Shown here piece by piece: positions 1 through 64,000 of a stretch of 64,000 nucleotides of DNA. The notes beneath the pieces were generated by a model. The model saw only the letters and a list, made by a program, of their open reading frames with translations. It was not told the DNA's origin and made no database searches. A program made the translations under genes and the position numbers. Each line of letters starts with the position of its first letter. Positions within the stretch are counted from its first letter, which is position 1. The DNA is from Oscillospiraceae bacterium (lineage in GTDB: Bacteria > Bacillota > Clostridia > Oscillospirales > Acutalibacteraceae), in the NCBI GenBank assembly GCA_015066595.1, contig SVNZ01000004.1, forward strand, positions 1-64,000, in the 5' to 3' direction.

Positions 1-120
1 TATTCGGAGGTTTTTTGTTTATCGGTTAACCTTTCTTGAACCACGCGACTATCGCGTGGTTTTCGTTATACAAAAAATCGCACTCATAACAGAGTGCGAC
101 TAAAAGAAAACTATTCAACT

Positions 121-1017
121 TTATTTCATTGACATTGAGTTATTTAAAAGTAATGTTGAGTATAAAAACAGCACATCAGCGTCATCGAAACTTACATAGT
201 CAGTCATCATATCACTCATGATATATCGCAGGTCAACAAGAATAATCTCGCTGTAGCTGTCGCACATCAACGGTGCGAGCGATGATGCAAAAGAGTCCCT
301 GAAAATGACTAAACGCCTGTCGCTTTCAGCCATGTCATTTTTCATGGTAACAATCGACTGATTGCCTGACAAGAACATCTCGTACTCAGCATCGGTGCTG
401 AGCTTTTTCAAATCATAGACAGGTATGTTTTCTGCTATTTCAAGATTTCTTATCGTAGCATTTGATAAATAAACCAAATCATCATCGGGCACTTCTATAT
501 CACAGCGATGGGCGTAGTTACCCACAAAATGTGAAACTGTTGTGCTCTCATCGTAATTTTCATCATACTCTGCACCCATAGCTGTCAGTATTCTGTCTGC
601 TACATCACAGACTTCCTCCTGTCGCCAGTGCATATCTGTACGGTAATAATCATCAGCGTGTAGCAAATCGTATATTTCAATCGGTGTCGCAAAAGGCAGT
701 GCATTGCTCATATAAGAGAAAAATTCTTGGTATTCGCCTTCTTTATCGGCGAGATACTTGTATTTATCAGGAATAAGCACAAAATAGCAAGCGTTGTTTT
801 TAAGATGTTCTTCGTATATGCGAGTAAAAAGCTTTACAGCGTAGTCCGCCATATAAGGGTTGAGCGGCTCGGTTATCTCAACTAAATGCTCGTCTATCAA
901 CACGATTTCGTCAACATTCTTATCGGCAGTTTTCTCATCTGTTATGACCACAAACACGCACGACAAGACCAACATCGCAAAGCATAACATCAACGTCAAA
1001 AAACGTTTCATACTCAT
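121..1017 (-). CDS. DHHW/SGNH-like secreted or membrane-anchored protein (alginate O-acetyltransferase-like fold)
   Basis: 298-aa ORF, N-terminal hydrophobic segment, 'YRTDMHWRQEEVCDVADRI' resembles the DHHW motif, 'RRLVIFRDSFASSLAPLM' resembles the SGNH/DHHW GDSF-like block. Confidence 0.6.
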   Translation of the reverse strand: MSMKRFLTLMLCFAMLVLSCVFVVITDEKTADKNVDEIVLIDEHLVEITEPLNPYMADYAVKLFTRIYEEHLKNNACYFVLIPDKYKYLADKEGEYQEFFSYMSNALPFATPIEIYDLLHADDYYRTDMHWRQEEVCDVADRILTAMGAEYDENYDESTTVSHFVGNYAHRCDIEVPDDDLVYLSNATIRNLEIAENIPVYDLKKLSTDAEYEMFLSGNQSIVTMKNDMAESDRRLVIFRDSFASSLAPLMCDSYSEIILVDLRYIMSDMMTDYVSFDDADVLFLYSTLLLNNSMSMK

Positions 1018-1080
1018 CCCTCCTTGTACAGCAAAAATAAAAATTCAGCACAGCAAATATGCTATGCTGAATATAAATTG

Positions 1081-1629
1081 TTATTCAAAATCGTCTTCAA
1101 AGTCGTCGCCGATAACAACCATTTGATCTTCTGGTGCTTCTTCACCGGTAACAACGCCACCTTCGCTGTCTTTGGAATCTTCAAAGCTATCAGGTGTCAT
1201 GATAACAATGACCTTGTCGCCGTCGCTTTCAACAACGAGTTCATCAGCTTCTGTGCAGATGTTCCAGTTGAGGTCAGCGTTATCTTTAAGATTGTTTTTG
1301 AAATCGTTGACATCAGTGTCGTCTGACAAATCAAAAACATATCCGATGAACGGAATAGTGCCGATAGCTGGCCCGAACATAACACCCTCGTCAAAGCCTT
1401 TTATCTCGGCATCACCAAAGCCAGTGAGCACACCCTCTTCAACAGGCATAGTAGCTGGCATAAATTCGATAACAGGGTTTTGTAAAAGTGTATCCGCAAT
1501 TTCCTGAGGTGTTTTGTCAGCATTTTCTTTGAAATCAAACATCAGTGGTTCAGCCACATCGCCGTAACCACAAGCAGTCAGTGATAAAACCATCAGTATA
1601 GAAAGTAAAAGCGCAAAAATCTTTTTCAT
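1081..1629 (-). CDS. Putative lipoprotein of unknown function
   Basis: MKKIFALLLSILMVLSLTACGYGD signal peptide with lipobox (LTAC); start trimmed from the ORF-track start (1689) to the signal-peptide Met. Confidence 0.7.
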   Translation of the reverse strand: MKKIFALLLSILMVLSLTACGYGDVAEPLMFDFKENADKTPQEIADTLLQNPVIEFMPATMPVEEGVLTGFGDAEIKGFDEGVMFGPAIGTIPFIGYVFDLSDDTDVNDFKNNLKDNADLNWNICTEADELVVESDGDKVIVIMTPDSFEDSKDSEGGVVTGEEAPEDQMVVIGDDFEDDFE

Positions 1630-1725
1630 ATTATCTCTCCTTAGTTTGATATGTTTATTATAACTGCTTTCAACAAATTTTACAACCACGTAGACACAGA
1701 TTTCAAAAAATGTTCACTAATAACA

Positions 1726-1750
1726 AAACCGCCTGAATCACAGACGGTTT
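1726..1750 (-). terminator. Rho-independent terminator (minus strand) downstream of tRNA-Arg and the structured RNA candidate
   Basis: aaaccgcctg-aatca-cagacggttt hairpin (one mismatch); the minus strand continues GGTTTTGTTATT. Confidence 0.55.
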
Positions 1751-1754
1751 ATGA

Positions 1755-1867
1755 GCAAAATGGTATGGCGGTGGGATACGATTCCCACTTTTCAATCGCC
1801 TGCGTGTGAATGCAGGTTACGCCATCTTTGCAAAAAACAGATACAAGTTCACACGCAGTACTGTTTT
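1755..1867 (-). ncRNA. Candidate structured non-coding RNA downstream of tRNA-Arg (unassigned)
   Basis: Outer stem ATGGCG(1765-1770)/CGCCAT(1820-1825), extended by GCAAA(1755-1759)/TTTGC(1827-1831). Inner hairpins GTGGGA/TCCCAC (1771-1788) and CCTGC/GCAGG (1799-1816). Additional hairpin AAAACAG(1834-1840)/CTGTTTT(1861-1867). 11-bp inverted repeat 1800-1810 vs 1848-1858. Confidence 0.45.
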
Positions 1868-1872
1868 CAGCC

Positions 1873-1947
1873 TGGCACCCCCTACGCGAATCGAACGCAT
1901 AACTAATCCTTAGGAGGGATTTATTATATCCATTTAACTAAGGGGGC
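1873..1947 (-). tRNA. tRNA-Arg (anticodon CCU), 3' CCA encoded
   Basis: Reverse complement GCCCCCTTAGTTAAATGGATATAATAAATCCCTCCTAAGGATTAGTTATGCGTTCGATTCGCGTAGGGGGTGCCA folds as a cloverleaf: acceptor GCCCCCT/AGGGGGT, anticodon loop CTCCTAA, T loop TTCGATT, terminal CCA. Confidence 0.9.
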
Positions 1948-2060
1948 GTATTAGAATTTTATGTACTTTTATTTTAAATACGCAGGGCGATTATTGAAAC
2001 CGCCCTGCGTTATTTTCTTATAAGGAATTTTTATTGCTTACGTTTTGTTCTCTTAAAGAA

Positions 2061-3461
2061 TTATACAGGATGAATCATATTCTCTTTGTCGAGTTTGTCA
2101 CCGTTGATGCCACACTGGGTGTTTCTGCGCTTTTCGAAAAAGTCGAGTGCGACTTTCTGGAACATACCATATGATAATACGTCTTCTTCCTGCTCAATCC
2201 ACTCAGGGATTTCTGCACGGAGTTTTTCGAGCTCCGGCTCGAGGAGGTCTGCAGGACGACAATCAACAGGTTCCATATCGCCGATGATCTTCTTTCTAAA
2301 CTCTGGGTCGATAGGCATTGGTGTTGTACCGTATTTGCCGGCTACCATATCCTTGAACTCTTTTGTACACATCTTGTAGCGCTCGCCTGTGATAACATTG
2401 AACACAGCCTGTGTGCCAACAATCTGTGATGTTGGAGTAACAAGTGGTGGATAACCTGAGTCTTCACGAACTCGTGGTACTTCAGCGAGAACTTCAGAAA
2501 GCTGGTCTTCCTTGCCAGCCTGTTTGAGCTGTGACAGAAGGTTAGACAGCATACCGCCAGGTACCTGATAGATAAGAGCGTTAGCATCTGTTGCGAGCAT
2601 CTTCTGGTCAAGAAGGCCTGACTCGATGTACTTAGCTCTGAGAGTCATGAAGTAATCTCTGATATCTGTGAGCTCTTCGAGCTTGATACCTGTGTCGTAC
2701 TGACTACCCATGAGAGCCGCTACCATTGACTCGGTAGGTGCGTGTGATGTACCAAGAGCGAGTGGTGAGATAGCTGTGTCGATCATATCAACGCCTGCTT
2801 CAACACCCTTTAAAAGACACATAGAAGCAAGACCTGATGTGTAGTGTGTGTGGAGCTGAATAGGAAGATCAACTTCAGCTTTGATAGCCTTAACAAGGCT
2901 TTCTGTGTTGTATGGTGTTAAGAGTGCTGCCATATCCTTGATACAGATAGAATCCGCACCTGCATCAGCAATACGCTTAGCATACTCAACGTAGTATTCG
3001 TCAGTGAATACAGGGCCTGTTGTGTAAGAGATAGCAACCTGTGCGTGAGCACCCTCTTTTTTAGCTGCTTTGATAGCAGTTTCGAGGTTTTTGATATCAT
3101 TTAACGCATCGAAGATACGGATGATATCAATACCGTTAGCAACTGAACGCTGTACAAAATACTCAAGCACGTCGTCAGCATAGTGACGGTAGCCGAGCAT
3201 ATTCTGACCACGGAACAACATCTGGAGCTTTGTGTTCTTGCAGTGGTCACGGATAGTGCGAAGTCTTTGCCATGGATCTTCATTCAGAAAACGAAGACAG
3301 CTGTCAAATGTAGCACCGCCCCAACACTCGAGTGAGTAAAAGCCAGCCTTGTCCATTTTATCAAGAATAGGAAGCATCTCGTCGAGTGTCATACGTGTAG
3401 CAATCAAAGACTGATGAGCATCACGCAGAGCAGTTTCTGTAATCTTAATCTGTTTTGCCAT
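2061..3461 (-). CDS. oadA: Oxaloacetate decarboxylase alpha / pyruvate carboxylase subunit B-type (5S transcarboxylase-like) carboxyltransferase
   Basis: 466 aa; 'ITETALRDAHQSLIATRMTLDEMLPI', 'ECWGGATFDSCLRFLNEDPW', 'LFRGQNMLGYRHYADD' are hallmark motifs. Confidence 0.88.
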   Translation of the reverse strand: MAKQIKITETALRDAHQSLIATRMTLDEMLPILDKMDKAGFYSLECWGGATFDSCLRFLNEDPWQRLRTIRDHCKNTKLQMLFRGQNMLGYRHYADDVLEYFVQRSVANGIDIIRIFDALNDIKNLETAIKAAKKEGAHAQVAISYTTGPVFTDEYYVEYAKRIADAGADSICIKDMAALLTPYNTESLVKAIKAEVDLPIQLHTHYTSGLASMCLLKGVEAGVDMIDTAISPLALGTSHAPTESMVAALMGSQYDTGIKLEELTDIRDYFMTLRAKYIESGLLDQKMLATDANALIYQVPGGMLSNLLSQLKQAGKEDQLSEVLAEVPRVREDSGYPPLVTPTSQIVGTQAVFNVITGERYKMCTKEFKDMVAGKYGTTPMPIDPEFRKKIIGDMEPVDCRPADLLEPELEKLRAEIPEWIEQEEDVLSYGMFQKVALDFFEKRRNTQCGINGDKLDKENMIHPV

Positions 3462-3477
3462 AATAACTCACCTTTGA

Positions 3478-3858
3478 TTATGATAATGTAACGAGTGTCT
3501 GACCTGAGTCAACTGACTCGCCTTTGTTTACGTTTACTGTAGCAACTGTACCATCGTTTGGAGCTTTGATTTCGTTTTCCATCTTCATAGCTTCGAGTAC
3601 TACGAGCACGTCGCCACTCTTTACAGCCTGTCCTGCAGTAACATTTACTGAGAGAATAGTACCAGGCATTGGAGATGGAACAGGCTTAGCATCAGCAGGA
3701 GCTGCTGGAGCAGGAGCGGCAGTAGGAGCTGGAGCAGGTGCAGCAGCAGGAGCAGCAGGTGCAGCTGGAGCAACAGCTACAGGAGCCATAGCGCCGTTTA
3801 CTTCTTCTACCTGAACATCGTATGTTGTACCGTTTACGGTGATTCTGAGATTTTTCAT
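3478..3858 (-). CDS. Biotin carboxyl carrier protein with Pro/Ala-rich linker
   Basis: C-terminal biotinyl domain with '[15 protein letters not shown]' biotinylation motif; long PA-rich linker. Confidence 0.92.
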
Positions 3859-3896
3859 AGTAATTACCCTTTCTTATATGTCAAGTGTATTGTTTA

Positions 3897-5207
3897 TCAG
3901 ATTGTGCTGTGCTTTTTAGGCAGAGTTTCCACACGCTTTGATGAAAGCATCTGGAGTGCTTGAGAAACTTTTGCTCTAAGCTGCGCTTTATCCACTACGT
4001 CATCAACATAGCCACATAAAGCAGCGTTAAATGCTGTGAGCTCACGCTGAGCAAAAGCTTGAGCTGCCTTATCCTGTTCTTCTACAGGAACCTTCATACC
4101 CTCTTCGTCCATAATAAATGCGAGAGCTTTTGGATTTACAGGAGAGATAACTGCACCATCAAGTGCAAATCTCATATCAGCGTTTGCAGACTCACCCGCA
4201 AGTGCGATATATACAGAACCTACTGCAGTACCGCTGATAACAGCAATCTTAGCAGTAGTAGCTTCAGCGTAAGCAGAAGTAACCTTAGCGGCACTCTTAA
4301 TACCACTAAAGCCCTTTGAATCCGCAACTGTGACAACAGGAATTGAATATGCGTCACAGAAACGTACGAACTTAGCAATTTTCTGAGCTGACTTGCAGTC
4401 GATAACTTCGCCCCAAGTCTCTACAAAACCAACAACCTCACCTTCAACTCTACCAAAAGAAGTGCAAGCGTTGTCGCCAAACTTTTCGTTGACATCACAG
4501 AATGAATCTGCATCAGCAATAGAGCATACAACACACTCTTCGTCAAAGTCAGGTGCAACTGCATCGTCAGCAGGAGCAACGTCCAAGTTATTTGATGGGA
4601 AGAATGTGATAAGGTCTCTTGCTTTTTCGATAGCTGCGTCTTTATCCTCGCAAACTACATTTGCTATACCGTGTTCAGCGTTATAATCAGCTGAAGAGTT
4701 ATCCCCTGCTACATCGATAGAAAGCTCTGCGTCTTTTGTCATGATCAAGAAATCAGCAGTTGACGCAATCAAAGCAGATGTGCCTAAGCAAGTACCAACT
4801 ACTACTGAAAGCTGTGGTACTACACCTGAGATAGCTGAAGCTCTGCCTAAAATCTCGCCATATGATGCAAGCAGGTCATTTTTCTGCTCGAGTCTTCCAC
4901 CACAGCTGTCATAAAAACCAACAACCGGAGAACCAGTGTTCTTAGCAAGATCGTAAAGCCTTGAGATTTTTTTAGCCTGAGCTTTACTCATTGCACCACT
5001 CATAACATCAGAGTTCTGTGCAAATGCATAAACAGGAACGCCCATTACGGTACCGTAACCTGTCACAGCTTCTGCAAAATCACTTCCGCTCTTTAAAAGT
5101 GCATCAGTTTCACAAAAGCTACCGTCATCGAAAAATTTGTTCAAAATATCGATACCGGATGTTTTGTTGAGCTCTTCACGAGCTTGAGAAACATTTGAAA
5201 ATCTCAT
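3897..5207 (-). CDS. Carboxyl transferase domain protein (methylmalonyl-CoA/propionyl-CoA carboxylase beta-like, 12S-like)
   Basis: 436 aa; 'SPVVGFYDSCGGRL', 'YAEATTAKIAVISGTAVGSVYIALAG' crotonase-like CT-domain motifs; same operon as biotin carrier and oadA. Confidence 0.8.
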   Translation of the reverse strand: MRFSNVSQAREELNKTSGIDILNKFFDDGSFCETDALLKSGSDFAEAVTGYGTVMGVPVYAFAQNSDVMSGAMSKAQAKKISRLYDLAKNTGSPVVGFYDSCGGRLEQKNDLLASYGEILGRASAISGVVPQLSVVVGTCLGTSALIASTADFLIMTKDAELSIDVAGDNSSADYNAEHGIANVVCEDKDAAIEKARDLITFFPSNNLDVAPADDAVAPDFDEECVVCSIADADSFCDVNEKFGDNACTSFGRVEGEVVGFVETWGEVIDCKSAQKIAKFVRFCDAYSIPVVTVADSKGFSGIKSAAKVTSAYAEATTAKIAVISGTAVGSVYIALAGESANADMRFALDGAVISPVNPKALAFIMDEEGMKVPVEEQDKAAQAFAQRELTAFNAALCGYVDDVVDKAQLRAKVSQALQMLSSKRVETLPKKHSTI

Positions 5208-5293
5208 ATCATTTCCTCCTATAATATGATAAATAACATCCTAAATTTCGTCATTATATAGTATATCTCAAATACCAGAAAAATACAAGAAAA

Positions 5294-5324
5294 AAAGTGT
5301 GCAAAATCAATTTTTGCACACTTT
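5294..5324 (-). terminator. Rho-independent terminator
   Basis: AAAGTGTGCAAAA-TCAA-TTTTTGCACACTTT stem-loop overlapping the stop of 5307-5672. Confidence 0.6.
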
Positions 5325-5672
5325 GAATAACTGTTGAAGATTTATTGTTAAATAATTGTCATTTTCAGCAAACGAGAACTTTTTAAGCAATGGATAAAAT
5401 TCTTTTTTAGAACATTGAATATAGAAACAGGAATGGTTCATAGCATATGAGCCAAGGCTGCGGAGAAGTGCATCGGCAGTCAGCAAATCTTCAGCCCCAT
5501 TCTCATCTGCATAATAGACTTCAAACCCTACGATATGCAAAACATAGCCTATCTGCTCAAACGCTATGTAACCCTTTTCAACGCCATCGTTTTTACACAT
5601 AAGTATGGTTGCGTTATCGCTATGACATCTTTTCAAAACTTCTTTATCTTCTGTTATGTTTATAGTAAGCAT
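5307..5672 (-). CDS. Hypothetical protein, possibly GNAT-like fold
   Basis: 121-aa ORF between rluB and the carboxyltransferase operon; no firm family. Confidence 0.45.
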   Translation of the reverse strand: MLTINITEDKEVLKRCHSDNATILMCKNDGVEKGYIAFEQIGYVLHIVGFEVYYADENGAEDLLTADALLRSLGSYAMNHSCFYIQCSKKEFYPLLKKFSFAENDNYLTINLQQLFKVCKN

Positions 5673-5694
5673 TTTGTACCTCTATATCATTATA

Positions 5695-6444
5695 TTATCT
5701 TGAGTTTTTTGTAGGGTTAGGGTCGTGCGACAGACGCTTTACTTCATCTGCGGATAAATCACGATACATTCCCTGTTTTAGTCCGCCGAGTTTTACTGTA
5801 CCGACAGCAATACGCTTTAATCGCGCTACTTCTAAACCTAAAGACTCGCACATACGTCTTATCTGGCGGTTTCTGCCTTCACGCAATACAATCTCGAGTA
5901 CCACTCTGCCCTCTTGCTTTGTGACAACACGCACTTGAGCGGGAGCGGTTTTTCTGCCATCAAGTACAATACCTGTCTGGAGTTTTTCGACCTGCTCTTC
6001 ATTGATAGATGGGCGAACAGTTACTCTGTAAACTTTATTGATGTGTTTTTTAGGGTGCATAATATGATTTGCAAAATCACCGTCATTTGTGAGCAACAGC
6101 ATACCTTCACTATCTCTATCAAGTCGACCTATCGGATACACACGCTCCTCAATATCTTCGATGAGTTCAGCGATACACTTTCTGCCACGCTCGTCATTCA
6201 TAGTGGTAACGTAGCCACGAGGCTTGTTGAGCATAATATAGCGATACTTTGGCTTTGCGGCAGCTGTGACACGCTTGCCTTTTACATATACTTTGTCGCT
6301 GTATGGATCAACCTTGTCGCCGATAACAGCCACTTTTCCGTTGACCTTGACCTGGCCTTTTTTGATGAGCTCTTCGCATTTTCTGCGAGAATCCACACCG
6401 CAGTCAGCTAGCATTTTTTGTAGTCTTACAAGTTCTTTTTTCAT
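5695..6444 (-). CDS. rluB: Pseudouridine synthase, RluB/RsuA family
   Basis: S4 domain 'LQKMLADCGVDSRRKCEELIKKGQVKVNG' plus 'YPIGRLDRDSEGMLLLTNDG' catalytic motif; start trimmed to MKKELVRL. Confidence 0.9.
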   Translation of the reverse strand: MKKELVRLQKMLADCGVDSRRKCEELIKKGQVKVNGKVAVIGDKVDPYSDKVYVKGKRVTAAAKPKYRYIMLNKPRGYVTTMNDERGRKCIAELIEDIEERVYPIGRLDRDSEGMLLLTNDGDFANHIMHPKKHINKVYRVTVRPSINEEQVEKLQTGIVLDGRKTAPAQVRVVTKQEGRVVLEIVLREGRNRQIRRMCESLGLEVARLKRIAVGTVKLGGLKQGMYRDLSADEVKRLSHDPNPTKNSR

Positions 6445-6471
6445 ATATTCCTCCACTTTCAAAATGAAAGG

Positions 6472-7587
6472 TCATTTAAAAAATTTTTTGAAGATGCTGA
6501 AAAAACTTTTATCTTCTTTGAGTGCGACATTTTCTGCACAGTACAGGGCGTTTTGGGCGATGATATCGCCATTTTTTGTGTATATGACTGTGCCCATAAA
6601 GTCGCCTTTTTTTATAGGAGCATATAAAAACGGTGGTATATAAACCGTGCGTTTTATATCTTCTTTTTCTTTTATTTCAACTACTGTGTTCTTAGTCTTT
6701 TCGCAGTATAAAGGCACAACGTCCACATCAGAACCCACAACATTTACGGTAAAATGCTCATCGCTGTCATCTGTATCCACACCGCAAAAACGTTCAAAAC
6801 CATATTCAAACATAGCTATGTGATCATTCCAATCGGACGGTGCATTAAGTGTTACACAAACAAGTGTAAGTCCGTCTTTGTATGACGCCGAAACAAGACA
6901 TCGTCCAGCGCTTTTTGTAAATCCTGTTTTTCCGCCAATACAGTGCTCGTACAGAGAAAGCAGGCGGTTGTGATTCTGATATGTAACCTGCTTTTGCGGA
7001 GTCAAAAAATCAACTGTCATCGACTTGTTTTTTGTTATTTCACAAAAATTCTCGTTCTCTAGAGCCTCAGCCATGAGGTACGCCATATCAAGAGCAGTTG
7101 AATAGTGATTTTCGTCATCGAGCCCGCTGGGTGTGACAAAATGAGTGTTCTTCATACCGATTTCTTTAGCTCTCTCGTTCATCAGCTCTGCAAACTGAGG
7201 TACACTTCCGCCTATCGTTATCGCTACGGCGTTTGATGCATCGTTGCCGGATGCCATCATCATACCAACTGCTAAATCAGACAGATGCACGGTATCTCCT
7301 ACTTTTAAGTACATCGAACTTCCTTCTGCTATCATAGACTCAGAAAATTTAACAAGTCTATCATTTTTTCCGCTTTCTTCAAGCGTCAGAAGGGTTGTCA
7401 TTATCTTAGTAGTAGACGCCATCTTCATTTTGCTTTCAGCATTTTTGGACAGCAAAACCGTATCGTTTTCGACACAATAAAGCACATAAGCCTGTGCCGA
7501 TAAAGATAACTCTTTCGCACAGGCTGTAGCATTCGATGTAATAACTAAGACGCAAAATACCAATAGTAAAGAAACTGCTTTTTTCAT
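6472..7587 (-). CDS. D-alanyl-D-alanine carboxypeptidase (DacB/DacF-like)
   Basis: 'MASTTKIMTTLLTLE' (SxxK), 'SGNDAS' (SxN), 'GGKTGFTKSAGRC' (KTG). Confidence 0.9.
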   Translation of the reverse strand: MKKAVSLLLVFCVLVITSNATACAKELSLSAQAYVLYCVENDTVLLSKNAESKMKMASTTKIMTTLLTLEESGKNDRLVKFSESMIAEGSSMYLKVGDTVHLSDLAVGMMMASGNDASNAVAITIGGSVPQFAELMNERAKEIGMKNTHFVTPSGLDDENHYSTALDMAYLMAEALENENFCEITKNKSMTVDFLTPQKQVTYQNHNRLLSLYEHCIGGKTGFTKSAGRCLVSASYKDGLTLVCVTLNAPSDWNDHIAMFEYGFERFCGVDTDDSDEHFTVNVVGSDVDVVPLYCEKTKNTVVEIKEKEDIKRTVYIPPFLYAPIKKGDFMGTVIYTKNGDIIAQNALYCAENVALKEDKSFFSIFKKFFK

Positions 7588-7632
7588 AACACCACCACTG
7601 GATTATATGAAAAAGCGACTTAGTTTATACTA

Positions 7633-8058
7633 TTAGATTTCAAACTCATCGATGTCCTTATCAAGGTCAGAAACATCGATATCATCTTTCTTATCTTTCT
7701 TAAAATACTCCGAAACCTTATCAAACATATCAGGCACCATACCTACAATACGATCAACAGCACCGTCGTACTTTTCAATAGGAATGAGCTTAACATTACC
7801 GTTTGATACAGACAAAAATGCAACAGGGTTGATAGTAACACCTGCACCGCTACCACCACCAAAACATTCCTTATTATCACGCTTTGTAGGCAGGTCTGAA
7901 CCACCGGACGCAAATCCGTATGAAACCTTTGATACAGGAATGATTGTAGTACCGTCAGGTGTAGTGATAGGATCACCGATGATGGTATTAACATCAATCA
8001 TTTCTTTGATTTTTCTCATAGTAGTGTCCATAAGTGAATTGATTGGATGGTCGCTCAT
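7633..8058 (-). CDS. gerW: GerW (YtfJ) family sporulation protein
   Basis: 'TIIGDPITTPDGTTIIPVSKVSYGFASGGSD...FGGGSGAGVTINPVAFL' typical of GerW/YtfJ. Confidence 0.9.
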   Translation of the reverse strand: MSDHPINSLMDTTMRKIKEMIDVNTIIGDPITTPDGTTIIPVSKVSYGFASGGSDLPTKRDNKECFGGGSGAGVTINPVAFLSVSNGNVKLIPIEKYDGAVDRIVGMVPDMFDKVSEYFKKDKKDDIDVSDLDKDIDEFEI

Positions 8059-8070
8059 AGTAATTCTCCT

Positions 8071-8697
8071 TTATCTCTTATATCTGATAATAAACAACTT
8101 GTACAATACTTTTATTGCGTATTTGAGCACATAAGCTACTCTGATATAAAAACACACATCAGCTTTGACTGAAGCTTTTGCCTCATCATCAAAATCAGGT
8201 GTAACCATTACATTATATCCGTCGCACTTAGCTGTACCGCAGATAACTGAAACCGCACTGTAAAAAGCACCGCATATTCTACCATACTTGAGGGCTGTAT
8301 CAGCAGCATCATCACCAACAATCGTGACATTGATATCAAAACGCTCTATAACAACTTTTTCGAAAAGTCCTTTCAGCGTTGATGTGACAAGCTTAGACAG
8401 CTCCACTACTGCGGATATAAGTCCTTCGACACCTCTTCTGTCGTTCAGCTTTTTAAGGTAAGACGGTTTTTTGGGCTTTTTGTTTTTAGTTTCTTTTTTC
8501 TTTTTCGGAATTTTCTTTTTCTGTTTTTCCTGCTTTTTCGATTGCTTTTTCTGCATAGGTAGTAATGTAAATGTCAGAAAAAGCACCTTTAGTTTTAAGA
8601 AAAATGCATCTGTGTAAGAGGCTTTGAATTCGAGCTTTACAAAACACAAAAGCGTAAAAAGCAGAACTAAGAAAAGAAATATATACAAAGCAATCAC
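8071..8697 (-). CDS. DUF2953 domain-containing protein
   Basis: N-terminal TM, K-rich linker, location next to gerW/scpB typical of DUF2953 proteins. Confidence 0.7.
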   Translation of the reverse strand: MIALYIFLFLVLLFTLLCFVKLEFKASYTDAFFLKLKVLFLTFTLLPMQKKQSKKQEKQKKKIPKKKKETKNKKPKKPSYLKKLNDRRGVEGLISAVVELSKLVTSTLKGLFEKVVIERFDINVTIVGDDAADTALKYGRICGAFYSAVSVICGTAKCDGYNVMVTPDFDDEAKASVKADVCFYIRVAYVLKYAIKVLYKLFIIRYKR

Positions 8698-8709
8698 TTG
8701 CTCACCTCT

Positions 8710-9384
8710 TTAGTCAGCAGTTGCCTGTTCTATAATATCACCGACAGTTGCAGTGATCGTATCATCGTCCGCAACCTTATCAGATTCTGCTGACACATCT
8801 TGCGCATTTTCGCCCTCAAAAATAGACAGCTGAGAATCATCTTCGAGCGCATTCTCGTCAGGATTTTGCTGTTTTTGCGGAAGCGGTGGAAGCTCATCGA
8901 TAGATGAAATCGAAAAGCAACGCAGGAAGTTCTCAGTAGTGCCATACAAAAGTGGACGACCGGGAAGTTCGAGTCTGCCTTTTTCTTCAATCAGATCTTT
9001 TGTTGTGAGTGAGCCGATAACACCGCTACAGTCAACACCTCGAACCTGTTCGATGAATGACTTTGTAACAGGCTGGTTGTATGCAACAACAGCGAGCACT
9101 TCCATCGCTGCTTGTGAAAGTGGCACATTTCTTCTTAAATCCATAGCTGTACGAATCTGTGGTGCATATGCTTTTTTTGAAACCATCTGATAGCTTTTAT
9201 CAAGTCTGATAACGTTAATACCACGATCAGATTCTTCGTACTCTTTGCATAGCTCAAGTGCAAAATCATTTGCCTGCTTTTCTGTTATCTCCAGAGTCTG
9301 GGCAAGTCTTGAGGCAGGGACAGATGTACCTGACGCAAAAAGTATTGCCTCAATGGCTGCTTTATATTCTTCTCTTGTCATCAC
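8710..9384 (-). CDS. scpB: Segregation and condensation protein B
   Basis: 'AALEVLAVVAYNQPVTKSFIEQVRGVDCSGVIGSLTTKDLIEEKGRLELPGRPLLYGTTENFLRCFSI' ScpB core; overlaps scpA by 4 nt. Confidence 0.93.
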   Translation of the reverse strand: MMTREEYKAAIEAILFASGTSVPASRLAQTLEITEKQANDFALELCKEYEESDRGINVIRLDKSYQMVSKKAYAPQIRTAMDLRRNVPLSQAAMEVLAVVAYNQPVTKSFIEQVRGVDCSGVIGSLTTKDLIEEKGRLELPGRPLLYGTTENFLRCFSISSIDELPPLPQKQQNPDENALEDDSQLSIFEGENAQDVSAESDKVADDDTITATVGDIIEQATAD

Positions 9385-10160
9385 TTATCCCTCTCAATCA
9401 TAGAAACCTTAGCGCTGTCACCGTTACCATCAATAACAACTCGCTTACCTTTTACGAGCTCAAGCACTGCAAGGAAGGTAGCGACCAGCTCGCTCTTCTC
9501 TTTGCTTGCAACGAAAAGCTCTTTATATGTAACAGTTTTTCCGTGCCAAAGGCGTCGCATAACATGAATGATACGTGAGCTAACAGACACGATTTTTTTA
9601 GAAACAATACCCGCAAACGCATCTCTCGGCGGTGGAAGTCTGCGTTTTCCTCTACCGACAGCACCTACATACGCAAGTGCGATATCATTAGGCTGATGAA
9701 TACGGTTGTAGGTTAAATCAAATTCAACAGGAGACGGTTCTTTTGAGAAAGTATCAAACGACACAAGCGGTGCAAGCATTTTCGCAACCTTTCTGCACTC
9801 CTGATACTCAAGCAACTGACCTGTGAGTTCTTTTTTGAGTTCTTCGGCTTCTTCTTCGTATTTTGGCAACAGCATAACTGATTTGATATACACAAGCCGG
9901 GATGCCATCTCCAAAAACTCAGAAGCTATATCCATATCTTCCTCCTGCATCGCAGTAATCTGCTCCATATACTGTGAAAGCAGTTCTTCGATACAGATGT
10001 CGTAGATGTCTATTTTATTTTTAGTAATAAGGCTCAGCAAAAGATCAAGCGGACCCTCAAAAGCCTCGAATTTATACGTAAGAGCTGTGTTTTCATCAGC
10101 TACTGTTGTGTCAGTAGTGTCAGGCAACAAAAGTCCGTCGATATTCTGTTTTTCGGCCAT
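9381..10160 (-). CDS. scpA: Segregation and condensation protein A
   Basis: 'YKFEAFEGPLDLLLSLITKNKIDIYDICI...QY' ScpA signature. Confidence 0.93.
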   Translation of the reverse strand: MAEKQNIDGLLLPDTTDTTVADENTALTYKFEAFEGPLDLLLSLITKNKIDIYDICIEELLSQYMEQITAMQEEDMDIASEFLEMASRLVYIKSVMLLPKYEEEAEELKKELTGQLLEYQECRKVAKMLAPLVSFDTFSKEPSPVEFDLTYNRIHQPNDIALAYVGAVGRGKRRLPPPRDAFAGIVSKKIVSVSSRIIHVMRRLWHGKTVTYKELFVASKEKSELVATFLAVLELVKGKRVVIDGNGDSAKVSMIERDK

Positions 10161-10179
10161 TTTGAGCCCTCCCCTCTTT

Positions 10180-10899
10180 TTATCCTACAATAAGTTTGAA
10201 CGGCAATGCACAAATAAAATTAACAAAACCCATAAGTCCTGACTGCAAAATGGACAGCGGTATATCAAGTACGCCGATAAACAACAGTACAATAAGTATC
10301 ATAGAAAAAGCCTGTTGATACTGATATATTTTATACACCCATCTGTCAGGTAAAACTGCAAAAAGTATCTTTGAGCCATCAAGCGGTGGAATCGGAATCA
10401 GGTTAAATACAGCGAGCGAGCAGTTAATCACAACATAGTACTGCAAAAACATCATAACATACGAGCCCACTGTAGTCACAGCAAAACCCGGAGCTAAATA
10501 CACAAGTGCAAAAAAGACTAAGCCTCCGACAATACCGGCAACGATGTTCGCAGCAGGACCTGCCAGTGCTACTATCGCCATACCAACCTTCGGATTTTTG
10601 AAGTTTCTGTCATCAACCGGCACCGGCTTTGCCCAACCAAAACCGAAAAGAAGTAAGCAAAGTGCTCCCATATAGTCAATATGCGACAGCGGATTTAGTG
10701 ACAAGCGACCACGATACTTGATAGATGTGTCGCCCAAGAGAGATGCTACCCAGGCATGTGCCCACTCATGAAAAGGCAACACCAAAAATATAATCATAAG
10801 TATAGCTAAAATGTGGATAACAATAGAGAAAAAATCTCCGCTACCACGAAACAGCGCAATAAGTTCACTAAACAATTTATATTTCCTCCAAAATGGCAA
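10180..10899 (-). CDS. Site-2 protease family (M50) membrane protease
   Basis: 'FHEWAHAWVASLLGDTS' (HExxH variant), 'NLIPIPPLDGSKI'. Confidence 0.88.
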   Translation of the reverse strand: MPFWRKYKLFSELIALFRGSGDFFSIVIHILAILMIIFLVLPFHEWAHAWVASLLGDTSIKYRGRLSLNPLSHIDYMGALCLLLFGFGWAKPVPVDDRNFKNPKVGMAIVALAGPAANIVAGIVGGLVFFALVYLAPGFAVTTVGSYVMMFLQYYVVINCSLAVFNLIPIPPLDGSKILFAVLPDRWVYKIYQYQQAFSMILIVLLFIGVLDIPLSILQSGLMGFVNFICALPFKLIVG

Positions 10900-10981
10900 A
10901 CTGCCACTTATAATTAGACATCATATATTATACAATATATAGTCACAAAAAACAAGTAAAAAAGAAATTTGCAAAAAGGTA

Positions 10982-11010
10982 TTGCATTTTTATTTGTTTT
11001 CTGTTATTAT
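10982..11010 (+). promoter_or_regulatory. Sigma-A-like promoter for rpmB
   Basis: TTGCAT -17 bp- TATTAT, 50 bp upstream of rpmB ATG, RBS aaggagg. Confidence 0.55.
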
Positions 11011-11059
11011 GGACAAGTTGACAAAGCATTTTGTAAAATCTACAAGGAGGTGTGGGAAA

Positions 11060-11248
11060 ATGGCAAAATGTGATTTCTGTGGTAAGGATGTTAAGTTCGG
11101 CATCAAGGTTTCTCACTCACACAGACGTTCTAACAGAACATGGAAACCAAACGTACAGCGCGTTAAGGCTATCGTTGATGGTTCTCCAAAGAGAGTGCAT
11201 GCTTGCACACGTTGCTTACGTTCAGGTAAGGTAACAAGAGCTATCTAA
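11060..11248 (+). CDS. rpmB: 50S ribosomal protein L28
   Basis: MAKCDFCGKDVKFGIKVSHSHRRSNRTWKPNVQRVKA...CTRCLRSGKV; ORF-track start (10982) is too far upstream. Confidence 0.93.
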   Translation: MAKCDFCGKDVKFGIKVSHSHRRSNRTWKPNVQRVKAIVDGSPKRVHACTRCLRSGKVTRAI

Positions 11249-11264
11249 GTAAAGATGAAAGTTG

Positions 11265-11292
11265 AGTCTCCGTAAATACGGAGACTTTTTTC
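11265..11292 (+). terminator. Terminator of rpmB
   Basis: AGTCTCCGT-AAAT-ACGGAGACT followed by TTTTTTC. Confidence 0.75.
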
Positions 11293-11329
11293 ATTTTGTC
11301 ACAAGCAATAAATCTTTTTGCAACAAAAA

Positions 11330-11357
11330 AACGGCGCACCGCTTTGGTACGCCGTTT
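11330..11357 (-). terminator. Terminator (works for minus strand genes)
   Basis: AACGGCGcACC-GCTTT-GGTaCGCCGTTTT hairpin, A/T tracts on both sides. Confidence 0.6.
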
Positions 11358-11389
11358 TAGTTTTTATTCAGTAGTTAATCTAGGAAAAC

Positions 11390-11806
11390 TTAGATTTCTA
11401 CACACTCAGCCTTGAGGTCAGCTGGAAGATCAGCTTCTGCAGAACTGATGAGCATTGTGATGTTAGCCTGAGCTTCTTCTGAGAGAGCGTCGAGCTTTTC
11501 AACAAACTCTGCGATACCTTCAACACCTTCTGTACAAATCTTGAAAGTTGAATCAACGAAAATGTCAGTAACATCGTAGTTACCTGCACAGATACCGCTG
11601 ATAAAACCTAAAAGCATGTTGTAGCCTTTGATGCCGTAAACGTCTGTATCAATAAGTCTTGCTTTGTGAGTTACGTCATAAGTGAGCTTAGCGCCTTTCT
11701 CAATAACAACTACGTTGCCCTGAGACTTTGCAACTGCCTCGTTAGCAAGCTGGATAAGTTTTTTTGTTTTGCCTGAGCCTTTTTTACCAATAATTAATGT
11801 TACCAT
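11390..11806 (-). CDS. Small P-loop ATP-binding protein of unknown function
   Basis: 'IIGKKGSGKTKKLIQLAN' Walker A; 'DIFVDSTFKI' possible Walker B. Confidence 0.65.
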   Translation of the reverse strand: MVTLIIGKKGSGKTKKLIQLANEAVAKSQGNVVVIEKGAKLTYDVTHKARLIDTDVYGIKGYNMLLGFISGICAGNYDVTDIFVDSTFKICTEGVEGIAEFVEKLDALSEEAQANITMLISSAEADLPADLKAECVEI

Positions 11807-11842
11807 AATTATATAGCCTCCTGTGTTTAAAATAAAGATGGA

Positions 11843-13180
11843 TTACTGTAATCTTGCTTCGAGCTGTGCTTTCGCATCCTCGTAGCCCGGCTTGCCTAAA
11901 AGTGCAAACATGTTCTTCTTGTAGCTTTCTACGCCCGGCTGGTTGAACGGATTAACACCGAGTAAATAGCCGGAAATAGCACAAGCTTTTTCGAAGAAAT
12001 AAACGAGATAGCCAAGCTCGTATTCGCTCATTTCAGCAACGTTCAACACAACGTTAGGTACACCACCGTCGTTGTGAGCAAGCACTGTGCCCTCAAAAGC
12101 TTTTCTGTTGACAAAGTCCATTGTCTTGCCGGAAAGGAAGTTGAGACCGTCTACGTTCTCTTCGTCAGTGCCAAGAGTGATTTCTTTCTTGCACTTATCA
12201 AAAAGAACAACTGTTTCAAAGAGATTACGTCTTCCGTCTTGAATATACTGACCCATAGAGTGCAAGTCTGTTGAGAAGATTACACTTGCAGGGAAAATAC
12301 CTTTGTTATCTTTACCTTCTGATTCACCATAAAGTTGCTTGAACCATTCGTTCATCATAGTAAAGCCAGGCTCATATGAAACGAGCACCTCAGTAGACTT
12401 ACCCTTGCGATACAAAATGTTGCGGATAGCAGCGTATTTGTAGCAGTCATTTGTCATAAGATCAGCGTTATCAAACTCATCCTGAGCTGCTTTTGCACCA
12501 CTCATAAGAGCATCGATATCAGCACCTGATACTGCAATCGGCAAAAGGCCAACTGCTGTAAGCACTGAGTATCTGCCACCGACATCATCAGGAACTACGA
12601 ATGTCTCGTATCCTTCTTTGTCAGCAAGTTGTTTTAAAGTACCCTTTTCTTTATCTGTAGTACAGTAGATACGCTCTTTAGCGCCTTCTTTACCGTACTT
12701 TTTCTCGAGCAACTCGCGGAATACTCTAAAAGCGATAGCAGGCTCTGTAGTAGTACCTGACTTAGAAATCATGTTGATAGAAACGTCCTTGCCCTCACAG
12801 ATCTCTAAAAGTTCAGCAAGCGCTGTAGAGCTGATAGAATTACCAGCATAGTAGATCTGAGGTGTGTCTTTTGCAAGAGCGTTGTAGTTAGGTGACTTAA
12901 TGAACTCGATCGCAGCACGAGCGCCTAAGTATGATCCGCCGATACCGATAACTACAAATACGTCGGTGTCTTTCTTGATCTTTTCGGCAGCAGCCTTAAT
13001 GCGTGCAAACTCGTCTTTGTCATAATCGGTAGGCAGTGTAAGCCAGCCGATAAAATCGTTACCGAGTCCCTCACCTGTGTGGAGTGCTTCGTGGGCAGCT
13101 TTGACCTGAGTAGCAATACCTGCGTATTCGTCAGCGCTCACAAAGCCAGCTAAATGTTTATCACTGAGTGTTGTTGGCAT
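11843..13180 (-). CDS. pgi: Glucose-6-phosphate isomerase
   Basis: '[19 protein letters not shown]', '[16 protein letters not shown]', '[15 protein letters not shown]' PGI signatures; start trimmed to MPTTLSDKH. Confidence 0.93.
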
Positions 13181-13370
13181 TAGTGATCCTCCTTTTGATA
13201 TTTCCGTAAAAGAAATATAACCGTCTATGGTTATATTATTGGGACTATTATACAATATATTGAGTTTTTTTGCAAGGGATATTGCTCTTTCTTTACCTAT
13301 TATATGTAACGATTTTCACAGTGAAATTTTGTGCAATCTGTCACCAATCAAAAGTTGCTTTTACATTCAT

Positions 13371-14516
13371 TCACATCGCAACTAGTGCATTCATGAGCTC
13401 AAAAAACACCGCTTTAAAAGTCATTTTTTCAACTTCTTTGCTAGTTACCACATCAAACACAGACACCTTTTCATCATCTAATGTATATGTCAGTGTGCCT
13501 ACCTTCTGTCCTTTTTCCACCGGTGCATCTATGGATTCTTTCAGCTTAACGCTTTGTTCTACCCTTTCTTTACTCCCCTTTGCTACAACCATATTAGTAA
13601 TGCCTTTGCATTCTACGTTTACGCTTTTTTGCATACCGTTTTTAACTTCTATCTCTTTGAGTTCACTTTTCTTTGCATCAAACTTCAGTATCTCGTAATT
13701 TGCAAAACCGAAGTCAAGCAAAGCTGCGGCATCCTTAAAACGCTCTGTACCGGTAGTTGCACCCAGCACTACCCCCACCAGTGACATAGAGTTACGTTGT
13801 GCTGTAGCACTGATACACGAACCCGCATCTCCTGTTGTGCCGGTTTTGAGTCCAGTAATACCGTCGTACGACTTGAGCAGTTTGTTCGTATTCACTATCT
13901 GGGTTTCACCATCTCTTAAAGTATCGATCCAGATTGTGGTGTACTCAAAAATCTTTTCGTGTTTTATCAGCTCTGCAGACATCAAGGCTACATCAAACGC
14001 AGTTGTAAGATGACCCTCTTCATCAAGACCATTACAGTTTTTAAACACCGTGTTTTCCATACCAAGTTCTTTTGCACGAGTGTTCATAAGTGCAACGAAA
14101 TCACTCTCAGATCCGCACAAATGCTCAGCCAAAGCTACTGCTGCATCGTTCGCTGACGCTACAGCTGTGGCTTTTATCATCTCGTCTACTGTCATCTGCT
14201 CACCGACTTCAAGCCATATATCAGAACCGCCCATCGACTTTGCATGTTGTGATGTTGTGACAACATCATCGTAGGCTATTTTGCCCTCTTCTATCGCTTC
14301 CATAACAAGCAAAAGTGTCATCACCTTAGTGATAGAAGCACACGCTCTTCGCTCGTGGGGATTTTTCTCATAAAGAATTTTAAGCGTAGTTGGTTCAATC
14401 AAGACTGCTGACGGTGATGTGATTTCTTCTTCAGTCAGTGCTGATGTACACAATGTACACATACTCAAAAACATTAACAGTACCAAAAAAATAGCGATAA
14501 ATCTTTTTATAAACAT
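13371..14516 (-). CDS. D-alanyl-D-alanine carboxypeptidase DacF-like
   Basis: Signal peptide; 'RACASITKVMTLLLVMEA' (SxxK), 'SANDAAVALAEH', 'GLKTGTTGDAG'. Confidence 0.9.
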   Translation of the reverse strand: MFIKRFIAIFLVLLMFLSMCTLCTSALTEEEITSPSAVLIEPTTLKILYEKNPHERRACASITKVMTLLLVMEAIEEGKIAYDDVVTTSQHAKSMGGSDIWLEVGEQMTVDEMIKATAVASANDAAVALAEHLCGSESDFVALMNTRAKELGMENTVFKNCNGLDEEGHLTTAFDVALMSAELIKHEKIFEYTTIWIDTLRDGETQIVNTNKLLKSYDGITGLKTGTTGDAGSCISATAQRNSMSLVGVVLGATTGTERFKDAAALLDFGFANYEILKFDAKKSELKEIEVKNGMQKSVNVECKGITNMVVAKGSKERVEQSVKLKESIDAPVEKGQKVGTLTYTLDDEKVSVFDVVTSKEVEKMTFKAVFFELMNALVAM

Positions 14517-14518
14517 AA

Positions 14519-14566
14519 AAACGCACCTCTTTCATTTACTACAAAAGTATGAAAAAGGTGCGTTTT
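14519..14566 (-). terminator. Inverted repeat/terminator between ispF and dacF-like gene
   Basis: AACGCACCTctttcat ... atgaaaaAGGTGCGTTTT. Confidence 0.5.
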
Positions 14567-14578
14567 CTATTCTTATTT

Positions 14579-15046
14579 TTAATCAATCAAACAAACTGCG
14601 TGTGCAGATATTCCCTCTCCACTTCCGGTAAAGCCCAAATGCTCTTCGGTAGTAGCTTTTACATTCACCTGACTTACATCGATTTTGCAGGTATAGGCAA
14701 TATTTTCTCTCATATTGTCAATATACGGCTTGAGCTTTGGTGCTTGAGCAATAACAGTAGCATCAATATTAACTATCTTATAGCCTTCGTTTTTCAAAAG
14801 TTTCACAACTTCTCTGAGCAAAATCATACTGTCAGCATCTTTGAAACGCTCATCAGTATCAGGAAAATGATATCCGATATCGTGCAGAGCTGCAGCACCG
14901 AGCAATGCGTCCATAATAGCGTGGAGCAGTACGTCAGCATCAGAATGACCCAAGAGTCCCTTTTTGTACGGTATTTGCTCACCACCTAATATAAGCAGTC
15001 TATCTTCAACCAATTTGTGCACATCATAACCATGTCCAATCCTCAT
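14579..15046 (-). CDS. ispF: 2-C-methyl-D-erythritol 2,4-cyclodiphosphate synthase
   Basis: '[58 protein letters not shown]'. Confidence 0.96.
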
Positions 15047-15095
15047 AATACGCCTCCTGTTATTTCTTTATTAGAATTCCAATTTAGAATTATAA

Positions 15096-15782
15096 TCACT
15101 TTCTATTATCTAAAATCGCACTTGCCAAGCTAAGGTCAGTGACAGTAGTGAGTTTGATATTCTCGACACTGCCGAGTACTATCTCTACTTTCTCGCCTAG
15201 CGCTTCGACCATAGAACAATCATCAGTTACGCTGAGGTTATTCTTCACAGCGTTATCAATAGCTCTCAGATACAGTTCACGCTTAAAAACCTGTGGGGTC
15301 TGTACCGCACGCAAAGTTTCACGCACAGGGGTTGATAAAATAACATTGCTATCATCAACCACCTTGATAGTATCGGTAACGAAAGTACCGAGTGTCGCAC
15401 CACCTGTTTCAAATGCGCACTCCACTACCCTTTTTATATCATCAGGAGTGATAAGTGGACGAGCTCCGTCGTGAATAGCAAAAAACTGGGCATCTTCCGT
15501 AGCCGCCATAACACCGTTTTTCACAGAATCGGCTCGTGTGACCCCTCCCGTGACGACAGCCTTTACTTTAGAAAATTTTTCAGCGATTTCATTTATGCTA
15601 TCAATATCCTGCTGTCTGCACACGACAATTATCTCATCGATAATTTCACTGTTTTCAAAAGCAGAAAGCGTATGCTCGATAGTCGGTTTGCCATTTATTT
15701 TTATAAGTTGTTTTGAAATAGAAAGCCCCATTCGGGTTGAGTTTCCCGATGCGGCAATAATCGCACTGACAAATCTTTTCAT
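15096..15782 (-). CDS. ispD: 2-C-methyl-D-erythritol 4-phosphate cytidylyltransferase
   Basis: 'AIIAASGNSTRMGLSISKQLIKINGKP', 'IHDGARPLIT', 'TDDCSMVEALG'. Confidence 0.93.
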   Translation of the reverse strand: MKRFVSAIIAASGNSTRMGLSISKQLIKINGKPTIEHTLSAFENSEIIDEIIVVCRQQDIDSINEIAEKFSKVKAVVTGGVTRADSVKNGVMAATEDAQFFAIHDGARPLITPDDIKRVVECAFETGGATLGTFVTDTIKVVDDSNVILSTPVRETLRAVQTPQVFKRELYLRAIDNAVKNNLSVTDDCSMVEALGEKVEIVLGSVENIKLTTVTDLSLASAILDNRK

Positions 15783-15830
15783 ACTGCACCTATAATTTTA
15801 TCCGCAGCACAAAGGCACTGCGGATAATTT

Positions 15831-17096
15831 TTAAACCTGTTCTAAAGCCTGAGCGATATCAGCGATGATATCTTCTGCATCTTCGATACCGACAGACAAT
15901 CTGATCATATTAGGCATAATACCTGCGTCAACAAGCTGCTGATCAGTAAGCTGACGGTGTGTTGTGGATGCCGGATGAAGCACGCAAGTACGAGCATCAG
16001 CCACGTGTACAACGATTTTTGCAAGTTTTAATGCTTCCATCATTTTAGCCGCTTCAGCTTTGCCACCCTTTACGCCGAAAGAGATTACACCACAAGTACC
16101 GTTTGGCATATACTTCTTTGCGAGATCGTAGTATTTGTTGTTTTCAAGTCCAGGGAAGTTCACCCAATCGACTTTGTCATTATTGATTAAGAACTCTGCT
16201 ACCTTCTGAGCGTTTTCGCAGTGTCGAGCCATGCGCAGGTGGAGTGTCTCAAGACCCAAGTTCAATAAGAATGCGTTTTGGGGAGCCATCTGTGTGCCCA
16301 AGTCACGCATGAGGTGTACTCTTGCTTTTGCGATAAACGCAGCCTTGCCAAAATGCTCTGTGTATGTTACACCGTGATATGTCTCGTCTGGAGTTGTGAG
16401 CATAGGGAACTTACCGTTATTCCAGTCAAAGTTTCCGCTGTCAACGATACAACCGCCGAGTGCTACTGCGTGACCGTCCATATATTTTGATGTAGAGTGA
16501 ACTATAATATCTGCACCCCACTCGAAAGGTCTGCAATTAACCGGAGTAGCAAAAGTGTTGTCAACAATCAGCGGACAACCGTGTGCGTGTGCGCATTTTG
16601 CGTAAAGCTCAAGGTCACACACATCGAGTGATGGGTTAGAAAGAGTTTCGGTGAAAACCGCACGTGTATTTTCTTTAAAAGCATTATTCAATTCTTCCTC
16701 AGTAGCTGCAGGGTCCACAAAAGTGAACTCAATGCCGAGGTCACGAAGCGTCTTATTAAAGAGGTTAAAAGTACCGCCATAGATAGCAGCAGCGCAGATA
16801 ACATGATCGCCTGTTTTGCAGATATTTGTGATAGAAATAAGGGATGCAGCCTGTCCGGCTGATGTAAGCATAGCACCAACGCCACCTTCTAAAGCAGCTA
16901 TCTTCTTTTCGACGCAGTCAAGGGTCGGGTTAGCAAGACGTGTGTAGAAAAATCCGTCAGCTTCTAAATCAAACAGCTTGCCCATAGTCTCGGCGCTGTC
17001 ATAAGCAAAAGTTGTGCTCTGGTAAATAGGCAAAACTCTCGCCTCACCGTTTTTAGGTGTATATCCTGCCTGTACGCATAATGTGTTTATATTCAT
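15831..17096 (-). CDS. metY: O-acetylhomoserine sulfhydrylase / aminocarboxypropyltransferase
   Basis: PLP-dependent Cys/Met metabolism family; 'HSTSKYMDGHAVALGG', 'FTETLSNPSLDVCDL'. Confidence 0.9.
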   Translation of the reverse strand: MNINTLCVQAGYTPKNGEARVLPIYQSTTFAYDSAETMGKLFDLEADGFFYTRLANPTLDCVEKKIAALEGGVGAMLTSAGQAASLISITNICKTGDHVICAAAIYGGTFNLFNKTLRDLGIEFTFVDPAATEEELNNAFKENTRAVFTETLSNPSLDVCDLELYAKCAHAHGCPLIVDNTFATPVNCRPFEWGADIIVHSTSKYMDGHAVALGGCIVDSGNFDWNNGKFPMLTTPDETYHGVTYTEHFGKAAFIAKARVHLMRDLGTQMAPQNAFLLNLGLETLHLRMARHCENAQKVAEFLINNDKVDWVNFPGLENNKYYDLAKKYMPNGTCGVISFGVKGGKAEAAKMMEALKLAKIVVHVADARTCVLHPASTTHRQLTDQQLVDAGIMPNMIRLSVGIEDAEDIIADIAQALEQV

Positions 17097-17100
17097 ATAA

Positions 17101-17631
17101 TCAACCTCCAAGTAAGTTCTTGATTAGTTCTAAAACATAGTCAGTGCCAAGCACCACAAGTGCTACCAAGATGATAAAAACAATAGCTGAAATCACCTTT
17201 ACTGTTGTGCGTTTTGAGCTACTCATCTGAGAGTCTTCGTCTTCTTTGAGCTTTTCTTTGTATGCTTCTATGTCATCTTTAACCTGCTGTAAAATCTCTT
17301 CGTCAAGTCTTGGGTCAATCCCAACAGCAGCGATAACATCACAAGCCTTAGCAATAGCAGAGTAAGGCACCAGAATACCGATATTGAGCAGTTTTGCATC
17401 GTAACCCGTAACTATCTCGTTAGAAACGCCTTGTGGTCCGTACTGAGTCTCAACAAACGGAATCTTTGCGTCTTTTAAAGCACCGCATACCATATTGCGC
17501 TCTAAACCACCGATTACACACAAAAGCACAGGTTCATTGATGTCAGAAATCTCCTTGTATTTTTTATTACAATCTGTGCAAATAATATCTGCACCGCCAT
17601 AAAGTTTCTTGCATTCTTTGCAAAATTTCAT
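17101..17631 (-). CDS. Zinc-ribbon, DUF2007-like domain protein with C-terminal TM segment
   Basis: 'MKFCKECKKLYGGADIICTDCNKKY' CxxC pairs; C-terminal hydrophobic helix. Confidence 0.55.
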   Translation of the reverse strand: MKFCKECKKLYGGADIICTDCNKKYKEISDINEPVLLCVIGGLERNMVCGALKDAKIPFVETQYGPQGVSNEIVTGYDAKLLNIGILVPYSAIAKACDVIAAVGIDPRLDEEILQQVKDDIEAYKEKLKEDEDSQMSSSKRTTVKVISAIVFIILVALVVLGTDYVLELIKNLLGG

Positions 17632-17812
17632 ATTTAACACCTCGTTATCTGCATACTAAAACAGATAATATATATTTAAATATACCACACAAACAGAGGC
17701 TTTTCAATAACAAGTGCAAAAACTTTGACAAAAACAAAAGCTGAGCAGATATCTGCCCAGCTCAATTTATATTATTATTCGATTTTGGAAATATAAGGTA
17801 ACTATCCACAAT

Positions 17813-18385
17813 TCACCTGAACACCGGTTGGCTTTGAATACGGGATAGTCCCTGTTCTACGCACTGTGGTATAAGCTCAAAATGTGACACTAGAGAATTC
17901 GGCTTGTTTTCAGGGTCGTCCTGACTCATCGGCACGAAGAAAACGTTTTTTGTATTTAAAAGTCTGCCGATGTTTTGTGCCGATGCACCGAGCCCATCGT
18001 TAGTCGCTACACATAAAAGCAGTGGTTTGAGCACTCTAAGATGCGATTTCGCTGCCATTGTGACAGGTGTGTCGGTAATACCCTGACTGATTTTTCCGAG
18101 CGTGTTACCGGTACAAGGCGAAATAAGCAGCAAATCGCACATTTTCTTTGGTCCGATAGGCTCAGCCATACTAATGGAATTTACTATCTTCTTCTTTGTT
18201 ATTTCCTCAATTTGAGATATGAAGTCTTTTGCTTTTCCAAAGCGAGTATCGGTAGAATACGCTGCTATTGACATAATAGGCAGTACATCGTAATTAAGGT
18301 CTATCAGATTTTTCATCTGCTCTATCGCTTTAGAAAAAGTACAGAAAGAACCGCACATCGCGTAGCCTATGCATTTTTTTGACAC
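17813..18385 (-). CDS. dpaB: Dipicolinate synthase subunit B
   Basis: Flavoprotein-like 'KCIGYAMCGSFCTFSKAIEQM', 'PCTGNTLGKISQGITDTPVTMAAKSHLR'; adjacent to dpaA. Confidence 0.93.
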   Translation of the reverse strand: MSKKCIGYAMCGSFCTFSKAIEQMKNLIDLNYDVLPIMSIAAYSTDTRFGKAKDFISQIEEITKKKIVNSISMAEPIGPKKMCDLLLISPCTGNTLGKISQGITDTPVTMAAKSHLRVLKPLLLCVATNDGLGASAQNIGRLLNTKNVFFVPMSQDDPENKPNSLVSHFELIPQCVEQGLSRIQSQPVFR

Positions 18386-19242
18386 CTGTCATCCTCCTCA
18401 AGCATATTGGTAATCGTATTTTTTATAATTTCACCTGCAGTTTTTGGTGCCGCTTTCCCCGGCAGTGACAATGCGTGTATCGCACATATAGAGAGCCTTG
18501 AAGCGCTCTCAAAGTCCACCCCACCCGGAACTGATGCTAAATCTATCAAAATAGCGTTTTTCGCTATGTGGGACAAAAGTTTTGAGTCAAAAACAAGTGC
18601 AGGCACTGTATTAAAAATAATATCGAAGGGCTTTAGTGAATCAAGGTCTTTAGTTTGTACATACTCGCACTGCTTTGTGCTTATCCATGCAAGATCGCTC
18701 TTTTTTCGAGCGCTAACAGTGACTTTTGCGTTGAGTGCACAGAGCATATTGGTGAGCACTTTTCCTATCCTGCCATACCCGCAAACAAGACATTTACAAC
18801 GACTTATGGTTCCTTCGTACTCACGCATAGCTATCTCAAGTGCACCCTCGGCGGTTGCTACTGCGTTATACACAGCGAACTCCTCACGGTCAGAATAATC
18901 ATATATAAGGTCAGGATTCATCTTAGGAGAAAGTGCTAAAAGCTTATCCTTTTGACCACAAAAAATCTTTTTTCCAGAAAAAGCGGTGAGCAACGCATCT
19001 GTAAACATAATATCATCATTACTGAAAGGGGCGTTAATTTTGTCGCCTTTTACACACGGAAGCGGTAGCACAACAAACTCACTGCACAGTGCTGCTTCAA
19101 GCGGTGAAGTTATCTCGATATCACCAGTAGACTTGAGTTTTTCGAACCCACCCAAAGTCACTTTAAGACCATCGCTTAAAAAGGCATCAGCACAGTAAAG
19201 CTGACGTTTATCTCCACCGATTACGGCTACACTCTTATACAT
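18367..19242 (-). CDS. dpaA: Dipicolinate synthase subunit A
   Basis: 'VAVIGGDKRQLYCADAFLSDG', 'CLVCGYGRIGKVLTNMLCALNAKVTVSARKKSDLAW'; overlaps dpaB. Confidence 0.93.
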   Translation of the reverse strand: MYKSVAVIGGDKRQLYCADAFLSDGLKVTLGGFEKLKSTGDIEITSPLEAALCSEFVVLPLPCVKGDKINAPFSNDDIMFTDALLTAFSGKKIFCGQKDKLLALSPKMNPDLIYDYSDREEFAVYNAVATAEGALEIAMREYEGTISRCKCLVCGYGRIGKVLTNMLCALNAKVTVSARKKSDLAWISTKQCEYVQTKDLDSLKPFDIIFNTVPALVFDSKLLSHIAKNAILIDLASVPGGVDFESASRLSICAIHALSLPGKAAPKTAGEIIKNTITNMLEEDDRCQKNA

Positions 19243-19358
19243 AAAACCCACCGCACCCTTCAAAATTATTACATACTTATTTTATGCCCTTTCTATTTAA
19301 TGCGTGCAATAAAAAGAGCAGACAAGCTAACGCTCATCTGCTCTTCTAATCGATATTT

Positions 19359-19547
19359 TTATTTGCAGTTTTTGCAACTGTCTTTGCACATAAAGCTTGA
19401 ACAGTCTGTGCACTCAACCTTAGTTGGGTTTTTTTCGTGTGTTGAAACCTGAATACTCTCGAGTGAGCAGTAGTTTTCTGTATCGTTGTGGTATCTGCAG
19501 CTATCTACTGTACAGCGAATACTGCGGTTTGCATAAGTGTTGTCCAT
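19359..19547 (-). CDS. DUF1540 domain-containing protein
   Basis: Short Cys-rich: 'SIRCTVDSCRYHNDTENYCSLESIQV...C..C'. Confidence 0.8.
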   Translation of the reverse strand: MDNTYANRSIRCTVDSCRYHNDTENYCSLESIQVSTHEKNPTKVECTDCSSFMCKDSCKNCK

Positions 19548-19672
19548 TTTTTGTTCACCTCTAAAATTTTAAAGCAAGCATATCGCCTGCTTTGCATTTA
19601 GTATCACACTTTATCTTCTCATTATTCTTCACAAAATTTTCTTTTCAAAATAACATATACTGAGGTGATGAT

Positions 19673-20008
19673 ATGAATTACGTATTTTTGACTTTGCTTA
19701 TATTTTTTGCAATAGTCGGAATATCACAGGTGGTGCTGTTTATAATGTACCGTTTTTGTAAAATCAAAGACGACAACGCAACCGTACTTGTTATTCCTCA
19801 AATCGACAAAAACTTTGATGTAGAGCTCACTATACGCAGTGTGATATCAAAAACAAGAATGCTACAAAGCTGTGGCATAAAAAACATAGTTTGCATAGAC
19901 GATGATCTTGACTCTTACACAAAGGAAAAGCTCAGTCTTTTGCAAAAAGATTTTTCGTACTTAAGTGTTATGTCAAAAAAGGCTTTCAAAGAAAAAGCAG
20001 GGTTGTGA
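19673..20008 (+). CDS. Small membrane-anchored hypothetical protein
   Basis: 111 aa, one N-terminal TM, followed by a terminator-like hairpin (aaagcagggttgtgatgccctgcttttt). Confidence 0.6.
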   Translation: MNYVFLTLLIFFAIVGISQVVLFIMYRFCKIKDDNATVLVIPQIDKNFDVELTIRSVISKTRMLQSCGIKNIVCIDDDLDSYTKEKLSLLQKDFSYLSVMSKKAFKEKAGL

Positions 20009-20242
20009 TGCCCTGCTTTTTATATATTTGTTACTGTTCTTTACAGATAAGATAAATGAAATTTTTAGCGTGATGCATATATGTGAAACCGTTCACTCCT
20101 ATTTCAACGTTTTTCAATAGTTTGCAATAAATTCCATTTTTATCCCCAAAAACTATATCTTTATTTTTAACAATATGTTATATTAGTAATCACACAGGAT
20201 AAATTTCAATTATTATTATGATTTTTCTTTTAAGGAATTATT

Positions 20243-22453
20243 ATGAACATAAATAAAAACAACGAGCTTTACGAACTATCAGGTCAGGTAGAGTCTATCG
20301 TATATCGTAATGAAGACAACGGATACACCGTAATTGAACTCGCAGGCGATGATGAGATGATCACCGCAGTGGGCACTATGCCACTGATAAGCGTCGGTGA
20401 GCACGTAAAGCTATATGGTACATATAAAAATCATCCATCGTACGGACAGCAGTTTTCTGCTACTGCCTGTGAGCGAAGTATGCCCGAAAACCTCGACGGC
20501 ATACTCAAATACCTCTCGAGCGGTGCGATAAAAGGTATCGGTCCCGCTACTGCTCAAAGACTTGTCAAAGCTTTCGGCGCAGACACACTGTCAGTGCTCG
20601 AAAACGACCCCGTAAGAGTTTCTAAGCTCAAAGGTATATCACAGGAAAAAGCTCTTGATATCTGTCAGCAGTTAAAACAGGTTGTCGGCATCAGAGAACT
20701 AGTAGCGTATCTATCCGGTTTTAATATCGACGCCAAGTCGGCAGTTGCTATATGGAAATGTTTTGGAAACCAAGCGATACAGTATATCGAAGATAACCCG
20801 TATATTTTGTGTAACGAAAAACTTAGTATATCATTTGACACAGCAGACATCATCGCAAGGCACCAAAACCGTGCACAAGACGACAGATACAGAGTGCGTG
20901 CAGCGCTATGCCACGTACTCAATCATAACAAGCTAAACGGTCACACCTGCCTGCCTAAAGAAAAACTACTGCAGGTCACAGCAAGCTTGCTATCCTTAGA
21001 GCTCTGCTGTGTCGAAAGTGCACTGAAAGATATGCTCGAAGAAGGCTCACTGATATCAGAATATATTTCTGAAAAAGAATTTATCTTCACTTCTGCTATG
21101 CATCAAAGTGAAACCTATATATCCGCACGACTTCAGATGCTGATGCGTTTTCCTGCGATGAGAATCGAAGATGTCGATAAGAAAATCGAGCACATCGAGC
21201 AACGTGATAACATACAGTACGCTACACTCCAGAAAAAAGCAATAAAAGAAGCACTCACAAAAGGTATGCTGATACTCACAGGTGGTCCGGGCACCGGAAA
21301 AACCACCACACTCAACGCTATCATAAGACTGCTCAAAGAAAACGGACAGAAGGTATGTCTTGCTGCTCCGACAGGTCGAGCTGCACAGCGTATGAGTCAG
21401 GTGACTTCTGAAGAAGCAAAAACTATCCACAGGCTACTCGAAGTCAGCTTTGATATCGAGGACAAGCCTGTCTTTAAGAAAAACGAACACAACATGCTCA
21501 ACTGTGACGCCATCATAGTTGACGAAGTTTCGATGGTTGACTGTGTGCTTTTTGAATCGCTGATGAAAGCACTTCCACTTTCGTGCAGACTTATTCTCGT
21601 CGGCGACTGTGACCAGCTACCATCTGTAGGTGCAGGCAATGTACTCTCGGATCTGATAGCATCAAACACCGTACCTGTTGTAGAGCTGAAAGAGATTTTT
21701 CGCCAATCTATGCAGAGCTTAATCGTCACAAATGCGCACAAAATCGTTTCTGGTGAGATGCCTAAGCTCAACGCTACCGACAATGACTTTTTCTTCATAC
21801 AGAAAAACTCTATGGAAGAGTGCGCTGACACTATAGTTGACCTATGCACAAGAAGACTCAAAAACACCTACGGCTACTCGTGCCTGAGCGATATACAGAT
21901 TCTCTCCCCTACAAAAAAAGGACCTTTAGGCACATTTGAGCTAAACCGTATGATACAAAGTATCGTAAACCCAAAAGACAGCTCGAAACGTGAGATAAAC
22001 GTAAACTACTCCATCTTGCGTGAGGGCGACAAAGTTATGCAGCACAAAAACAACTATAACATCAACTGGGTCAAAGATAACGGTGAGTTTGGTGAAGGCA
22101 TATTCAACGGTGACATCGGCATACTCGAAGAAGTCAACAACTCAGCAAGCTTCGTAAAAGTCCGCTTTGATGACAAGGTTGCTATGTATGACCAAGACTC
22201 CCTGGCTGATTTGGAACTTTCATACGCTTGTACTGTACACAAAAGTCAGGGTAACGAGTTCGAAGCAGTAGTTATGCCTGTGCACAGCTTTGCACCACAG
22301 CTGATGTATCGCAACCTGCTCTACACCGCAGTAACAAGAGCTAAAAAGATGCTCATTCTTGTCGGTGACCAATCAGCATTAAACCGTATGGTGCAAAACA
22401 ACAAGCGCATACTACGCTTTTCAGGTCTTAAAGATTTTTTAATAAATGACTAG
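20243..22453 (+). CDS. recD2: RecD-like DNA helicase (RecD2/YrrC type)
   Basis: 736 aa; 'LTGGPGTGKTTTLNAIIRLL', 'VDEVSMVD', 'SYACTVHKSQGNEFEAVVMPV'. Confidence 0.93.
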   Translation: MNINKNNELYELSGQVESIVYRNEDNGYTVIELAGDDEMITAVGTMPLISVGEHVKLYGTYKNHPSYGQQFSATACERSMPENLDGILKYLSSGAIKGIGPATAQRLVKAFGADTLSVLENDPVRVSKLKGISQEKALDICQQLKQVVGIRELVAYLSGFNIDAKSAVAIWKCFGNQAIQYIEDNPYILCNEKLSISFDTADIIARHQNRAQDDRYRVRAALCHVLNHNKLNGHTCLPKEKLLQVTASLLSLELCCVESALKDMLEEGSLISEYISEKEFIFTSAMHQSETYISARLQMLMRFPAMRIEDVDKKIEHIEQRDNIQYATLQKKAIKEALTKGMLILTGGPGTGKTTTLNAIIRLLKENGQKVCLAAPTGRAAQRMSQVTSEEAKTIHRLLEVSFDIEDKPVFKKNEHNMLNCDAIIVDEVSMVDCVLFESLMKALPLSCRLILVGDCDQLPSVGAGNVLSDLIASNTVPVVELKEIFRQSMQSLIVTNAHKIVSGEMPKLNATDNDFFFIQKNSMEECADTIVDLCTRRLKNTYGYSCLSDIQILSPTKKGPLGTFELNRMIQSIVNPKDSSKREINVNYSILREGDKVMQHKNNYNINWVKDNGEFGEGIFNGDIGILEEVNNSASFVKVRFDDKVAMYDQDSLADLELSYACTVHKSQGNEFEAVVMPVHSFAPQLMYRNLLYTAVTRAKKMLILVGDQSALNRMVQNNKRILRFSGLKDFLIND

Positions 22454-22460
22454 GTGAGAT

Positions 22461-23126
22461 ATGCAAAGTAAAGTAAAAAATTTTTATAACAACCTTTTGA
22501 TATTCTTGTTTCCTGACAGATGTCCGTATTGCAAAAGAATAGTCGAAAAAGGCGAGTATGCATGTGACAGATGCAAAAGCGATATACCAAAAGTCGGAAT
22601 ATCCCAAGGAGTTATGGGTGGATACCGCTGTGCCGCACCGTTGCATTATCATGGAAGTTTCAGACGTGCAATACTGGGCTTTAAGTTTTTTGACAAAAAG
22701 CAGTACGCAAATCAGTTTGCTCAGCTTATGGAAAAAGAGGTTGAGCGTAGCTTTCCTGATATGATTTTTGACTATATCACGTATGTTCCGATGTACAAAA
22801 AAGATGAGAAAAAACGTGGATATAATCAAAGCGAACTGCTCGCAAAAGAGCTCTCAAATCAAATGGGCATTCCGTATGTAAAAACGCTTTCAAAGCCAAA
22901 GAAAACTCCACATCAACGAAACCTAAACGCAAATCAAAGGCGCAAAAACCTAAAAGGTGCTTTCAAATTAATCGACAAAAGTATTGTAGAAAACAAATCG
23001 ATACTTCTACTTGATGATATTGTTACAACAGGCACAACCTTAGGCGAATGCTCGAAAACGCTACAAAAAGCAAATCCGTCGATGATTTGCTGTGTAACGC
23101 TACTTTCTACAGGGCATTTATATTAG
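22461..23126 (+). CDS. ComF family / phosphoribosyltransferase protein
   Basis: 'RCPYCKRIVEKGEYACDRC' zinc motif, 'LLLDDIVTTGTTLGECSKTL' PRPP loop. Confidence 0.92.
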   Translation: MQSKVKNFYNNLLIFLFPDRCPYCKRIVEKGEYACDRCKSDIPKVGISQGVMGGYRCAAPLHYHGSFRRAILGFKFFDKKQYANQFAQLMEKEVERSFPDMIFDYITYVPMYKKDEKKRGYNQSELLAKELSNQMGIPYVKTLSKPKKTPHQRNLNANQRRKNLKGAFKLIDKSIVENKSILLLDDIVTTGTTLGECSKTLQKANPSMICCVTLLSTGHLY

Positions 23127-23200
23127 CCTTGAAAAGAACAAGTGTCTGTTATATAATCTAAGAAACAAAGAACGATTCCCCACAGAAAGGTGGTAACTTT

Positions 23201-24214
23201 ATGGATATTGCTTTAGATTTAGGTACCGGCAACACCAGAATATGCGTACAAGGTGACGGTAAAGTTATTGACCAACCGTCTGTTATATCATACGACAAAA
23301 CAACTAACGAAATCCTGACTTTCGGCGAAGAAGCTTTTCAGATGCTCGGCAGAACGTCCAACAAAATCGATGTTGTTTTTCCGCTCGAATCATCTGTTAT
23401 TGCACAGTCAGGTCTGGTCGAGGAGCTTGTCAACATATTTTTAGGAGAAGTATGCCAGAGCAAGGTTATTATGCCAAGAGTTCTTGCGTGCATCCCGGGT
23501 GAAATAACCGAGGTTGAAAAACGAGCTATCGTCAACGCTATTTCTAGCTTCGGTGTAAGACGTGTTCTACTTTTAGAATCAGCAAAAGCTGCTGCCTTTG
23601 GCAGTGACAAGGATATTATGAGCCCACACGGTACTATGGTAGTCGATATGGGTGCGGGTAGCGTCGATATCGCAGTACTCACACTAGGTGGTGTATCAGT
23701 CGGCAAAACCATCAAATGTGCCGGCAACGCTATGGACAACGAAATCATCAAATACGCTCGTCGTCGTCACAACCTTATCATCGGAAAAGCTATGGCTAAG
23801 AGCTGCAAGGAAGCTATCGGCACAGTGATGTACGAAGATGAAGAAAAAACCTTCCGCTTAAAAGGCCGTGACGCTGTGCGTGGTCTGCCGAAATGGGTTG
23901 ACGTAACATCAAGCGAAATCATGGATGTTATCTTTGATATAGCAAAAGATATTGCTATTGCTATTGCAGACGTACTCGAAGATACTCCTCCGGAACTGCT
24001 TTCCGATATACATACAGATGGTATCACGATTTCAGGTGGTCTGAGTAAGCTAAGCGGTATGAAAGACCTTATCGAAAACGCAACCAACATCAAAGTTGAT
24101 GTAGCTACTGATCCATCTGATTGTGTAGTCAGAGGACTGTACAAAGCTATCGACTATATCGATGAGGCTGAAGCACAGAAAAACAGCCTTAACCCTCTGA
24201 TGATGGTATATTAA
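23201..24214 (+). CDS. MreB/Mbl-like rod shape-determining protein
   Basis: 'ALDLGTGNTRICVQG', 'MVVDMGAGSVDIAVLTLGGV', 'GITISGGLSKLSGM' actin-like fold motifs. Confidence 0.88.
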   Translation: MDIALDLGTGNTRICVQGDGKVIDQPSVISYDKTTNEILTFGEEAFQMLGRTSNKIDVVFPLESSVIAQSGLVEELVNIFLGEVCQSKVIMPRVLACIPGEITEVEKRAIVNAISSFGVRRVLLLESAKAAAFGSDKDIMSPHGTMVVDMGAGSVDIAVLTLGGVSVGKTIKCAGNAMDNEIIKYARRRHNLIIGKAMAKSCKEAIGTVMYEDEEKTFRLKGRDAVRGLPKWVDVTSSEIMDVIFDIAKDIAIAIADVLEDTPPELLSDIHTDGITISGGLSKLSGMKDLIENATNIKVDVATDPSDCVVRGLYKAIDYIDEAEAQKNSLNPLMMVY

Positions 24215-24222
24215 ACAAAAAG

Positions 24223-24252
24223 AAAACAGCGGTGATTATCCACCGCTGTTTT
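24223..24252. terminator. Bidirectional terminator between convergent mreB-like gene and SDR gene
   Basis: AAACAGCGGTG-GATTATC-CACCGCTGTTTTTATTTTTAT. Confidence 0.75.
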
Positions 24253-24257
24253 TATTT

Positions 24258-25010
24258 TTATTCTCTACGCAGACTCTGGAATTTGTAAAGCACAGACATA
24301 ACGAGTTTTTGCGGAACAAGTCGCAGCAAGAACGGAACGAATTTAACAATTCCAGGTAGAATGATAAGCTTTCCTTTGAGAGCTTTGTCAACAGCGAGCT
24401 TCGCAACAAACGGACTGCTGACTCCGCTTATGAGGAACTTGACATTCGCAACATCAAAAAACTCTGTGTTAATAGGTCCCGGACACAGTGCAGACACCTT
24501 CACCTTGCTACCTTTTTTCTTCAGTTCTTTATAGATAGCTTGGGTGAGTCGAAGCACATAGTTCTTCGTAGCATAATATGTAGCTAAAAGCGGACCGGGC
24601 ATAAATCCTGCGATAGATGCAACATTCAGGATAGTACCGCTGTCACGCTTCACAAAATCTTTGAGATACAGCTTTGTCAGTACGTGAAGTGCTTTGACAT
24701 TTGTGTCAACCATCATAAGCTCTGTGTCAAGGTCAGTATCCACAAAGTCACCAGCCAGACCAAAACCTGCGTTGTTGATGAGCATATCGATTTCAACGCC
24801 CTTAGTTTCCTCATACACTCTCTTGCACTCATCTGTTTTTGAAAGGTCTGCTGTGATGCATTTTACATCGACCCCACTGAGCTCTTCTTTGAGTTCTTGC
24901 AAGCGGTCAGCTCTTCGTGCTACAACTACCAGATCATAACCTTTTTGTGCCAGATATCGTGCCATATCTCGACCTATACCTGATGATGCACCTGTAATTA
25001 AAGCTCTCAT
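24258..25010 (-). CDS. SDR family oxidoreductase
   Basis: 'ALITGASSGIGRDMARYLAQKGYDLVVVARR', 'YYATKNYVL' (YxxxK), 'NNAG'. Confidence 0.9.
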   Translation of the reverse strand: MRALITGASSGIGRDMARYLAQKGYDLVVVARRADRLQELKEELSGVDVKCITADLSKTDECKRVYEETKGVEIDMLINNAGFGLAGDFVDTDLDTELMMVDTNVKALHVLTKLYLKDFVKRDSGTILNVASIAGFMPGPLLATYYATKNYVLRLTQAIYKELKKKGSKVKVSALCPGPINTEFFDVANVKFLISGVSSPFVAKLAVDKALKGKLIILPGIVKFVPFLLRLVPQKLVMSVLYKFQSLRRE

Positions 25011-25324
25011 AATATCACCTTTATTTCCCATCTGTATTTTTCTAAATCGACGCATCCGTCAACAACTTCTACGCCTTCGCTTTTTAGCAACCTTATCTGT
25101 TCGTTTTCGCCTCCGAAAACAAACGCCTTTGCAACATACCCCTCACGGTTGACCACTCTGTGACAAGGTATCTTGCTCCTGTCAGGATTATTGTGCAAAG
25201 CATAGCCCACGACTCTTGCCCATCGGGGGTTTCCTGCAAGCATTGCTACCTGACCATAGGTTGCTACTTTACCCTTTGGTATCTGGCTGACGACGTCATA
25301 AATTTTATCAAACGTGCTCTCCAC
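25007..25324 (-). CDS. MGMT family protein (methylated-DNA-cysteine methyltransferase domain)
   Basis: 'IPCHRVVNREG' with Cys nucleophile; 105 aa, domain only. Confidence 0.88.
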   Translation of the reverse strand: MESTFDKIYDVVSQIPKGKVATYGQVAMLAGNPRWARVVGYALHNNPDRSKIPCHRVVNREGYVAKAFVFGGENEQIRLLKSEGVEVVDGCVDLEKYRWEIKVIL

Positions 25325-25421
25325 ATAATCACCTTTTTTAATATCTTACTATAGTTTATCACAAATACACAAAAAATAAAAGGGAGTTTTTGCACTCCCC
25401 TTTTATTATCAAAAAGTAAAA

Positions 25422-25880
25422 TCACCTATGAATATACATTCGTGACATTTCTTCTTCGCCATCTCCCAGAGCAAGGCAGTAAAATTCCCAACCATAGCGT
25501 TCATAAAACGAAGTGTGATCTGTGAGCAGGTACAGTGTATCCACACCGAGCGCTCTCATATCTTTCACTACAAAATCAAGAAGTGCACCAGCAACACCTT
25601 GTCCTCTGTGTTTCTCTTCTACATATACAGCACAGATGTTAGGAGATAAATCAGGGCGGTTATGAAAATCGTTTTCGATAACACCCAGACCACCGATAAT
25701 TTTTCTATCCATCACAGTGATATACCACTGTGGCACAGCGTTCGTGCCTTCTATACAGTCGTTCATACTGTCAAGGTACGCTTGCTTTGGTATGCCCCAC
25801 ATTTTGTTAAACCAAGTGGCACTCTCTTCAATCATTCCAGCATTTTCTCTGATTTTCAAAATTTCATAATTTATATCCAT
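25422..25880 (-). CDS. GNAT family N-acetyltransferase
   Basis: 'CAVYVEEKHRGQGVAGALLDFVVKDMRALGVDTLYLLTDHTSFYERYGWE'. Confidence 0.88.
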   Translation of the reverse strand: MDINYEILKIRENAGMIEESATWFNKMWGIPKQAYLDSMNDCIEGTNAVPQWYITVMDRKIIGGLGVIENDFHNRPDLSPNICAVYVEEKHRGQGVAGALLDFVVKDMRALGVDTLYLLTDHTSFYERYGWEFYCLALGDGEEEMSRMYIHR

Positions 25881-25890
25881 TTTTCAGCAA

Positions 25891-26697
25891 CTAAACCTTT
25901 CTTCTTTTTCTTATCGGTACTTTGTAGGTGGTGCTCTCACCACTATCGTTATAAACTTCGTAGCTTGTGATATATCCGTTCTCGTCATAGAAAAAGCGAT
26001 ATGTTTCAACGCTTAAAAGACAGCCTGTTCTTTCGATTCTTCTAAGAACCTTTTTTGCATTAGCTTTGAAAGCATCGTGCTCTTTCATATCATTTATCAT
26101 ACGTTTTGTTGCATCAACGTTTCTCTTATCACCATCACAGTTGAAGGTGACGACAGTGTCTATCCCCTTGTCAGAATACGTATATCTCTCCTGATAAACA
26201 GTGGAAAATACATCTTTGTCGGGATATCCTTCAGTAAAACTGTTGATTCTTCCCTCTTTGTCATATTCACAAAAAGCAACGCTTTCTATCTCAATATCCG
26301 ATTCAAATTTACTTATGCTTATTATCGTAACGGTGTTTTTATTATACTCAAAAACAGAATAGTATGTAAATTCAACAAAATCTTTCGGCATTATTTTGTC
26401 AACAATGAGCAACCTGCCACTTTTATCAAAGCAGTATCTGTGTGTGGGTTTTGACAGTTTTGAACGTTTTTTATGCAGTTTCCCACGAGACATATTGCCT
26501 ATAATCAAATCCACCACAGGGCTCGGATGATGATATCCAAAAGATATATTAGAGCCTGAACAAAACTCCTCATAATTGACTTTGCTATTGAGTGTTTCGT
26601 ATAAGTCATCGTAGCTTTTCATATCATCAATGATGTAAGTGTTGAATTTTTCGCAGTACTTTTCAAACTCTGAGATTATATCTTTTTCAGTAAGCAT
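25891..26697 (-). CDS. Hypothetical protein with YD-repeat-like strand-turn segments
   Basis: 268-aa ORF with plausible start; no recognised family. Confidence 0.6.
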   Translation of the reverse strand: MLTEKDIISEFEKYCEKFNTYIIDDMKSYDDLYETLNSKVNYEEFCSGSNISFGYHHPSPVVDLIIGNMSRGKLHKKRSKLSKPTHRYCFDKSGRLLIVDKIMPKDFVEFTYYSVFEYNKNTVTIISISKFESDIEIESVAFCEYDKEGRINSFTEGYPDKDVFSTVYQERYTYSDKGIDTVVTFNCDGDKRNVDATKRMINDMKEHDAFKANAKKVLRRIERTGCLLSVETYRFFYDENGYITSYEVYNDSGESTTYKVPIRKRRKV

Positions 26698-26699
26698 AT

Positions 26700-28064
26700 T
26701 TACTCCTTTTCAAGCAAGCACACAGACTCTACGTGTGCTGTGCGTGGAAAAAGATCCACAGGTGTTATTTCTTTTACGGAATAATCATTCTCTTCAAACT
26801 GTTTCAAATCTCTGCCTAAAGTCGCAGGGTCACACGATACATAGACCACACGAGTTGGATTCATCTGAGCGATAGTATCAATGAGCTTTTCGGTCAGTCC
26901 TTTTCGTGGTGGATCGACTACAATAACGTCAGGAGTAATCCCCTCTCGCTTCAACTTGAGTGCCGCCTCTTCAGCGTCCGAACAGATAAAGCGAGCGTTT
27001 TCTATGCCATTATTTTTTGCATTCTTGTTGGCATTTTCAATCGCCTTGTCAATAATCTCGACACCGATGAGTTCTTTGCACTCTTTTGCCATAGAAAGCC
27101 CGATTGTACCCGTACCGCAATAAAGGTCCATAAGTACTTCATCACCATGCAGGTGGGCATATTCTCTCGCTTTTTCATACAGACGCTGAGCCTGCACTCG
27201 GTTGACCTGATAAAACGCAAGCGGTGACAGCTCAAAAGTGAGGTCACACAGCACATCAGTGATAGCTTCTTTGCCGAAAACCACAATATTTTCATATCCT
27301 AAGATAACATTTGTTTTAGATTTGTTGACGTTTATGACAATGCTTTTTACTTCAGAGTATTTTTCTATAATAGAATTAAACAACTCTTCCTGATGCTCAA
27401 AGCTCTTACCATTTACTACAACACAGACCATAACTTCGTTTGTACATTCACCTATGCGAAGATAAAGATGGCGTATTTTTCCGCTGTGCTTTTCTTCGTT
27501 ATAAATAAGATAAGGGTACTTCGTGACAAACTCTTTAAAGGTAGCCGAAATCCGTGTGAAAATATCAGGTGACAAAAGGCAGTCTGAGCACGGTGCTATG
27601 CGGTGGCTGTGCTTGCTATAAAAGCCCATCTCAACCTCACCGTTTTTGTTAAGTCCCACAGGGATCTGGGCTTTGTTTCTGTAGCGGTCAATGCGAACAT
27701 CATCAGCACCTATAATGGTTTTGACTTTTGCGCCGTCTACTTTTCCGATACGAGTAACAGCGTCATATACTTTCTTTTGTTTTATTCTAAGCTCAGCTTC
27801 GTACTTTAAATGTCGATACACACATCCGCCACAACGAGTAGACACCTCGCATTGTGGCTCAACTCTGTCACTTGAGCTTTCAACAATCTGCTCGATTTTG
27901 CCATAGCACAAGTTCTTTTTGACTTTCAAGATACGTACATCACAGACATCACCCACTGCAGTGTCAGGCACAAATACAACAGTACCGTCGTCGCACTTTC
28001 CTACACCACTTCCGTCAGCAGTCATATCTACTATATGGAGTCTTATAATATCATTTTTGTTCAC
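26700..28064 (-). CDS. rlmD: 23S rRNA (uracil-C5)-methyltransferase RlmD/RlmCD family
   Basis: TRAM domain, Cys cluster 'CEVSTRCGGCVYRHL', 'MDLYCGTGTIGLSMA', 'VVDPPRKGL', 'VYVSCDPATLGRDLKQF'. Confidence 0.92.
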   Translation of the reverse strand: MNKNDIIRLHIVDMTADGSGVGKCDDGTVVFVPDTAVGDVCDVRILKVKKNLCYGKIEQIVESSSDRVEPQCEVSTRCGGCVYRHLKYEAELRIKQKKVYDAVTRIGKVDGAKVKTIIGADDVRIDRYRNKAQIPVGLNKNGEVEMGFYSKHSHRIAPCSDCLLSPDIFTRISATFKEFVTKYPYLIYNEEKHSGKIRHLYLRIGECTNEVMVCVVVNGKSFEHQEELFNSIIEKYSEVKSIVINVNKSKTNVILGYENIVVFGKEAITDVLCDLTFELSPLAFYQVNRVQAQRLYEKAREYAHLHGDEVLMDLYCGTGTIGLSMAKECKELIGVEIIDKAIENANKNAKNNGIENARFICSDAEEAALKLKREGITPDVIVVDPPRKGLTEKLIDTIAQMNPTRVVYVSCDPATLGRDLKQFEENDYSVKEITPVDLFPRTAHVESVCLLEKE

Positions 28065-28227
28065 AGTATCAATCCTTTTGTTGTTTACACTAAAAATTAT
28101 ACAGTAACAGGGAAGTTTATTTTTCTATATAATAAAAAAGTAGTAACAAAATTGAAATAGGTATTTATTTTTTTTGTAGAAAACATTATAATACATATGT
28201 ATTTGGAATTTTTGAGGGGCAATAAAT

Positions 28228-29601
28228 ATGAATTACGACAATTTGCTTGATAATATTAAGAAAATCCACTTTATCGGAATCGGCGGTTCAGGTATGTGTC
28301 CACTGGCTGAGATTTTGCACAGCGAGGGGTTTGAGCTCACAGGCTCTGACTGCAACGAGGGCGACACACTTGAGCGTATCAAAAGCTACGGTATCCCTGT
28401 ATATATGGGTCACAAGGCTGAAAACATTGGTGACACTGAGCTTGTCGTATATACAGCAGCTGTTAAAATGGACAATCCGGAGCTAATAGAAGCAAAGAGC
28501 AGAAATATTCCATGCATTGAGCGTTCTATTATGCTGGGTATAGTGACTCGTCGCTACAACCGCTCTATCGCAGTATCAGGTACTCACGGAAAAACTTCAA
28601 CAACCGCTATGCTGTCACAGGTACTTATCGGATCCGGTTTTGATCCATCTGCTATCATCGGTGGCAAACTACCATTCTTGGGTGGTAACTCTTATGTCGG
28701 CAAATCAGACATCATCGTGTGTGAAGCTTGTGAATATGTTGACACTTTCTTAGAGCTCACACCATACATTTCTATCATATTGAATGTTGATGCTGACCAT
28801 CTTGACTATTTCAAGGATCTTGACCACATCAAACAGTCTTTCAACAAATTTGCAAAACAGACCACAGGTGCTCTTGTTATCAACGGTGACGACGAAAATA
28901 CACTTGATGCTGTAAAAGATGTAAAGCTTCCTAAAGTCACTTTTGGTTTCAAAGATACTAACGACTACTACGCTGCAAATCTCACAACACAAGGTGCGTA
29001 TTCAAAGTTCGATTTTATGAACAAAGGCGAAAAGCTGTGCGAAATCGAGCTTGTTGTTCCAGGCACTCACAACACATACAACGCTCTCGCTGCAGCTGCA
29101 ACAGCGGCATATTTGGGTGCAACTCCTAAGGAAATCGCAGAACATCTGCACAAATTCACCGGTGTTCACAGACGTTTTGAGATACTGGGCAAACCTCAAG
29201 GTATCACAGTAGCAGACGACTTTGCTCATCATCCAACAGAACTCACAACCACTTTGAAAGCTGCAATGAACATGGGTTTTAACACTGTTTGGGCGGTTTT
29301 CCAGCCACACACTTTCTCTCGTACTGCGATGTTACTCGACGACTTTGCGACAGCACTTTCTATCCCTGACAAAGCTATCATTTCAGAGATACTTCCTGTT
29401 CGAGAAACAAACACATACAACATATACAACACTGATTTAGGTGCAAAGGTAGAAGGCTCAAAGTGTATCGATACCTTTGAAGACATCACAAAGTACATTT
29501 GCGAAAACGCAAAGGAAGGCGATTTGGTCCTCACTATGGGTGGCGGCAATGTCTATATGTGTGCAAATATGATACTTAAAGCTCTTTCAACAGAAGAATA
29601 A
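28228..29601 (+). CDS. murC: UDP-N-acetylmuramate--L-alanine ligase
   Basis: 'IHFIGIGGSGMCPLAEILHSEGFELTGSD', 'SGTHGKTSTTAML', 'DDFAHHPTE'. Confidence 0.95.
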   Translation: MNYDNLLDNIKKIHFIGIGGSGMCPLAEILHSEGFELTGSDCNEGDTLERIKSYGIPVYMGHKAENIGDTELVVYTAAVKMDNPELIEAKSRNIPCIERSIMLGIVTRRYNRSIAVSGTHGKTSTTAMLSQVLIGSGFDPSAIIGGKLPFLGGNSYVGKSDIIVCEACEYVDTFLELTPYISIILNVDADHLDYFKDLDHIKQSFNKFAKQTTGALVINGDDENTLDAVKDVKLPKVTFGFKDTNDYYAANLTTQGAYSKFDFMNKGEKLCEIELVVPGTHNTYNALAAAATAAYLGATPKEIAEHLHKFTGVHRRFEILGKPQGITVADDFAHHPTELTTTLKAAMNMGFNTVWAVFQPHTFSRTAMLLDDFATALSIPDKAIISEILPVRETNTYNIYNTDLGAKVEGSKCIDTFEDITKYICENAKEGDLVLTMGGGNVYMCANMILKALSTEE

Positions 29602-29616
29602 ATAAACTAGCAAAAC

Positions 29617-29644
29617 AAAAGGCAGTTCAGTTGAACTGCCTTTT
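29617..29644. terminator. Bidirectional terminator between convergent murC and htrA
   Basis: AAAAGGCAGTTCA-GT-TGAACTGCCTTTT. Confidence 0.8.
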
Positions 29645-29648
29645 ATTT

Positions 29649-31181
29649 TTATGCAAACGGGTTAAAAATATCATCATTGTTTTGCTGTGCTTTCATATCT
29701 TCTTGTGGTATATACTCTTCAAGTGTGAGCTCCACAGTAGCCGTTCTGCCACCTCGCTCAAGCTCGAATTTCACTTTATCTGAGACTTTCTTTTCGTCAA
29801 GCGCCTCTTCCACATCCGAAGATGAAGTTATTTCTTTTGAGTCTACTGAAACTATACGATCGCCCTGCTGGATGCCTGCTTTGTATGCAGCTGAATCGAA
29901 GCTTACTGAGTAAACATAGCAACCCTCTTGTGCATTACCGTAGTAGTACATAGAATACATAGAGTTAGTAAGATCAATGAGCTCCATACCAACAGATACT
30001 CTGCCTCTTACGTAACCGTATTCTTTTAAGTCGTCCAATATATCGATAACATCGTTTATAGGAATAGCAAAGCCCAAGCCTTCTATCTCTTCACCCGAGG
30101 ATTTTGCAACAACAACGCCGACCAACGCACCCTGACCGTCGAACAAACCGCCACCTGAGTTGCCCGGGTTGATAGCAGTGTCAGTCTGTAAAAGGTTCAT
30201 AGTTTCTTCGTCGATAACAACATCACGGTCAAGAGCAGAAATAATACCGTCTGTTACAGTTCCGCCGAGCTGCCCGAGAGGGTTACCGATAGCAACAGCT
30301 TTGTCGCCGACTTTGAGCTTGTCAGAATCGCCGAAAGTAGCTGCTTTGAGTCCTGTAGCCTCAACCTTGAGCAAAGCTACGTCAACAATGCTGTCAGTAC
30401 CAACAAGCTTTGCTTCGTACGATGTTTTATCTCTCAAAGTTACTGTGATTGACGTAGCACCCTCGATAACGTGGTTGTTAGTAACAATATAACCGTCGCT
30501 CGAGATAATAACACCTGAGCCTGCACCCTGTGAAATGTACTGACCATAGAAAGAATTGGTAGTCATAACTTCGGTTGTGATTTCAACTACAGTGTCAGCT
30601 ACTTCTTCAGTAATTTGTGATGTTGGCTTGTCGCTGAGTTGTTCTGCAGTTTCTTCGTCAATGTCAACTTTGTTGATTACCATAGCACCGTTTGTGGAAA
30701 TCTCAGCATCTGCTACTTTCAGCTTTGTATAAAGCATAGCTCCACCAAAACCGATGCCGGATGAAAGCAACACACAAAGTATGAGCATAAATGCAACAAA
30801 GCCCTTTGATACACCTTTCTTTTCTTTCTTTGGTTTTATAGGTGGGTTGTAGCTGTACGGATTAGTCTGCTGTGTATTGTACTGAGGAGTGCTATACTGT
30901 GGAGCAGTGTACTGCGGTGATGACTGCTGTGATGCACTATATTGTGGCTGAGAGTACGGTGAGCTCCACTGTGCACTGCTGTACGAGTTATCGTCAGCTA
31001 CACTACGTGTGTTTTGAACATTGACATCATCTGTAGCAAAGGCATCATCGCTGCCCTGTGCTTTCTTATAGTGATATTCACCATCAACTATTGGCTGTTG
31101 TGAAGTTTCAAAATTGTTTTCGACCTTTTCTTCTTTTCCATTTTCTTCGTTGCTAAATAAATCGTTATTAAAATCAGACAT
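29649..31181 (-). CDS. HtrA/DegP-like trypsin family serine protease with PDZ domain, membrane anchored
   Basis: 'GYIVTNNHVIEGA', 'DTDAINPGNSGGGLFD' region (QTDTAINPGNSGGGL), PDZ 'AAYKAGIQQGDRIVSVDSKEI'; Q/S/P/Y-rich N-terminal tail then TM. Confidence 0.93.
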   Translation of the reverse strand: MSDFNNDLFSNEENGKEEKVENNFETSQQPIVDGEYHYKKAQGSDDAFATDDVNVQNTRSVADDNSYSSAQWSSPYSQPQYSASQQSSPQYTAPQYSTPQYNTQQTNPYSYNPPIKPKKEKKGVSKGFVAFMLILCVLLSSGIGFGGAMLYTKLKVADAEISTNGAMVINKVDIDEETAEQLSDKPTSQITEEVADTVVEITTEVMTTNSFYGQYISQGAGSGVIISSDGYIVTNNHVIEGATSITVTLRDKTSYEAKLVGTDSIVDVALLKVEATGLKAATFGDSDKLKVGDKAVAIGNPLGQLGGTVTDGIISALDRDVVIDEETMNLLQTDTAINPGNSGGGLFDGQGALVGVVVAKSSGEEIEGLGFAIPINDVIDILDDLKEYGYVRGRVSVGMELIDLTNSMYSMYYYGNAQEGCYVYSVSFDSAAYKAGIQQGDRIVSVDSKEITSSSDVEEALDEKKVSDKVKFELERGGRTATVELTLEEYIPQEDMKAQQNNDDIFNPFA

Positions 31182-31320
31182 AAATATACCTCCAATGTAT
31201 TTTAAAGTATATACCAAAATTTATATTTGTACAATACTATTATCTGTTGTACAAGATGATTATAAAGTCGTGTTCTGACAGTTATTTGATGAAAAATTTA
31301 ACAAATCTTGAACATAAAAT

Positions 31321-31344
31321 GAGCCCTCCGTGAACGGAAGGCTC
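31321..31344. terminator. Terminator-like hairpin upstream of 31366 gene end
   Basis: GAGCCcTCCG-TGAA-CGGAaGGCTC followed by GTTTTTT. Confidence 0.6.
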
Positions 31345-31365
31345 GTTTTTTACTCTTATAGTATA

Positions 31366-32733
31366 TCAGATTACTGAAACAACAAATACAACAACAATAA
31401 TAAGTGGAAGTACATATTTCATGTATGGCATAACCCATGTTGGAAACTTAGCACCCTTACCTGTGTTGACTTCGTTGAGGAAGTTTTTAGGACCCCATCC
31501 GTAGCGTGTAGTACAGAATGCAACATATACTAAGCTACCGAGTGGCAACAACCATTTTGAAACAATGGTATCTTCAAGATCCATGAACACCTGACCAAAG
31601 ACTTTTACATCTGCCCAGATGTTGTTTGAAAGTATAGCCGGCAAACAAAGCACCATCATAAGTGCAATGTTGATAAGACAAACTGTCCATCTCTTGAGCT
31701 TTGTGAGCTCCAACCAGAAAGAAACGATGTTCTCGAAAACAGCAATAACAGTTGAAAAAGCTGCAAACACCATAAACAGGAAAAAGAGTATTCCAACAAT
31801 GCGTCCACCAGGCATCTGGTTGAAAATAGATGAAAGTGTAGTGAACAAGAAGCCTGCTCCTACTGTACCTGCATCTGCTGTCTGGCCACCGTTGTATGTA
31901 AAGCAAGCAGGGAAAACGATAAGACCTGACATAATAGCTACAAATGTATCGAGTGAGATAATTGTAGTAGCTTCGCCCAGAAGTCTTCTGTCTTTTCCGA
32001 TATAGCTACCGAAAATAGCAACAGAACCGATACCGATTGAAAGTGTGAAGAAAGCCTGTCCCATAGCAGCAGAAATAACAGTACCGACACCGGCTTCTTT
32101 CATCTTAGCAAAGTCAGGCACTAAATAGAACTTAAGACCTTCAGCAGCATTTGAAAGTGTACATGAATAAACCGCAAGACCTACCAAAAGTGCCAAAAGA
32201 GCTACCATCATAACCTTTGTGATACGCTCAACACCCTTTTGAAGACCCAAAGCACAAACACCAAAGCACAGGATAATAACACCGAATGTCGCAAAAATGT
32301 TAAGTGACGGATTGCTAACAACACCGCCAAACACTTCGCCGAGTGCCGAAGCATCTTTGATACCAACGATAGAACCGTTGAGATACTTGCCTAAATATAC
32401 AACCATCCAGCAAGAAATAGTACAGTAGAACATCATCAGCAGATAGTTGCCGGCAACACCAACGTATTTCATAAGATGCCACTTCTGCTTAGGTTTTTCG
32501 AGCACATCAAAAGATGTAGCAATACTACGCTGACTGGCACGACCTACAGCAAGCTCAGCCACCATAACAGGTAAGCCTAAAAGCAGTAAGAACGCAATGT
32601 AAATAAGCACGAAAGCCGCACCACCATATGCACCGGTGATGATAGGAAAACGATATACGTTACCAAGACCGATAGCACAGCCTGCGGAAATCAAAATAAA
32701 GCCCAAACGTGAGCCAAACTTTTCTCTTTGCAT
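31366..32733 (-). CDS. Sodium-dependent (neurotransmitter:sodium symporter, SNF family) transporter
   Basis: 'FGSRLGFILISAGCAIGLGNVYRFPIITGAYGGAAFVLIY' NSS signature; start trimmed to MQREKFGSR. Confidence 0.92.
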   Translation of the reverse strand: MQREKFGSRLGFILISAGCAIGLGNVYRFPIITGAYGGAAFVLIYIAFLLLLGLPVMVAELAVGRASQRSIATSFDVLEKPKQKWHLMKYVGVAGNYLLMMFYCTISCWMVVYLGKYLNGSIVGIKDASALGEVFGGVVSNPSLNIFATFGVIILCFGVCALGLQKGVERITKVMMVALLALLVGLAVYSCTLSNAAEGLKFYLVPDFAKMKEAGVGTVISAAMGQAFFTLSIGIGSVAIFGSYIGKDRRLLGEATTIISLDTFVAIMSGLIVFPACFTYNGGQTADAGTVGAGFLFTTLSSIFNQMPGGRIVGILFFLFMVFAAFSTVIAVFENIVSFWLELTKLKRWTVCLINIALMMVLCLPAILSNNIWADVKVFGQVFMDLEDTIVSKWLLPLGSLVYVAFCTTRYGWGPKNFLNEVNTGKGAKFPTWVMPYMKYVLPLIIVVVFVVSVI

Positions 32734-32802
32734 AATACACCTCTCATTTTTATTAAGATACAATAAATATATCAAAAAGCACATGTTTTGGTCAAGTGCT
32801 TT

Positions 32803-33867
32803 TTATACAAACTTAGTGTCAACAACTTCTATTTCGACTTCATTTTCATATGCTTTATAAAGCTTGAACTCACCTTCACGCAAATCAGACGAAATATAGA
32901 CCTTGTCTTTATTTTTGCTGAGTATGATAAAGCTGTAGCTTTCACCCGTACTATCTTTGTGAGTTTTTATATACTCAAGCGTATTATCAATTCCCAAAAC
33001 ATAAAAAGCTGTGGACAGTGCGTCACCGTACACTCCATCATTTGTTATGAGTGTAACAGATGAAATATCACTGTCTGACGGTCTTGCAGTATTTGGGTCA
33101 ATGATGTGATGATAACGATTTGAATCTTCTTCAAAAAAGCGTTGATATGCACCTGATGTCACAGTAAACGGAGTTTTTGTATAAAACTTCGCAAAGACGT
33201 CTCCTGTATCTGGATACTCCACTCCTATCTCCCAGCCATCATTATTTTCGTCACTGTTATACACAACGACCATGCCACCTAAGTTAATAAGCCCTTTGTC
33301 AATGTTTTGCTCTTGCATTACAGAACGTACACAATTTGCGATATATCCTTTTGCTATACCGCCCAAATCTATGTTCATACCGTTCTTTATAGTGACGAAG
33401 TTATCATCACTTACGCTGATATTTTCAAATCCAACAAAGTTTAAGATATCTTTCAGCTCGTTATCGTCAGGGACTTTATACTCCTTTGTATCAAAGCCCC
33501 ATAGCTTCACAATCGGATAGACAGATATATCAAAAGCACCGTCACAGCTCTTCGAAATATCAAGTGAAATCCTGATAAGCTCTGCGGTCTCTGCATTCAC
33601 CTTGACCTTTTCACCCTTTGAGTTGTTGATATTATATATATCGGAATCAGGCTTTGTGGCACTGAGCAAATTTTCCAGTCGTGTTATCTCATCTTTGCAT
33701 TTTTCTATTGTATCTGTAGCTAAAGCTATGTCATTGTCAGTAATCTTGAAAGTGATGATAGTATCAAGTGCGAACATCTCATCAGTAATTTCGTTTTGAC
33801 CATAACACGCACAAAGAGGTGATACCACCAGCAAAAGCATAAAAATAGCACATAGCAGTTTTTTCAT
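32803..33867 (-). CDS. apbE: FAD:protein FMN transferase (ApbE family lipoprotein)
   Basis: Lipobox 'VSPLCACYG', 'NIDLGGIAKGYIANCVRSVM', 'HHIIDPNTARPSDSDISSVTLI'. Confidence 0.92.
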   Translation of the reverse strand: MKKLLCAIFMLLLVVSPLCACYGQNEITDEMFALDTIITFKITDNDIALATDTIEKCKDEITRLENLLSATKPDSDIYNINNSKGEKVKVNAETAELIRISLDISKSCDGAFDISVYPIVKLWGFDTKEYKVPDDNELKDILNFVGFENISVSDDNFVTIKNGMNIDLGGIAKGYIANCVRSVMQEQNIDKGLINLGGMVVVYNSDENNDGWEIGVEYPDTGDVFAKFYTKTPFTVTSGAYQRFFEEDSNRYHHIIDPNTARPSDSDISSVTLITNDGVYGDALSTAFYVLGIDNTLEYIKTHKDSTGESYSFIILSKNKDKVYISSDLREGEFKLYKAYENEVEIEVVDTKFV

Positions 33868-33869
33868 TA

Positions 33870-34349
33870 CTATTCCCCTTTTGCCCTACGCTCTGCGTTG
33901 TGTTTATCAATAACCATCTGTATATATGGCAAGACCTCAAACCCCATTTTTTCGTAAAGTCGCTTTGCCTTTTCGTTGTCTTCTTCAACTTCTATTCGAT
34001 ATCGTGCGGCAGGGATGTTCTCTTTCATATACTGGAAAAACTGTGTGCCCATACCACGATTTCTGTACTCAGGGTCGATGTAGATTTCTTCAACAGTGAC
34101 CGAAATACCACCGGCTTCCTGTGAAAAAGTGCGTGAAAGCATAGCAAATCCACATGGTTCACCGCCGCACTCAAATATATAGCACCACACATAGTCATCA
34201 CTGCGCATAAACTCATCAAAAGTGATTTTGTAGTTTTCTTTTGGGACCGGTGCATTAACTACTCCAGAATTATAAAAAATATCCGCATATTTGTAATAAA
34301 GCTCACGATCAGCTTCTGTGATTCTTCTAATCATTATATCACGCTCCAA
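33870..34349 (-). CDS. GNAT family N-acetyltransferase
   Basis: 'VEEIYIDPEYRNRGMGTQFFQYMKENIPAARYRIEVEEDNEKAKRLYEKMGFEV'. Confidence 0.9.
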   Translation of the reverse strand: MERDIMIRRITEADRELYYKYADIFYNSGVVNAPVPKENYKITFDEFMRSDDYVWCYIFECGGEPCGFAMLSRTFSQEAGGISVTVEEIYIDPEYRNRGMGTQFFQYMKENIPAARYRIEVEEDNEKAKRLYEKMGFEVLPYIQMVIDKHNAERRAKGE

Positions 34350-34474
34350 ATTTTATTTTAGCACAACAATATCAAAAAGAAAAGCGCAACATTTACTGCA
34401 CAATACTATTGTACTACTCGACATTTTATGATATCATTAATATGTATATCTATGATTTTGTGAGGAGATACAAA

Positions 34475-36280
34475 ATGAGCACTAAAAGCAATCTGCAACT
34501 AAACGGTTTTTTCAAAAAACTCAACGATTCTTTTCTGTCTTTAGAGCGTATTGTTGCGGCATTTTTCACATCGTTTATGCTTTCAAATGTGGTACAGATG
34601 CTAAACAACAAGCTTTTCTATGAACTAGAATCGTACTACAACTCTATAAACTTCTTTGTATTTTGGTTTATCACTATAGTAGGCACAACAGCCTTGTGCG
34701 TTTTGACTTACTATGCAAAGTTCTCGTCGCTAATACCAAGGTCACTTTTGTTTTCTAGCACGTTGCTGAGTATTATGTTTTCTTCAGCACTAAATGAAAA
34801 AAACGCATACTTTATGCTAGGACTTGGGTTAGTTGACTTTATCGTTATTTTGTGGCTATCAAAAGACGACAAGCTCGAGCTTTCTAAAATCAACATAAGC
34901 CATAAGATATGTTTCATTGTTGCAGTAGCGTTGTTTTTATTCACAAGTATATTCTTCTCTTACTACACTTCACTGAGATACCAGAACTTCCATAACGCTA
35001 CATTCGACTTTGGTATTTTTGCTCAGATGTTCGAAAACATGGCTACAACAGGTGCACCGCTGACTACTGTTGAGCGATCTGTTGAGATGAGTCATTTTGG
35101 TGTGCATTTCTCCCCTATCTTCTATCTTCTTCTACCGGGATACATGATATTCAGGTCACCTATCTATCTCATCTGTGCACAGAGTATTTTTGTAGCGCTA
35201 GGTGTTTTCCCTGTTTATCTCATCTGCAAAAAGCTGGGCCTTTCAGGCAAAGTGACTCTTGCGTTCGAATTCATCTACGCTTTTTATCCTTGTCTTTTCA
35301 ACGGATGCTTCTATGACTTCCACGAAAACAAGTTCTTAACGACTATTATATTGTTCTTGCTCTACTTTATAATTTGCGAAAAGCGTGTACCGATTATTGT
35401 TTTCTCACTGCTGTTACTTATGGTGAAAGAAGACGCTGCTATCTATCTTATCGTTATCGCACTTTATGTTTTAATAAACAAAAAACAATACATAAATGGT
35501 TCATTGATACTTTCTATGGCTGTTGTCTACTTTGTTATTGCTAACAAAGTTGTTGCGGCACTGGGCTCAGAAGGCGTTATGATGTGGCGTTTGTCCGACT
35601 ACTTTGTGAATGGCGAAGAAGGCTACTTCTCAGTCTTCAAGAGCATATTGTTCGATGTTGGTTATCTCATCAAAATGATGTTTTCTGCGGAAAAATTCCC
35701 ATTCATTATCTGGATGTTTTTGCCACTTGCTTTTGCACCATTTATGCAAAAGCAGATATCTACACTCATTCTTTTGCTACCTATCATACCAATCAATATG
35801 ATGCAGTCATGGCAGTATCAGTACGATATTGATTACCAGTACACCTATGGTGTTGCTGCACTCATCATTTTCTGTGCTATCATTGCTATTGCTAATATGA
35901 AAGGTAATATCAGAAGGATTGCACTTTTGATGTCGCTGATTATGAGCTTTTCGTTAGCTGTACACGTATTAACTCCTAAGATAAACAACAACAAATACTA
36001 CGAGGAACACTACGGTAATGTCACAGAAAGCATCGAAGAAGCTCTGCACGAGATTCCTGAAGATGCAAGTGTAACAGCTGACCACTATATTATGCCTCAC
36101 CTGTATTTTATAAGAGAACTATACACTGTTCCTGACTACTATAAAAACATTGAACAAACCGACTATTTTGTAGTAAACACACGTAGCGCAGACAACACTG
36201 AAGAAATGAAAGCTGTTATGGGAAGCGACTACACTTTACAAAATCAGGTGGATTTTGTCCAGATATATAAACATAACTAA
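34475..36280 (+). CDS. DUF2079 polytopic membrane protein
   Basis: 'RYQNFHNATFDFGIFAQMFENMATTG', 'SHFGVHFSPIFYLLLPGY', 'FYDFHENKF' typical of DUF2079; start trimmed to MSTKSNLQ. Confidence 0.85.
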   Translation: MSTKSNLQLNGFFKKLNDSFLSLERIVAAFFTSFMLSNVVQMLNNKLFYELESYYNSINFFVFWFITIVGTTALCVLTYYAKFSSLIPRSLLFSSTLLSIMFSSALNEKNAYFMLGLGLVDFIVILWLSKDDKLELSKINISHKICFIVAVALFLFTSIFFSYYTSLRYQNFHNATFDFGIFAQMFENMATTGAPLTTVERSVEMSHFGVHFSPIFYLLLPGYMIFRSPIYLICAQSIFVALGVFPVYLICKKLGLSGKVTLAFEFIYAFYPCLFNGCFYDFHENKFLTTIILFLLYFIICEKRVPIIVFSLLLLMVKEDAAIYLIVIALYVLINKKQYINGSLILSMAVVYFVIANKVVAALGSEGVMMWRLSDYFVNGEEGYFSVFKSILFDVGYLIKMMFSAEKFPFIIWMFLPLAFAPFMQKQISTLILLLPIIPINMMQSWQYQYDIDYQYTYGVAALIIFCAIIAIANMKGNIRRIALLMSLIMSFSLAVHVLTPKINNNKYYEEHYGNVTESIEEALHEIPEDASVTADHYIMPHLYFIRELYTVPDYYKNIEQTDYFVVNTRSADNTEEMKAVMGSDYTLQNQVDFVQIYKHN

Positions 36281-36285
36281 TTTCG

Positions 36286-36762
36286 GTGATATTTATGAAA
36301 AAACAACTTTTACTATTATTTACTCTTATACTTATGATTTGTGTAGTGTGCACAGCGTGCTCAAGCACCAAAGAACCTACCGAAGAAACCTCTGCACACA
36401 CTCTTCCACCAACGGAAGCTACCATAGCAGAGCCTGAATGGGTCGAGGTGGATTGTGACATTGCTTTGGTCGACAGTGATGGCGCTGTGGTTGTACCTGC
36501 TGTAGATTTTGAGACCTTTGCACTTGTTGGCACAAACGATGATGATAGCTATATCAAAATAAAACTCAACGATTCAGGATATATGAGTCTGATCGAATAC
36601 ACAAGCATCACAAGCAACACCTTCTACCTGTATTTAAACGGTGAAGAAATCGAAGAGATAACTTACGCTGACGATGTCCCAAATCCTATCGAATTAGGTC
36701 ACGATATGAGCTATCAGGAATTGTGCGAACTTGCTACTACAATCAGAGGACTTTTCAACTGA
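36286..36762 (+). CDS. Putative lipoprotein
   Basis: 'MIFMKKQLLLLFTLILMICVVCTACSSTKEP' lipobox. Confidence 0.7.
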   Translation: MIFMKKQLLLLFTLILMICVVCTACSSTKEPTEETSAHTLPPTEATIAEPEWVEVDCDIALVDSDGAVVVPAVDFETFALVGTNDDDSYIKIKLNDSGYMSLIEYTSITSNTFYLYLNGEEIEEITYADDVPNPIELGHDMSYQELCELATTIRGLFN

Positions 36763-36773
36763 AAATAAATGCT

Positions 36774-37862
36774 ATGAAAAACAAAACTTTTAAAATTATA
36801 CTCAAATCTGTACTGTCACTCTTGCTCGTTGTTGTTATAGCTCTTGCTTCATATGTCGCTTATCTTTTTATCGACTATGACAGGATTGAGGACGATATTG
36901 CTCTTAACATCACTGACAACACTCACGCCTTTGTACCTATAGAAAAAGAACTGAAAATCGTGTCGTACAACATCGGCTTTTGTGCTTACACACAAGATTT
37001 CAGTTTCTTCATGGACGGTGGCGAGATGAGTCGAGCAAAAAGCAAAGAAAGCGTCAATGAAGTTTTAGACGGTATTGACACTTTGCTGAAAAAAGAAGAT
37101 GCTGAAATCGTGTTGCTCCAAGAAGTCGATGAAGATGCTGACCGCAGTCACCACGTCGATGAAAGAGCATTTCTCACCAAAAGTGCAACAGACTATGACT
37201 GCGTTTTTGCGACTAATTTTGACAGTGCTTATCTTTTTTATCCGTTTAACAAACCGCACGGAAAATCGCTGTCAGGACTCCTCACACTCAGTAAATTCGA
37301 TATATACGAAAGCACAAGACGCTCACTACCGGTTGAAACTTCAGTTATGAAAATTGTTGATCTTGACAGATGTTACAGCGTTTCAAGGCTGAAAACACAA
37401 AGCGACAAGGAGCTGATACTATACACCGTGCATCTTTCAGCCTATACATCAGATGGCACAATAGCCACTGAGCAACTCAAAATGCTCACTGATGATATGG
37501 AAGCTGAGTATTCAAAAGGAAACTACATCATTTGCGGTGGAGATTTCAACAAAGACCTGTTACAAAACAGCGGAGAGATTTTCGGAGTATCGGGCGAAGA
37601 ATACACTTGGGCACAGGCTTTTCCGACACAAACGCTTGAGGGTACAGGGCTTTCGCTCGTTGCACCATTTAATAAAGAAAATCCTGTTGCAACATGTCGC
37701 AACACCGATGAAGCATACAAAGAAGAAGGTCAGTTCAACGTAACTCTCGACGGATTCATCGTTTCTGATAACATCTCAGTGTCACACTCAGATGTTATTG
37801 ACACTAAGTTTATGTACTCTGACCACAACCCTGTGTATATGAACTTCACACTTAAAAAATAG
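36774..37862 (+). CDS. Endonuclease/exonuclease/phosphatase family protein, membrane anchored
   Basis: 'IVSYNIGFC', 'IVLLQEVDEDADRSH', 'IICGGDFNKDLL', 'YSDHNPVYMNF'. Confidence 0.88.
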   Translation: MKNKTFKIILKSVLSLLLVVVIALASYVAYLFIDYDRIEDDIALNITDNTHAFVPIEKELKIVSYNIGFCAYTQDFSFFMDGGEMSRAKSKESVNEVLDGIDTLLKKEDAEIVLLQEVDEDADRSHHVDERAFLTKSATDYDCVFATNFDSAYLFYPFNKPHGKSLSGLLTLSKFDIYESTRRSLPVETSVMKIVDLDRCYSVSRLKTQSDKELILYTVHLSAYTSDGTIATEQLKMLTDDMEAEYSKGNYIICGGDFNKDLLQNSGEIFGVSGEEYTWAQAFPTQTLEGTGLSLVAPFNKENPVATCRNTDEAYKEEGQFNVTLDGFIVSDNISVSHSDVIDTKFMYSDHNPVYMNFTLKK

Positions 37863-37900
37863 CTTTCAAATAAAACCACTTTCTAAAAGGTACTGATTTC

Positions 37901-39493
37901 ATGAATGAAAACACCACACTTCAAAACAAGTCAACATACAATATGCGCAATGCAATGGTAAACTACTACCTGCTTGTTATGTTCACTTTTTTTGAACTAT
38001 TTTTGACACACCAATACGCAAAGGCAAGAACAGATAAGTTCATCTTATTCATCGTGCTGAGCAGTGTACTCATAGTAAGCGTTGTTGCGATATCACTCAC
38101 ATACTATCTGGACAAAAACGCTCCACAAAAAAGCAAAGTCGTAGAATGTGTTCCTATATTCAAATTGTCTATAACGGACATCGCTGTGCTCTCTTTCTTT
38201 TTATGTGCTGTAATCACCACACTGATTTCCGACTACAAGCTTGACTCCCTTTTAGGCAAAGCCGGTCGTGACAATGGACTTGTACTCATCGCACTGTACA
38301 CTGCAACATACTTTATAATATCCAGATTTTTCTACCTGAAAAACTACGTTTTCGCAGCTTTTCTTGTATTCGGTAGCATTATCTCACTTCTTGCTGTACT
38401 GCACTTCTTTTACATAGATCCACTTGGTATCATGGTAGGCTACTCACAAGAAGTCATCGAAGACTTCGGCACCACCATCGGCAACAAAAACACTATAGCT
38501 AGCTATATGTGTATTTTCCTGCCGGTTGCTATGATGATGTTTGTTGTTTACAAAGAGCACGCTATGAAGATACTTTCAGCGTTTGCTATCGCATTTGCTT
38601 ACTGCGGTCTTTTGGTTGCAGGTTCCAACAGCGGATACATCGGACTTTTTGCTATGCTGTTTTTTATGATACTTGTGTGTGTCAGAAAAGCGGAATATAT
38701 GAGGAACTTTATGCTTGCACTTACTATTATGCTAAGCTCAGGTGTAGCTCTAAGACTTTTTTCTCTGCTATTCAAGGACAAGTCAAAAGGGTTCGAGAAA
38801 ATCGGCGAAAAGCTTGTGTACAGTAAAGCTGTTTTTGTTATCATTCTGGTATGTGCGATAATAACTTTCTTTCTCTACTATCTAAAGGAAAAAGAGTACA
38901 TCAAAAACAAATGGCCTAAAAACATTCTTACCGTGATAGTAATATCTATCGGTGCAGTGATACTGGGTATTTGTGCTTACACTTTCTACTACTACACTTT
39001 TGTTGACAAAACTACTGACATTGGTCAGCTGTCACAGATATTCCGCTTTGATGACAGATGGGGTACCCACCGAGGCTTTATGTGGATAAAAGGTATGGAA
39101 GAATTCTTTAAATTCGACTTTTTCCACCAGCTTTTCGGTAGCGGTTGCGACACATTCTATCATGTATTTGAGCCACATTTTGCTGAGCTTTCGGCACGTT
39201 TCCATAACAGCTCAACCAACTGCATCCACAGCGAGTATCTCAACTACCTTATCACTCAAGGCTATTTAGGACTTTTGAGCTATCTCTTTATTATATTTGC
39301 AACTGTAATCAGAGCGTTCAAAATTTCTAAAGAAAACCGACTTGTGCTCGTGTTTGTGTTACCTGTTATTGCATACAGTGCACAGGCAGTTGTCAACATA
39401 TACCAGCCTATCACAACACCATTCTTTTTCATTTTTATCTCGTTGTGTGAGTGCTTGTCAAGAAAATCAAACCCTGTAAACAAACTGGATTAA
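37901..39493 (+). CDS. O-antigen ligase family (Wzy_C) membrane protein
   Basis: ~12 TM segments; 'GTTIGNKNTIASYMCIFLPVAMM', 'HSEYLNYLITQGYLGLLSYL'. Confidence 0.82.
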   Translation: MNENTTLQNKSTYNMRNAMVNYYLLVMFTFFELFLTHQYAKARTDKFILFIVLSSVLIVSVVAISLTYYLDKNAPQKSKVVECVPIFKLSITDIAVLSFFLCAVITTLISDYKLDSLLGKAGRDNGLVLIALYTATYFIISRFFYLKNYVFAAFLVFGSIISLLAVLHFFYIDPLGIMVGYSQEVIEDFGTTIGNKNTIASYMCIFLPVAMMMFVVYKEHAMKILSAFAIAFAYCGLLVAGSNSGYIGLFAMLFFMILVCVRKAEYMRNFMLALTIMLSSGVALRLFSLLFKDKSKGFEKIGEKLVYSKAVFVIILVCAIITFFLYYLKEKEYIKNKWPKNILTVIVISIGAVILGICAYTFYYYTFVDKTTDIGQLSQIFRFDDRWGTHRGFMWIKGMEEFFKFDFFHQLFGSGCDTFYHVFEPHFAELSARFHNSSTNCIHSEYLNYLITQGYLGLLSYLFIIFATVIRAFKISKENRLVLVFVLPVIAYSAQAVVNIYQPITTPFFFIFISLCECLSRKSNPVNKLD

Positions 39494-39500
39494 ACATAGT

Positions 39501-39528
39501 AAAAGCCCACTCAAACGAGTGGGCTTTT
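39501..39528. terminator. Bidirectional terminator
   Basis: AAAAGCCCACTC-AAAC-GAGTGGGCTTTTT. Confidence 0.8.
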
Positions 39529-39531
39529 TGC

Positions 39532-39741
39532 TTATTTTTTCTTAAAATCAGTGAGCGGTACTACTTTTCCGTCAGGGTACTCCACATCAACATTATTAAG
39601 CTGATTTTTGAAGTTAGAGCGAAACTGTGCGAGATACTCTTTGTAAAGTTCTTTTTGAAGCTTTTGTTCCTGCTCAGTCAGTCCTTGCTCACGCTTTTTC
39701 TTTGCAAGTTCGTTTATTTTCAAAATTAAATTCTGTGTCAT
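39532..39741 (-). CDS. DUF896 domain-containing protein
   Basis: 'INELAKKKREQGLTEQEQKLQKELYKEYLAQFRSNFKNQLNNV' DUF896 (YnzC) signature. Confidence 0.92.
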   Translation of the reverse strand: MTQNLILKINELAKKKREQGLTEQEQKLQKELYKEYLAQFRSNFKNQLNNVDVEYPDGKVVPLTDFKKK

Positions 39742-39752
39742 ATTGCACCTTC

Positions 39753-40163
39753 CTATCTATTACTATCAAGATAATTCTGGAGTATTATCGCAGCCGCTAC
39801 GGTATCGACCTTCGCCTTGCGCTTTTTGCCTTTTACGTCACGCTGGGACAGATATCCGTGCGCTGTGATGGTAGTACCACGCTCGTCTTGCATAACGGTT
39901 TTTACTCCCGTCTTTTCGCTGAGTGACTGAGCAAACTCTCTGGCGTTTTGTGCACTTTCGCCTTCGCTACCATCCATATTTTTTGGAAGTCCTACTACAA
40001 CGAGTCCGGCTTTTTCTCTTTGCACTACCTGTGCAACCTTTTCAAGTAAATTTTTTGGACTTTTTTCTTCTATCATATCAAGCGGTGACGCTAAAAAACC
40101 CATAGCATCGCTGATAGCAAGCCCTGTGCGAGCTTTGCCTAAATCAACTGAAATAATAACCAT
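39753..40163 (-). CDS. ruvX: Holliday junction resolvase RuvX (YqgF)
   Basis: 'SVDLGKARTGLAISD', 'VVGLPKNMDGSEGESAQNAREFA', 'DERGTTITAH'. Confidence 0.93.
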   Translation of the reverse strand: MVIISVDLGKARTGLAISDAMGFLASPLDMIEEKSPKNLLEKVAQVVQREKAGLVVVGLPKNMDGSEGESAQNAREFAQSLSEKTGVKTVMQDERGTTITAHGYLSQRDVKGKKRKAKVDTVAAAIILQNYLDSNR

Positions 40164-40196
40164 AAAATCTCCTTTGTTGTGCCAAAAGACTTTTAT

Positions 40197-41540
40197 TTAC
40201 ACATATTTTAAAACGACTGTGACTACAGATAACGTTTTCTTCTTATATAAAGACAGGTCTTCTTTCTCTAAAGAATAGTCAGCCAAAGATGCGTTCACTT
40301 TATCAATATAACTAAAGAAATACTGTGGATATGAGTAAAACAGCTGATCCACTGCGTTATCATAAGAAAACTCTTTTGGGTCGATATAAAAGTGAAAATA
40401 CTCTTCCTTTTTAGTCGCTGATGTGAGTAGACTGTCGATCACTTTTTCAGCTTCATAGTCAATCAGGTGTGCACTATTACGTACATAGTAGTTATACGCT
40501 GTGTTTGTGCTTTTTGGTATAAAGAAGTTTGATGTGAGAGCGTTATCATCACTGTCACCGCAAATCTCTTCTTCGCTCATCTGCGACCAAAGCTTTGAAA
40601 ACTCGTGATCGACTCTAAGCTGTTCTTCGTTGATATTGAAATAGTCATATCGAAACGCTTTGTCAAGATTATCATCCCAGGTTGTATCAACATAATACCA
40701 GTCGCCATCAAGCACTACACAACTCCACATATGAAGTTCGTTCTGACTTTCACCGATGAGGTTGATGCATCTGATTCCGACACCGTGACAAAGAAGTTGG
40801 AACGCTCTTGAATAGCCCTCGCACACTGCAACGCCTTCTACCAGTGCACCGTAAGCATCAAAAGACTTGGCTTTTTCCACCGTAATAACATCATCTAAAC
40901 CAATCGAGTCATCATACACACAGTTATCCAGAATATAATCGTGAATATAGAGCTCGAGCTGATACGGAGTGAGAGACTTTTCGAGATTTTTATAAAAATC
41001 ATCGACTTTTGCTTTGAGCTCACTTGCTTGCTGCTGAACTTCTTTTGGGGATACTCGTGAGTACAGCTGTACTGCTGTGTAGTTCTGGTCTTCGCTGATA
41101 AGATATCCGAAAGTAGTTGATAACCAGAACACCTGAGGATTATCATCGGTGAGCGCTTTGATAGTCAGTCTTATCTGTGCCTGAGAAAGCTGTGCTTCTT
41201 CTAATATAACCTGCTTTGTCTTATACTCACCGTCGACATTTGCCTGCGGATAAACGTAATATACATTTTCTAAAAGCATTCTGTACAGCTCTCGCATTTT
41301 ATCATTTTCAAGACAGCTGTACGAGTCCGTGCTTTTATACGCTGTGTAATGCTCACTGTATAAAAAGGCGGTATTTTCGATATGAGTATAGCCAAGGGAC
41401 ACATCTTCTGCAATACCCTTCGGCATTACAAGTGCGAATATGCTTTTTGAAATTTCATCAACTATTGCACAAGAAGAAAGTGTAAAACACAAAGAAAAGC
41501 ACAGTATAAGTGCAACTATCTTTAATGTAAATCTTTTCAT
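40197..41540 (-). CDS. Transglutaminase-like domain lipoprotein
   Basis: Lipobox 'CFTLSSCAIV'; 'GVAVCEGYSRAFQLLCHGVGIRCINLIGESQNELHMWSCVVLDGDWYYVDTTWDD' Cys-His-Asp triad. Confidence 0.9.
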   Translation of the reverse strand: MKRFTLKIVALILCFSLCFTLSSCAIVDEISKSIFALVMPKGIAEDVSLGYTHIENTAFLYSEHYTAYKSTDSYSCLENDKMRELYRMLLENVYYVYPQANVDGEYKTKQVILEEAQLSQAQIRLTIKALTDDNPQVFWLSTTFGYLISEDQNYTAVQLYSRVSPKEVQQQASELKAKVDDFYKNLEKSLTPYQLELYIHDYILDNCVYDDSIGLDDVITVEKAKSFDAYGALVEGVAVCEGYSRAFQLLCHGVGIRCINLIGESQNELHMWSCVVLDGDWYYVDTTWDDNLDKAFRYDYFNINEEQLRVDHEFSKLWSQMSEEEICGDSDDNALTSNFFIPKSTNTAYNYYVRNSAHLIDYEAEKVIDSLLTSATKKEEYFHFYIDPKEFSYDNAVDQLFYSYPQYFFSYIDKVNASLADYSLEKEDLSLYKKKTLSVVTVVLKYV

Positions 41541-41581
41541 ATCGACACCCCCTTCATATACTATTTCGATAGTGATATATA

Positions 41582-42595
41582 TTATTCTCTGTAATCAATC
41601 GGTAGTGTTGCTACAGCATTCAAATCAAGCTGTGCGATGTTTGAGCTGAGATATTCATAATAGCCCTGTGAGCCAACCATAGCTGCATTATCTCCGCATA
41701 GAGATAAATCAGGCATATATAGTTTAAATGCGTTTAGCTCACATTCATGCTGGAGTTCACGTCGAAGCAGAGAGTTTGCTGATACGCCACCTGCTGTAAC
41801 AAGAGTTGTAACTCCCAAATCTTTTGCAGCTTGAATAAAATTCTTGACAAGACAGTCAACAACCGCTTTTCTAAAACTTGCGCATACGTCTTCTTTAGGA
41901 ACTTCTTCTCCTTTTTGCTCAAGATTATGAATTATGTTTATAACAGCAGTCTTGAGCCCTGAGAAGGAAAAATCGTACGGTGCATCGTCCACCTTAGGGT
42001 GAGGAAGCTTGAACGCATCAGCATCACCTTTTTCAGCAATCTTGTCGAGCATGATACCACCGGGATATGGGATCCCCATAGTGCGGGCAGCTTTGTCGAA
42101 GGCTTCACCTGCGGCATCATCACGGGTACGACCGATTATACGCATTTTTGTGTAGCTTTCAACCATTACGATGTGGCTATGACCACCGGACACTACAAGG
42201 CATAAAAATGGCGGTTTTAGTTCTTTGTGAGAAATATAATTAGCCGCTATGTGTGAGCGCAGGTGATGCACCGGCACAAGCGGTTTTTTTGTAGCAAGGG
42301 ACAGACCTTTTGCAAAATTCACACCCACAAGCAGTGCTCCGATAAGTCCCGGTGCATGAGTCACAGCGATAGCATCAATATCTTCGAGTGTAGTCTGAGC
42401 CTCATACAAAGCTTCATTCACCACGCCACAAATCGACTCTGCGTGTCTTCTGGACGCTATCTCAGGCACAACACCACCGTAGAGCTTATGTTCCTCTACC
42501 TGTGAAGCTATCACGGAAGAGAGCACTTCTCGTCCGTCTTGTACTACTGCTGCGGCAGTTTCGTCACAGCTGCTTTCTATTGATAAAATTTTCAT
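41582..42595 (-). CDS. tsaD: tRNA N6-adenosine threonylcarbamoyltransferase TsaD
   Basis: 'ILSIESSCDETAAAVVQDGREVLSSVIASQVEEHKLYGGVVPEIASRRHAE'; start trimmed to MKILSIES. Confidence 0.95.
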   Translation of the reverse strand: MKILSIESSCDETAAAVVQDGREVLSSVIASQVEEHKLYGGVVPEIASRRHAESICGVVNEALYEAQTTLEDIDAIAVTHAPGLIGALLVGVNFAKGLSLATKKPLVPVHHLRSHIAANYISHKELKPPFLCLVVSGGHSHIVMVESYTKMRIIGRTRDDAAGEAFDKAARTMGIPYPGGIMLDKIAEKGDADAFKLPHPKVDDAPYDFSFSGLKTAVINIIHNLEQKGEEVPKEDVCASFRKAVVDCLVKNFIQAAKDLGVTTLVTAGGVSANSLLRRELQHECELNAFKLYMPDLSLCGDNAAMVGSQGYYEYLSSNIAQLDLNAVATLPIDYRE

Positions 42596-42605
42596 TTTAT
42601 ACTCC

Positions 42606-43046
42606 TTAAAGGTCAAAATACTTTGTCATCAACACAGCATCTTCACTAGGTTTGCTGTAGTAGTTTTTTCTCACTGCTACTTGTGTAAAACCTAAAGCGT
42701 CGTAAAGCTTGATAGCCCCCTCGTTTGATACACGCACCTCGAGTGTAATGAACGAGAGCTTTTGTTCACTAGCCACTTCGAATAGCTTATAAAACAGCTC
42801 TTTTGCAACACCGCTTCTGCGATGATTTTTATCCACTGCGATATCGAGCAAATTCCCCTCATCAAGCACAACATTCATCACACAGTAGCCGATGACTTTT
42901 TCATCTTCAAGTGCCACAAACACATACGAATTTTCTTTTTTGAGCTCGTCTTCAAATGATACTCTGCTCCATGGATGAGAGAAGCTGTTTTCTTCAATAT
43001 CCAAAACAGCATCAAGGTGCTGCTCTTGCATTTTTCTTATAATCAT
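42606..43046 (-). CDS. rimI: Ribosomal protein alanine N-acetyltransferase RimI
   Basis: 'DIAVDKNHRRSGVAKELFYKLFE', 'LEVRVSNEGAIKLYDALGFTQV'; next to tsaD. Confidence 0.9.
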   Translation of the reverse strand: MIIRKMQEQHLDAVLDIEENSFSHPWSRVSFEDELKKENSYVFVALEDEKVIGYCVMNVVLDEGNLLDIAVDKNHRRSGVAKELFYKLFEVASEQKLSFITLEVRVSNEGAIKLYDALGFTQVAVRKNYYSKPSEDAVLMTKYFDL

Positions 43047-43492
43047 AGTGTTTTTATAAGCTCTTCAATAGACTCTCTGAGGTCTTGAGCGCATTTTTTG
43101 TATTGAGCCATATCTGAGCCAAACGGATCAGCGATGCCGATTTCGATATCGTATTTATCAGTCGGTGCTTTTTGAAGCACACGTATCATATCATGTGGCA
43201 CGCCCAAGCTCTCAACAAGAGTAGCCTGGTCATAGTTCATAGTTACAAACAAGTCGTAATTAGAGAGTTTAACGTTGGGCAAAAATCTCGCTTTGTGAGT
43301 AGTCAGGTCAAGCCCCAACTCTGCCATAGTATCAATGGCATTTTTTGCGGCGCTGAGTCCATCTACTGTTGCAACGCCGGCAGAAGAAGCGTGCATATCA
43401 AGATTTTTTTCACGACATATCTGATTAAAAATAGCTTCAGCCATAGGACTGCGACAGGTGTTTCCTGTACAAATAAAAAGTATGTTTTTCAT
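43043..43492 (-). CDS. Low molecular weight protein-tyrosine phosphatase family
   Basis: 'ILFICTGNTCRSPMAEAIF' (CX5R), 'IADPFG'. Confidence 0.9.
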   Translation of the reverse strand: MKNILFICTGNTCRSPMAEAIFNQICREKNLDMHASSAGVATVDGLSAAKNAIDTMAELGLDLTTHKARFLPNVKLSNYDLFVTMNYDQATLVESLGVPHDMIRVLQKAPTDKYDIEIGIADPFGSDMAQYKKCAQDLRESIEELIKTL

Positions 43493-43496
43493 ATCA

Positions 43497-46091
43497 TTAA
43501 CCCTTTGCGTCGTACCATGTCTTGCCCACAGAAGCCTCTGCAACAAGCGGTACATTGAGCTTAACTGCATTTTCCATTTCTTCTTGCAAAATCATCGCAA
43601 CCCGCATTGACTCAAAAGCGGGTGCTTCGACGATGAGCTCGTCGTGCACCTGTAAAATGAGTCGTGCACACAAGCCTTCTTCTTTGAGACGTTTATCAAC
43701 ACGCACCATAGCTATCTTTATGATATCTGCCGCTGTACCCTGGATAGGTGCATTTCGGGCAACTCGCTCACCAAATGCACGAGTCATGTGGTTTGATGCT
43801 GAAAGCTCCGGAAGGTATCTTCTACGACCAAAAGTAGTCTCAACGTAACCGTCGACTTTTGCACGCTCGATGATGTTCTTCATATACATATCAATACTTG
43901 AGTAGTGCTCAAGATACGATTTGATATAATTTGCAGCTTCTTTGTTAGTAACGCCGATGTCTTTAGCCAGCGAAAATGCACCGATACCGTAAACAATACC
44001 GAAGTTGACAGCTTTTGCACGGCTTCTCATAATCGGTGTAACCATAGAAAGAGGCATATCGAACACCTGGGATGCGGTGATAGAATGGATATCATCGTTA
44101 TCAATAAATGCCTTGCACATATTCTCATCCCCTGAAATATGTGCAAGCACCCTTAGCTCAATCTGTGAATAGTCAGCATCAATCAGCACACAATCGTCCT
44201 TTGCCACAAAGAATCGTCTTAGCTCTCGTCCGAGCTCCGTTCGAACAGGAATGTTCTGCAGATTTGGTTCTGTGGAGCTGATACGTCCTGTGCGTGTTTC
44301 GGTCTGGTTGAATGATGAGTGGATTCTGCCATCTTCACGCACTACCTTAATGAGTGAGTCGCAGTATGTGGACTTGAGCTTTGCAAGTGTGCGATACTGC
44401 AAAATCATCGAGATGACAGGATGGTAATTCACAAGGCTTTCGAGTACATCAGCATTTGTGGAATAACCGCTTTTTGTCTTCTTCTTTGCAGGAAGACCGA
44501 GATCCTCAAAAAGAGCTACTGCGAGCTGTTTAGGAGAGTTGATATTAAACTCGTAGCCTATCTGAGTATATATTTCCTGCTGAAGATTTTCTACCTGTGC
44601 TGATATATCATCGCCATAGCGTTTGATACCGTCTACATCGACCATAAACCCGATGTTTTCCATCTTTGCCAGCACGTTTGCAAGCGGTATCTCAATATCA
44701 CACAAAAGTGAACGCTGTGAAAACTCGTCAATTTTTTCTGATAGTTTTTCGCACAAGGCTGTCATCGCATACACTATTGCGTATTCTTTTTTATCTTCAG
44801 CTACTGAAGGCAGTACAATATCGTACTGTGCACACAGCTTTTCTAAATCGTAAGATGAAGCGTTGGGGTTTAGCAAGTAACCTGCTAAAGAGATATCAAA
44901 AATGAGGTTTTCTATCTCAAAGCCCTGTTTGTCTGCGAAAGAGAATAATTCTTTTGAAGAAAATACAAGTTTTTCAATCTTATTATCCTTCAATATATCG
45001 CACAAAAGCGAAGTATCATCACACACTACTACCTTTTCGCTGAGTACATACGCTGTATGAGTCGGTGTACGAGTGAGCACATCTTCTCCTTCAAAGTAGG
45101 TGTACAGACACAGCTTATTGCTGTTTTTTAGGTGCGTTTTAATTTCTTTTAAAGAACTTTCTCCATCAAATTCAAGCACTTGTACACAAAGAGGCTGTGA
45201 CTCTTTTTCTTCAGAAAACGTATCATCAACCTCATCAAGACCGAGTTTTCCTATAAGCGAGAAAAGCTCAAGCTTAGCCATCATTTTTGATGCAAGTGCT
45301 CTGTCGCCTGAAGTTACAACATACTCGTCGAGGTTTGTATCAACCGGCGCAGAAAGGCAAATTTCGCCGAGCATTCGGCTGATAAGTGCATTTTCTTTGC
45401 TATCGATGAGCTTTTTACGCATATTATCTTTGATATCAAGCTCGTCAATATGGTCGTAGATATATTCTACCGTCTTGAACTTTTGAATAAGCTCAGTGGC
45501 ACCTTTCGGGCCGACACCTGCTACACCCGGAATGTTATCGGAAGAGTCACCCTGAATAGCTTTAATCTCAATGAGTTCTTTTGGTGTAACACCGTATTCT
45601 TCGAGCACTGTATCAGGTGTGTATATCATAGTACCGTTGAGGTTTTTGGCTAAACGGACTGATACTTTGTCAGACACAAGCTGTAAACTATCTCTGTCTC
45701 CTGTCGCGATAACACATTCGTCCCCGTTTTTTTCACAAGACTTTGCGAGTGTGCCCAGAATATCGTCTGCTTCATATCCTTCACAGGTCACTATCTTATA
45801 TCCCAAAGCACTAAGCAAATCTTTGAGTGGTTGAAGTTGCATATGGAGCTCTTCTGGCATACCTTTGCGGTTAGCTTTGTAGAGTGCATACGCCTCGTGC
45901 CTGAAAGTCTTTGCTTTTAAATCAAACGCAATCGCAACTCTGTCAGGGGTGGTATCTGCTTTTATTTTTTCAAGCATAGTCAAAAAACCGTAGATAGCGT
46001 TGGTGAACATACCGTCTTTTGTGGTGAGCGGTCTGATACCGTAAAACGCACGGTTTAATATCGAGTTTCCGTCTACTACTAAAAGTTTCAT
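43497..46091 (-). CDS. polA: DNA polymerase I
   Basis: 864 aa; 5'-3' exo N-term, 'DYSQIELRVLAHISGDENMCKAF', 'RSRAKAVNFGIVYGIGAFSLA', 'QVHDELIVEAP'. Confidence 0.95.
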   Translation of the reverse strand: MKLLVVDGNSILNRAFYGIRPLTTKDGMFTNAIYGFLTMLEKIKADTTPDRVAIAFDLKAKTFRHEAYALYKANRKGMPEELHMQLQPLKDLLSALGYKIVTCEGYEADDILGTLAKSCEKNGDECVIATGDRDSLQLVSDKVSVRLAKNLNGTMIYTPDTVLEEYGVTPKELIEIKAIQGDSSDNIPGVAGVGPKGATELIQKFKTVEYIYDHIDELDIKDNMRKKLIDSKENALISRMLGEICLSAPVDTNLDEYVVTSGDRALASKMMAKLELFSLIGKLGLDEVDDTFSEEKESQPLCVQVLEFDGESSLKEIKTHLKNSNKLCLYTYFEGEDVLTRTPTHTAYVLSEKVVVCDDTSLLCDILKDNKIEKLVFSSKELFSFADKQGFEIENLIFDISLAGYLLNPNASSYDLEKLCAQYDIVLPSVAEDKKEYAIVYAMTALCEKLSEKIDEFSQRSLLCDIEIPLANVLAKMENIGFMVDVDGIKRYGDDISAQVENLQQEIYTQIGYEFNINSPKQLAVALFEDLGLPAKKKTKSGYSTNADVLESLVNYHPVISMILQYRTLAKLKSTYCDSLIKVVREDGRIHSSFNQTETRTGRISSTEPNLQNIPVRTELGRELRRFFVAKDDCVLIDADYSQIELRVLAHISGDENMCKAFIDNDDIHSITASQVFDMPLSMVTPIMRSRAKAVNFGIVYGIGAFSLAKDIGVTNKEAANYIKSYLEHYSSIDMYMKNIIERAKVDGYVETTFGRRRYLPELSASNHMTRAFGERVARNAPIQGTAADIIKIAMVRVDKRLKEEGLCARLILQVHDELIVEAPAFESMRVAMILQEEMENAVKLNVPLVAEASVGKTWYDAKG

Positions 46092-47275
46092 ATCTTATAC
46101 ATCACTTCCACTGTTACACCGTCTCTACGGTATAGTCTTGGTACTCGTTTTGACACAGAGCACACTATCTCGTAGTTAATAGTATTGCCCCATGTTGCAA
46201 CGTCATAGGCAGTAGGCTCGCCACCCTTACCGTTGCCAAACAGTACACACACGTTACCTATCTCTACACCCTCAATATCAGTGACATCAAGAAGTGTCTG
46301 GTCCATACATATTCTGCCGATAATTTTTGCTTTCTGACCTTTGATGTACATATAACCATCTTTTGCGAAAGCACGGATGTATCCGTCTGCATATCCAACA
46401 GGGACAGTTGCTATCTTCATATCTCTATCTGCTGTGAAAGTTCTTCCGTAGCTCACGGTGGTGCCTTTTTTTATTTCCTTTACATAAGACACCATCGTCT
46501 TGAGTCGCATAATAGGCTCAAGATCAAGTCGGTCCTTGAGCTTTTGGGATGGAGACAGTCCGTAGAGGATAATACCCGCACGCACCATATCAAGCTTCTT
46601 ATCTATGTGATCGATGATAGCCCCTGAATTTGAACAATGAGTGATTTCAAAGGTAACACCGTGTTCTTTGAGCTTGTCCACAGTATAGCAAAAAGCATCA
46701 TACTGCTTTTTGGTGTATTCATCACCGTCTTCACATTCATCAGCCACTGCAAAGTGAGTGAAAATTCCTTCAGAGATAAGGTAAGGAAGCTCGCAGGTGC
46801 TTTTTATTTCTTTGATAGAATATTCATCACGAGGAAATTCCTGACACATAAAGCCAAGTCTACTCATACCTGTGTCGCATTTGATGTGAATTTTACACTC
46901 TACGCCTGCTTTGATACATTCGTCAGAGAGCATTTTTGCGTAGTCAGCACCGTACACAGCCTGAGAGATATTGTGATTTGCTAGGTCTTGTGCTCTGTTT
47001 GCAGGAGTGTAGCCCAAAATAACGATAGGCTCTTTTATGCCTGCATCCCGAAGCTCCAATGCTTCGTCCAGATTAGACACAGCAAAATAATCCGCTTTGA
47101 GTTCGCTGTAGAGCTTTGCGAGCTCCACTGCACCGTGACCGTAACCGTCGGCTTTTATAACACAGCAGATTTTTGTGTCCTCTCCTATTTGATTTTTTAT
47201 AGCGTGATAATTGTTAATGGCAGCATTCATATCAATTTCTGCCCAAAGTCTCCTGGTAAATATCACACATATCAC
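46088..47275 (-). CDS. alr: Alanine racemase
   Basis: 'AEIDMNAAINNYHAIKNQIG...CCVIKADGYGHGAVELAKL', 'GRICMDQTLLDVTD'. Confidence 0.94.
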   Translation of the reverse strand: MICVIFTRRLWAEIDMNAAINNYHAIKNQIGEDTKICCVIKADGYGHGAVELAKLYSELKADYFAVSNLDEALELRDAGIKEPIVILGYTPANRAQDLANHNISQAVYGADYAKMLSDECIKAGVECKIHIKCDTGMSRLGFMCQEFPRDEYSIKEIKSTCELPYLISEGIFTHFAVADECEDGDEYTKKQYDAFCYTVDKLKEHGVTFEITHCSNSGAIIDHIDKKLDMVRAGIILYGLSPSQKLKDRLDLEPIMRLKTMVSYVKEIKKGTTVSYGRTFTADRDMKIATVPVGYADGYIRAFAKDGYMYIKGQKAKIIGRICMDQTLLDVTDIEGVEIGNVCVLFGNGKGGEPTAYDVATWGNTINYEIVCSVSKRVPRLYRRDGVTVEVMYKI

Positions 47276-47484
47276 CCCAGTTTACATATTCCATTATATT
47301 ATAATATATATGTTTAAGCATTACAAGAGTTTTGAGTATTTTGGGCTATATAACCCGTTTTATCGCTGTATTACTTTAAATAAGTGAATTTTTTGTCGCA
47401 TATTCACTTGATTTTAGGAATTTAATGTGCTAAAATGTCTACATATTTGTTTTTATAACATACTAAAATATGGAGGGAAACAAA

Positions 47485-49035
47485 ATGACAGAAAAACAAA
47501 TTATCATTCTTGTTGCTTTTGGCATGTATATGCTTATGATGATTCTCATCGGTGCATTAAGCTCAAAGAACAAGAACAACGAAGACTACTTCTTAGCAGG
47601 TAGAGGTCTAGGCAGCTGGACAGCAGCGCTGTCAGCTCAGGCTTCAGATATGAGCGGATGGCTCCTTATGGGTTTACCAGGTGCTATCTATCTTGCAGGC
47701 ACAGGCGAAGTTTGGATTGCTATCGGTCTTTTAATCGGTACTGTCCTTAACTGGTATCTGGTAGCAAGACGCCTTAGAAAGTACACTATCGTATCAAACA
47801 ACTCTTTAACTATCCCTAGTTTCTTTGAAAATCGTTTTCACGATAAATCGGGTGTTCTTAAAATCGTTGCTTCCGCTATCATTATTATCTTCTTTGCGGT
47901 TTACACAGCATCTGCATTTTCATCAGGCGCTAAGCTATTTGCTAACGTATTTGGCTCTGCCGATAACTCTGACACAATGTACCTAATCGGTCTTACAATC
48001 GCAACTATTGTTATCTTAGTTTACACATTTATGGGCGGTTTTAAGGCTGTATGCTACACTGACTTTATACAGGGTTTACTGATGCTTATTGCTATTTTGG
48101 CAGTTCCGATTATCGCATATATGGGTCTTACAGGTGAGTTTGGTAGCTTAACTGCAGCTCTCAACGCTCACGGTGTTACTGATGCACCTGGTTATTTAAG
48201 CCTTATGAAAGACGCTGAGGGCAATCCTATCTCAGCTATTTCTATTATTTCTAATCTTGGCTGGGCTCTGGGCTACTTCGGTATGCCACACATCTTAATC
48301 AGATTTATGGCTATCAAAAGTGATGCTGAGGTCAAAAAATCCAGAGTTATTGCTATCGTATGGGTTATCCTCTCACTCGGTGCTGCATCACTCTTAGGTA
48401 TATTCGCTAGAGGCTTCCTCACAAATGATCTTGATGCTACAACAAGCGAAACTGTATTCATCAAATCTATTCTTCAGATTTTTGATGGCAACTTCGTTCT
48501 TATATTCATCGGCGGTATCTTCCTTTGTGGTATCCTGGCTGCTATTATGTCAACTGCTGATTCACAGCTTTTAGTTACTGCTTCTGCTGTATCAGAAGAT
48601 ATGTACAAAGGTGCTATCAACAAGAAGGCTTCTGACAAAAATGCTCTTTGGGTTGGTAAAATAGCAGTTGTAGTTGTTGCTATCATCGCTTACGCTATAG
48701 CTCTTGATCCTAACTCTTCTATTATGGGCCTTGTATCAAACGCATGGGCAGGTTTTGGTGCAGCGTTTGGTCCTATAGTACTTCTTGCGCTCTTCTGGAA
48801 GAGATTCAACCTTGCAGGTGCAGTAGCAGGTATGGCAACAGGTGCAGCTCTCGTTATCTTCTGGGAGTACATTCCTGTGGGTGGCGCAACACTCGCAGCT
48901 TCAACAGGCCTTTACTCACTCGTTGTTGGTTTCTTCTTGGCAGCACTCGTTGCTATTGTAGTTACACTTTGCACAAAGGCTCCATCAGCTGAAATTCAAG
49001 AAGAGTTTGAAAAGGTAAAAACTGTAGAAATTTAA
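47485..49035 (+). CDS. putP: Sodium/proline symporter (SSS family)
   Basis: 'NEDYFLAGRGLGSWTAALSAQASDMSGWLLMGLPGAIYLAG', 'CGILAAIMSTADSQLLVTASAVSEDMY'. Confidence 0.93.
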   Translation: MTEKQIIILVAFGMYMLMMILIGALSSKNKNNEDYFLAGRGLGSWTAALSAQASDMSGWLLMGLPGAIYLAGTGEVWIAIGLLIGTVLNWYLVARRLRKYTIVSNNSLTIPSFFENRFHDKSGVLKIVASAIIIIFFAVYTASAFSSGAKLFANVFGSADNSDTMYLIGLTIATIVILVYTFMGGFKAVCYTDFIQGLLMLIAILAVPIIAYMGLTGEFGSLTAALNAHGVTDAPGYLSLMKDAEGNPISAISIISNLGWALGYFGMPHILIRFMAIKSDAEVKKSRVIAIVWVILSLGAASLLGIFARGFLTNDLDATTSETVFIKSILQIFDGNFVLIFIGGIFLCGILAAIMSTADSQLLVTASAVSEDMYKGAINKKASDKNALWVGKIAVVVVAIIAYAIALDPNSSIMGLVSNAWAGFGAAFGPIVLLALFWKRFNLAGAVAGMATGAALVIFWEYIPVGGATLAASTGLYSLVVGFFLAALVAIVVTLCTKAPSAEIQEEFEKVKTVEI

Positions 49036-49076
49036 ATCTACAACTAATCACTATATATAGTATATATAACTATTAT

Positions 49077-49107
49077 AAAACCGACGTCTATTAAGGCGTC
49101 GGTTTTT
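49077..49107 (+). terminator. Terminator of putP
   Basis: AAAACCGACG...CGTCGGTTTTTT hairpin. Confidence 0.75.
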
Positions 49108-49182
49108 TGCTTTAGCTTTAATTTTCACGGTGAGAATATAGAAATACAAAACTGTAACTTTCACTTTAGCGCTTTAATACAA

Positions 49183-49229
49183 GCACTATATGTTGTGGTA
49201 TATGGTATATACAACACAAAATTTTGTTA
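49183..49229 (+). promoter_or_regulatory. Tandem NrdR-like boxes upstream of nrdD
   Basis: GCACTATATGTTGTGG (49183-49198) and ACACAAAATTTTGTTA (49214-49229); both resemble ACACWATATNTTGTGT, start-to-start spacing 31 bp. Confidence 0.6.
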
Positions 49230-49425
49230 TATTTCCTTAATGAAACTAAAACACTCTGTCAATGGATATATTGTACAAATAAAAACTTTTTTATCGTACA
49301 AAATACCGATTGATTTTACACTCTTTATCAGCTATACTATACAAGCACTTTTAGGGTCACCACAACATATGGTGGTTTTTGACCGATTTTGTAACAACTA
49401 TGTAACTATAAGAGGGGGAGCAACT

Positions 49426-51777
49426 ATGATCAACAAAATCGTAAAGCGTGACGGTAGAGCTGTTGACTTTGATCTGGAAAAAATCGCTCAAGCGATATAC
49501 AAAGCAGCTCAGGCTATCGGTGGCAACGACTACACCGCAGCAAATGAACTTGCAGAAAAGGTATGTGAATATTTAGAAGCTGAGCAGGCGGGTAACACTC
49601 CTACTGTTGAGCACGTGCAGGATACAGTAGAAAAAGTTCTTATCGAAAATGGACACGCAAGAACTGCTAAAGAGTTCATCCTTTATCGTGCTGAACGTAC
49701 AAGAGTACGTGAGATGAACACAAAGCTGATGAAAATATACGAAGATCTCACATTCATGTCTGCTAAAGACAACGACGTTAAGCGTGAAAACGCTAACATC
49801 GACGGTGACACCGCAATGGGTACTATGCTCAAATACGGCAGTGAGGGTGCTAAGCAGTTCTACGAGATGTACATCTTAAACCCTAAGCACGCTAAAGCTC
49901 ACAGAAACGGTGATATCCACATCCACGATCTTGACTTCCTCACTCTGACAACCACTTGTTGTCAGATCGACCTTTTGAAGCTCTTCAAAGACGGTTTCTC
50001 AACAGGTCACGGTTTCATCCGCGAGCCTAACGATATCGCATCATATTCAGCTCTTGCTTGTATTGCTATCCAGTCTAACCAGAACGACCAGCACGGTGGT
50101 CAGTCGGTTCCTAACTTTGACTACTCTATGGCTCCTGGTGTTGCTAAGACATACAGAAAGCTTTACAGAAAGAATATCAGTCGTGCTATTGAACTAATCG
50201 AAGAGATTGATGATACTACATCTGCTATCACTGATATCTGTGATAAAGCAGAAGAGCTCTCAAACGACACACCGAAACTCGAAGCAGGCAAAGAGTATAT
50301 GGCTAAAGAGCTTGAGTTGCTCATTGAGGCTTATGGTGAAAAGTCTGCGGGCAAAATCCAGCGTTTCGCTCTAAAGCACGCTGAAAAAGAAATCGATCGT
50401 GCTACATATCAGGCTATGGAAGCACTTGTTCATAATCTCAACACAATGCACTCTCGTGCAGGTGCCCAGATTCCATTCTCTTCTATCAACTACGGTACTG
50501 ATACTTCACCAGAGGGCAGACTCGTTATCAAAAATGTTATGCTCGCTACAGAAAAGGGTCTTGGTAATTCTGAAACGCCTATCTTCCCTATCCACATCTT
50601 CAAGGTTAAAGAAGGCGTAAACTACAACCCGGGCGACCCTAACTATGATTTGTTCAAGCTCTCTTTCAGAGTTTCTGCAAAAAGACTCTTCCCTAACTAC
50701 TCTTTCATCGACGCTCCATACAACCTCCAATACTACAAGGAAGGTCGTCCTGAAACAGAGATCGCTTACATGGGCTGTCGTACTCGTGTTATCGGTAATG
50801 TTCACGACAAAGAGCGTGAAATCACATATGGTAGAGGCAACTTAAGCTTTACATCTATCAACCTTCCTAGACTTGCTATCCTTTCAAACAAGAACGTTGA
50901 CTTCTTCTTTGAACAGCTTGATAGAATGCTGGATTTAGTTATTGACCAGTTGCTCGAGAGATTTGAGATCCAGTGCCAAAAATGCGTTCGAAACTACCCA
51001 TTCCTCATGGGTCAGGGCATCTGGATTGACTCTGACAAGCTCTCTATTGATGACGAAGTAAGAGATGTATTAAAGCACGGTACACTTTCTTGTGGTTTCA
51101 TCGGTCTTGCAGAAACACTCAAAGCACTCATCGGCAAGCATCACGGTGAGACAGAAGAAGCTCAGCGACTCGGTCTTGAAATCATCGGCTTTATGAGAAA
51201 GAAGATGGACAAAGCATCAGAGAAATACGGGCTTAATTTCTCACTCCTTGCTACCCCTGCTGAGGGTCTGTCAGGCAGATTTGTTCGTATGGACAAACAG
51301 CGTTTTGGCGTTATCCCAGGTGTTACAGACAGAAACTACTACACAAACTCTTTCCATATTCCTGTTTACTTCCCAATCAGTGCTTTTGACAAGATCAAGC
51401 TCGAAGCTCCATACCACAACCTTACAAACGCAGGTCATATCTCCTACGTTGAGCTCGATGGTGACCCATCACAGAACTTAGACGCTTTTGAACAGGTTGT
51501 AAGATGTATGAAAGAAGCAGGCATCGGCTATGGTTCTATCAACCACCCTGTTGACAGAGACCCAGTCTGCGGTCACACAGGTATCATAGGTGATGTATGT
51601 CCTAAGTGTGGCAGAAAAGAAGGCTCAGACGGTGTTGGCTTTGAGCGTATCAGACGTATCACCGGCTATCTAGTTGGTACTGTTGACCGTTTCAACAACG
51701 CTAAGCGTTCTGAAGTAGAAGACAGAGTCAAGCACTCTTTAGGCGAAAGCGGTCTTGAAAGTGCTGAGGCTGTATAA
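49426..51777 (+). CDS. nrdD: Anaerobic ribonucleoside-triphosphate reductase
   Basis: ATP-cone 'INKIVKRDGRAVDFDLEKIAQAIYKAAQ', 'DPVCGHTGIIGDVCPKCGRKE' zinc site, 'RRITGYLVGTVDRFNNAK' glycyl-radical region; start moved to MINKIVKRDG after RBS agaggggg. Confidence 0.95.
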   Translation: MINKIVKRDGRAVDFDLEKIAQAIYKAAQAIGGNDYTAANELAEKVCEYLEAEQAGNTPTVEHVQDTVEKVLIENGHARTAKEFILYRAERTRVREMNTKLMKIYEDLTFMSAKDNDVKRENANIDGDTAMGTMLKYGSEGAKQFYEMYILNPKHAKAHRNGDIHIHDLDFLTLTTTCCQIDLLKLFKDGFSTGHGFIREPNDIASYSALACIAIQSNQNDQHGGQSVPNFDYSMAPGVAKTYRKLYRKNISRAIELIEEIDDTTSAITDICDKAEELSNDTPKLEAGKEYMAKELELLIEAYGEKSAGKIQRFALKHAEKEIDRATYQAMEALVHNLNTMHSRAGAQIPFSSINYGTDTSPEGRLVIKNVMLATEKGLGNSETPIFPIHIFKVKEGVNYNPGDPNYDLFKLSFRVSAKRLFPNYSFIDAPYNLQYYKEGRPETEIAYMGCRTRVIGNVHDKEREITYGRGNLSFTSINLPRLAILSNKNVDFFFEQLDRMLDLVIDQLLERFEIQCQKCVRNYPFLMGQGIWIDSDKLSIDDEVRDVLKHGTLSCGFIGLAETLKALIGKHHGETEEAQRLGLEIIGFMRKKMDKASEKYGLNFSLLATPAEGLSGRFVRMDKQRFGVIPGVTDRNYYTNSFHIPVYFPISAFDKIKLEAPYHNLTNAGHISYVELDGDPSQNLDAFEQVVRCMKEAGIGYGSINHPVDRDPVCGHTGIIGDVCPKCGRKEGSDGVGFERIRRITGYLVGTVDRFNNAKRSEVEDRVKHSLGESGLESAEAV

Positions 51778-52283
51778 TGGCAAAACTTAGACTTGCAGGC
51801 GTAGTCAGGGAATCTATCGTCGATGGTCCCGGAATACGAATGACCGTGTTCACTCAAGGCTGCCCACACCACTGCAAAGGCTGTCACAATGAACAAACGT
51901 GGGACTTTGAGGGCGGATACGAATCGTCTACAGAACGTATCCTTGAAGAAGCTCAAAAAGACCCTCTGCTCAAAGGACTCACACTCTCAGGTGGAGAACC
52001 TTTTTGTCAGGCAGAAGCTTTGTCAGTGTTAGCAAAAGAAGCTCACTCTTTAGGCTATGACATTTTTTGCTACACAGGCTACACTTTCGAAAAACTTGTT
52101 GCAGATTTTGATACTCACCCTGAGTACAAGGCGCTCCTCACAGAGTGCGACTGGTTGGTTGACGGACCGTTTGTTTTAGAAGAACGCTCCCTTATGCTGA
52201 AATTCAGAGGTAGTAAAAACCAACGTATCCTAAATGTAAAAAAATCACTGCAAGAAAGCAAAGCTATAGAAGCTGATATTTAA
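51777..52283 (+). CDS. nrdG: Anaerobic ribonucleoside-triphosphate reductase activating protein
   Basis: Radical SAM 'TQGCPHHCKGCHNEQTW'; overlaps nrdD. Confidence 0.95.
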   Translation: MAKLRLAGVVRESIVDGPGIRMTVFTQGCPHHCKGCHNEQTWDFEGGYESSTERILEEAQKDPLLKGLTLSGGEPFCQAEALSVLAKEAHSLGYDIFCYTGYTFEKLVADFDTHPEYKALLTECDWLVDGPFVLEERSLMLKFRGSKNQRILNVKKSLQESKAIEADI

Positions 52284-52316
52284 CTTTTTTAAAAAAACAG
52301 AAACCTTACATAGATA

Positions 52317-52350
52317 AAAGGCTGGCGGAAAAATATCCGTCAGCCTTTTG
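52317..52350 (+). terminator. Terminator of nrdDG
   Basis: AAAAGGCTGgCGGA-AAAATA-TCCGTCAGCCTTTT. Confidence 0.75.
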
Positions 52351-52453
52351 CGTTATAACAGCGCACTTCTCTTTCCATACTTTTTGTTGAAATATACATT
52401 CTCTGGTTGTATAATAAATATAGCAACTTCAACTATGATAAGGAGCGATAACC

Positions 52454-53767
52454 ATGAAAGCCAAAAAAATAATCAGCATACTACTTTCAGTTTTCATGCT
52501 ATTAACACCATTGTTCACTATTCCAGCTCAAGCAGCGCAAACGGATTATGTAGCTTCATTATCATCTATTCAGGCTTATCAGAACTTTCTTGATGAGCTG
52601 ATGATTGAGTACAACATCAGTGGTGTAGCCTATGTTACTCAAAACGGTCGTGTGCTGTGTCAGAGTGCAGTAGGTATGCAGAACACTATAGAAAACAAAC
52701 CAATGACCATAGATACACTGTTTCCTGTCGGCTCGATTTCAAAGCAGTTTTGTGCTACAGCGATTTTATTGTTACAGGAACAGGGCAAACTCAGTGTAAA
52801 CGATACACTTGACCAGTACTTCCCTGAATATGTCATCGGCAAAGATATAACTATTAAAAACCTGCTAACTATGCGCTCGGGTATTCGCGACTATGTAAAT
52901 ATTGATAATCAATACAAAGGACACGAAAATCCGGTCGAAGAATACACTTTATCCGATACTGCAAGCAAAGAAGAAAACCACAAGGCAATTCTTGATTGGC
53001 TTTTTACTCAGAATTTGAAATTCACTCCGGACAGAGCCTACTCCTATTCAAACTCAAATTACTTACTGCTTTCAATCATTGTAGAACAGGTATCATGTAT
53101 AAACTACACTGACTTTATTAAACAGAACATATTTTCCCCACTTAACATGACAAACTCTGGATTTTACGAAGAGCTTGTTGACTCCCCTGACTTGGCTGAA
53201 CATCATGTCCCCGATGAACTAAAACATCTTATGGACCCAACCTTCAAAGGTTTATCCCAGGGTGCAGGCGATCTTGTATCAAACTCAAAAGATATGGACA
53301 AGTGGATGACATCTTTAGCTGATGGTAAATTGCTCAGCGAAGAAAGCTTTAAAGAAATGACCACACCACAAACACCTGATTCTAATTACGTATATGGTAT
53401 AATCGCTGATTTGAAAAACGGCTCGTTATCCCACACGGGAGCTGTCGCAACATACCTTTCTGTAATGTTTACTTGTCCTGAGCAAAAGTTAAATATATTC
53501 GTCATTACCAACGACGCAGAAACATTAGTTTATGATATATTATATGCAGCACAGGATATTGCTGACATAAGCATCAAAGGCTCTATGCTGGGTGATATAG
53601 ACGGTGATGGCAAAGTAACCATCCTTGATGCAACTGCTATTCAGATGCACCTCGCAGAAATCGCTACACTTTTTAAAGAACAAATTGAGTGCGGTGATAC
53701 CGACGGCGACGGTAAACTAACGGTTCTTGATGCGACAGAAATTCAATTTTTCTTAGCAGAACTGTAA
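52454..53767 (+). CDS. Secreted serine hydrolase (class C beta-lactamase/PBP-like) with C-terminal dockerin type I
   Basis: Signal peptide; 'PVGSISKQFCATAI' (SxxK), 'YSYSNSNYLLL' (YxN), 'SHTGAVATYLS' ; C-term 'GDIDGDGKVTILDATAIQMHLAEI...GDTDGDGKLTVLDATEIQFFLAEL'. Confidence 0.92.
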   Translation: MKAKKIISILLSVFMLLTPLFTIPAQAAQTDYVASLSSIQAYQNFLDELMIEYNISGVAYVTQNGRVLCQSAVGMQNTIENKPMTIDTLFPVGSISKQFCATAILLLQEQGKLSVNDTLDQYFPEYVIGKDITIKNLLTMRSGIRDYVNIDNQYKGHENPVEEYTLSDTASKEENHKAILDWLFTQNLKFTPDRAYSYSNSNYLLLSIIVEQVSCINYTDFIKQNIFSPLNMTNSGFYEELVDSPDLAEHHVPDELKHLMDPTFKGLSQGAGDLVSNSKDMDKWMTSLADGKLLSEESFKEMTTPQTPDSNYVYGIIADLKNGSLSHTGAVATYLSVMFTCPEQKLNIFVITNDAETLVYDILYAAQDIADISIKGSMLGDIDGDGKVTILDATAIQMHLAEIATLFKEQIECGDTDGDGKLTVLDATEIQFFLAEL

Positions 53768-53803
53768 ATAATAAGACTGCATAAAACAATTATTCTACAT
53801 AAA

Positions 53804-53837
53804 AACGAGGTTGTCTTTTTCTTTGACAACCTCGTTT
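53804..53837. terminator. Bidirectional terminator
   Basis: AACGAGGTTGTC-N9-GACAACCTCGTTT. Confidence 0.75.
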
Positions 53838-53849
53838 CTTTTTATCAAC

Positions 53850-54479
53850 TCAAATTAACAACTCTTTCGCAACGTATTTTATTTCTTTAAAAGAATTTAG
53901 CGTTGCATCGTATTTGTCTGATTTTCCAAAACCGTAAGACGCATACACAAACGGTACTCCCGCTTCTCTAGCAGCACACTCATCACTTTTTGTGTCGCCG
54001 ACATAGATAGCTTTTCCTATATCGTTGCGCTTCATAACAAGCTTTATATTTTCGCCTTTTGAAAATCCTGTTGAGCCTGCGCACTCATAATCACTCAAAA
54101 GATCTTTCAGTTTATAATATTCTAAAAAAGAATTAAGATATCCTTGCTGACAGTTGCTCACTATCATTAGTGCGTAATCATTTTTCAGCTTTTCTAATGT
54201 TTCAAGCACATTATCATATAGCTCAGCTCCGTGACTTCTTAAATGTTCCTGTTCACATTTAAAAATCTCATTTATAAGCATCTCTGCCTCGTCTTTTTCA
54301 ACATCCACAAAAAAGTCATCGACAAACTGTGCTTTGTTCTTACCCATCAATGATGACATAATCTCCTTTGTCATCTTGAGTTTCGGGCACCTGACACTCA
54401 GCACCTTGTTCCATATATCAACGACAGTGTCACTAGTGTCCCACAAAGTTCCATCTAAATCAAAAATAATTGCGTTCAT
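53850..54479 (-). CDS. HAD family hydrolase (phosphoglycolate phosphatase-like)
   Basis: 'MNAIIFDLDGTLWDTSDTV', 'IYVGDTKSDECAAREAGVPFVYASYGFG'. Confidence 0.9.
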   Translation of the reverse strand: MNAIIFDLDGTLWDTSDTVVDIWNKVLSVRCPKLKMTKEIMSSLMGKNKAQFVDDFFVDVEKDEAEMLINEIFKCEQEHLRSHGAELYDNVLETLEKLKNDYALMIVSNCQQGYLNSFLEYYKLKDLLSDYECAGSTGFSKGENIKLVMKRNDIGKAIYVGDTKSDECAAREAGVPFVYASYGFGKSDKYDATLNSFKEIKYVAKELLI

Positions 54480-54640
54480 ATTATCACCTACATATATTAT
54501 ACTACGGTGTGTCAATATAGAAAAGAAAAGCAAATTTGTCCGTCATTTTTCACATAATAATAGCATAAACTTTGTGTAGAATTAAGTCGCAGAATATGAT
54601 AAAATGAATGTGTATATAAACTGAAAGGATGTATCCGACT

Positions 54641-54988
54641 ATGGTAATAAAAGACATAATTGACATTCTACAGGGTGAAGTCATCTGCGAAGGTGATTTA
54701 TCTCAGGAAATCAAAACCGCTTGCGGCTCAGATATGATGAGCGATGTGCTTGCATTTGTAAAAGACCAGTCTGTTCTACTCACTGGTCTTGTCAACCCAC
54801 AGGTAGTAAGAACAGCTGAAATGATGGATATGGCTTGCATCGTGTTTGTCAGAGGTAAACAGCCTGACCAGTCTATCATTGACCTTGCAAAATCCCGTGA
54901 CATCACACTTATCAAGACCCGCTTTCGAATGTTCACTGCTTGCGGACTTCTGTATAGTAACGGTCTTTCAGGAGGCTGTAACATATGA
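54641..54988 (+). CDS. DRTGG-like domain protein (copy 1)
   Basis: 'IIDILQGEVICEGDLSQEIKTACGSDMMSDVLAFV...LLTGLVNPQVVRTAEMMDMACIVFVRG'; overlaps the downstream HATPase gene by 4 nt. Confidence 0.7.
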   Translation: MVIKDIIDILQGEVICEGDLSQEIKTACGSDMMSDVLAFVKDQSVLLTGLVNPQVVRTAEMMDMACIVFVRGKQPDQSIIDLAKSRDITLIKTRFRMFTACGLLYSNGLSGGCNI

Positions 54989-55410
54989 GTGCAATTCATT
55001 TAAGATACGAAGTACCGGGCGATGATTTCACTCGTGCCGGAGAAGCAAGTGGTGCAGTAAAAAAGCGTTTAAAAGCACTTGGATACAATCCTGATGCAAT
55101 AAGACGTGTTGCTATTGCTATGTATGAAGCAGAGATAAATATGGTTATCCATGCTGAAGGCGGATACTGTGATGTAGATATCTATCCTGACAAAGTCGAA
55201 GTACTTTTAGCTGATAAGGGTCCCGGTATTCCTGACGTAGAAAAAGCTATGCAAGCAGGTTTTTCCACCGCACCTGACAACGTACGCAACTTAGGTTTCG
55301 GCGCAGGCATGGGTCTTCCTAACATCAAAAAATACACCGACGAAATGCGCATCGAAACTACACTTGGTGTAGGCACAAACCTATACCTGACTGTTAAAGT
55401 CAACGAATAA
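54985..55410 (+). CDS. Anti-sigma-factor-like ATP-binding protein (HATPase_c, SpoIIAB/RsbW-like)
   Basis: 'VAIAMYEAEINMVIHAEGG' N box, 'VLLADKGPGIPD' G1 box, 'LGFGAGMGLPNIKKYTDEMRIET' G2 box. Confidence 0.88.
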   Translation: MSAIHLRYEVPGDDFTRAGEASGAVKKRLKALGYNPDAIRRVAIAMYEAEINMVIHAEGGYCDVDIYPDKVEVLLADKGPGIPDVEKAMQAGFSTAPDNVRNLGFGAGMGLPNIKKYTDEMRIETTLGVGTNLYLTVKVNE

Positions 55411-55442
55411 AATATCTATTTTTTACATAAGAGGTGTGGAAA

Positions 55443-56720
55443 ATGCAAAAGTATTTTCACTCCGTAGAGCTCGAGGCTGACAAGTGCTGTGGTTGCACGA
55501 ACTGCCTCAAACGTTGCCCTACAGAAGCTATACGTGTTCACGATGGTAAAGCCACTATTCTTTCCGAACGCTGTATAGACTGTGGTGAATGCATCCGTAT
55601 TTGCCCTCACAGAGCAAAGAAAGCACATTCATCACAAATCGAAGAAATTGAAAATTTTAAAATCAAGGTTGCTGTACCTGCACCGGCGCTTTTCGGTCAG
55701 TTTTCTAACCTTGATGATATTGATATTGTCCTAAATGGACTTCGAGCTATCGGATTTGATTTTATCTTTGAAGTATCCCGTGCAGCGGAGCTTGTATCCG
55801 AAGTGACCAGAAAGATGATCCGCGACGGCAAGCTCAACAACAAGCCTATCATCAGCTCTGCGTGTCCGGCTGTCGTTCGACTCATCAAAATCCGTTTTCC
55901 TGATTTGTGCGATAATGTTATGCCGCTACTCGCTCCTATGGAGGTAGCAGCTCGCCTTGCTCGTGAAGAAGTCAAAAAGCAGACTGGTCTTTCTGATGAT
56001 GACATCGGTGTGTTCTTCATCACACCTTGCGCAGCAAAAGTTACAGCCATCAACTCACCGACCACAGGTGAAAAATCTGCGTGCAACGGTGCTATCGCTA
56101 TATCTAAAATTTACCCACAGCTCACTCAGGCTATGGAAAAGCTCAATGTGCTCGAGCCGATTGCTAACTCAGGTCTCATCGGTGTCGGTTGGGCAACAAG
56201 CGGTGGCGAAAGCGCTGCTATGCTCGGCGATAAGTACCTGGCTGCTGATGGTATCGAAAATGTTATTCGAGTGCTTGAAGGTCTTGAAGATGATAAAATC
56301 CGCGATGTCGATTTTGTTGAGCTCAACGCTTGTTCTGGCGGTTGTGTAGGCGGTATTTTAAATGTCGAGAATCCGTACGTTGCACAAGCTAGGATTCAAA
56401 ACCTCAGAAAATATCTGCCTGTATCTCTCAACCACTTGAGCAGTGAAGACTTGGAAGATTTTCTTTGGAAAGGTGAGCTTGAGTACGACGGTGATGGTTT
56501 TAAACTCGACGAAGATATCTTTAAAGCTATGGATAAAATGGAACAGATGGAAAAAATCTGTGCTACGCTACCTGGTCTGGACTGTGGCTCTTGCGGTGCA
56601 CCGACTTGTCGAGCTATGGCTGAAGATATCGTCAAAGGTCAAGCAAAAGAAACTGACTGTATTCACAAGCTCAAAGCTCAGATACAGTCTGTCTATGACC
56701 AGCTCAAAAATACACTTTAA
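55443..56720 (+). CDS. [FeFe]-hydrogenase-like protein (HydS-type) with 2x[4Fe-4S] ferredoxin domain and C-terminal 4Fe-4S domain
   Basis: 'DKCCGCTNCLKRCPTEAI', 'ERCIDCGECIRICPH'; divergent H-domain 'SSACPAVVRLI', 'ITPCAAKVTAI', 'ELNACSGGCVGG'; C-term 'LPGLDCGSCGAPTCRAMAEDIVKGQAKETDC'. Confidence 0.88.
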   Translation: MQKYFHSVELEADKCCGCTNCLKRCPTEAIRVHDGKATILSERCIDCGECIRICPHRAKKAHSSQIEEIENFKIKVAVPAPALFGQFSNLDDIDIVLNGLRAIGFDFIFEVSRAAELVSEVTRKMIRDGKLNNKPIISSACPAVVRLIKIRFPDLCDNVMPLLAPMEVAARLAREEVKKQTGLSDDDIGVFFITPCAAKVTAINSPTTGEKSACNGAIAISKIYPQLTQAMEKLNVLEPIANSGLIGVGWATSGGESAAMLGDKYLAADGIENVIRVLEGLEDDKIRDVDFVELNACSGGCVGGILNVENPYVAQARIQNLRKYLPVSLNHLSSEDLEDFLWKGELEYDGDGFKLDEDIFKAMDKMEQMEKICATLPGLDCGSCGAPTCRAMAEDIVKGQAKETDCIHKLKAQIQSVYDQLKNTL

Positions 56721-56732
56721 TCGGAGTTTTAT

Positions 56733-57062
56733 ATGAACGTAAAAGAAGCTATTGAAAAGCTTAACTTAAATATACTTGTAGAAGGCGATTTAGGGCGAGA
56801 TATCACTGATTGCTACATCGGCGACTTACTATCCTGGGTTATGGGAAGAGCAGGTGAAGACTCTATCTGGCTGACAGTTATGGGCAACATCAACTCTATC
56901 GCTGTAGCAACTCTTGCTGATGTTTCATGTATCGTGCTGGTTGAAAACGCCTCACTCGATGATGAAGCAAAAGCTAAAGCTTCTGCTCACGGTGTCACTA
57001 TTTTGCAATCTGAAGAAAACTCATATCACCTTGCTACTAAAATTTACGAACTGCTGAAATAA
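56733..57062 (+). CDS. DRTGG-like domain protein (copy 2)
   Basis: 'NLNILVEGDLGRDITDCYIGDLLSWVMGRA...LTVMGNINSIAVATLADVSCIVLVENA' resembles 54641-54988. Confidence 0.65.
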   Translation: MNVKEAIEKLNLNILVEGDLGRDITDCYIGDLLSWVMGRAGEDSIWLTVMGNINSIAVATLADVSCIVLVENASLDDEAKAKASAHGVTILQSEENSYHLATKIYELLK

Positions 57063-57063
57063 G

Positions 57064-57780
57064 ATGAAGTATTACTACGACTTACACCTGCATTCCTGCC
57101 TGTCGCCTTGTGGTGATATGGATATGACGCCTAACAACATAGTCGGTATGTCAAAACTTTTGGGTCTTAACATAATAGCCCTCACCGACCATAATAGTAG
57201 CCTCAACTGTGAAGCTGTGATGAAACTCGGTGAAGAAAACGGTCTGTGTGTTATTCCCGGTATGGAACTGACCACAATGGATGAAATCCACGTTGTATGC
57301 CTGTTTCCTACACTAAAAAAAGCGTTGGAATTTAACGACTATGTTAAAGAGCATCAGATGCAGTTACAAAATCGTGCAGATATCTACGGAAGACAAGTAG
57401 TTATGGACGAAAATGACAACGAAATAGACGAAGAATCTAATCTTCTGATACTAGCTACAGATATCAGTATTTCTAACATCAACGAACTGGTTAGCAGTTT
57501 TGGCGGAGTGTGTTATCCTGCACACATCAATCGTGACAGTATGTCAGTGCTTGCGGTCTTGGGTGAAATACCACCAGAGTGCGATTTTACAACAGTTGAA
57601 GTATCAAGCAGTGGCGATATCGAAAAGCTCAAAGCTATGCACCCTGTCTTAAATGATATGCTCATCGTAAAAAACAGCGATGCACATTATCTTGAGAATA
57701 TGAAAGACGCACAAAATTACTTTGAACTTGAAAAGCTGTCTGTTGAGTCTGTTTTGGAAGTTTTGAAAAATAAAAAGTAG
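57064..57780 (+). CDS. PHP domain phosphoesterase
   Basis: 'YDLHLHSCLSPCGD', 'ALTDHNSSLN', 'VIPGMELTT', 'HVVCLFP', 'YPAHINRDS', 'KNSDAHYL' metal-binding motifs. Confidence 0.92.
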   Translation: MKYYYDLHLHSCLSPCGDMDMTPNNIVGMSKLLGLNIIALTDHNSSLNCEAVMKLGEENGLCVIPGMELTTMDEIHVVCLFPTLKKALEFNDYVKEHQMQLQNRADIYGRQVVMDENDNEIDEESNLLILATDISISNINELVSSFGGVCYPAHINRDSMSVLAVLGEIPPECDFTTVEVSSSGDIEKLKAMHPVLNDMLIVKNSDAHYLENMKDAQNYFELEKLSVESVLEVLKNKK

Positions 57781-57787
57781 ATATACT

Positions 57788-57817
57788 AAGCCACCTGTAT
57801 GGTACAGGTGGCTTTTT
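57788..57817 (+). terminator. Terminator ending the HydS-like/PHP transcription unit
   Basis: AAGCCACCTGTA-TGG-TACAGGTGGCTTTTTT. Confidence 0.8.
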
Positions 57818-57965
57818 TCTTTTTTCGAATTATGATTTGTGATTTTTGTAACTTCATATAACAAGGTTTGTTGGTTAGCTTTCGCTAACTGACACAATAG
57901 ACAAAAAGTTTGATAATTTTTTGACAATTTTCTTGATTTTTAGGTCATTTTTCCTCTTTTTCGTA

Positions 57966-57994
57966 TAGACAATCACGTACTTTCATGCTATAAT
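57966..57994 (+). promoter_or_regulatory. Sigma-A-like promoter for the hydABC-like operon
   Basis: TAGACA -17 bp- TATAAT; nuoE-like ATG at 58067 with RBS aggagg. Confidence 0.6.
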
Positions 57995-58066
57995 TTATCT
58001 GTGTGCATATACGAATTTTTTTGCTACAATTCACAGTACATAATTTTCTAATTAGGAGGAAAAACG

Positions 58067-58564
58067 ATGCAAAAGAAAATCAGTAGTATCCCGTTTTCGG
58101 GTACACCTGAGCAGGAAGCAGAGCTCAAAAAAGTCATCGAAAAACACATCGATGATCCGGGCGCAGTAATGCCTGTACTTCAGGAAGCACAGGAGATCTA
58201 CGGCTATCTTCCACAAGAGGTTCAGACCATGGTTGCTGAAGGTCTTAATGTGCCACTTGAAGAGGTTTACGGCGTATCTACTTTCTACTCACAGTTCGCT
58301 CTCTCCCCTAAGGGTAAGTACAACATCTCTGTTTGTATGGGTACAGCGTGTTATGTAAAGGGTTCAGGCGATGTTTTAGACAAGCTTTCTGAAGAACTCG
58401 GTATCGGCGCTGAAGAGTGTACTCTTGACGGTAAGTTCTCACTCACAGCTTGTCGTTGTATCGGTGCTTGCGGTCTTGCTCCGGTTATCACTATCAACGA
58501 TGATGTTTACGGTAGACTTACAGCTGATATGATTCCTGACATTCTCAAGAAATACAAGGACTAA
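58067..58564 (+). CDS. hydC: NuoE-like thioredoxin-fold [2Fe-2S] subunit (HydC)
   Basis: 'QKKISSIPFSGTPEQEAEL', 'VYGVSTFYSQFALSPKGKYNISVCMGTACYVKGSGDVLDKL', 'CRCIGACGLAPV'. Confidence 0.92.
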   Translation: MQKKISSIPFSGTPEQEAELKKVIEKHIDDPGAVMPVLQEAQEIYGYLPQEVQTMVAEGLNVPLEEVYGVSTFYSQFALSPKGKYNISVCMGTACYVKGSGDVLDKLSEELGIGAEECTLDGKFSLTACRCIGACGLAPVITINDDVYGRLTADMIPDILKKYKD

Positions 58565-58567
58565 TCT

Positions 58568-59125
58568 ATGAGAGAGTTATCTCTTAATGTTATGGACGTT
58601 GCTCAAAACTCAGTCACCGCAAAAGCGTCGCTTGTTACAATCATCGTAAAAGAAAGTGACAAAAACGACTTTCTTGATATCACTATCAAGGACAACGGTT
58701 GTGGTATGACGAAAGAGCAGGTTCAAAACGTAATTGACCCATTCTTCACTACTCGCACCACCAGAAAAGTAGGCTTGGGCGTACCGCTTTTTAAGATGGC
58801 GGCTGAACAGACAGGTGGTAGCTTTTCTATCGACTCTACACTTGATGTCGGCACAACACTTTTTGCACATTTTGTGAAATCCAGCGTTGATATGACCCCA
58901 CTTGGAGATATCAACTCTACGATCAAAATTCTCATTCAGTGTAATCCAGACATTGATTTTGTGTTTTCTCACTCTACAGACAACGGTGAGTTCACACTAT
59001 CTACAATAGAGCTCAGAGAAATTTTGGGTGAAGATGTTCCGCTCAACACTCCCGACGTGCTCGAGTGGATAGGCGGATTTTTATCAGAACAATCTAACAT
59101 TATATACGGAGGTGCTAAAAAATGA
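58568..59125 (+). CDS. Histidine-kinase-type ATPase domain protein (HATPase_c) inside the hydrogenase operon
   Basis: 'VMDVAQNSVTAKASLVTI' N box, 'IKDNGCGMTKEQVQNVIDPFFTTRTTRKVGLGVPLFKMAAEQTGGSFSI'. Confidence 0.88.
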   Translation: MRELSLNVMDVAQNSVTAKASLVTIIVKESDKNDFLDITIKDNGCGMTKEQVQNVIDPFFTTRTTRKVGLGVPLFKMAAEQTGGSFSIDSTLDVGTTLFAHFVKSSVDMTPLGDINSTIKILIQCNPDIDFVFSHSTDNGEFTLSTIELREILGEDVPLNTPDVLEWIGGFLSEQSNIIYGGAKK

Positions 59126-59490
59126 AATCTTTAGCTGAATTACAGGCAATCAGAGACAAAGCGAAGCTCGAGCTCAATATGAGACAAGAGAATCCTAACG
59201 CTATCCGTGTTCTGGTTGGTATGGCTACATGCGGTATTGCTGCTGGCGCTCGTCCAGTGCTCAACGCATTCACAGAAGAAATTGCAAAGCGCAATTTGCA
59301 GGATGTTACTATCACACAGACAGGTTGTATCGGTATCTGTCAGTTTGAGCCTGTTGTTGAAATCGAAATTCCGGGCGAGGACAAAGTAACATACGTTAAA
59401 ATGACACCTGAAAAGGTTGCTAAGGTCGTAAACGACCATATCGTAAACAGAAACGTAGTTACCGAGTACACTATCGGTGCTTACAAATAA
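59122..59490 (+). CDS. (2Fe-2S) ferredoxin domain protein (thioredoxin-like)
   Basis: 'RVLVGMATCGIAAGARPVLNAFTEEI', 'TQTGCIGICQFEPVVEIEI'. Confidence 0.92.
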   Translation: MKSLAELQAIRDKAKLELNMRQENPNAIRVLVGMATCGIAAGARPVLNAFTEEIAKRNLQDVTITQTGCIGICQFEPVVEIEIPGEDKVTYVKMTPEKVAKVVNDHIVNRNVVTEYTIGAYK

Positions 59491-59506
59491 TTAAGGAGGA
59501 CAAATA

Positions 59507-61315
59507 ATGTATCGTTCTAATGTGCTTGTTTGCGGCGGTACCGGATGTACCTCCTCAGACAGTTTAAAAATCGTCGAGAAGCTCAAGGAAGAAATCGCAG
59601 CTCGCGGTTTGGAAAATGAAGTAAACGTTATCACAACAGGTTGCTTCGGTCTTTGTGCTCTCGGTCCAATCGTAGTTATCTACCCAGAGGGTAGCTTCTA
59701 CTCAATGGTTAAAATCGAAGATATCCCTGAAATCGTTGAAGAGCATCTCTTGAAGGGTAGAATCGTAACAAGACTTCTCTATCAGGAGACTGTAGAAGAA
59801 GACACTATCAAATCACTTAACAAAACTGCTTTCTATGCTAAGCAGCAGCGTATCGCACTTCGTAACTGTGGTGTTATCGATCCAGAGAAGATTGATGAAT
59901 ACATCGCTATGGATGGTTACGCAGCTCTTGGTAAAGTATTGACAGAAATGAAACCTGAAGAGGTTATCGAAACAGTTCTTGCTTCAGGCTTACGCGGTCG
60001 TGGCGGTGCAGGCTTCCCTACAGGTCTTAAATGGAAGTTTGCTGCAGCGAACGATGCTGATCAAAAATATGTTTGCTGTAACGCTGACGAAGGTGACCCA
60101 GGTGCATTCATGGACCGTTCAATCCTCGAGGGTGACCCACACGCACTGCTCGAAGCTATGGCTATCGCTGGTTATGCTATCGGCGCTACAAAAGGTTATG
60201 TATATGTTCGTGCTGAGTACCCTATCGCTGTTAATCGTCTTCAAATAGCTATCGATCAGGCTCACGAGTACGGACTACTCGGTGACAACATCTTCGGCAC
60301 AGACTTCTGCTTTGACATTCAGCTTCGTCTTGGTGCAGGTGCTTTCGTATGTGGTGAGGAAACATCTCTCATGACATCTATCGAAGGCAAGCGTGGCGAA
60401 CCACGTCCACGTCCACCATTCCCAGCTGTTAAGGGTCTTTACAAAAAGCCAACTATCTTAAACAACGTTGAAACATACGCTAACATCCCACGTATCATCT
60501 TACTAGGTGCTGACTGGTTCAACACAATTGGTACTGAAAAGAGTAAGGGTACTAAGGTATTCGCTCTTGGTGGTAAGATTGAACACACAGGTCTTGTTGA
60601 AGTACCTATGGGTACTACACTCAGAGAAATCGTTGAGGAAATCGGTGGCGGTATTCCAAACGGCAGAAAGTTCAAGGCAGCTCAGACAGGTGGTCCATCA
60701 GGCGGATGTATCCCTCCACAGCACCTTGATATTCCTATCGACTACGACAACCTCCTCGAAATCGGCTCAATGATGGGCTCAGGCGGTCTCATCGTTATGG
60801 ACGATACAACCTGTATGGTTGATATCGCTAAGTTCTTCTTAGAGTTCACTGTTGATGAGTCTTGCGGTAAGTGTACACCTTGTCGTATCGGTACAAAGAG
60901 ACTTCTCGAAATGCTCGACAAGATCACTAAGGGTCAGGGTACTCTTGAGATGATCGACGAGATGGAAGAGCTCTGTCACTATATCAAAGCAAACTCTCTG
61001 TGTGGTCTTGGCCAGACAGCTCCAAACCCTGTACTCTCCACTCTCAACTACTTCCGTGATGAATATGTTCAGCACGTAGTTGACAAGAAGTGTGTAGCAG
61101 GCGTTTGTAAGGACCTCCTCGAGTTCTCAATCATCAAAGACAAGTGCTTCGGTTGTTCTATGTGTGCTAGACAGTGTCCGGCTGGTGCTATCACTGTTAC
61201 AGACTACATAGCTCCAGGCAAGAAGAAACCAGCTTACGAAATCGATACAACTAAGTGCGTTAAGTGCGGTGCTTGTATCCCAACATGTAAGTTCGGTGCT
61301 ATCATCAAAGGCTAA
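59507..61315 (+). CDS. hydB: NuoF-like flavoprotein subunit of NAD(H)-dependent [FeFe] hydrogenase (HydB)
   Basis: 'GLRGRGGAGFPTGLKWKFA', 'CNADEGDPGAFMDRSILEGDPH', 'SCGKCTPCRIGTKR', C-term 2x[4Fe-4S] 'CFGCSMCARQCPAGAI', 'CVKCGACIPTCKFGAI'. Confidence 0.95.
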   Translation: MYRSNVLVCGGTGCTSSDSLKIVEKLKEEIAARGLENEVNVITTGCFGLCALGPIVVIYPEGSFYSMVKIEDIPEIVEEHLLKGRIVTRLLYQETVEEDTIKSLNKTAFYAKQQRIALRNCGVIDPEKIDEYIAMDGYAALGKVLTEMKPEEVIETVLASGLRGRGGAGFPTGLKWKFAAANDADQKYVCCNADEGDPGAFMDRSILEGDPHALLEAMAIAGYAIGATKGYVYVRAEYPIAVNRLQIAIDQAHEYGLLGDNIFGTDFCFDIQLRLGAGAFVCGEETSLMTSIEGKRGEPRPRPPFPAVKGLYKKPTILNNVETYANIPRIILLGADWFNTIGTEKSKGTKVFALGGKIEHTGLVEVPMGTTLREIVEEIGGGIPNGRKFKAAQTGGPSGGCIPPQHLDIPIDYDNLLEIGSMMGSGGLIVMDDTTCMVDIAKFFLEFTVDESCGKCTPCRIGTKRLLEMLDKITKGQGTLEMIDEMEELCHYIKANSLCGLGQTAPNPVLSTLNYFRDEYVQHVVDKKCVAGVCKDLLEFSIIKDKCFGCSMCARQCPAGAITVTDYIAPGKKKPAYEIDTTKCVKCGACIPTCKFGAIIKG

Positions 61316-61332
61316 GAGAAAGGAGAATCATC

Positions 61333-63072
61333 ATGGAAATGCTTAATATTAAAATCAACGGTATGCCTTTCTCTGTTGAGAAAAACACTACTATCCTTGA
61401 AGCATGCCACCAGTTCGGTATCAAGATTCCTACTCTGTGCTACCTCAAGGACATCAACGAAATCGGCGCATGCCGTATGTGTCTTTGTGAAGTAAAGGGC
61501 GCTAGATCATTAGTTGCTGCTTGTGTATATCCTATCGATAGAGAGGGTACAGAAATCTTCACAAACACACCACAGATTCAGAAATACAGAAAGACTACTC
61601 TTGAACTTATCGTTTCTAACCACGATAAAAAATGTCTGTCTTGCCCACGTTCTAATTCATGTGAGCTCCAGAAGCTCTGTATGGAATACGGAGTAGAAGA
61701 GACAAAGTTCTCTGGCGAAGAGACAAAGTACGAGGAAGATACAACAACACTTCACCTTGTTCGTAACAACAACAAGTGTATTCTTTGCCGTAGATGTTCT
61801 GCTGCTTGTAAGAACCAGTACGTTGGCGTTATCGGCGCTAATAACCGTGGTTTTGACACAGAAATCGGTTGTGCATTCAACCAGACACTCGACCAGGTTG
61901 CTTGTGTAGCTTGTGGTCAGTGTACTGCGGTTTGTCCTACAGGTGCTCTTATTGAGCGTGACGATACAGCAGAAGTTTTCAACGCTATCGCTGATCCTAC
62001 AAAGACTGTTATCGTTCACACAGCTCCATCTATCCGTGCAACTCTTGGTGAGTGCTTTGATATGCCTATCGGCACAAATGTTACTGGCAAAATGGTTGCA
62101 GCTCTCCGTCGTCTTGGCTTTGACAAAGTATTCGATACTAACTTCGCTGCTGACCTTACAATTATGGAAGAAGGCACAGAGTTCTTAGACAGAGTGAAGA
62201 ACGGTGGCACACTCCCAATGATCACTTCATGTTCACCGGGTTGGATCAAGTTCTGCGAGCACTACTATCCAGAACTCATTCCTAACCTCTCAACATGTAA
62301 ATCACCACAGCAGATGCAGGGTGCTATGATTAAATCATACTATGCTGAGAAGATGGGCATTGATCCTAAGGATATGGTAGTAGTTGCTATCATGCCTTGT
62401 GTTGCTAAAAAGTTTGAAATCAAGCGTGACGACCAGGGTCACGATGGTATCGCTGATAATGATTTTGTTCTCTCAACAAGAGAGCTCGCTAAGATGATCA
62501 AGACTGCCGGTATCCAGTTCACAGATTTACCTGACGAAGAGTTCGATCCTATCATGGGTATCGGTTCAGGTGCAGGTACTATCTTCGGCACTACAGGCGG
62601 TGTTATGGAAGCTGCTCTTAGAACAGTTGCTGACATACTCACAGGCGAGGATCTTGAGCACATTGAGTACACAGACGTTCGTGGTATGGACGACATCAAG
62701 GAAGCTACATATGACGTTGCCGGCATGCAGGTTAAGGTTGCTGTTACATCAGGCCTTTCTAACGCTGCTAAGCTCCTCGACAAGGTTAAAGCTGGCGAAG
62801 CTGACTACCAGTTCATCGAGGTTATGTGCTGTCCTGGCGGTTGTATCAACGGTGGCGGTCAGCCTATCGTTGACGGTCATACAAGAAACTTCGTTGACGT
62901 CAAGGGCCTTCGTGCTGCTGCTCTGTATGATGATGACAAAAATCTCACATACAGAAAGTCACACAAGAACCCTGAGATCACAGCTATCTACGAGGATTAC
63001 CTCGGCGAGCCTGGTTCGCACAAGGCTCACGAACTCTTACATACATCTTATGTAAAGAGACCAAAGTATTGA
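61333..63072 (+). CDS. hydA: NADH-dependent [FeFe] hydrogenase catalytic subunit (HydA)
   Basis: N-term [2Fe-2S], His-ligated and 2x[4Fe-4S] clusters; H-cluster motifs 'ITSCSPGWIKFCE', 'IMPCVAKKFEIKR', 'EVMCCPGGCINGGGQP'. Confidence 0.95.
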   Translation: MEMLNIKINGMPFSVEKNTTILEACHQFGIKIPTLCYLKDINEIGACRMCLCEVKGARSLVAACVYPIDREGTEIFTNTPQIQKYRKTTLELIVSNHDKKCLSCPRSNSCELQKLCMEYGVEETKFSGEETKYEEDTTTLHLVRNNNKCILCRRCSAACKNQYVGVIGANNRGFDTEIGCAFNQTLDQVACVACGQCTAVCPTGALIERDDTAEVFNAIADPTKTVIVHTAPSIRATLGECFDMPIGTNVTGKMVAALRRLGFDKVFDTNFAADLTIMEEGTEFLDRVKNGGTLPMITSCSPGWIKFCEHYYPELIPNLSTCKSPQQMQGAMIKSYYAEKMGIDPKDMVVVAIMPCVAKKFEIKRDDQGHDGIADNDFVLSTRELAKMIKTAGIQFTDLPDEEFDPIMGIGSGAGTIFGTTGGVMEAALRTVADILTGEDLEHIEYTDVRGMDDIKEATYDVAGMQVKVAVTSGLSNAAKLLDKVKAGEADYQFIEVMCCPGGCINGGGQPIVDGHTRNFVDVKGLRAAALYDDDKNLTYRKSHKNPEITAIYEDYLGEPGSHKAHELLHTSYVKRPKY

Positions 63073-63096
63073 TTGTAGCAAATCGAATATAAATTT

Positions 63097-63124
63097 AGGG
63101 CACCGAATAATCGGTGCCCTTTTG
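63097..63124. terminator. Bidirectional terminator after hydA
   Basis: AGGGCACCGA-ATAA-TCGGTGCCCTTTT. Confidence 0.8.
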
Positions 63125-63140
63125 TTATGCATATAAAGTT

Positions 63141-64000
63141 TTACAGTTCTGGAATGAGCTCTGCAAGCAGGCGTTGAATCTGGGTTGCGTCCAAAATAGT
63201 GACTTTTCCGTCTTTGTATGTATCCGCACGAACAAGCTGTTCTCCTGTGAGAATTTCAATCTCTGCGAGATGACGCTGAATACATGTTGCATCAACAACT
63301 CTGACTTTTCCGTCAGAGTCAACATCGCCTAACATAACAAGTATAGGTATAATCTCTTGTTCAACAAGTACCTTGTCGCATACAGAACAATGTAAACCGT
63401 CTGTCAGCCCTTCTTTTTCATAAGTTGCCTCATAACCTTTGTCAACAACTTCTGTGTGTCCTGTAACAGGAAGCGTTTCTGTATATGTATCACCACACGT
63501 TGAACATGTGTATGTTTTTGTTCCATTTGCTATGCAGGATGGAGTATTAGTAATTTCAGAAACATAGCAGTGCCCTGATAAATATCCTTCTTTAGGCTCG
63601 TCTACAATTTCAAAATAAACTCTTTTCGTATCAGTTGTATCATAGTGATTGTAGAGTGTAAAATATGCAGAGTATTTACCAACACCTAACTTTGAAGCAG
63701 GGATTGTATAAGTATTGTTACAATCTTCACTAATAACTTTTTCTATATTATTCTTATCAATACCTATAGCTTGTCCATGAGCACAGATAGGAGATACTGT
63801 TATAGTTACTGTATCATTTAAATCATACCAACATTTATCCGATTTCACCTCTGTATATGATGGTTTTCCAACAATAGAAAAGGTGATCCATTTTGTATCA
63901 ACCTTATGCGAGCTATTGTAAACGGTAAAATAGGCTGAATATTCACCAACTCCAAGTCTCTTATCAGATGCAGATATCGTAAATGTTGAATCACAATCTT
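63141..64000 (-). CDS. Dockerin type I protein with tandem ~91-aa repeats (5' end truncated by window edge)
   Basis: C-term 'GDVDSDGKVRVVDATCIQRHLAEI...DTYKDGKVTILDATQIQRLLAEL'; frame stays open to position 64000 on the minus strand (reads DCDSTFTISASDKRLGVGEYSAYFTVYNSSHKVDTKWITFSIVGKPSYTE then VKSDKCWY...), so the ORF-track GTG start at 63848 is internal. Confidence 0.88.
   Translation of the reverse strand, partial: DCDSTFTISASDKRLGVGEYSAYFTVYNSSHKVDTKWITFSIVGKPSYTEVKSDKCWYDLNDTVTITVSPICAHGQAIGIDKNNIEKVISEDCNNTYTIPASKLGVGKYSAYFTLYNHYDTTDTKRVYFEIVDEPKEGYLSGHCYVSEITNTPSCIANGTKTYTCSTCGDTYTETLPVTGHTEVVDKGYEATYEKEGLTDGLHCSVCDKVLVEQEIIPILVMLGDVDSDGKVRVVDATCIQRHLAEIEILTGEQLVRADTYKDGKVTILDATQIQRLLAELIPEL

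Follow-up and report, generated by a model that had tools for sequence, protein, structure and literature searches.

Comparison of Clostridia genomes showed D1, K1, HydS, D2, PHP and K2 (Table 1) to be a conserved set of genes, encoding two small DRTGG-domain proteins, two GHKL ATPases, a putative sensory [FeFe]-hydrogenase and a predicted PHP-family phosphoesterase. From the conserved residues and gene neighbourhoods, we infer a GHKL kinase-DRTGG-PHP phospho-switch that acts on NAD/ferredoxin complexes under the control of a sensor of H2/redox (or adenylates), a reading to which we assign a probability of roughly 55%.

In the window (the whole stretch of DNA that was analysed, 64,000 nucleotides), the five ORFs from D1 to PHP (54641-57780) were all confirmed and are closely spaced on one strand. 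The tight packing given in the preliminary description of this DNA holds, including the 4-nt overlap (ATGA) between the end of D1 and the start of K1. The start of D1 was placed at the ATG at 54641, where the homologue alignment begins; an alternative in-frame ATG lies at 54629. The same description had named two DRTGG proteins, an anti-sigma-type ATPase, a PHP protein with intact metal motifs and a hydABC-like set downstream, and these assignments agreed with passed Pfam cut-offs, conserved PHP ligands and a HydA score above the group A6 cut-off. K2, a member of the same conserved set, was not mentioned there. NuoE, the small [2Fe-2S] protein and HydB share a domain and were told apart by sequence length and later profiles. 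The host of the locus is a ruminant-gut Ruminococcus-like bacterium.

Table 1. Genes and sites of the module and the adjoining hydABC set, with positions in the window.
Feature	Positions	Strand	Basis
D1, small DRTGG-domain protein (115 aa)	54641..54988	+	Pfam DRTGG, AF2 model, fold match
K1, SpoIIAB/RsbW-like GHKL ATPase, putative Ser/Thr kinase	54985..55410	+	Pfam HATPase_c_2, profile matches
HydS, group D/M2e putative sensory [FeFe]-hydrogenase	55443..56720	+	Pfam, residue positions, invariant columns
D2, second DRTGG-domain protein (109 aa)	56733..57062	+	Pfam DRTGG
PHP, predicted PHP-family metal-dependent phosphoesterase (238 aa)	57064..57780	+	Pfam PHP, metal ligands
Rho-independent terminator	57788..57814	+	12-bp stem and T-run, folding energy
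Rex-operator-like palindrome TTGATAATTTTTTGACAA, 2 mismatches, upstream of hydABC	57910..57927	+	cross-locus enrichment
Sigma-70-type promoter-like site, extended -10, TAGACA-17-TATAAT	57966..57994	+	11/12 matches
NuoE/HydC-like [2Fe-2S] subunit	58067..58564	+	Pfam 2Fe-2S_thioredx, 178 bits
K2, second GHKL ATPase, own C-terminal region of ~80 aa	58568..59125	+	Pfam, profiles
Small [2Fe-2S] protein, HydD-like	59122..59490	+	Pfam
HydB, NuoF-like FMN/NADH subunit	59507..61315	+	Pfam, profile search
HydA, NADH-dependent bifurcating [FeFe]-hydrogenase, group A6	61333..63072	+	NF040763, 888 bits vs cut-off 765

The five-gene arrangement is far from chance. Among 245 Clostridia genomes, HydS and D1 occurred together in 115 and apart in only 4 (115/2/2/126; p~1e-65), and the corresponding counts for HydS and PHP were 113/4/1/127; across 300 genomes of the phylum, the module co-occurrence table was 107/9/13/171. 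D1, K1 and D2 each recurred in 90-92 of the 94 loci, nearly always in the same gene order; in some lineages the module sits inside the hydABC set, between NuoE and K2. The module was present in about half of the sampled Clostridia genomes, and conservation of the neighbourhood across this class, on which the preliminary description had made its proposal depend, is thus strong. Exceptions were also observed. Five loci, from lineages in which the locus is otherwise similar, had no PHP, and five loci of one family had no D1, so that neither is universally required, and five further modules adjoined neither hydABC nor Rnf. Beyond close relatives, a single-sequence search of genome contigs returned just a few Peptococcaceae-type loci. 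Protein distance correlations were modest (D1-K1 0.33, D2-PHP 0.37 and HydS-HydA 0.47, partial) and, being dominated by shared ancestry, were given no weight.

HydS passed the Pfam cut-off for Fe_hyd_lg_C (104.5 vs 22.1 bits) and also contained the C-terminal FeS domain. Its layout consists of two N-terminal [4Fe-4S] sites, an H-domain and a C-terminal Cx2Cx4Cx16C cluster (C381, C384, C389 and C406), and the H-cluster cysteines of motifs L1, L2 and L3 (C141, C196, C297 and C301) were invariant in 32 homologues. In the study of TamHydS from Thermoanaerobacter mathranii, group D is defined by Ala at CpI C299 and Ser/Thr at M353 (PMC8163306); HydS has Ala (SSA140CP) and Thr (T194PC196) at these positions. 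Residue assignments thus show HydS to be a group D (M2e) [FeFe]-hydrogenase with the full set of H-cluster ligands. It shares with TamHydS the domain layout, the C-terminal cluster motif, the Ala at C299, a hydroxyl residue at M353 and a gene context that places it, together with a histidine-kinase-like ATPase, upstream of bifurcating hydABC. S253, E256, D269 and E293 are spaced as the group D proton path (S249, E252, D265 and E289 in TamHydS; PMC10407848), a match of sequence motif only, whereas the M497 position is Asn here and Leu in TamHydS. Group C (M2f) sensory hydrogenases (R. albus HydS, TmHydS and HfsB) resemble HydS in being sensor-type [FeFe]-hydrogenases with a C-terminal Fe-S cluster and links to other hydrogenases and signalling genes, but they contain a PAS domain, which a Pfam scan did not find in HydS. 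Group C identity was ruled out on this ground and because identity to the next group of hydrogenases is only ~30%. The divergent, putatively sensory hydrogenase of the preliminary description is therefore real, but it is not a new type: earlier papers already propose group D as sensory and note its location near a kinase and hydABC (PMC8163306, PMC3561251). The accessible parts of the TamHydS papers mention no DRTGG or PHP partners, fusions or CBS variants (PMC8163306, PMC10407848, PMC13104023).

D1 and D2 passed the Pfam DRTGG cut-off (PF07085; 34.5 and 27.2 bits, respectively, vs 25.2), although the literal DRTGG signature is absent from both (SDMMSDVL...LLTGL in D1 and GDLLSWVM...WLTVM in D2). 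The AF2 model of D1 (pLDDT 92.6) was nearest in fold to the DRTGG structure 2ioj (TM 0.83) and also matched the DRTGG domain of CBS-pyrophosphatase (3l2b/3l31). Both proteins contain a D31-x-x-S34 motif, whose Ser34 was conserved in all 90 D1 homologues and all 88 D2 homologues and lies, in the D1 model, at the start of helix 33-39. K1 passed the curated cut-off for HATPase_c_2, matched SpoIIAB (1e-11) and RsbW (9e-5) profiles, and shares with these anti-sigma-factor kinases the GHKL fold, the E-x-x-x-N box and the D-x-G-x-G and G-x-G-L motifs; its catalytic E48 and its N52 (N box) align with SpoIIAB and were invariant among homologues. The invariant Glu/Asn pair together with an invariant Ser34 at a helix start supports a SpoIIAB-like phospho-switch. 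K1 nevertheless scored well under the cut-off of the SpoIIAB equivalog family (spIIAB; 52.5 vs 135 bits) and, unlike SpoIIAB and RsbW, is associated with two DRTGG proteins and a hydrogenase, with no STAS antagonist or sigma-factor gene at the locus. The sole STAS protein found in the genome is part of an intact spoIIAA-spoIIAB-sigF operon, which leaves K1 without an obvious spare STAS partner; the same separate operon rules out K1 as the sporulation anti-sigma factor.

PHP scored 32.1 bits (curated cut-off 26.4), and its metal ligands H8, H10, H43, E68, H76, H154, D206 and H208 were invariant or >90% conserved in 33 homologues, with a P-C-G-D stretch in place of the usual Asp after HxH. Its orthologues were found almost only in module-carrying genomes. 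The C-terminal region of K2 gave no convincing separate match in the PDB. The order NuoE-K2-F2-HydB-HydA at this locus is presumably that of Acetobacterium woodii hydCEDBA, in which case K2 would correspond to HydE; K2 differs from this comparison in also accompanying the module at Rnf loci.

The genes of the set are also physically joined in nature. We found D1-K1 fusions in five genomes of two families and at one further locus, PHP-K2 fusions at two loci, and HydS-D2 and K1-HydS fusions at one locus each; for one example of each kind, Pfam confirmed both halves. At four loci, HydS was absent and a CBS pair was fused to K1, and a Rex gene lay near HydS-less forms at three loci. An Rnf operon followed PHP or K2 at four loci, and relocated K1-HydS pairs stood beside response-regulator, histidine-kinase or CheW genes at two. 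These genomic arrangements show a constant chassis with two exchangeable positions, a sensor (HydS, or a CBS pair fused to K1) and a target (hydABC or Rnf). Two points of the preliminary description need amending in this light, as hydABC is only one of the targets and the input may be something other than H2. No description of the fixed partners, fusions or sensor swap was found in the papers searched, and an earlier account of DRTGG/PHP neighbours elsewhere is possible.

As for transcription, the five-gene unit is closed by a strong terminator hairpin (12-bp stem, T-run, -19.2 kcal/mol, z -5.13), and a separate promoter-like site lies between this hairpin and hydABC. The preliminary description mentions neither feature; together they make a single module-hydABC operon unlikely in this genome. 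In other lineages, the module and hydABC follow one continuous order. Rex is encoded in the genome, and the Rex-like site, although not significant within the window alone (11 matches vs 9 expected), recurred at the hydABC promoter of 19 of 44 loci (0.5 in shuffled sequences) vs 4 of 64 module promoters. Transcription of hydABC therefore looks Rex-controlled, which favours control of activity by the module. The preliminary description had left expression and activity open; the former now appears less likely and the latter more so.

Three other explanations were weighed against the phospho-switch. The module could carry a nucleotide signal with no protein phosphorylation: adenine nucleotides or diadenosine polyphosphates would be ligands of the DRTGG proteins, as part of a CBS-DRTGG unit, with K1 and K2 as ATP-state switches and PHP hydrolysing the nucleotide. 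In CBS-pyrophosphatase, AMP, ADP, ATP and Ap4A regulate a unit of two CBS domains and one DRTGG domain (PMC10742508); the module shares this DRTGG fold, has CBS pairs on K1 beside D1 in some copies, and includes a PHP protein whose structurally known relatives comprise nucleotide and nucleic-acid phosphoesterases. Nucleotide binding in that enzyme is, however, ascribed to the CBS pair and not to DRTGG (PMC10742508), most module copies are without CBS, and K1 retains the SpoIIAB kinase-type Glu, more than an ATP site. We consider this explanation rather unlikely. The module also differs from CBS-pyrophosphatase in its DRTGG proteins, which are free-standing or fused to the kinase-like ATPase or HydS instead of a pyrophosphatase.

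It is less probable again that K1 sequesters a sigma or other transcription factor, which the redox state of HydS would free to shift hydABC expression. The resemblance of K1 to anti-sigma kinases and the response-regulator genes beside K1-HydS in one family fit such transcriptional partner switching, but sigma, STAS and DNA-binding genes are absent from the conserved set, the STAS protein of the genome sits in the spoIIA operon, and Rex-type operators mark the hydABC promoter. HydS might instead be an accessory hydrogenase that serves HydABC or Rnf in catalysis or electron transfer, with the small proteins as assembly or chaperone factors. TamHydS turns over H2 in both directions (PMC8163306), all cluster ligands are conserved in HydS, HydG is encoded in the genome, and some lineages have the module nested among the hydABC genes. 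Against this role, many hydA6 genomes are without the module (205 with hydA6 vs 117 with HydS), the chassis persists without HydS, and in one genome K1 is largely gone, HydS is reduced to half and PHP is frameshifted while hydABC remains intact, as expected for a dispensable regulator. We regard it as the least probable of the three.

Under the preferred phospho-switch, the five genes and K2 would form a cytoplasmic signalling complex. HydS would quite likely read H2/redox at its H-cluster and change the state of K1; against this, TamHydS is a working bidirectional catalyst, and its C-terminal cluster keeps the same oxidation state under H2 (PMC13104023). More tentatively, K1 may phosphorylate D1 and/or D2 at Ser34, with DRTGG replacing STAS in the partner-switching cycle, although this invariant Ser could instead be a ligand-binding or structural residue, and, with similar reserve, the phosphate or nucleotide signal may be removed by PHP coupled to K2. 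D2 or K2 might then act directly on the neighbouring NADH/ferredoxin enzyme, matching the activity of that enzyme to H2 and energy status, with transcription set by Rex, a step that we hold to be possible but still short of even odds. Taken as a whole, the scheme would be STAS-independent partner switching: a SpoIIAB-type kinase would phosphorylate DRTGG acceptors, a PHP phosphatase working with a second GHKL ATPase would reset them, and an exchangeable sensor, either HydS for H2 or CBS for adenylates, would govern the activity of bifurcating hydrogenase or Rnf across a large part of Clostridia. This is a speculative proposal that we consider doubtful in its full form.

The TamHydS paper raises the question of how a signal is transduced when no PAS domain is present (PMC8163306). 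The likely signalling partners of group D are indicated by the near-obligate neighbours, natural fusions and HydS/CBS exchange, and the natural K1-HydS, D1-K1 and PHP-K2 fusions are ready single-chain constructs. The module probably serves to adjust the enzymes with which the cell handles hydrogen and NADH. Gut fermenters feeding H2 to methanogens are among its carriers, and it may set the H2 back-pressure response of gut and industrial fermenters.

The preliminary description of five tightly packed genes upstream of a hydABC-like set was borne out in the window for the position, common direction and packing of all five ORFs. Pfam assigned D1 and D2 to DRTGG, K1 to the GHKL ATPases, and the last gene to PHP; in HydS it recognised an [FeFe]-hydrogenase H-domain preceded by ferredoxin sites at the N-terminus and followed by a C-terminal FeS domain. 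Downstream lay, in order, a NuoE-like gene, a second GHKL ATPase (K2), a small 2Fe-2S protein, HydB and HydA. HydA scored above the family cut-off for NADH-dependent group A6 hydrogenases. Because a strong terminator (12-bp stem, z −5.1) followed PHP and a good promoter-like site preceded NuoE, the five module genes probably form a unit separate from hydABC in this genome. The source assembly (1.73 Mb, 15 contigs) contained two [FeFe]-hydrogenase genes, HydG, Rex, no DRTGG genes other than D1 and D2, and, elsewhere, an intact spoIIAA-spoIIAB-sigF operon. The closest named loci (82–96% identity) were mostly from ruminant Ruminococcus MAGs.

Coordinates of the features discussed (window positions unless a locus, L, in another genome is named)
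Feature	Position	Strand	Remark
Module (D1, K1, HydS, D2, PHP)	54641-57780
K2	58568-59125		within hydABC gene set
Cys beside D-x-x-S, D1 position 28	around 54722
Cys beside D-x-x-S, D2 position 30	around 56820
Flanking protein	52454-53767	+	beside the hydrogenase region; dockerin-like repeats at end and beta-lactamase-type serine hydrolase look, both read by eye
Flanking protein	63141-63848	-	other side of the hydrogenase region; dockerin-like repeats at end, read by eye
Module, K2, redox protein, molybdoenzyme	L112:1482-4433 and L113:4443-4847
Joint decay of K1, HydS, PHP	L173:7000-8900		hydABC intact
H-domain/chemotaxis protein	L191:4839-6779	-	647 aa

HydS is a new member of an already published subclass, group D. 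All four H-cluster cysteines were present and invariant across 32 homologues, and HydS shared the features named for TamHydS, including Ala and Thr in place of CpI C299 and M353, respectively, the proton path S253/E256/D269/E293, and a C-terminal Cx2Cx4Cx16C cluster (PMC8163306, PMC10407848). Pfam detected no PAS domain in HydS, in agreement with the group D definition, and identity dropped from at least 40% among orthologues to ~30% for the next hydrogenase group. The proximity of a kinase and bifurcating hydABC to this subclass has already been published (PMC3561251, PMC8163306, PMC3608648).

Among 245 genomes spread evenly over Clostridia, HydS-D (117), D1 (117) and the PHP orthologue (114) nearly always occurred in the same genomes (HydS-D1 table, 115/2/2/126; HydS-PHP table, 113/4/1/127), and HydS lay at a contig end in at least some discordant genomes. 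A whole-phylum sample of 300 genomes gave 107/9/13/171. D1, K1 and D2 accompanied 90, 92 and 90 of 94 HydS loci, respectively, in unchanged order. In several families NuoE precedes D1, and thus the module is embedded within the hydABC gene order. Group A6 HydA was more widespread (205/245 genomes); the module is therefore accessory rather than essential to it. One family (L192–L196) lacked D1, with K1 also missing beside some HydS-D copies, and several members carried two HydS-D copies per genome.

Neighbouring module genes were also found fused into single ORFs in other genomes, namely D1-K1 (L150–L154, in two families, and L202), K1-HydS (L201, 635 aa), HydS-D2 (L183, 579 aa), and PHP-K2 (L159 and L182), with both halves confirmed by Pfam in L150, L182, L183 and L201. 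Since the D1-K1 fusion occurred in five genomes, an assembly error is unlikely; the other fusions were each seen in one or two genomes. Rnf genes followed PHP or K2 at L110, L111, L132 and L166, and K2 stayed with the module at the first three. Both this linkage and the PHP-K2 fusion count in favour of K2 being a module member, despite its place in the hydABC operon in the window. In one family (L095–L099), putative pyrK, pyrD and pyrE, as judged from sequence, took the place of hydABC 3' of PHP. Elsewhere (L112 and L113), the genes after the module encoded K2, a C_GCAxxG_C_C redox protein, and a xanthine-dehydrogenase-like molybdoenzyme.

The input side varied as well. At L161, L162 and L197, the order was D1, CBS-CBS-K1, D2, PHP and K2, without HydS, and hydABC followed at L197; at L160, D1 and CBS-K1 preceded an Rnf operon. 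L181 held both CBS-K1 and HydS, and thus the two inputs can coexist. Rex lay near some HydS-less forms (L176, L177 and L188). In one family (L190 and L191), a relocated K1-HydS adjoined response-regulator, histidine-kinase or CheW genes. L191 also encodes, near K1-HydS and CheW, a candidate H2 chemoreceptor in which an [FeFe]-hydrogenase H-domain is joined to a methyl-accepting chemotaxis signalling domain.

The best profile match of K1 was SpoIIAB (1e-11), followed by RsbW, and its E48 and N52 were invariant and aligned with SpoIIAB. The D1 model (pLDDT 92.6) had the DRTGG fold, matching 2ioj (TM 0.83), the CBS-pyrophosphatase DRTGG domain, and the HPr kinase N-domain. The motif D31-x-x-S34 is common to D1 and D2, and its Ser was present in every aligned sequence of each (90/90 and 88/88, respectively). 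S34 lies at a helix start in the D1 model and is not conserved in the alignment with 2ioj. It is thus a candidate phospho-acceptor, but could equally be a ligand-binding residue. Cys often adjoins this motif (41/91 aligned sequences at D2 position 30). The PHP metal ligands were kept. Rex-type operators with at most two mismatches were enriched between PHP and NuoE (19/44 vs 0.5 by shuffling) and much less so upstream of D1 (4/64 vs 0.4), a pattern favouring a scheme in which Rex would control hydABC transcription and the module would tune activity.

At L173, whose genome is one contig, the D1-K1 gene lacked most of K1, HydS was frameshifted and had lost its first 257 residues, and PHP was frameshifted; NuoE, K2, the 2Fe-2S protein, HydB and HydA were kept at 65–94% identity to a relative. 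This single case is what regulator loss would look like. Among the open-access papers searched, none brought DRTGG, PHP and hydrogenase together, and one unrelated paper contained both DRTGG and hydrogenase. Overall, the locus combines a putative sensor that was already known with a modular signalling chassis that appears to be undescribed.
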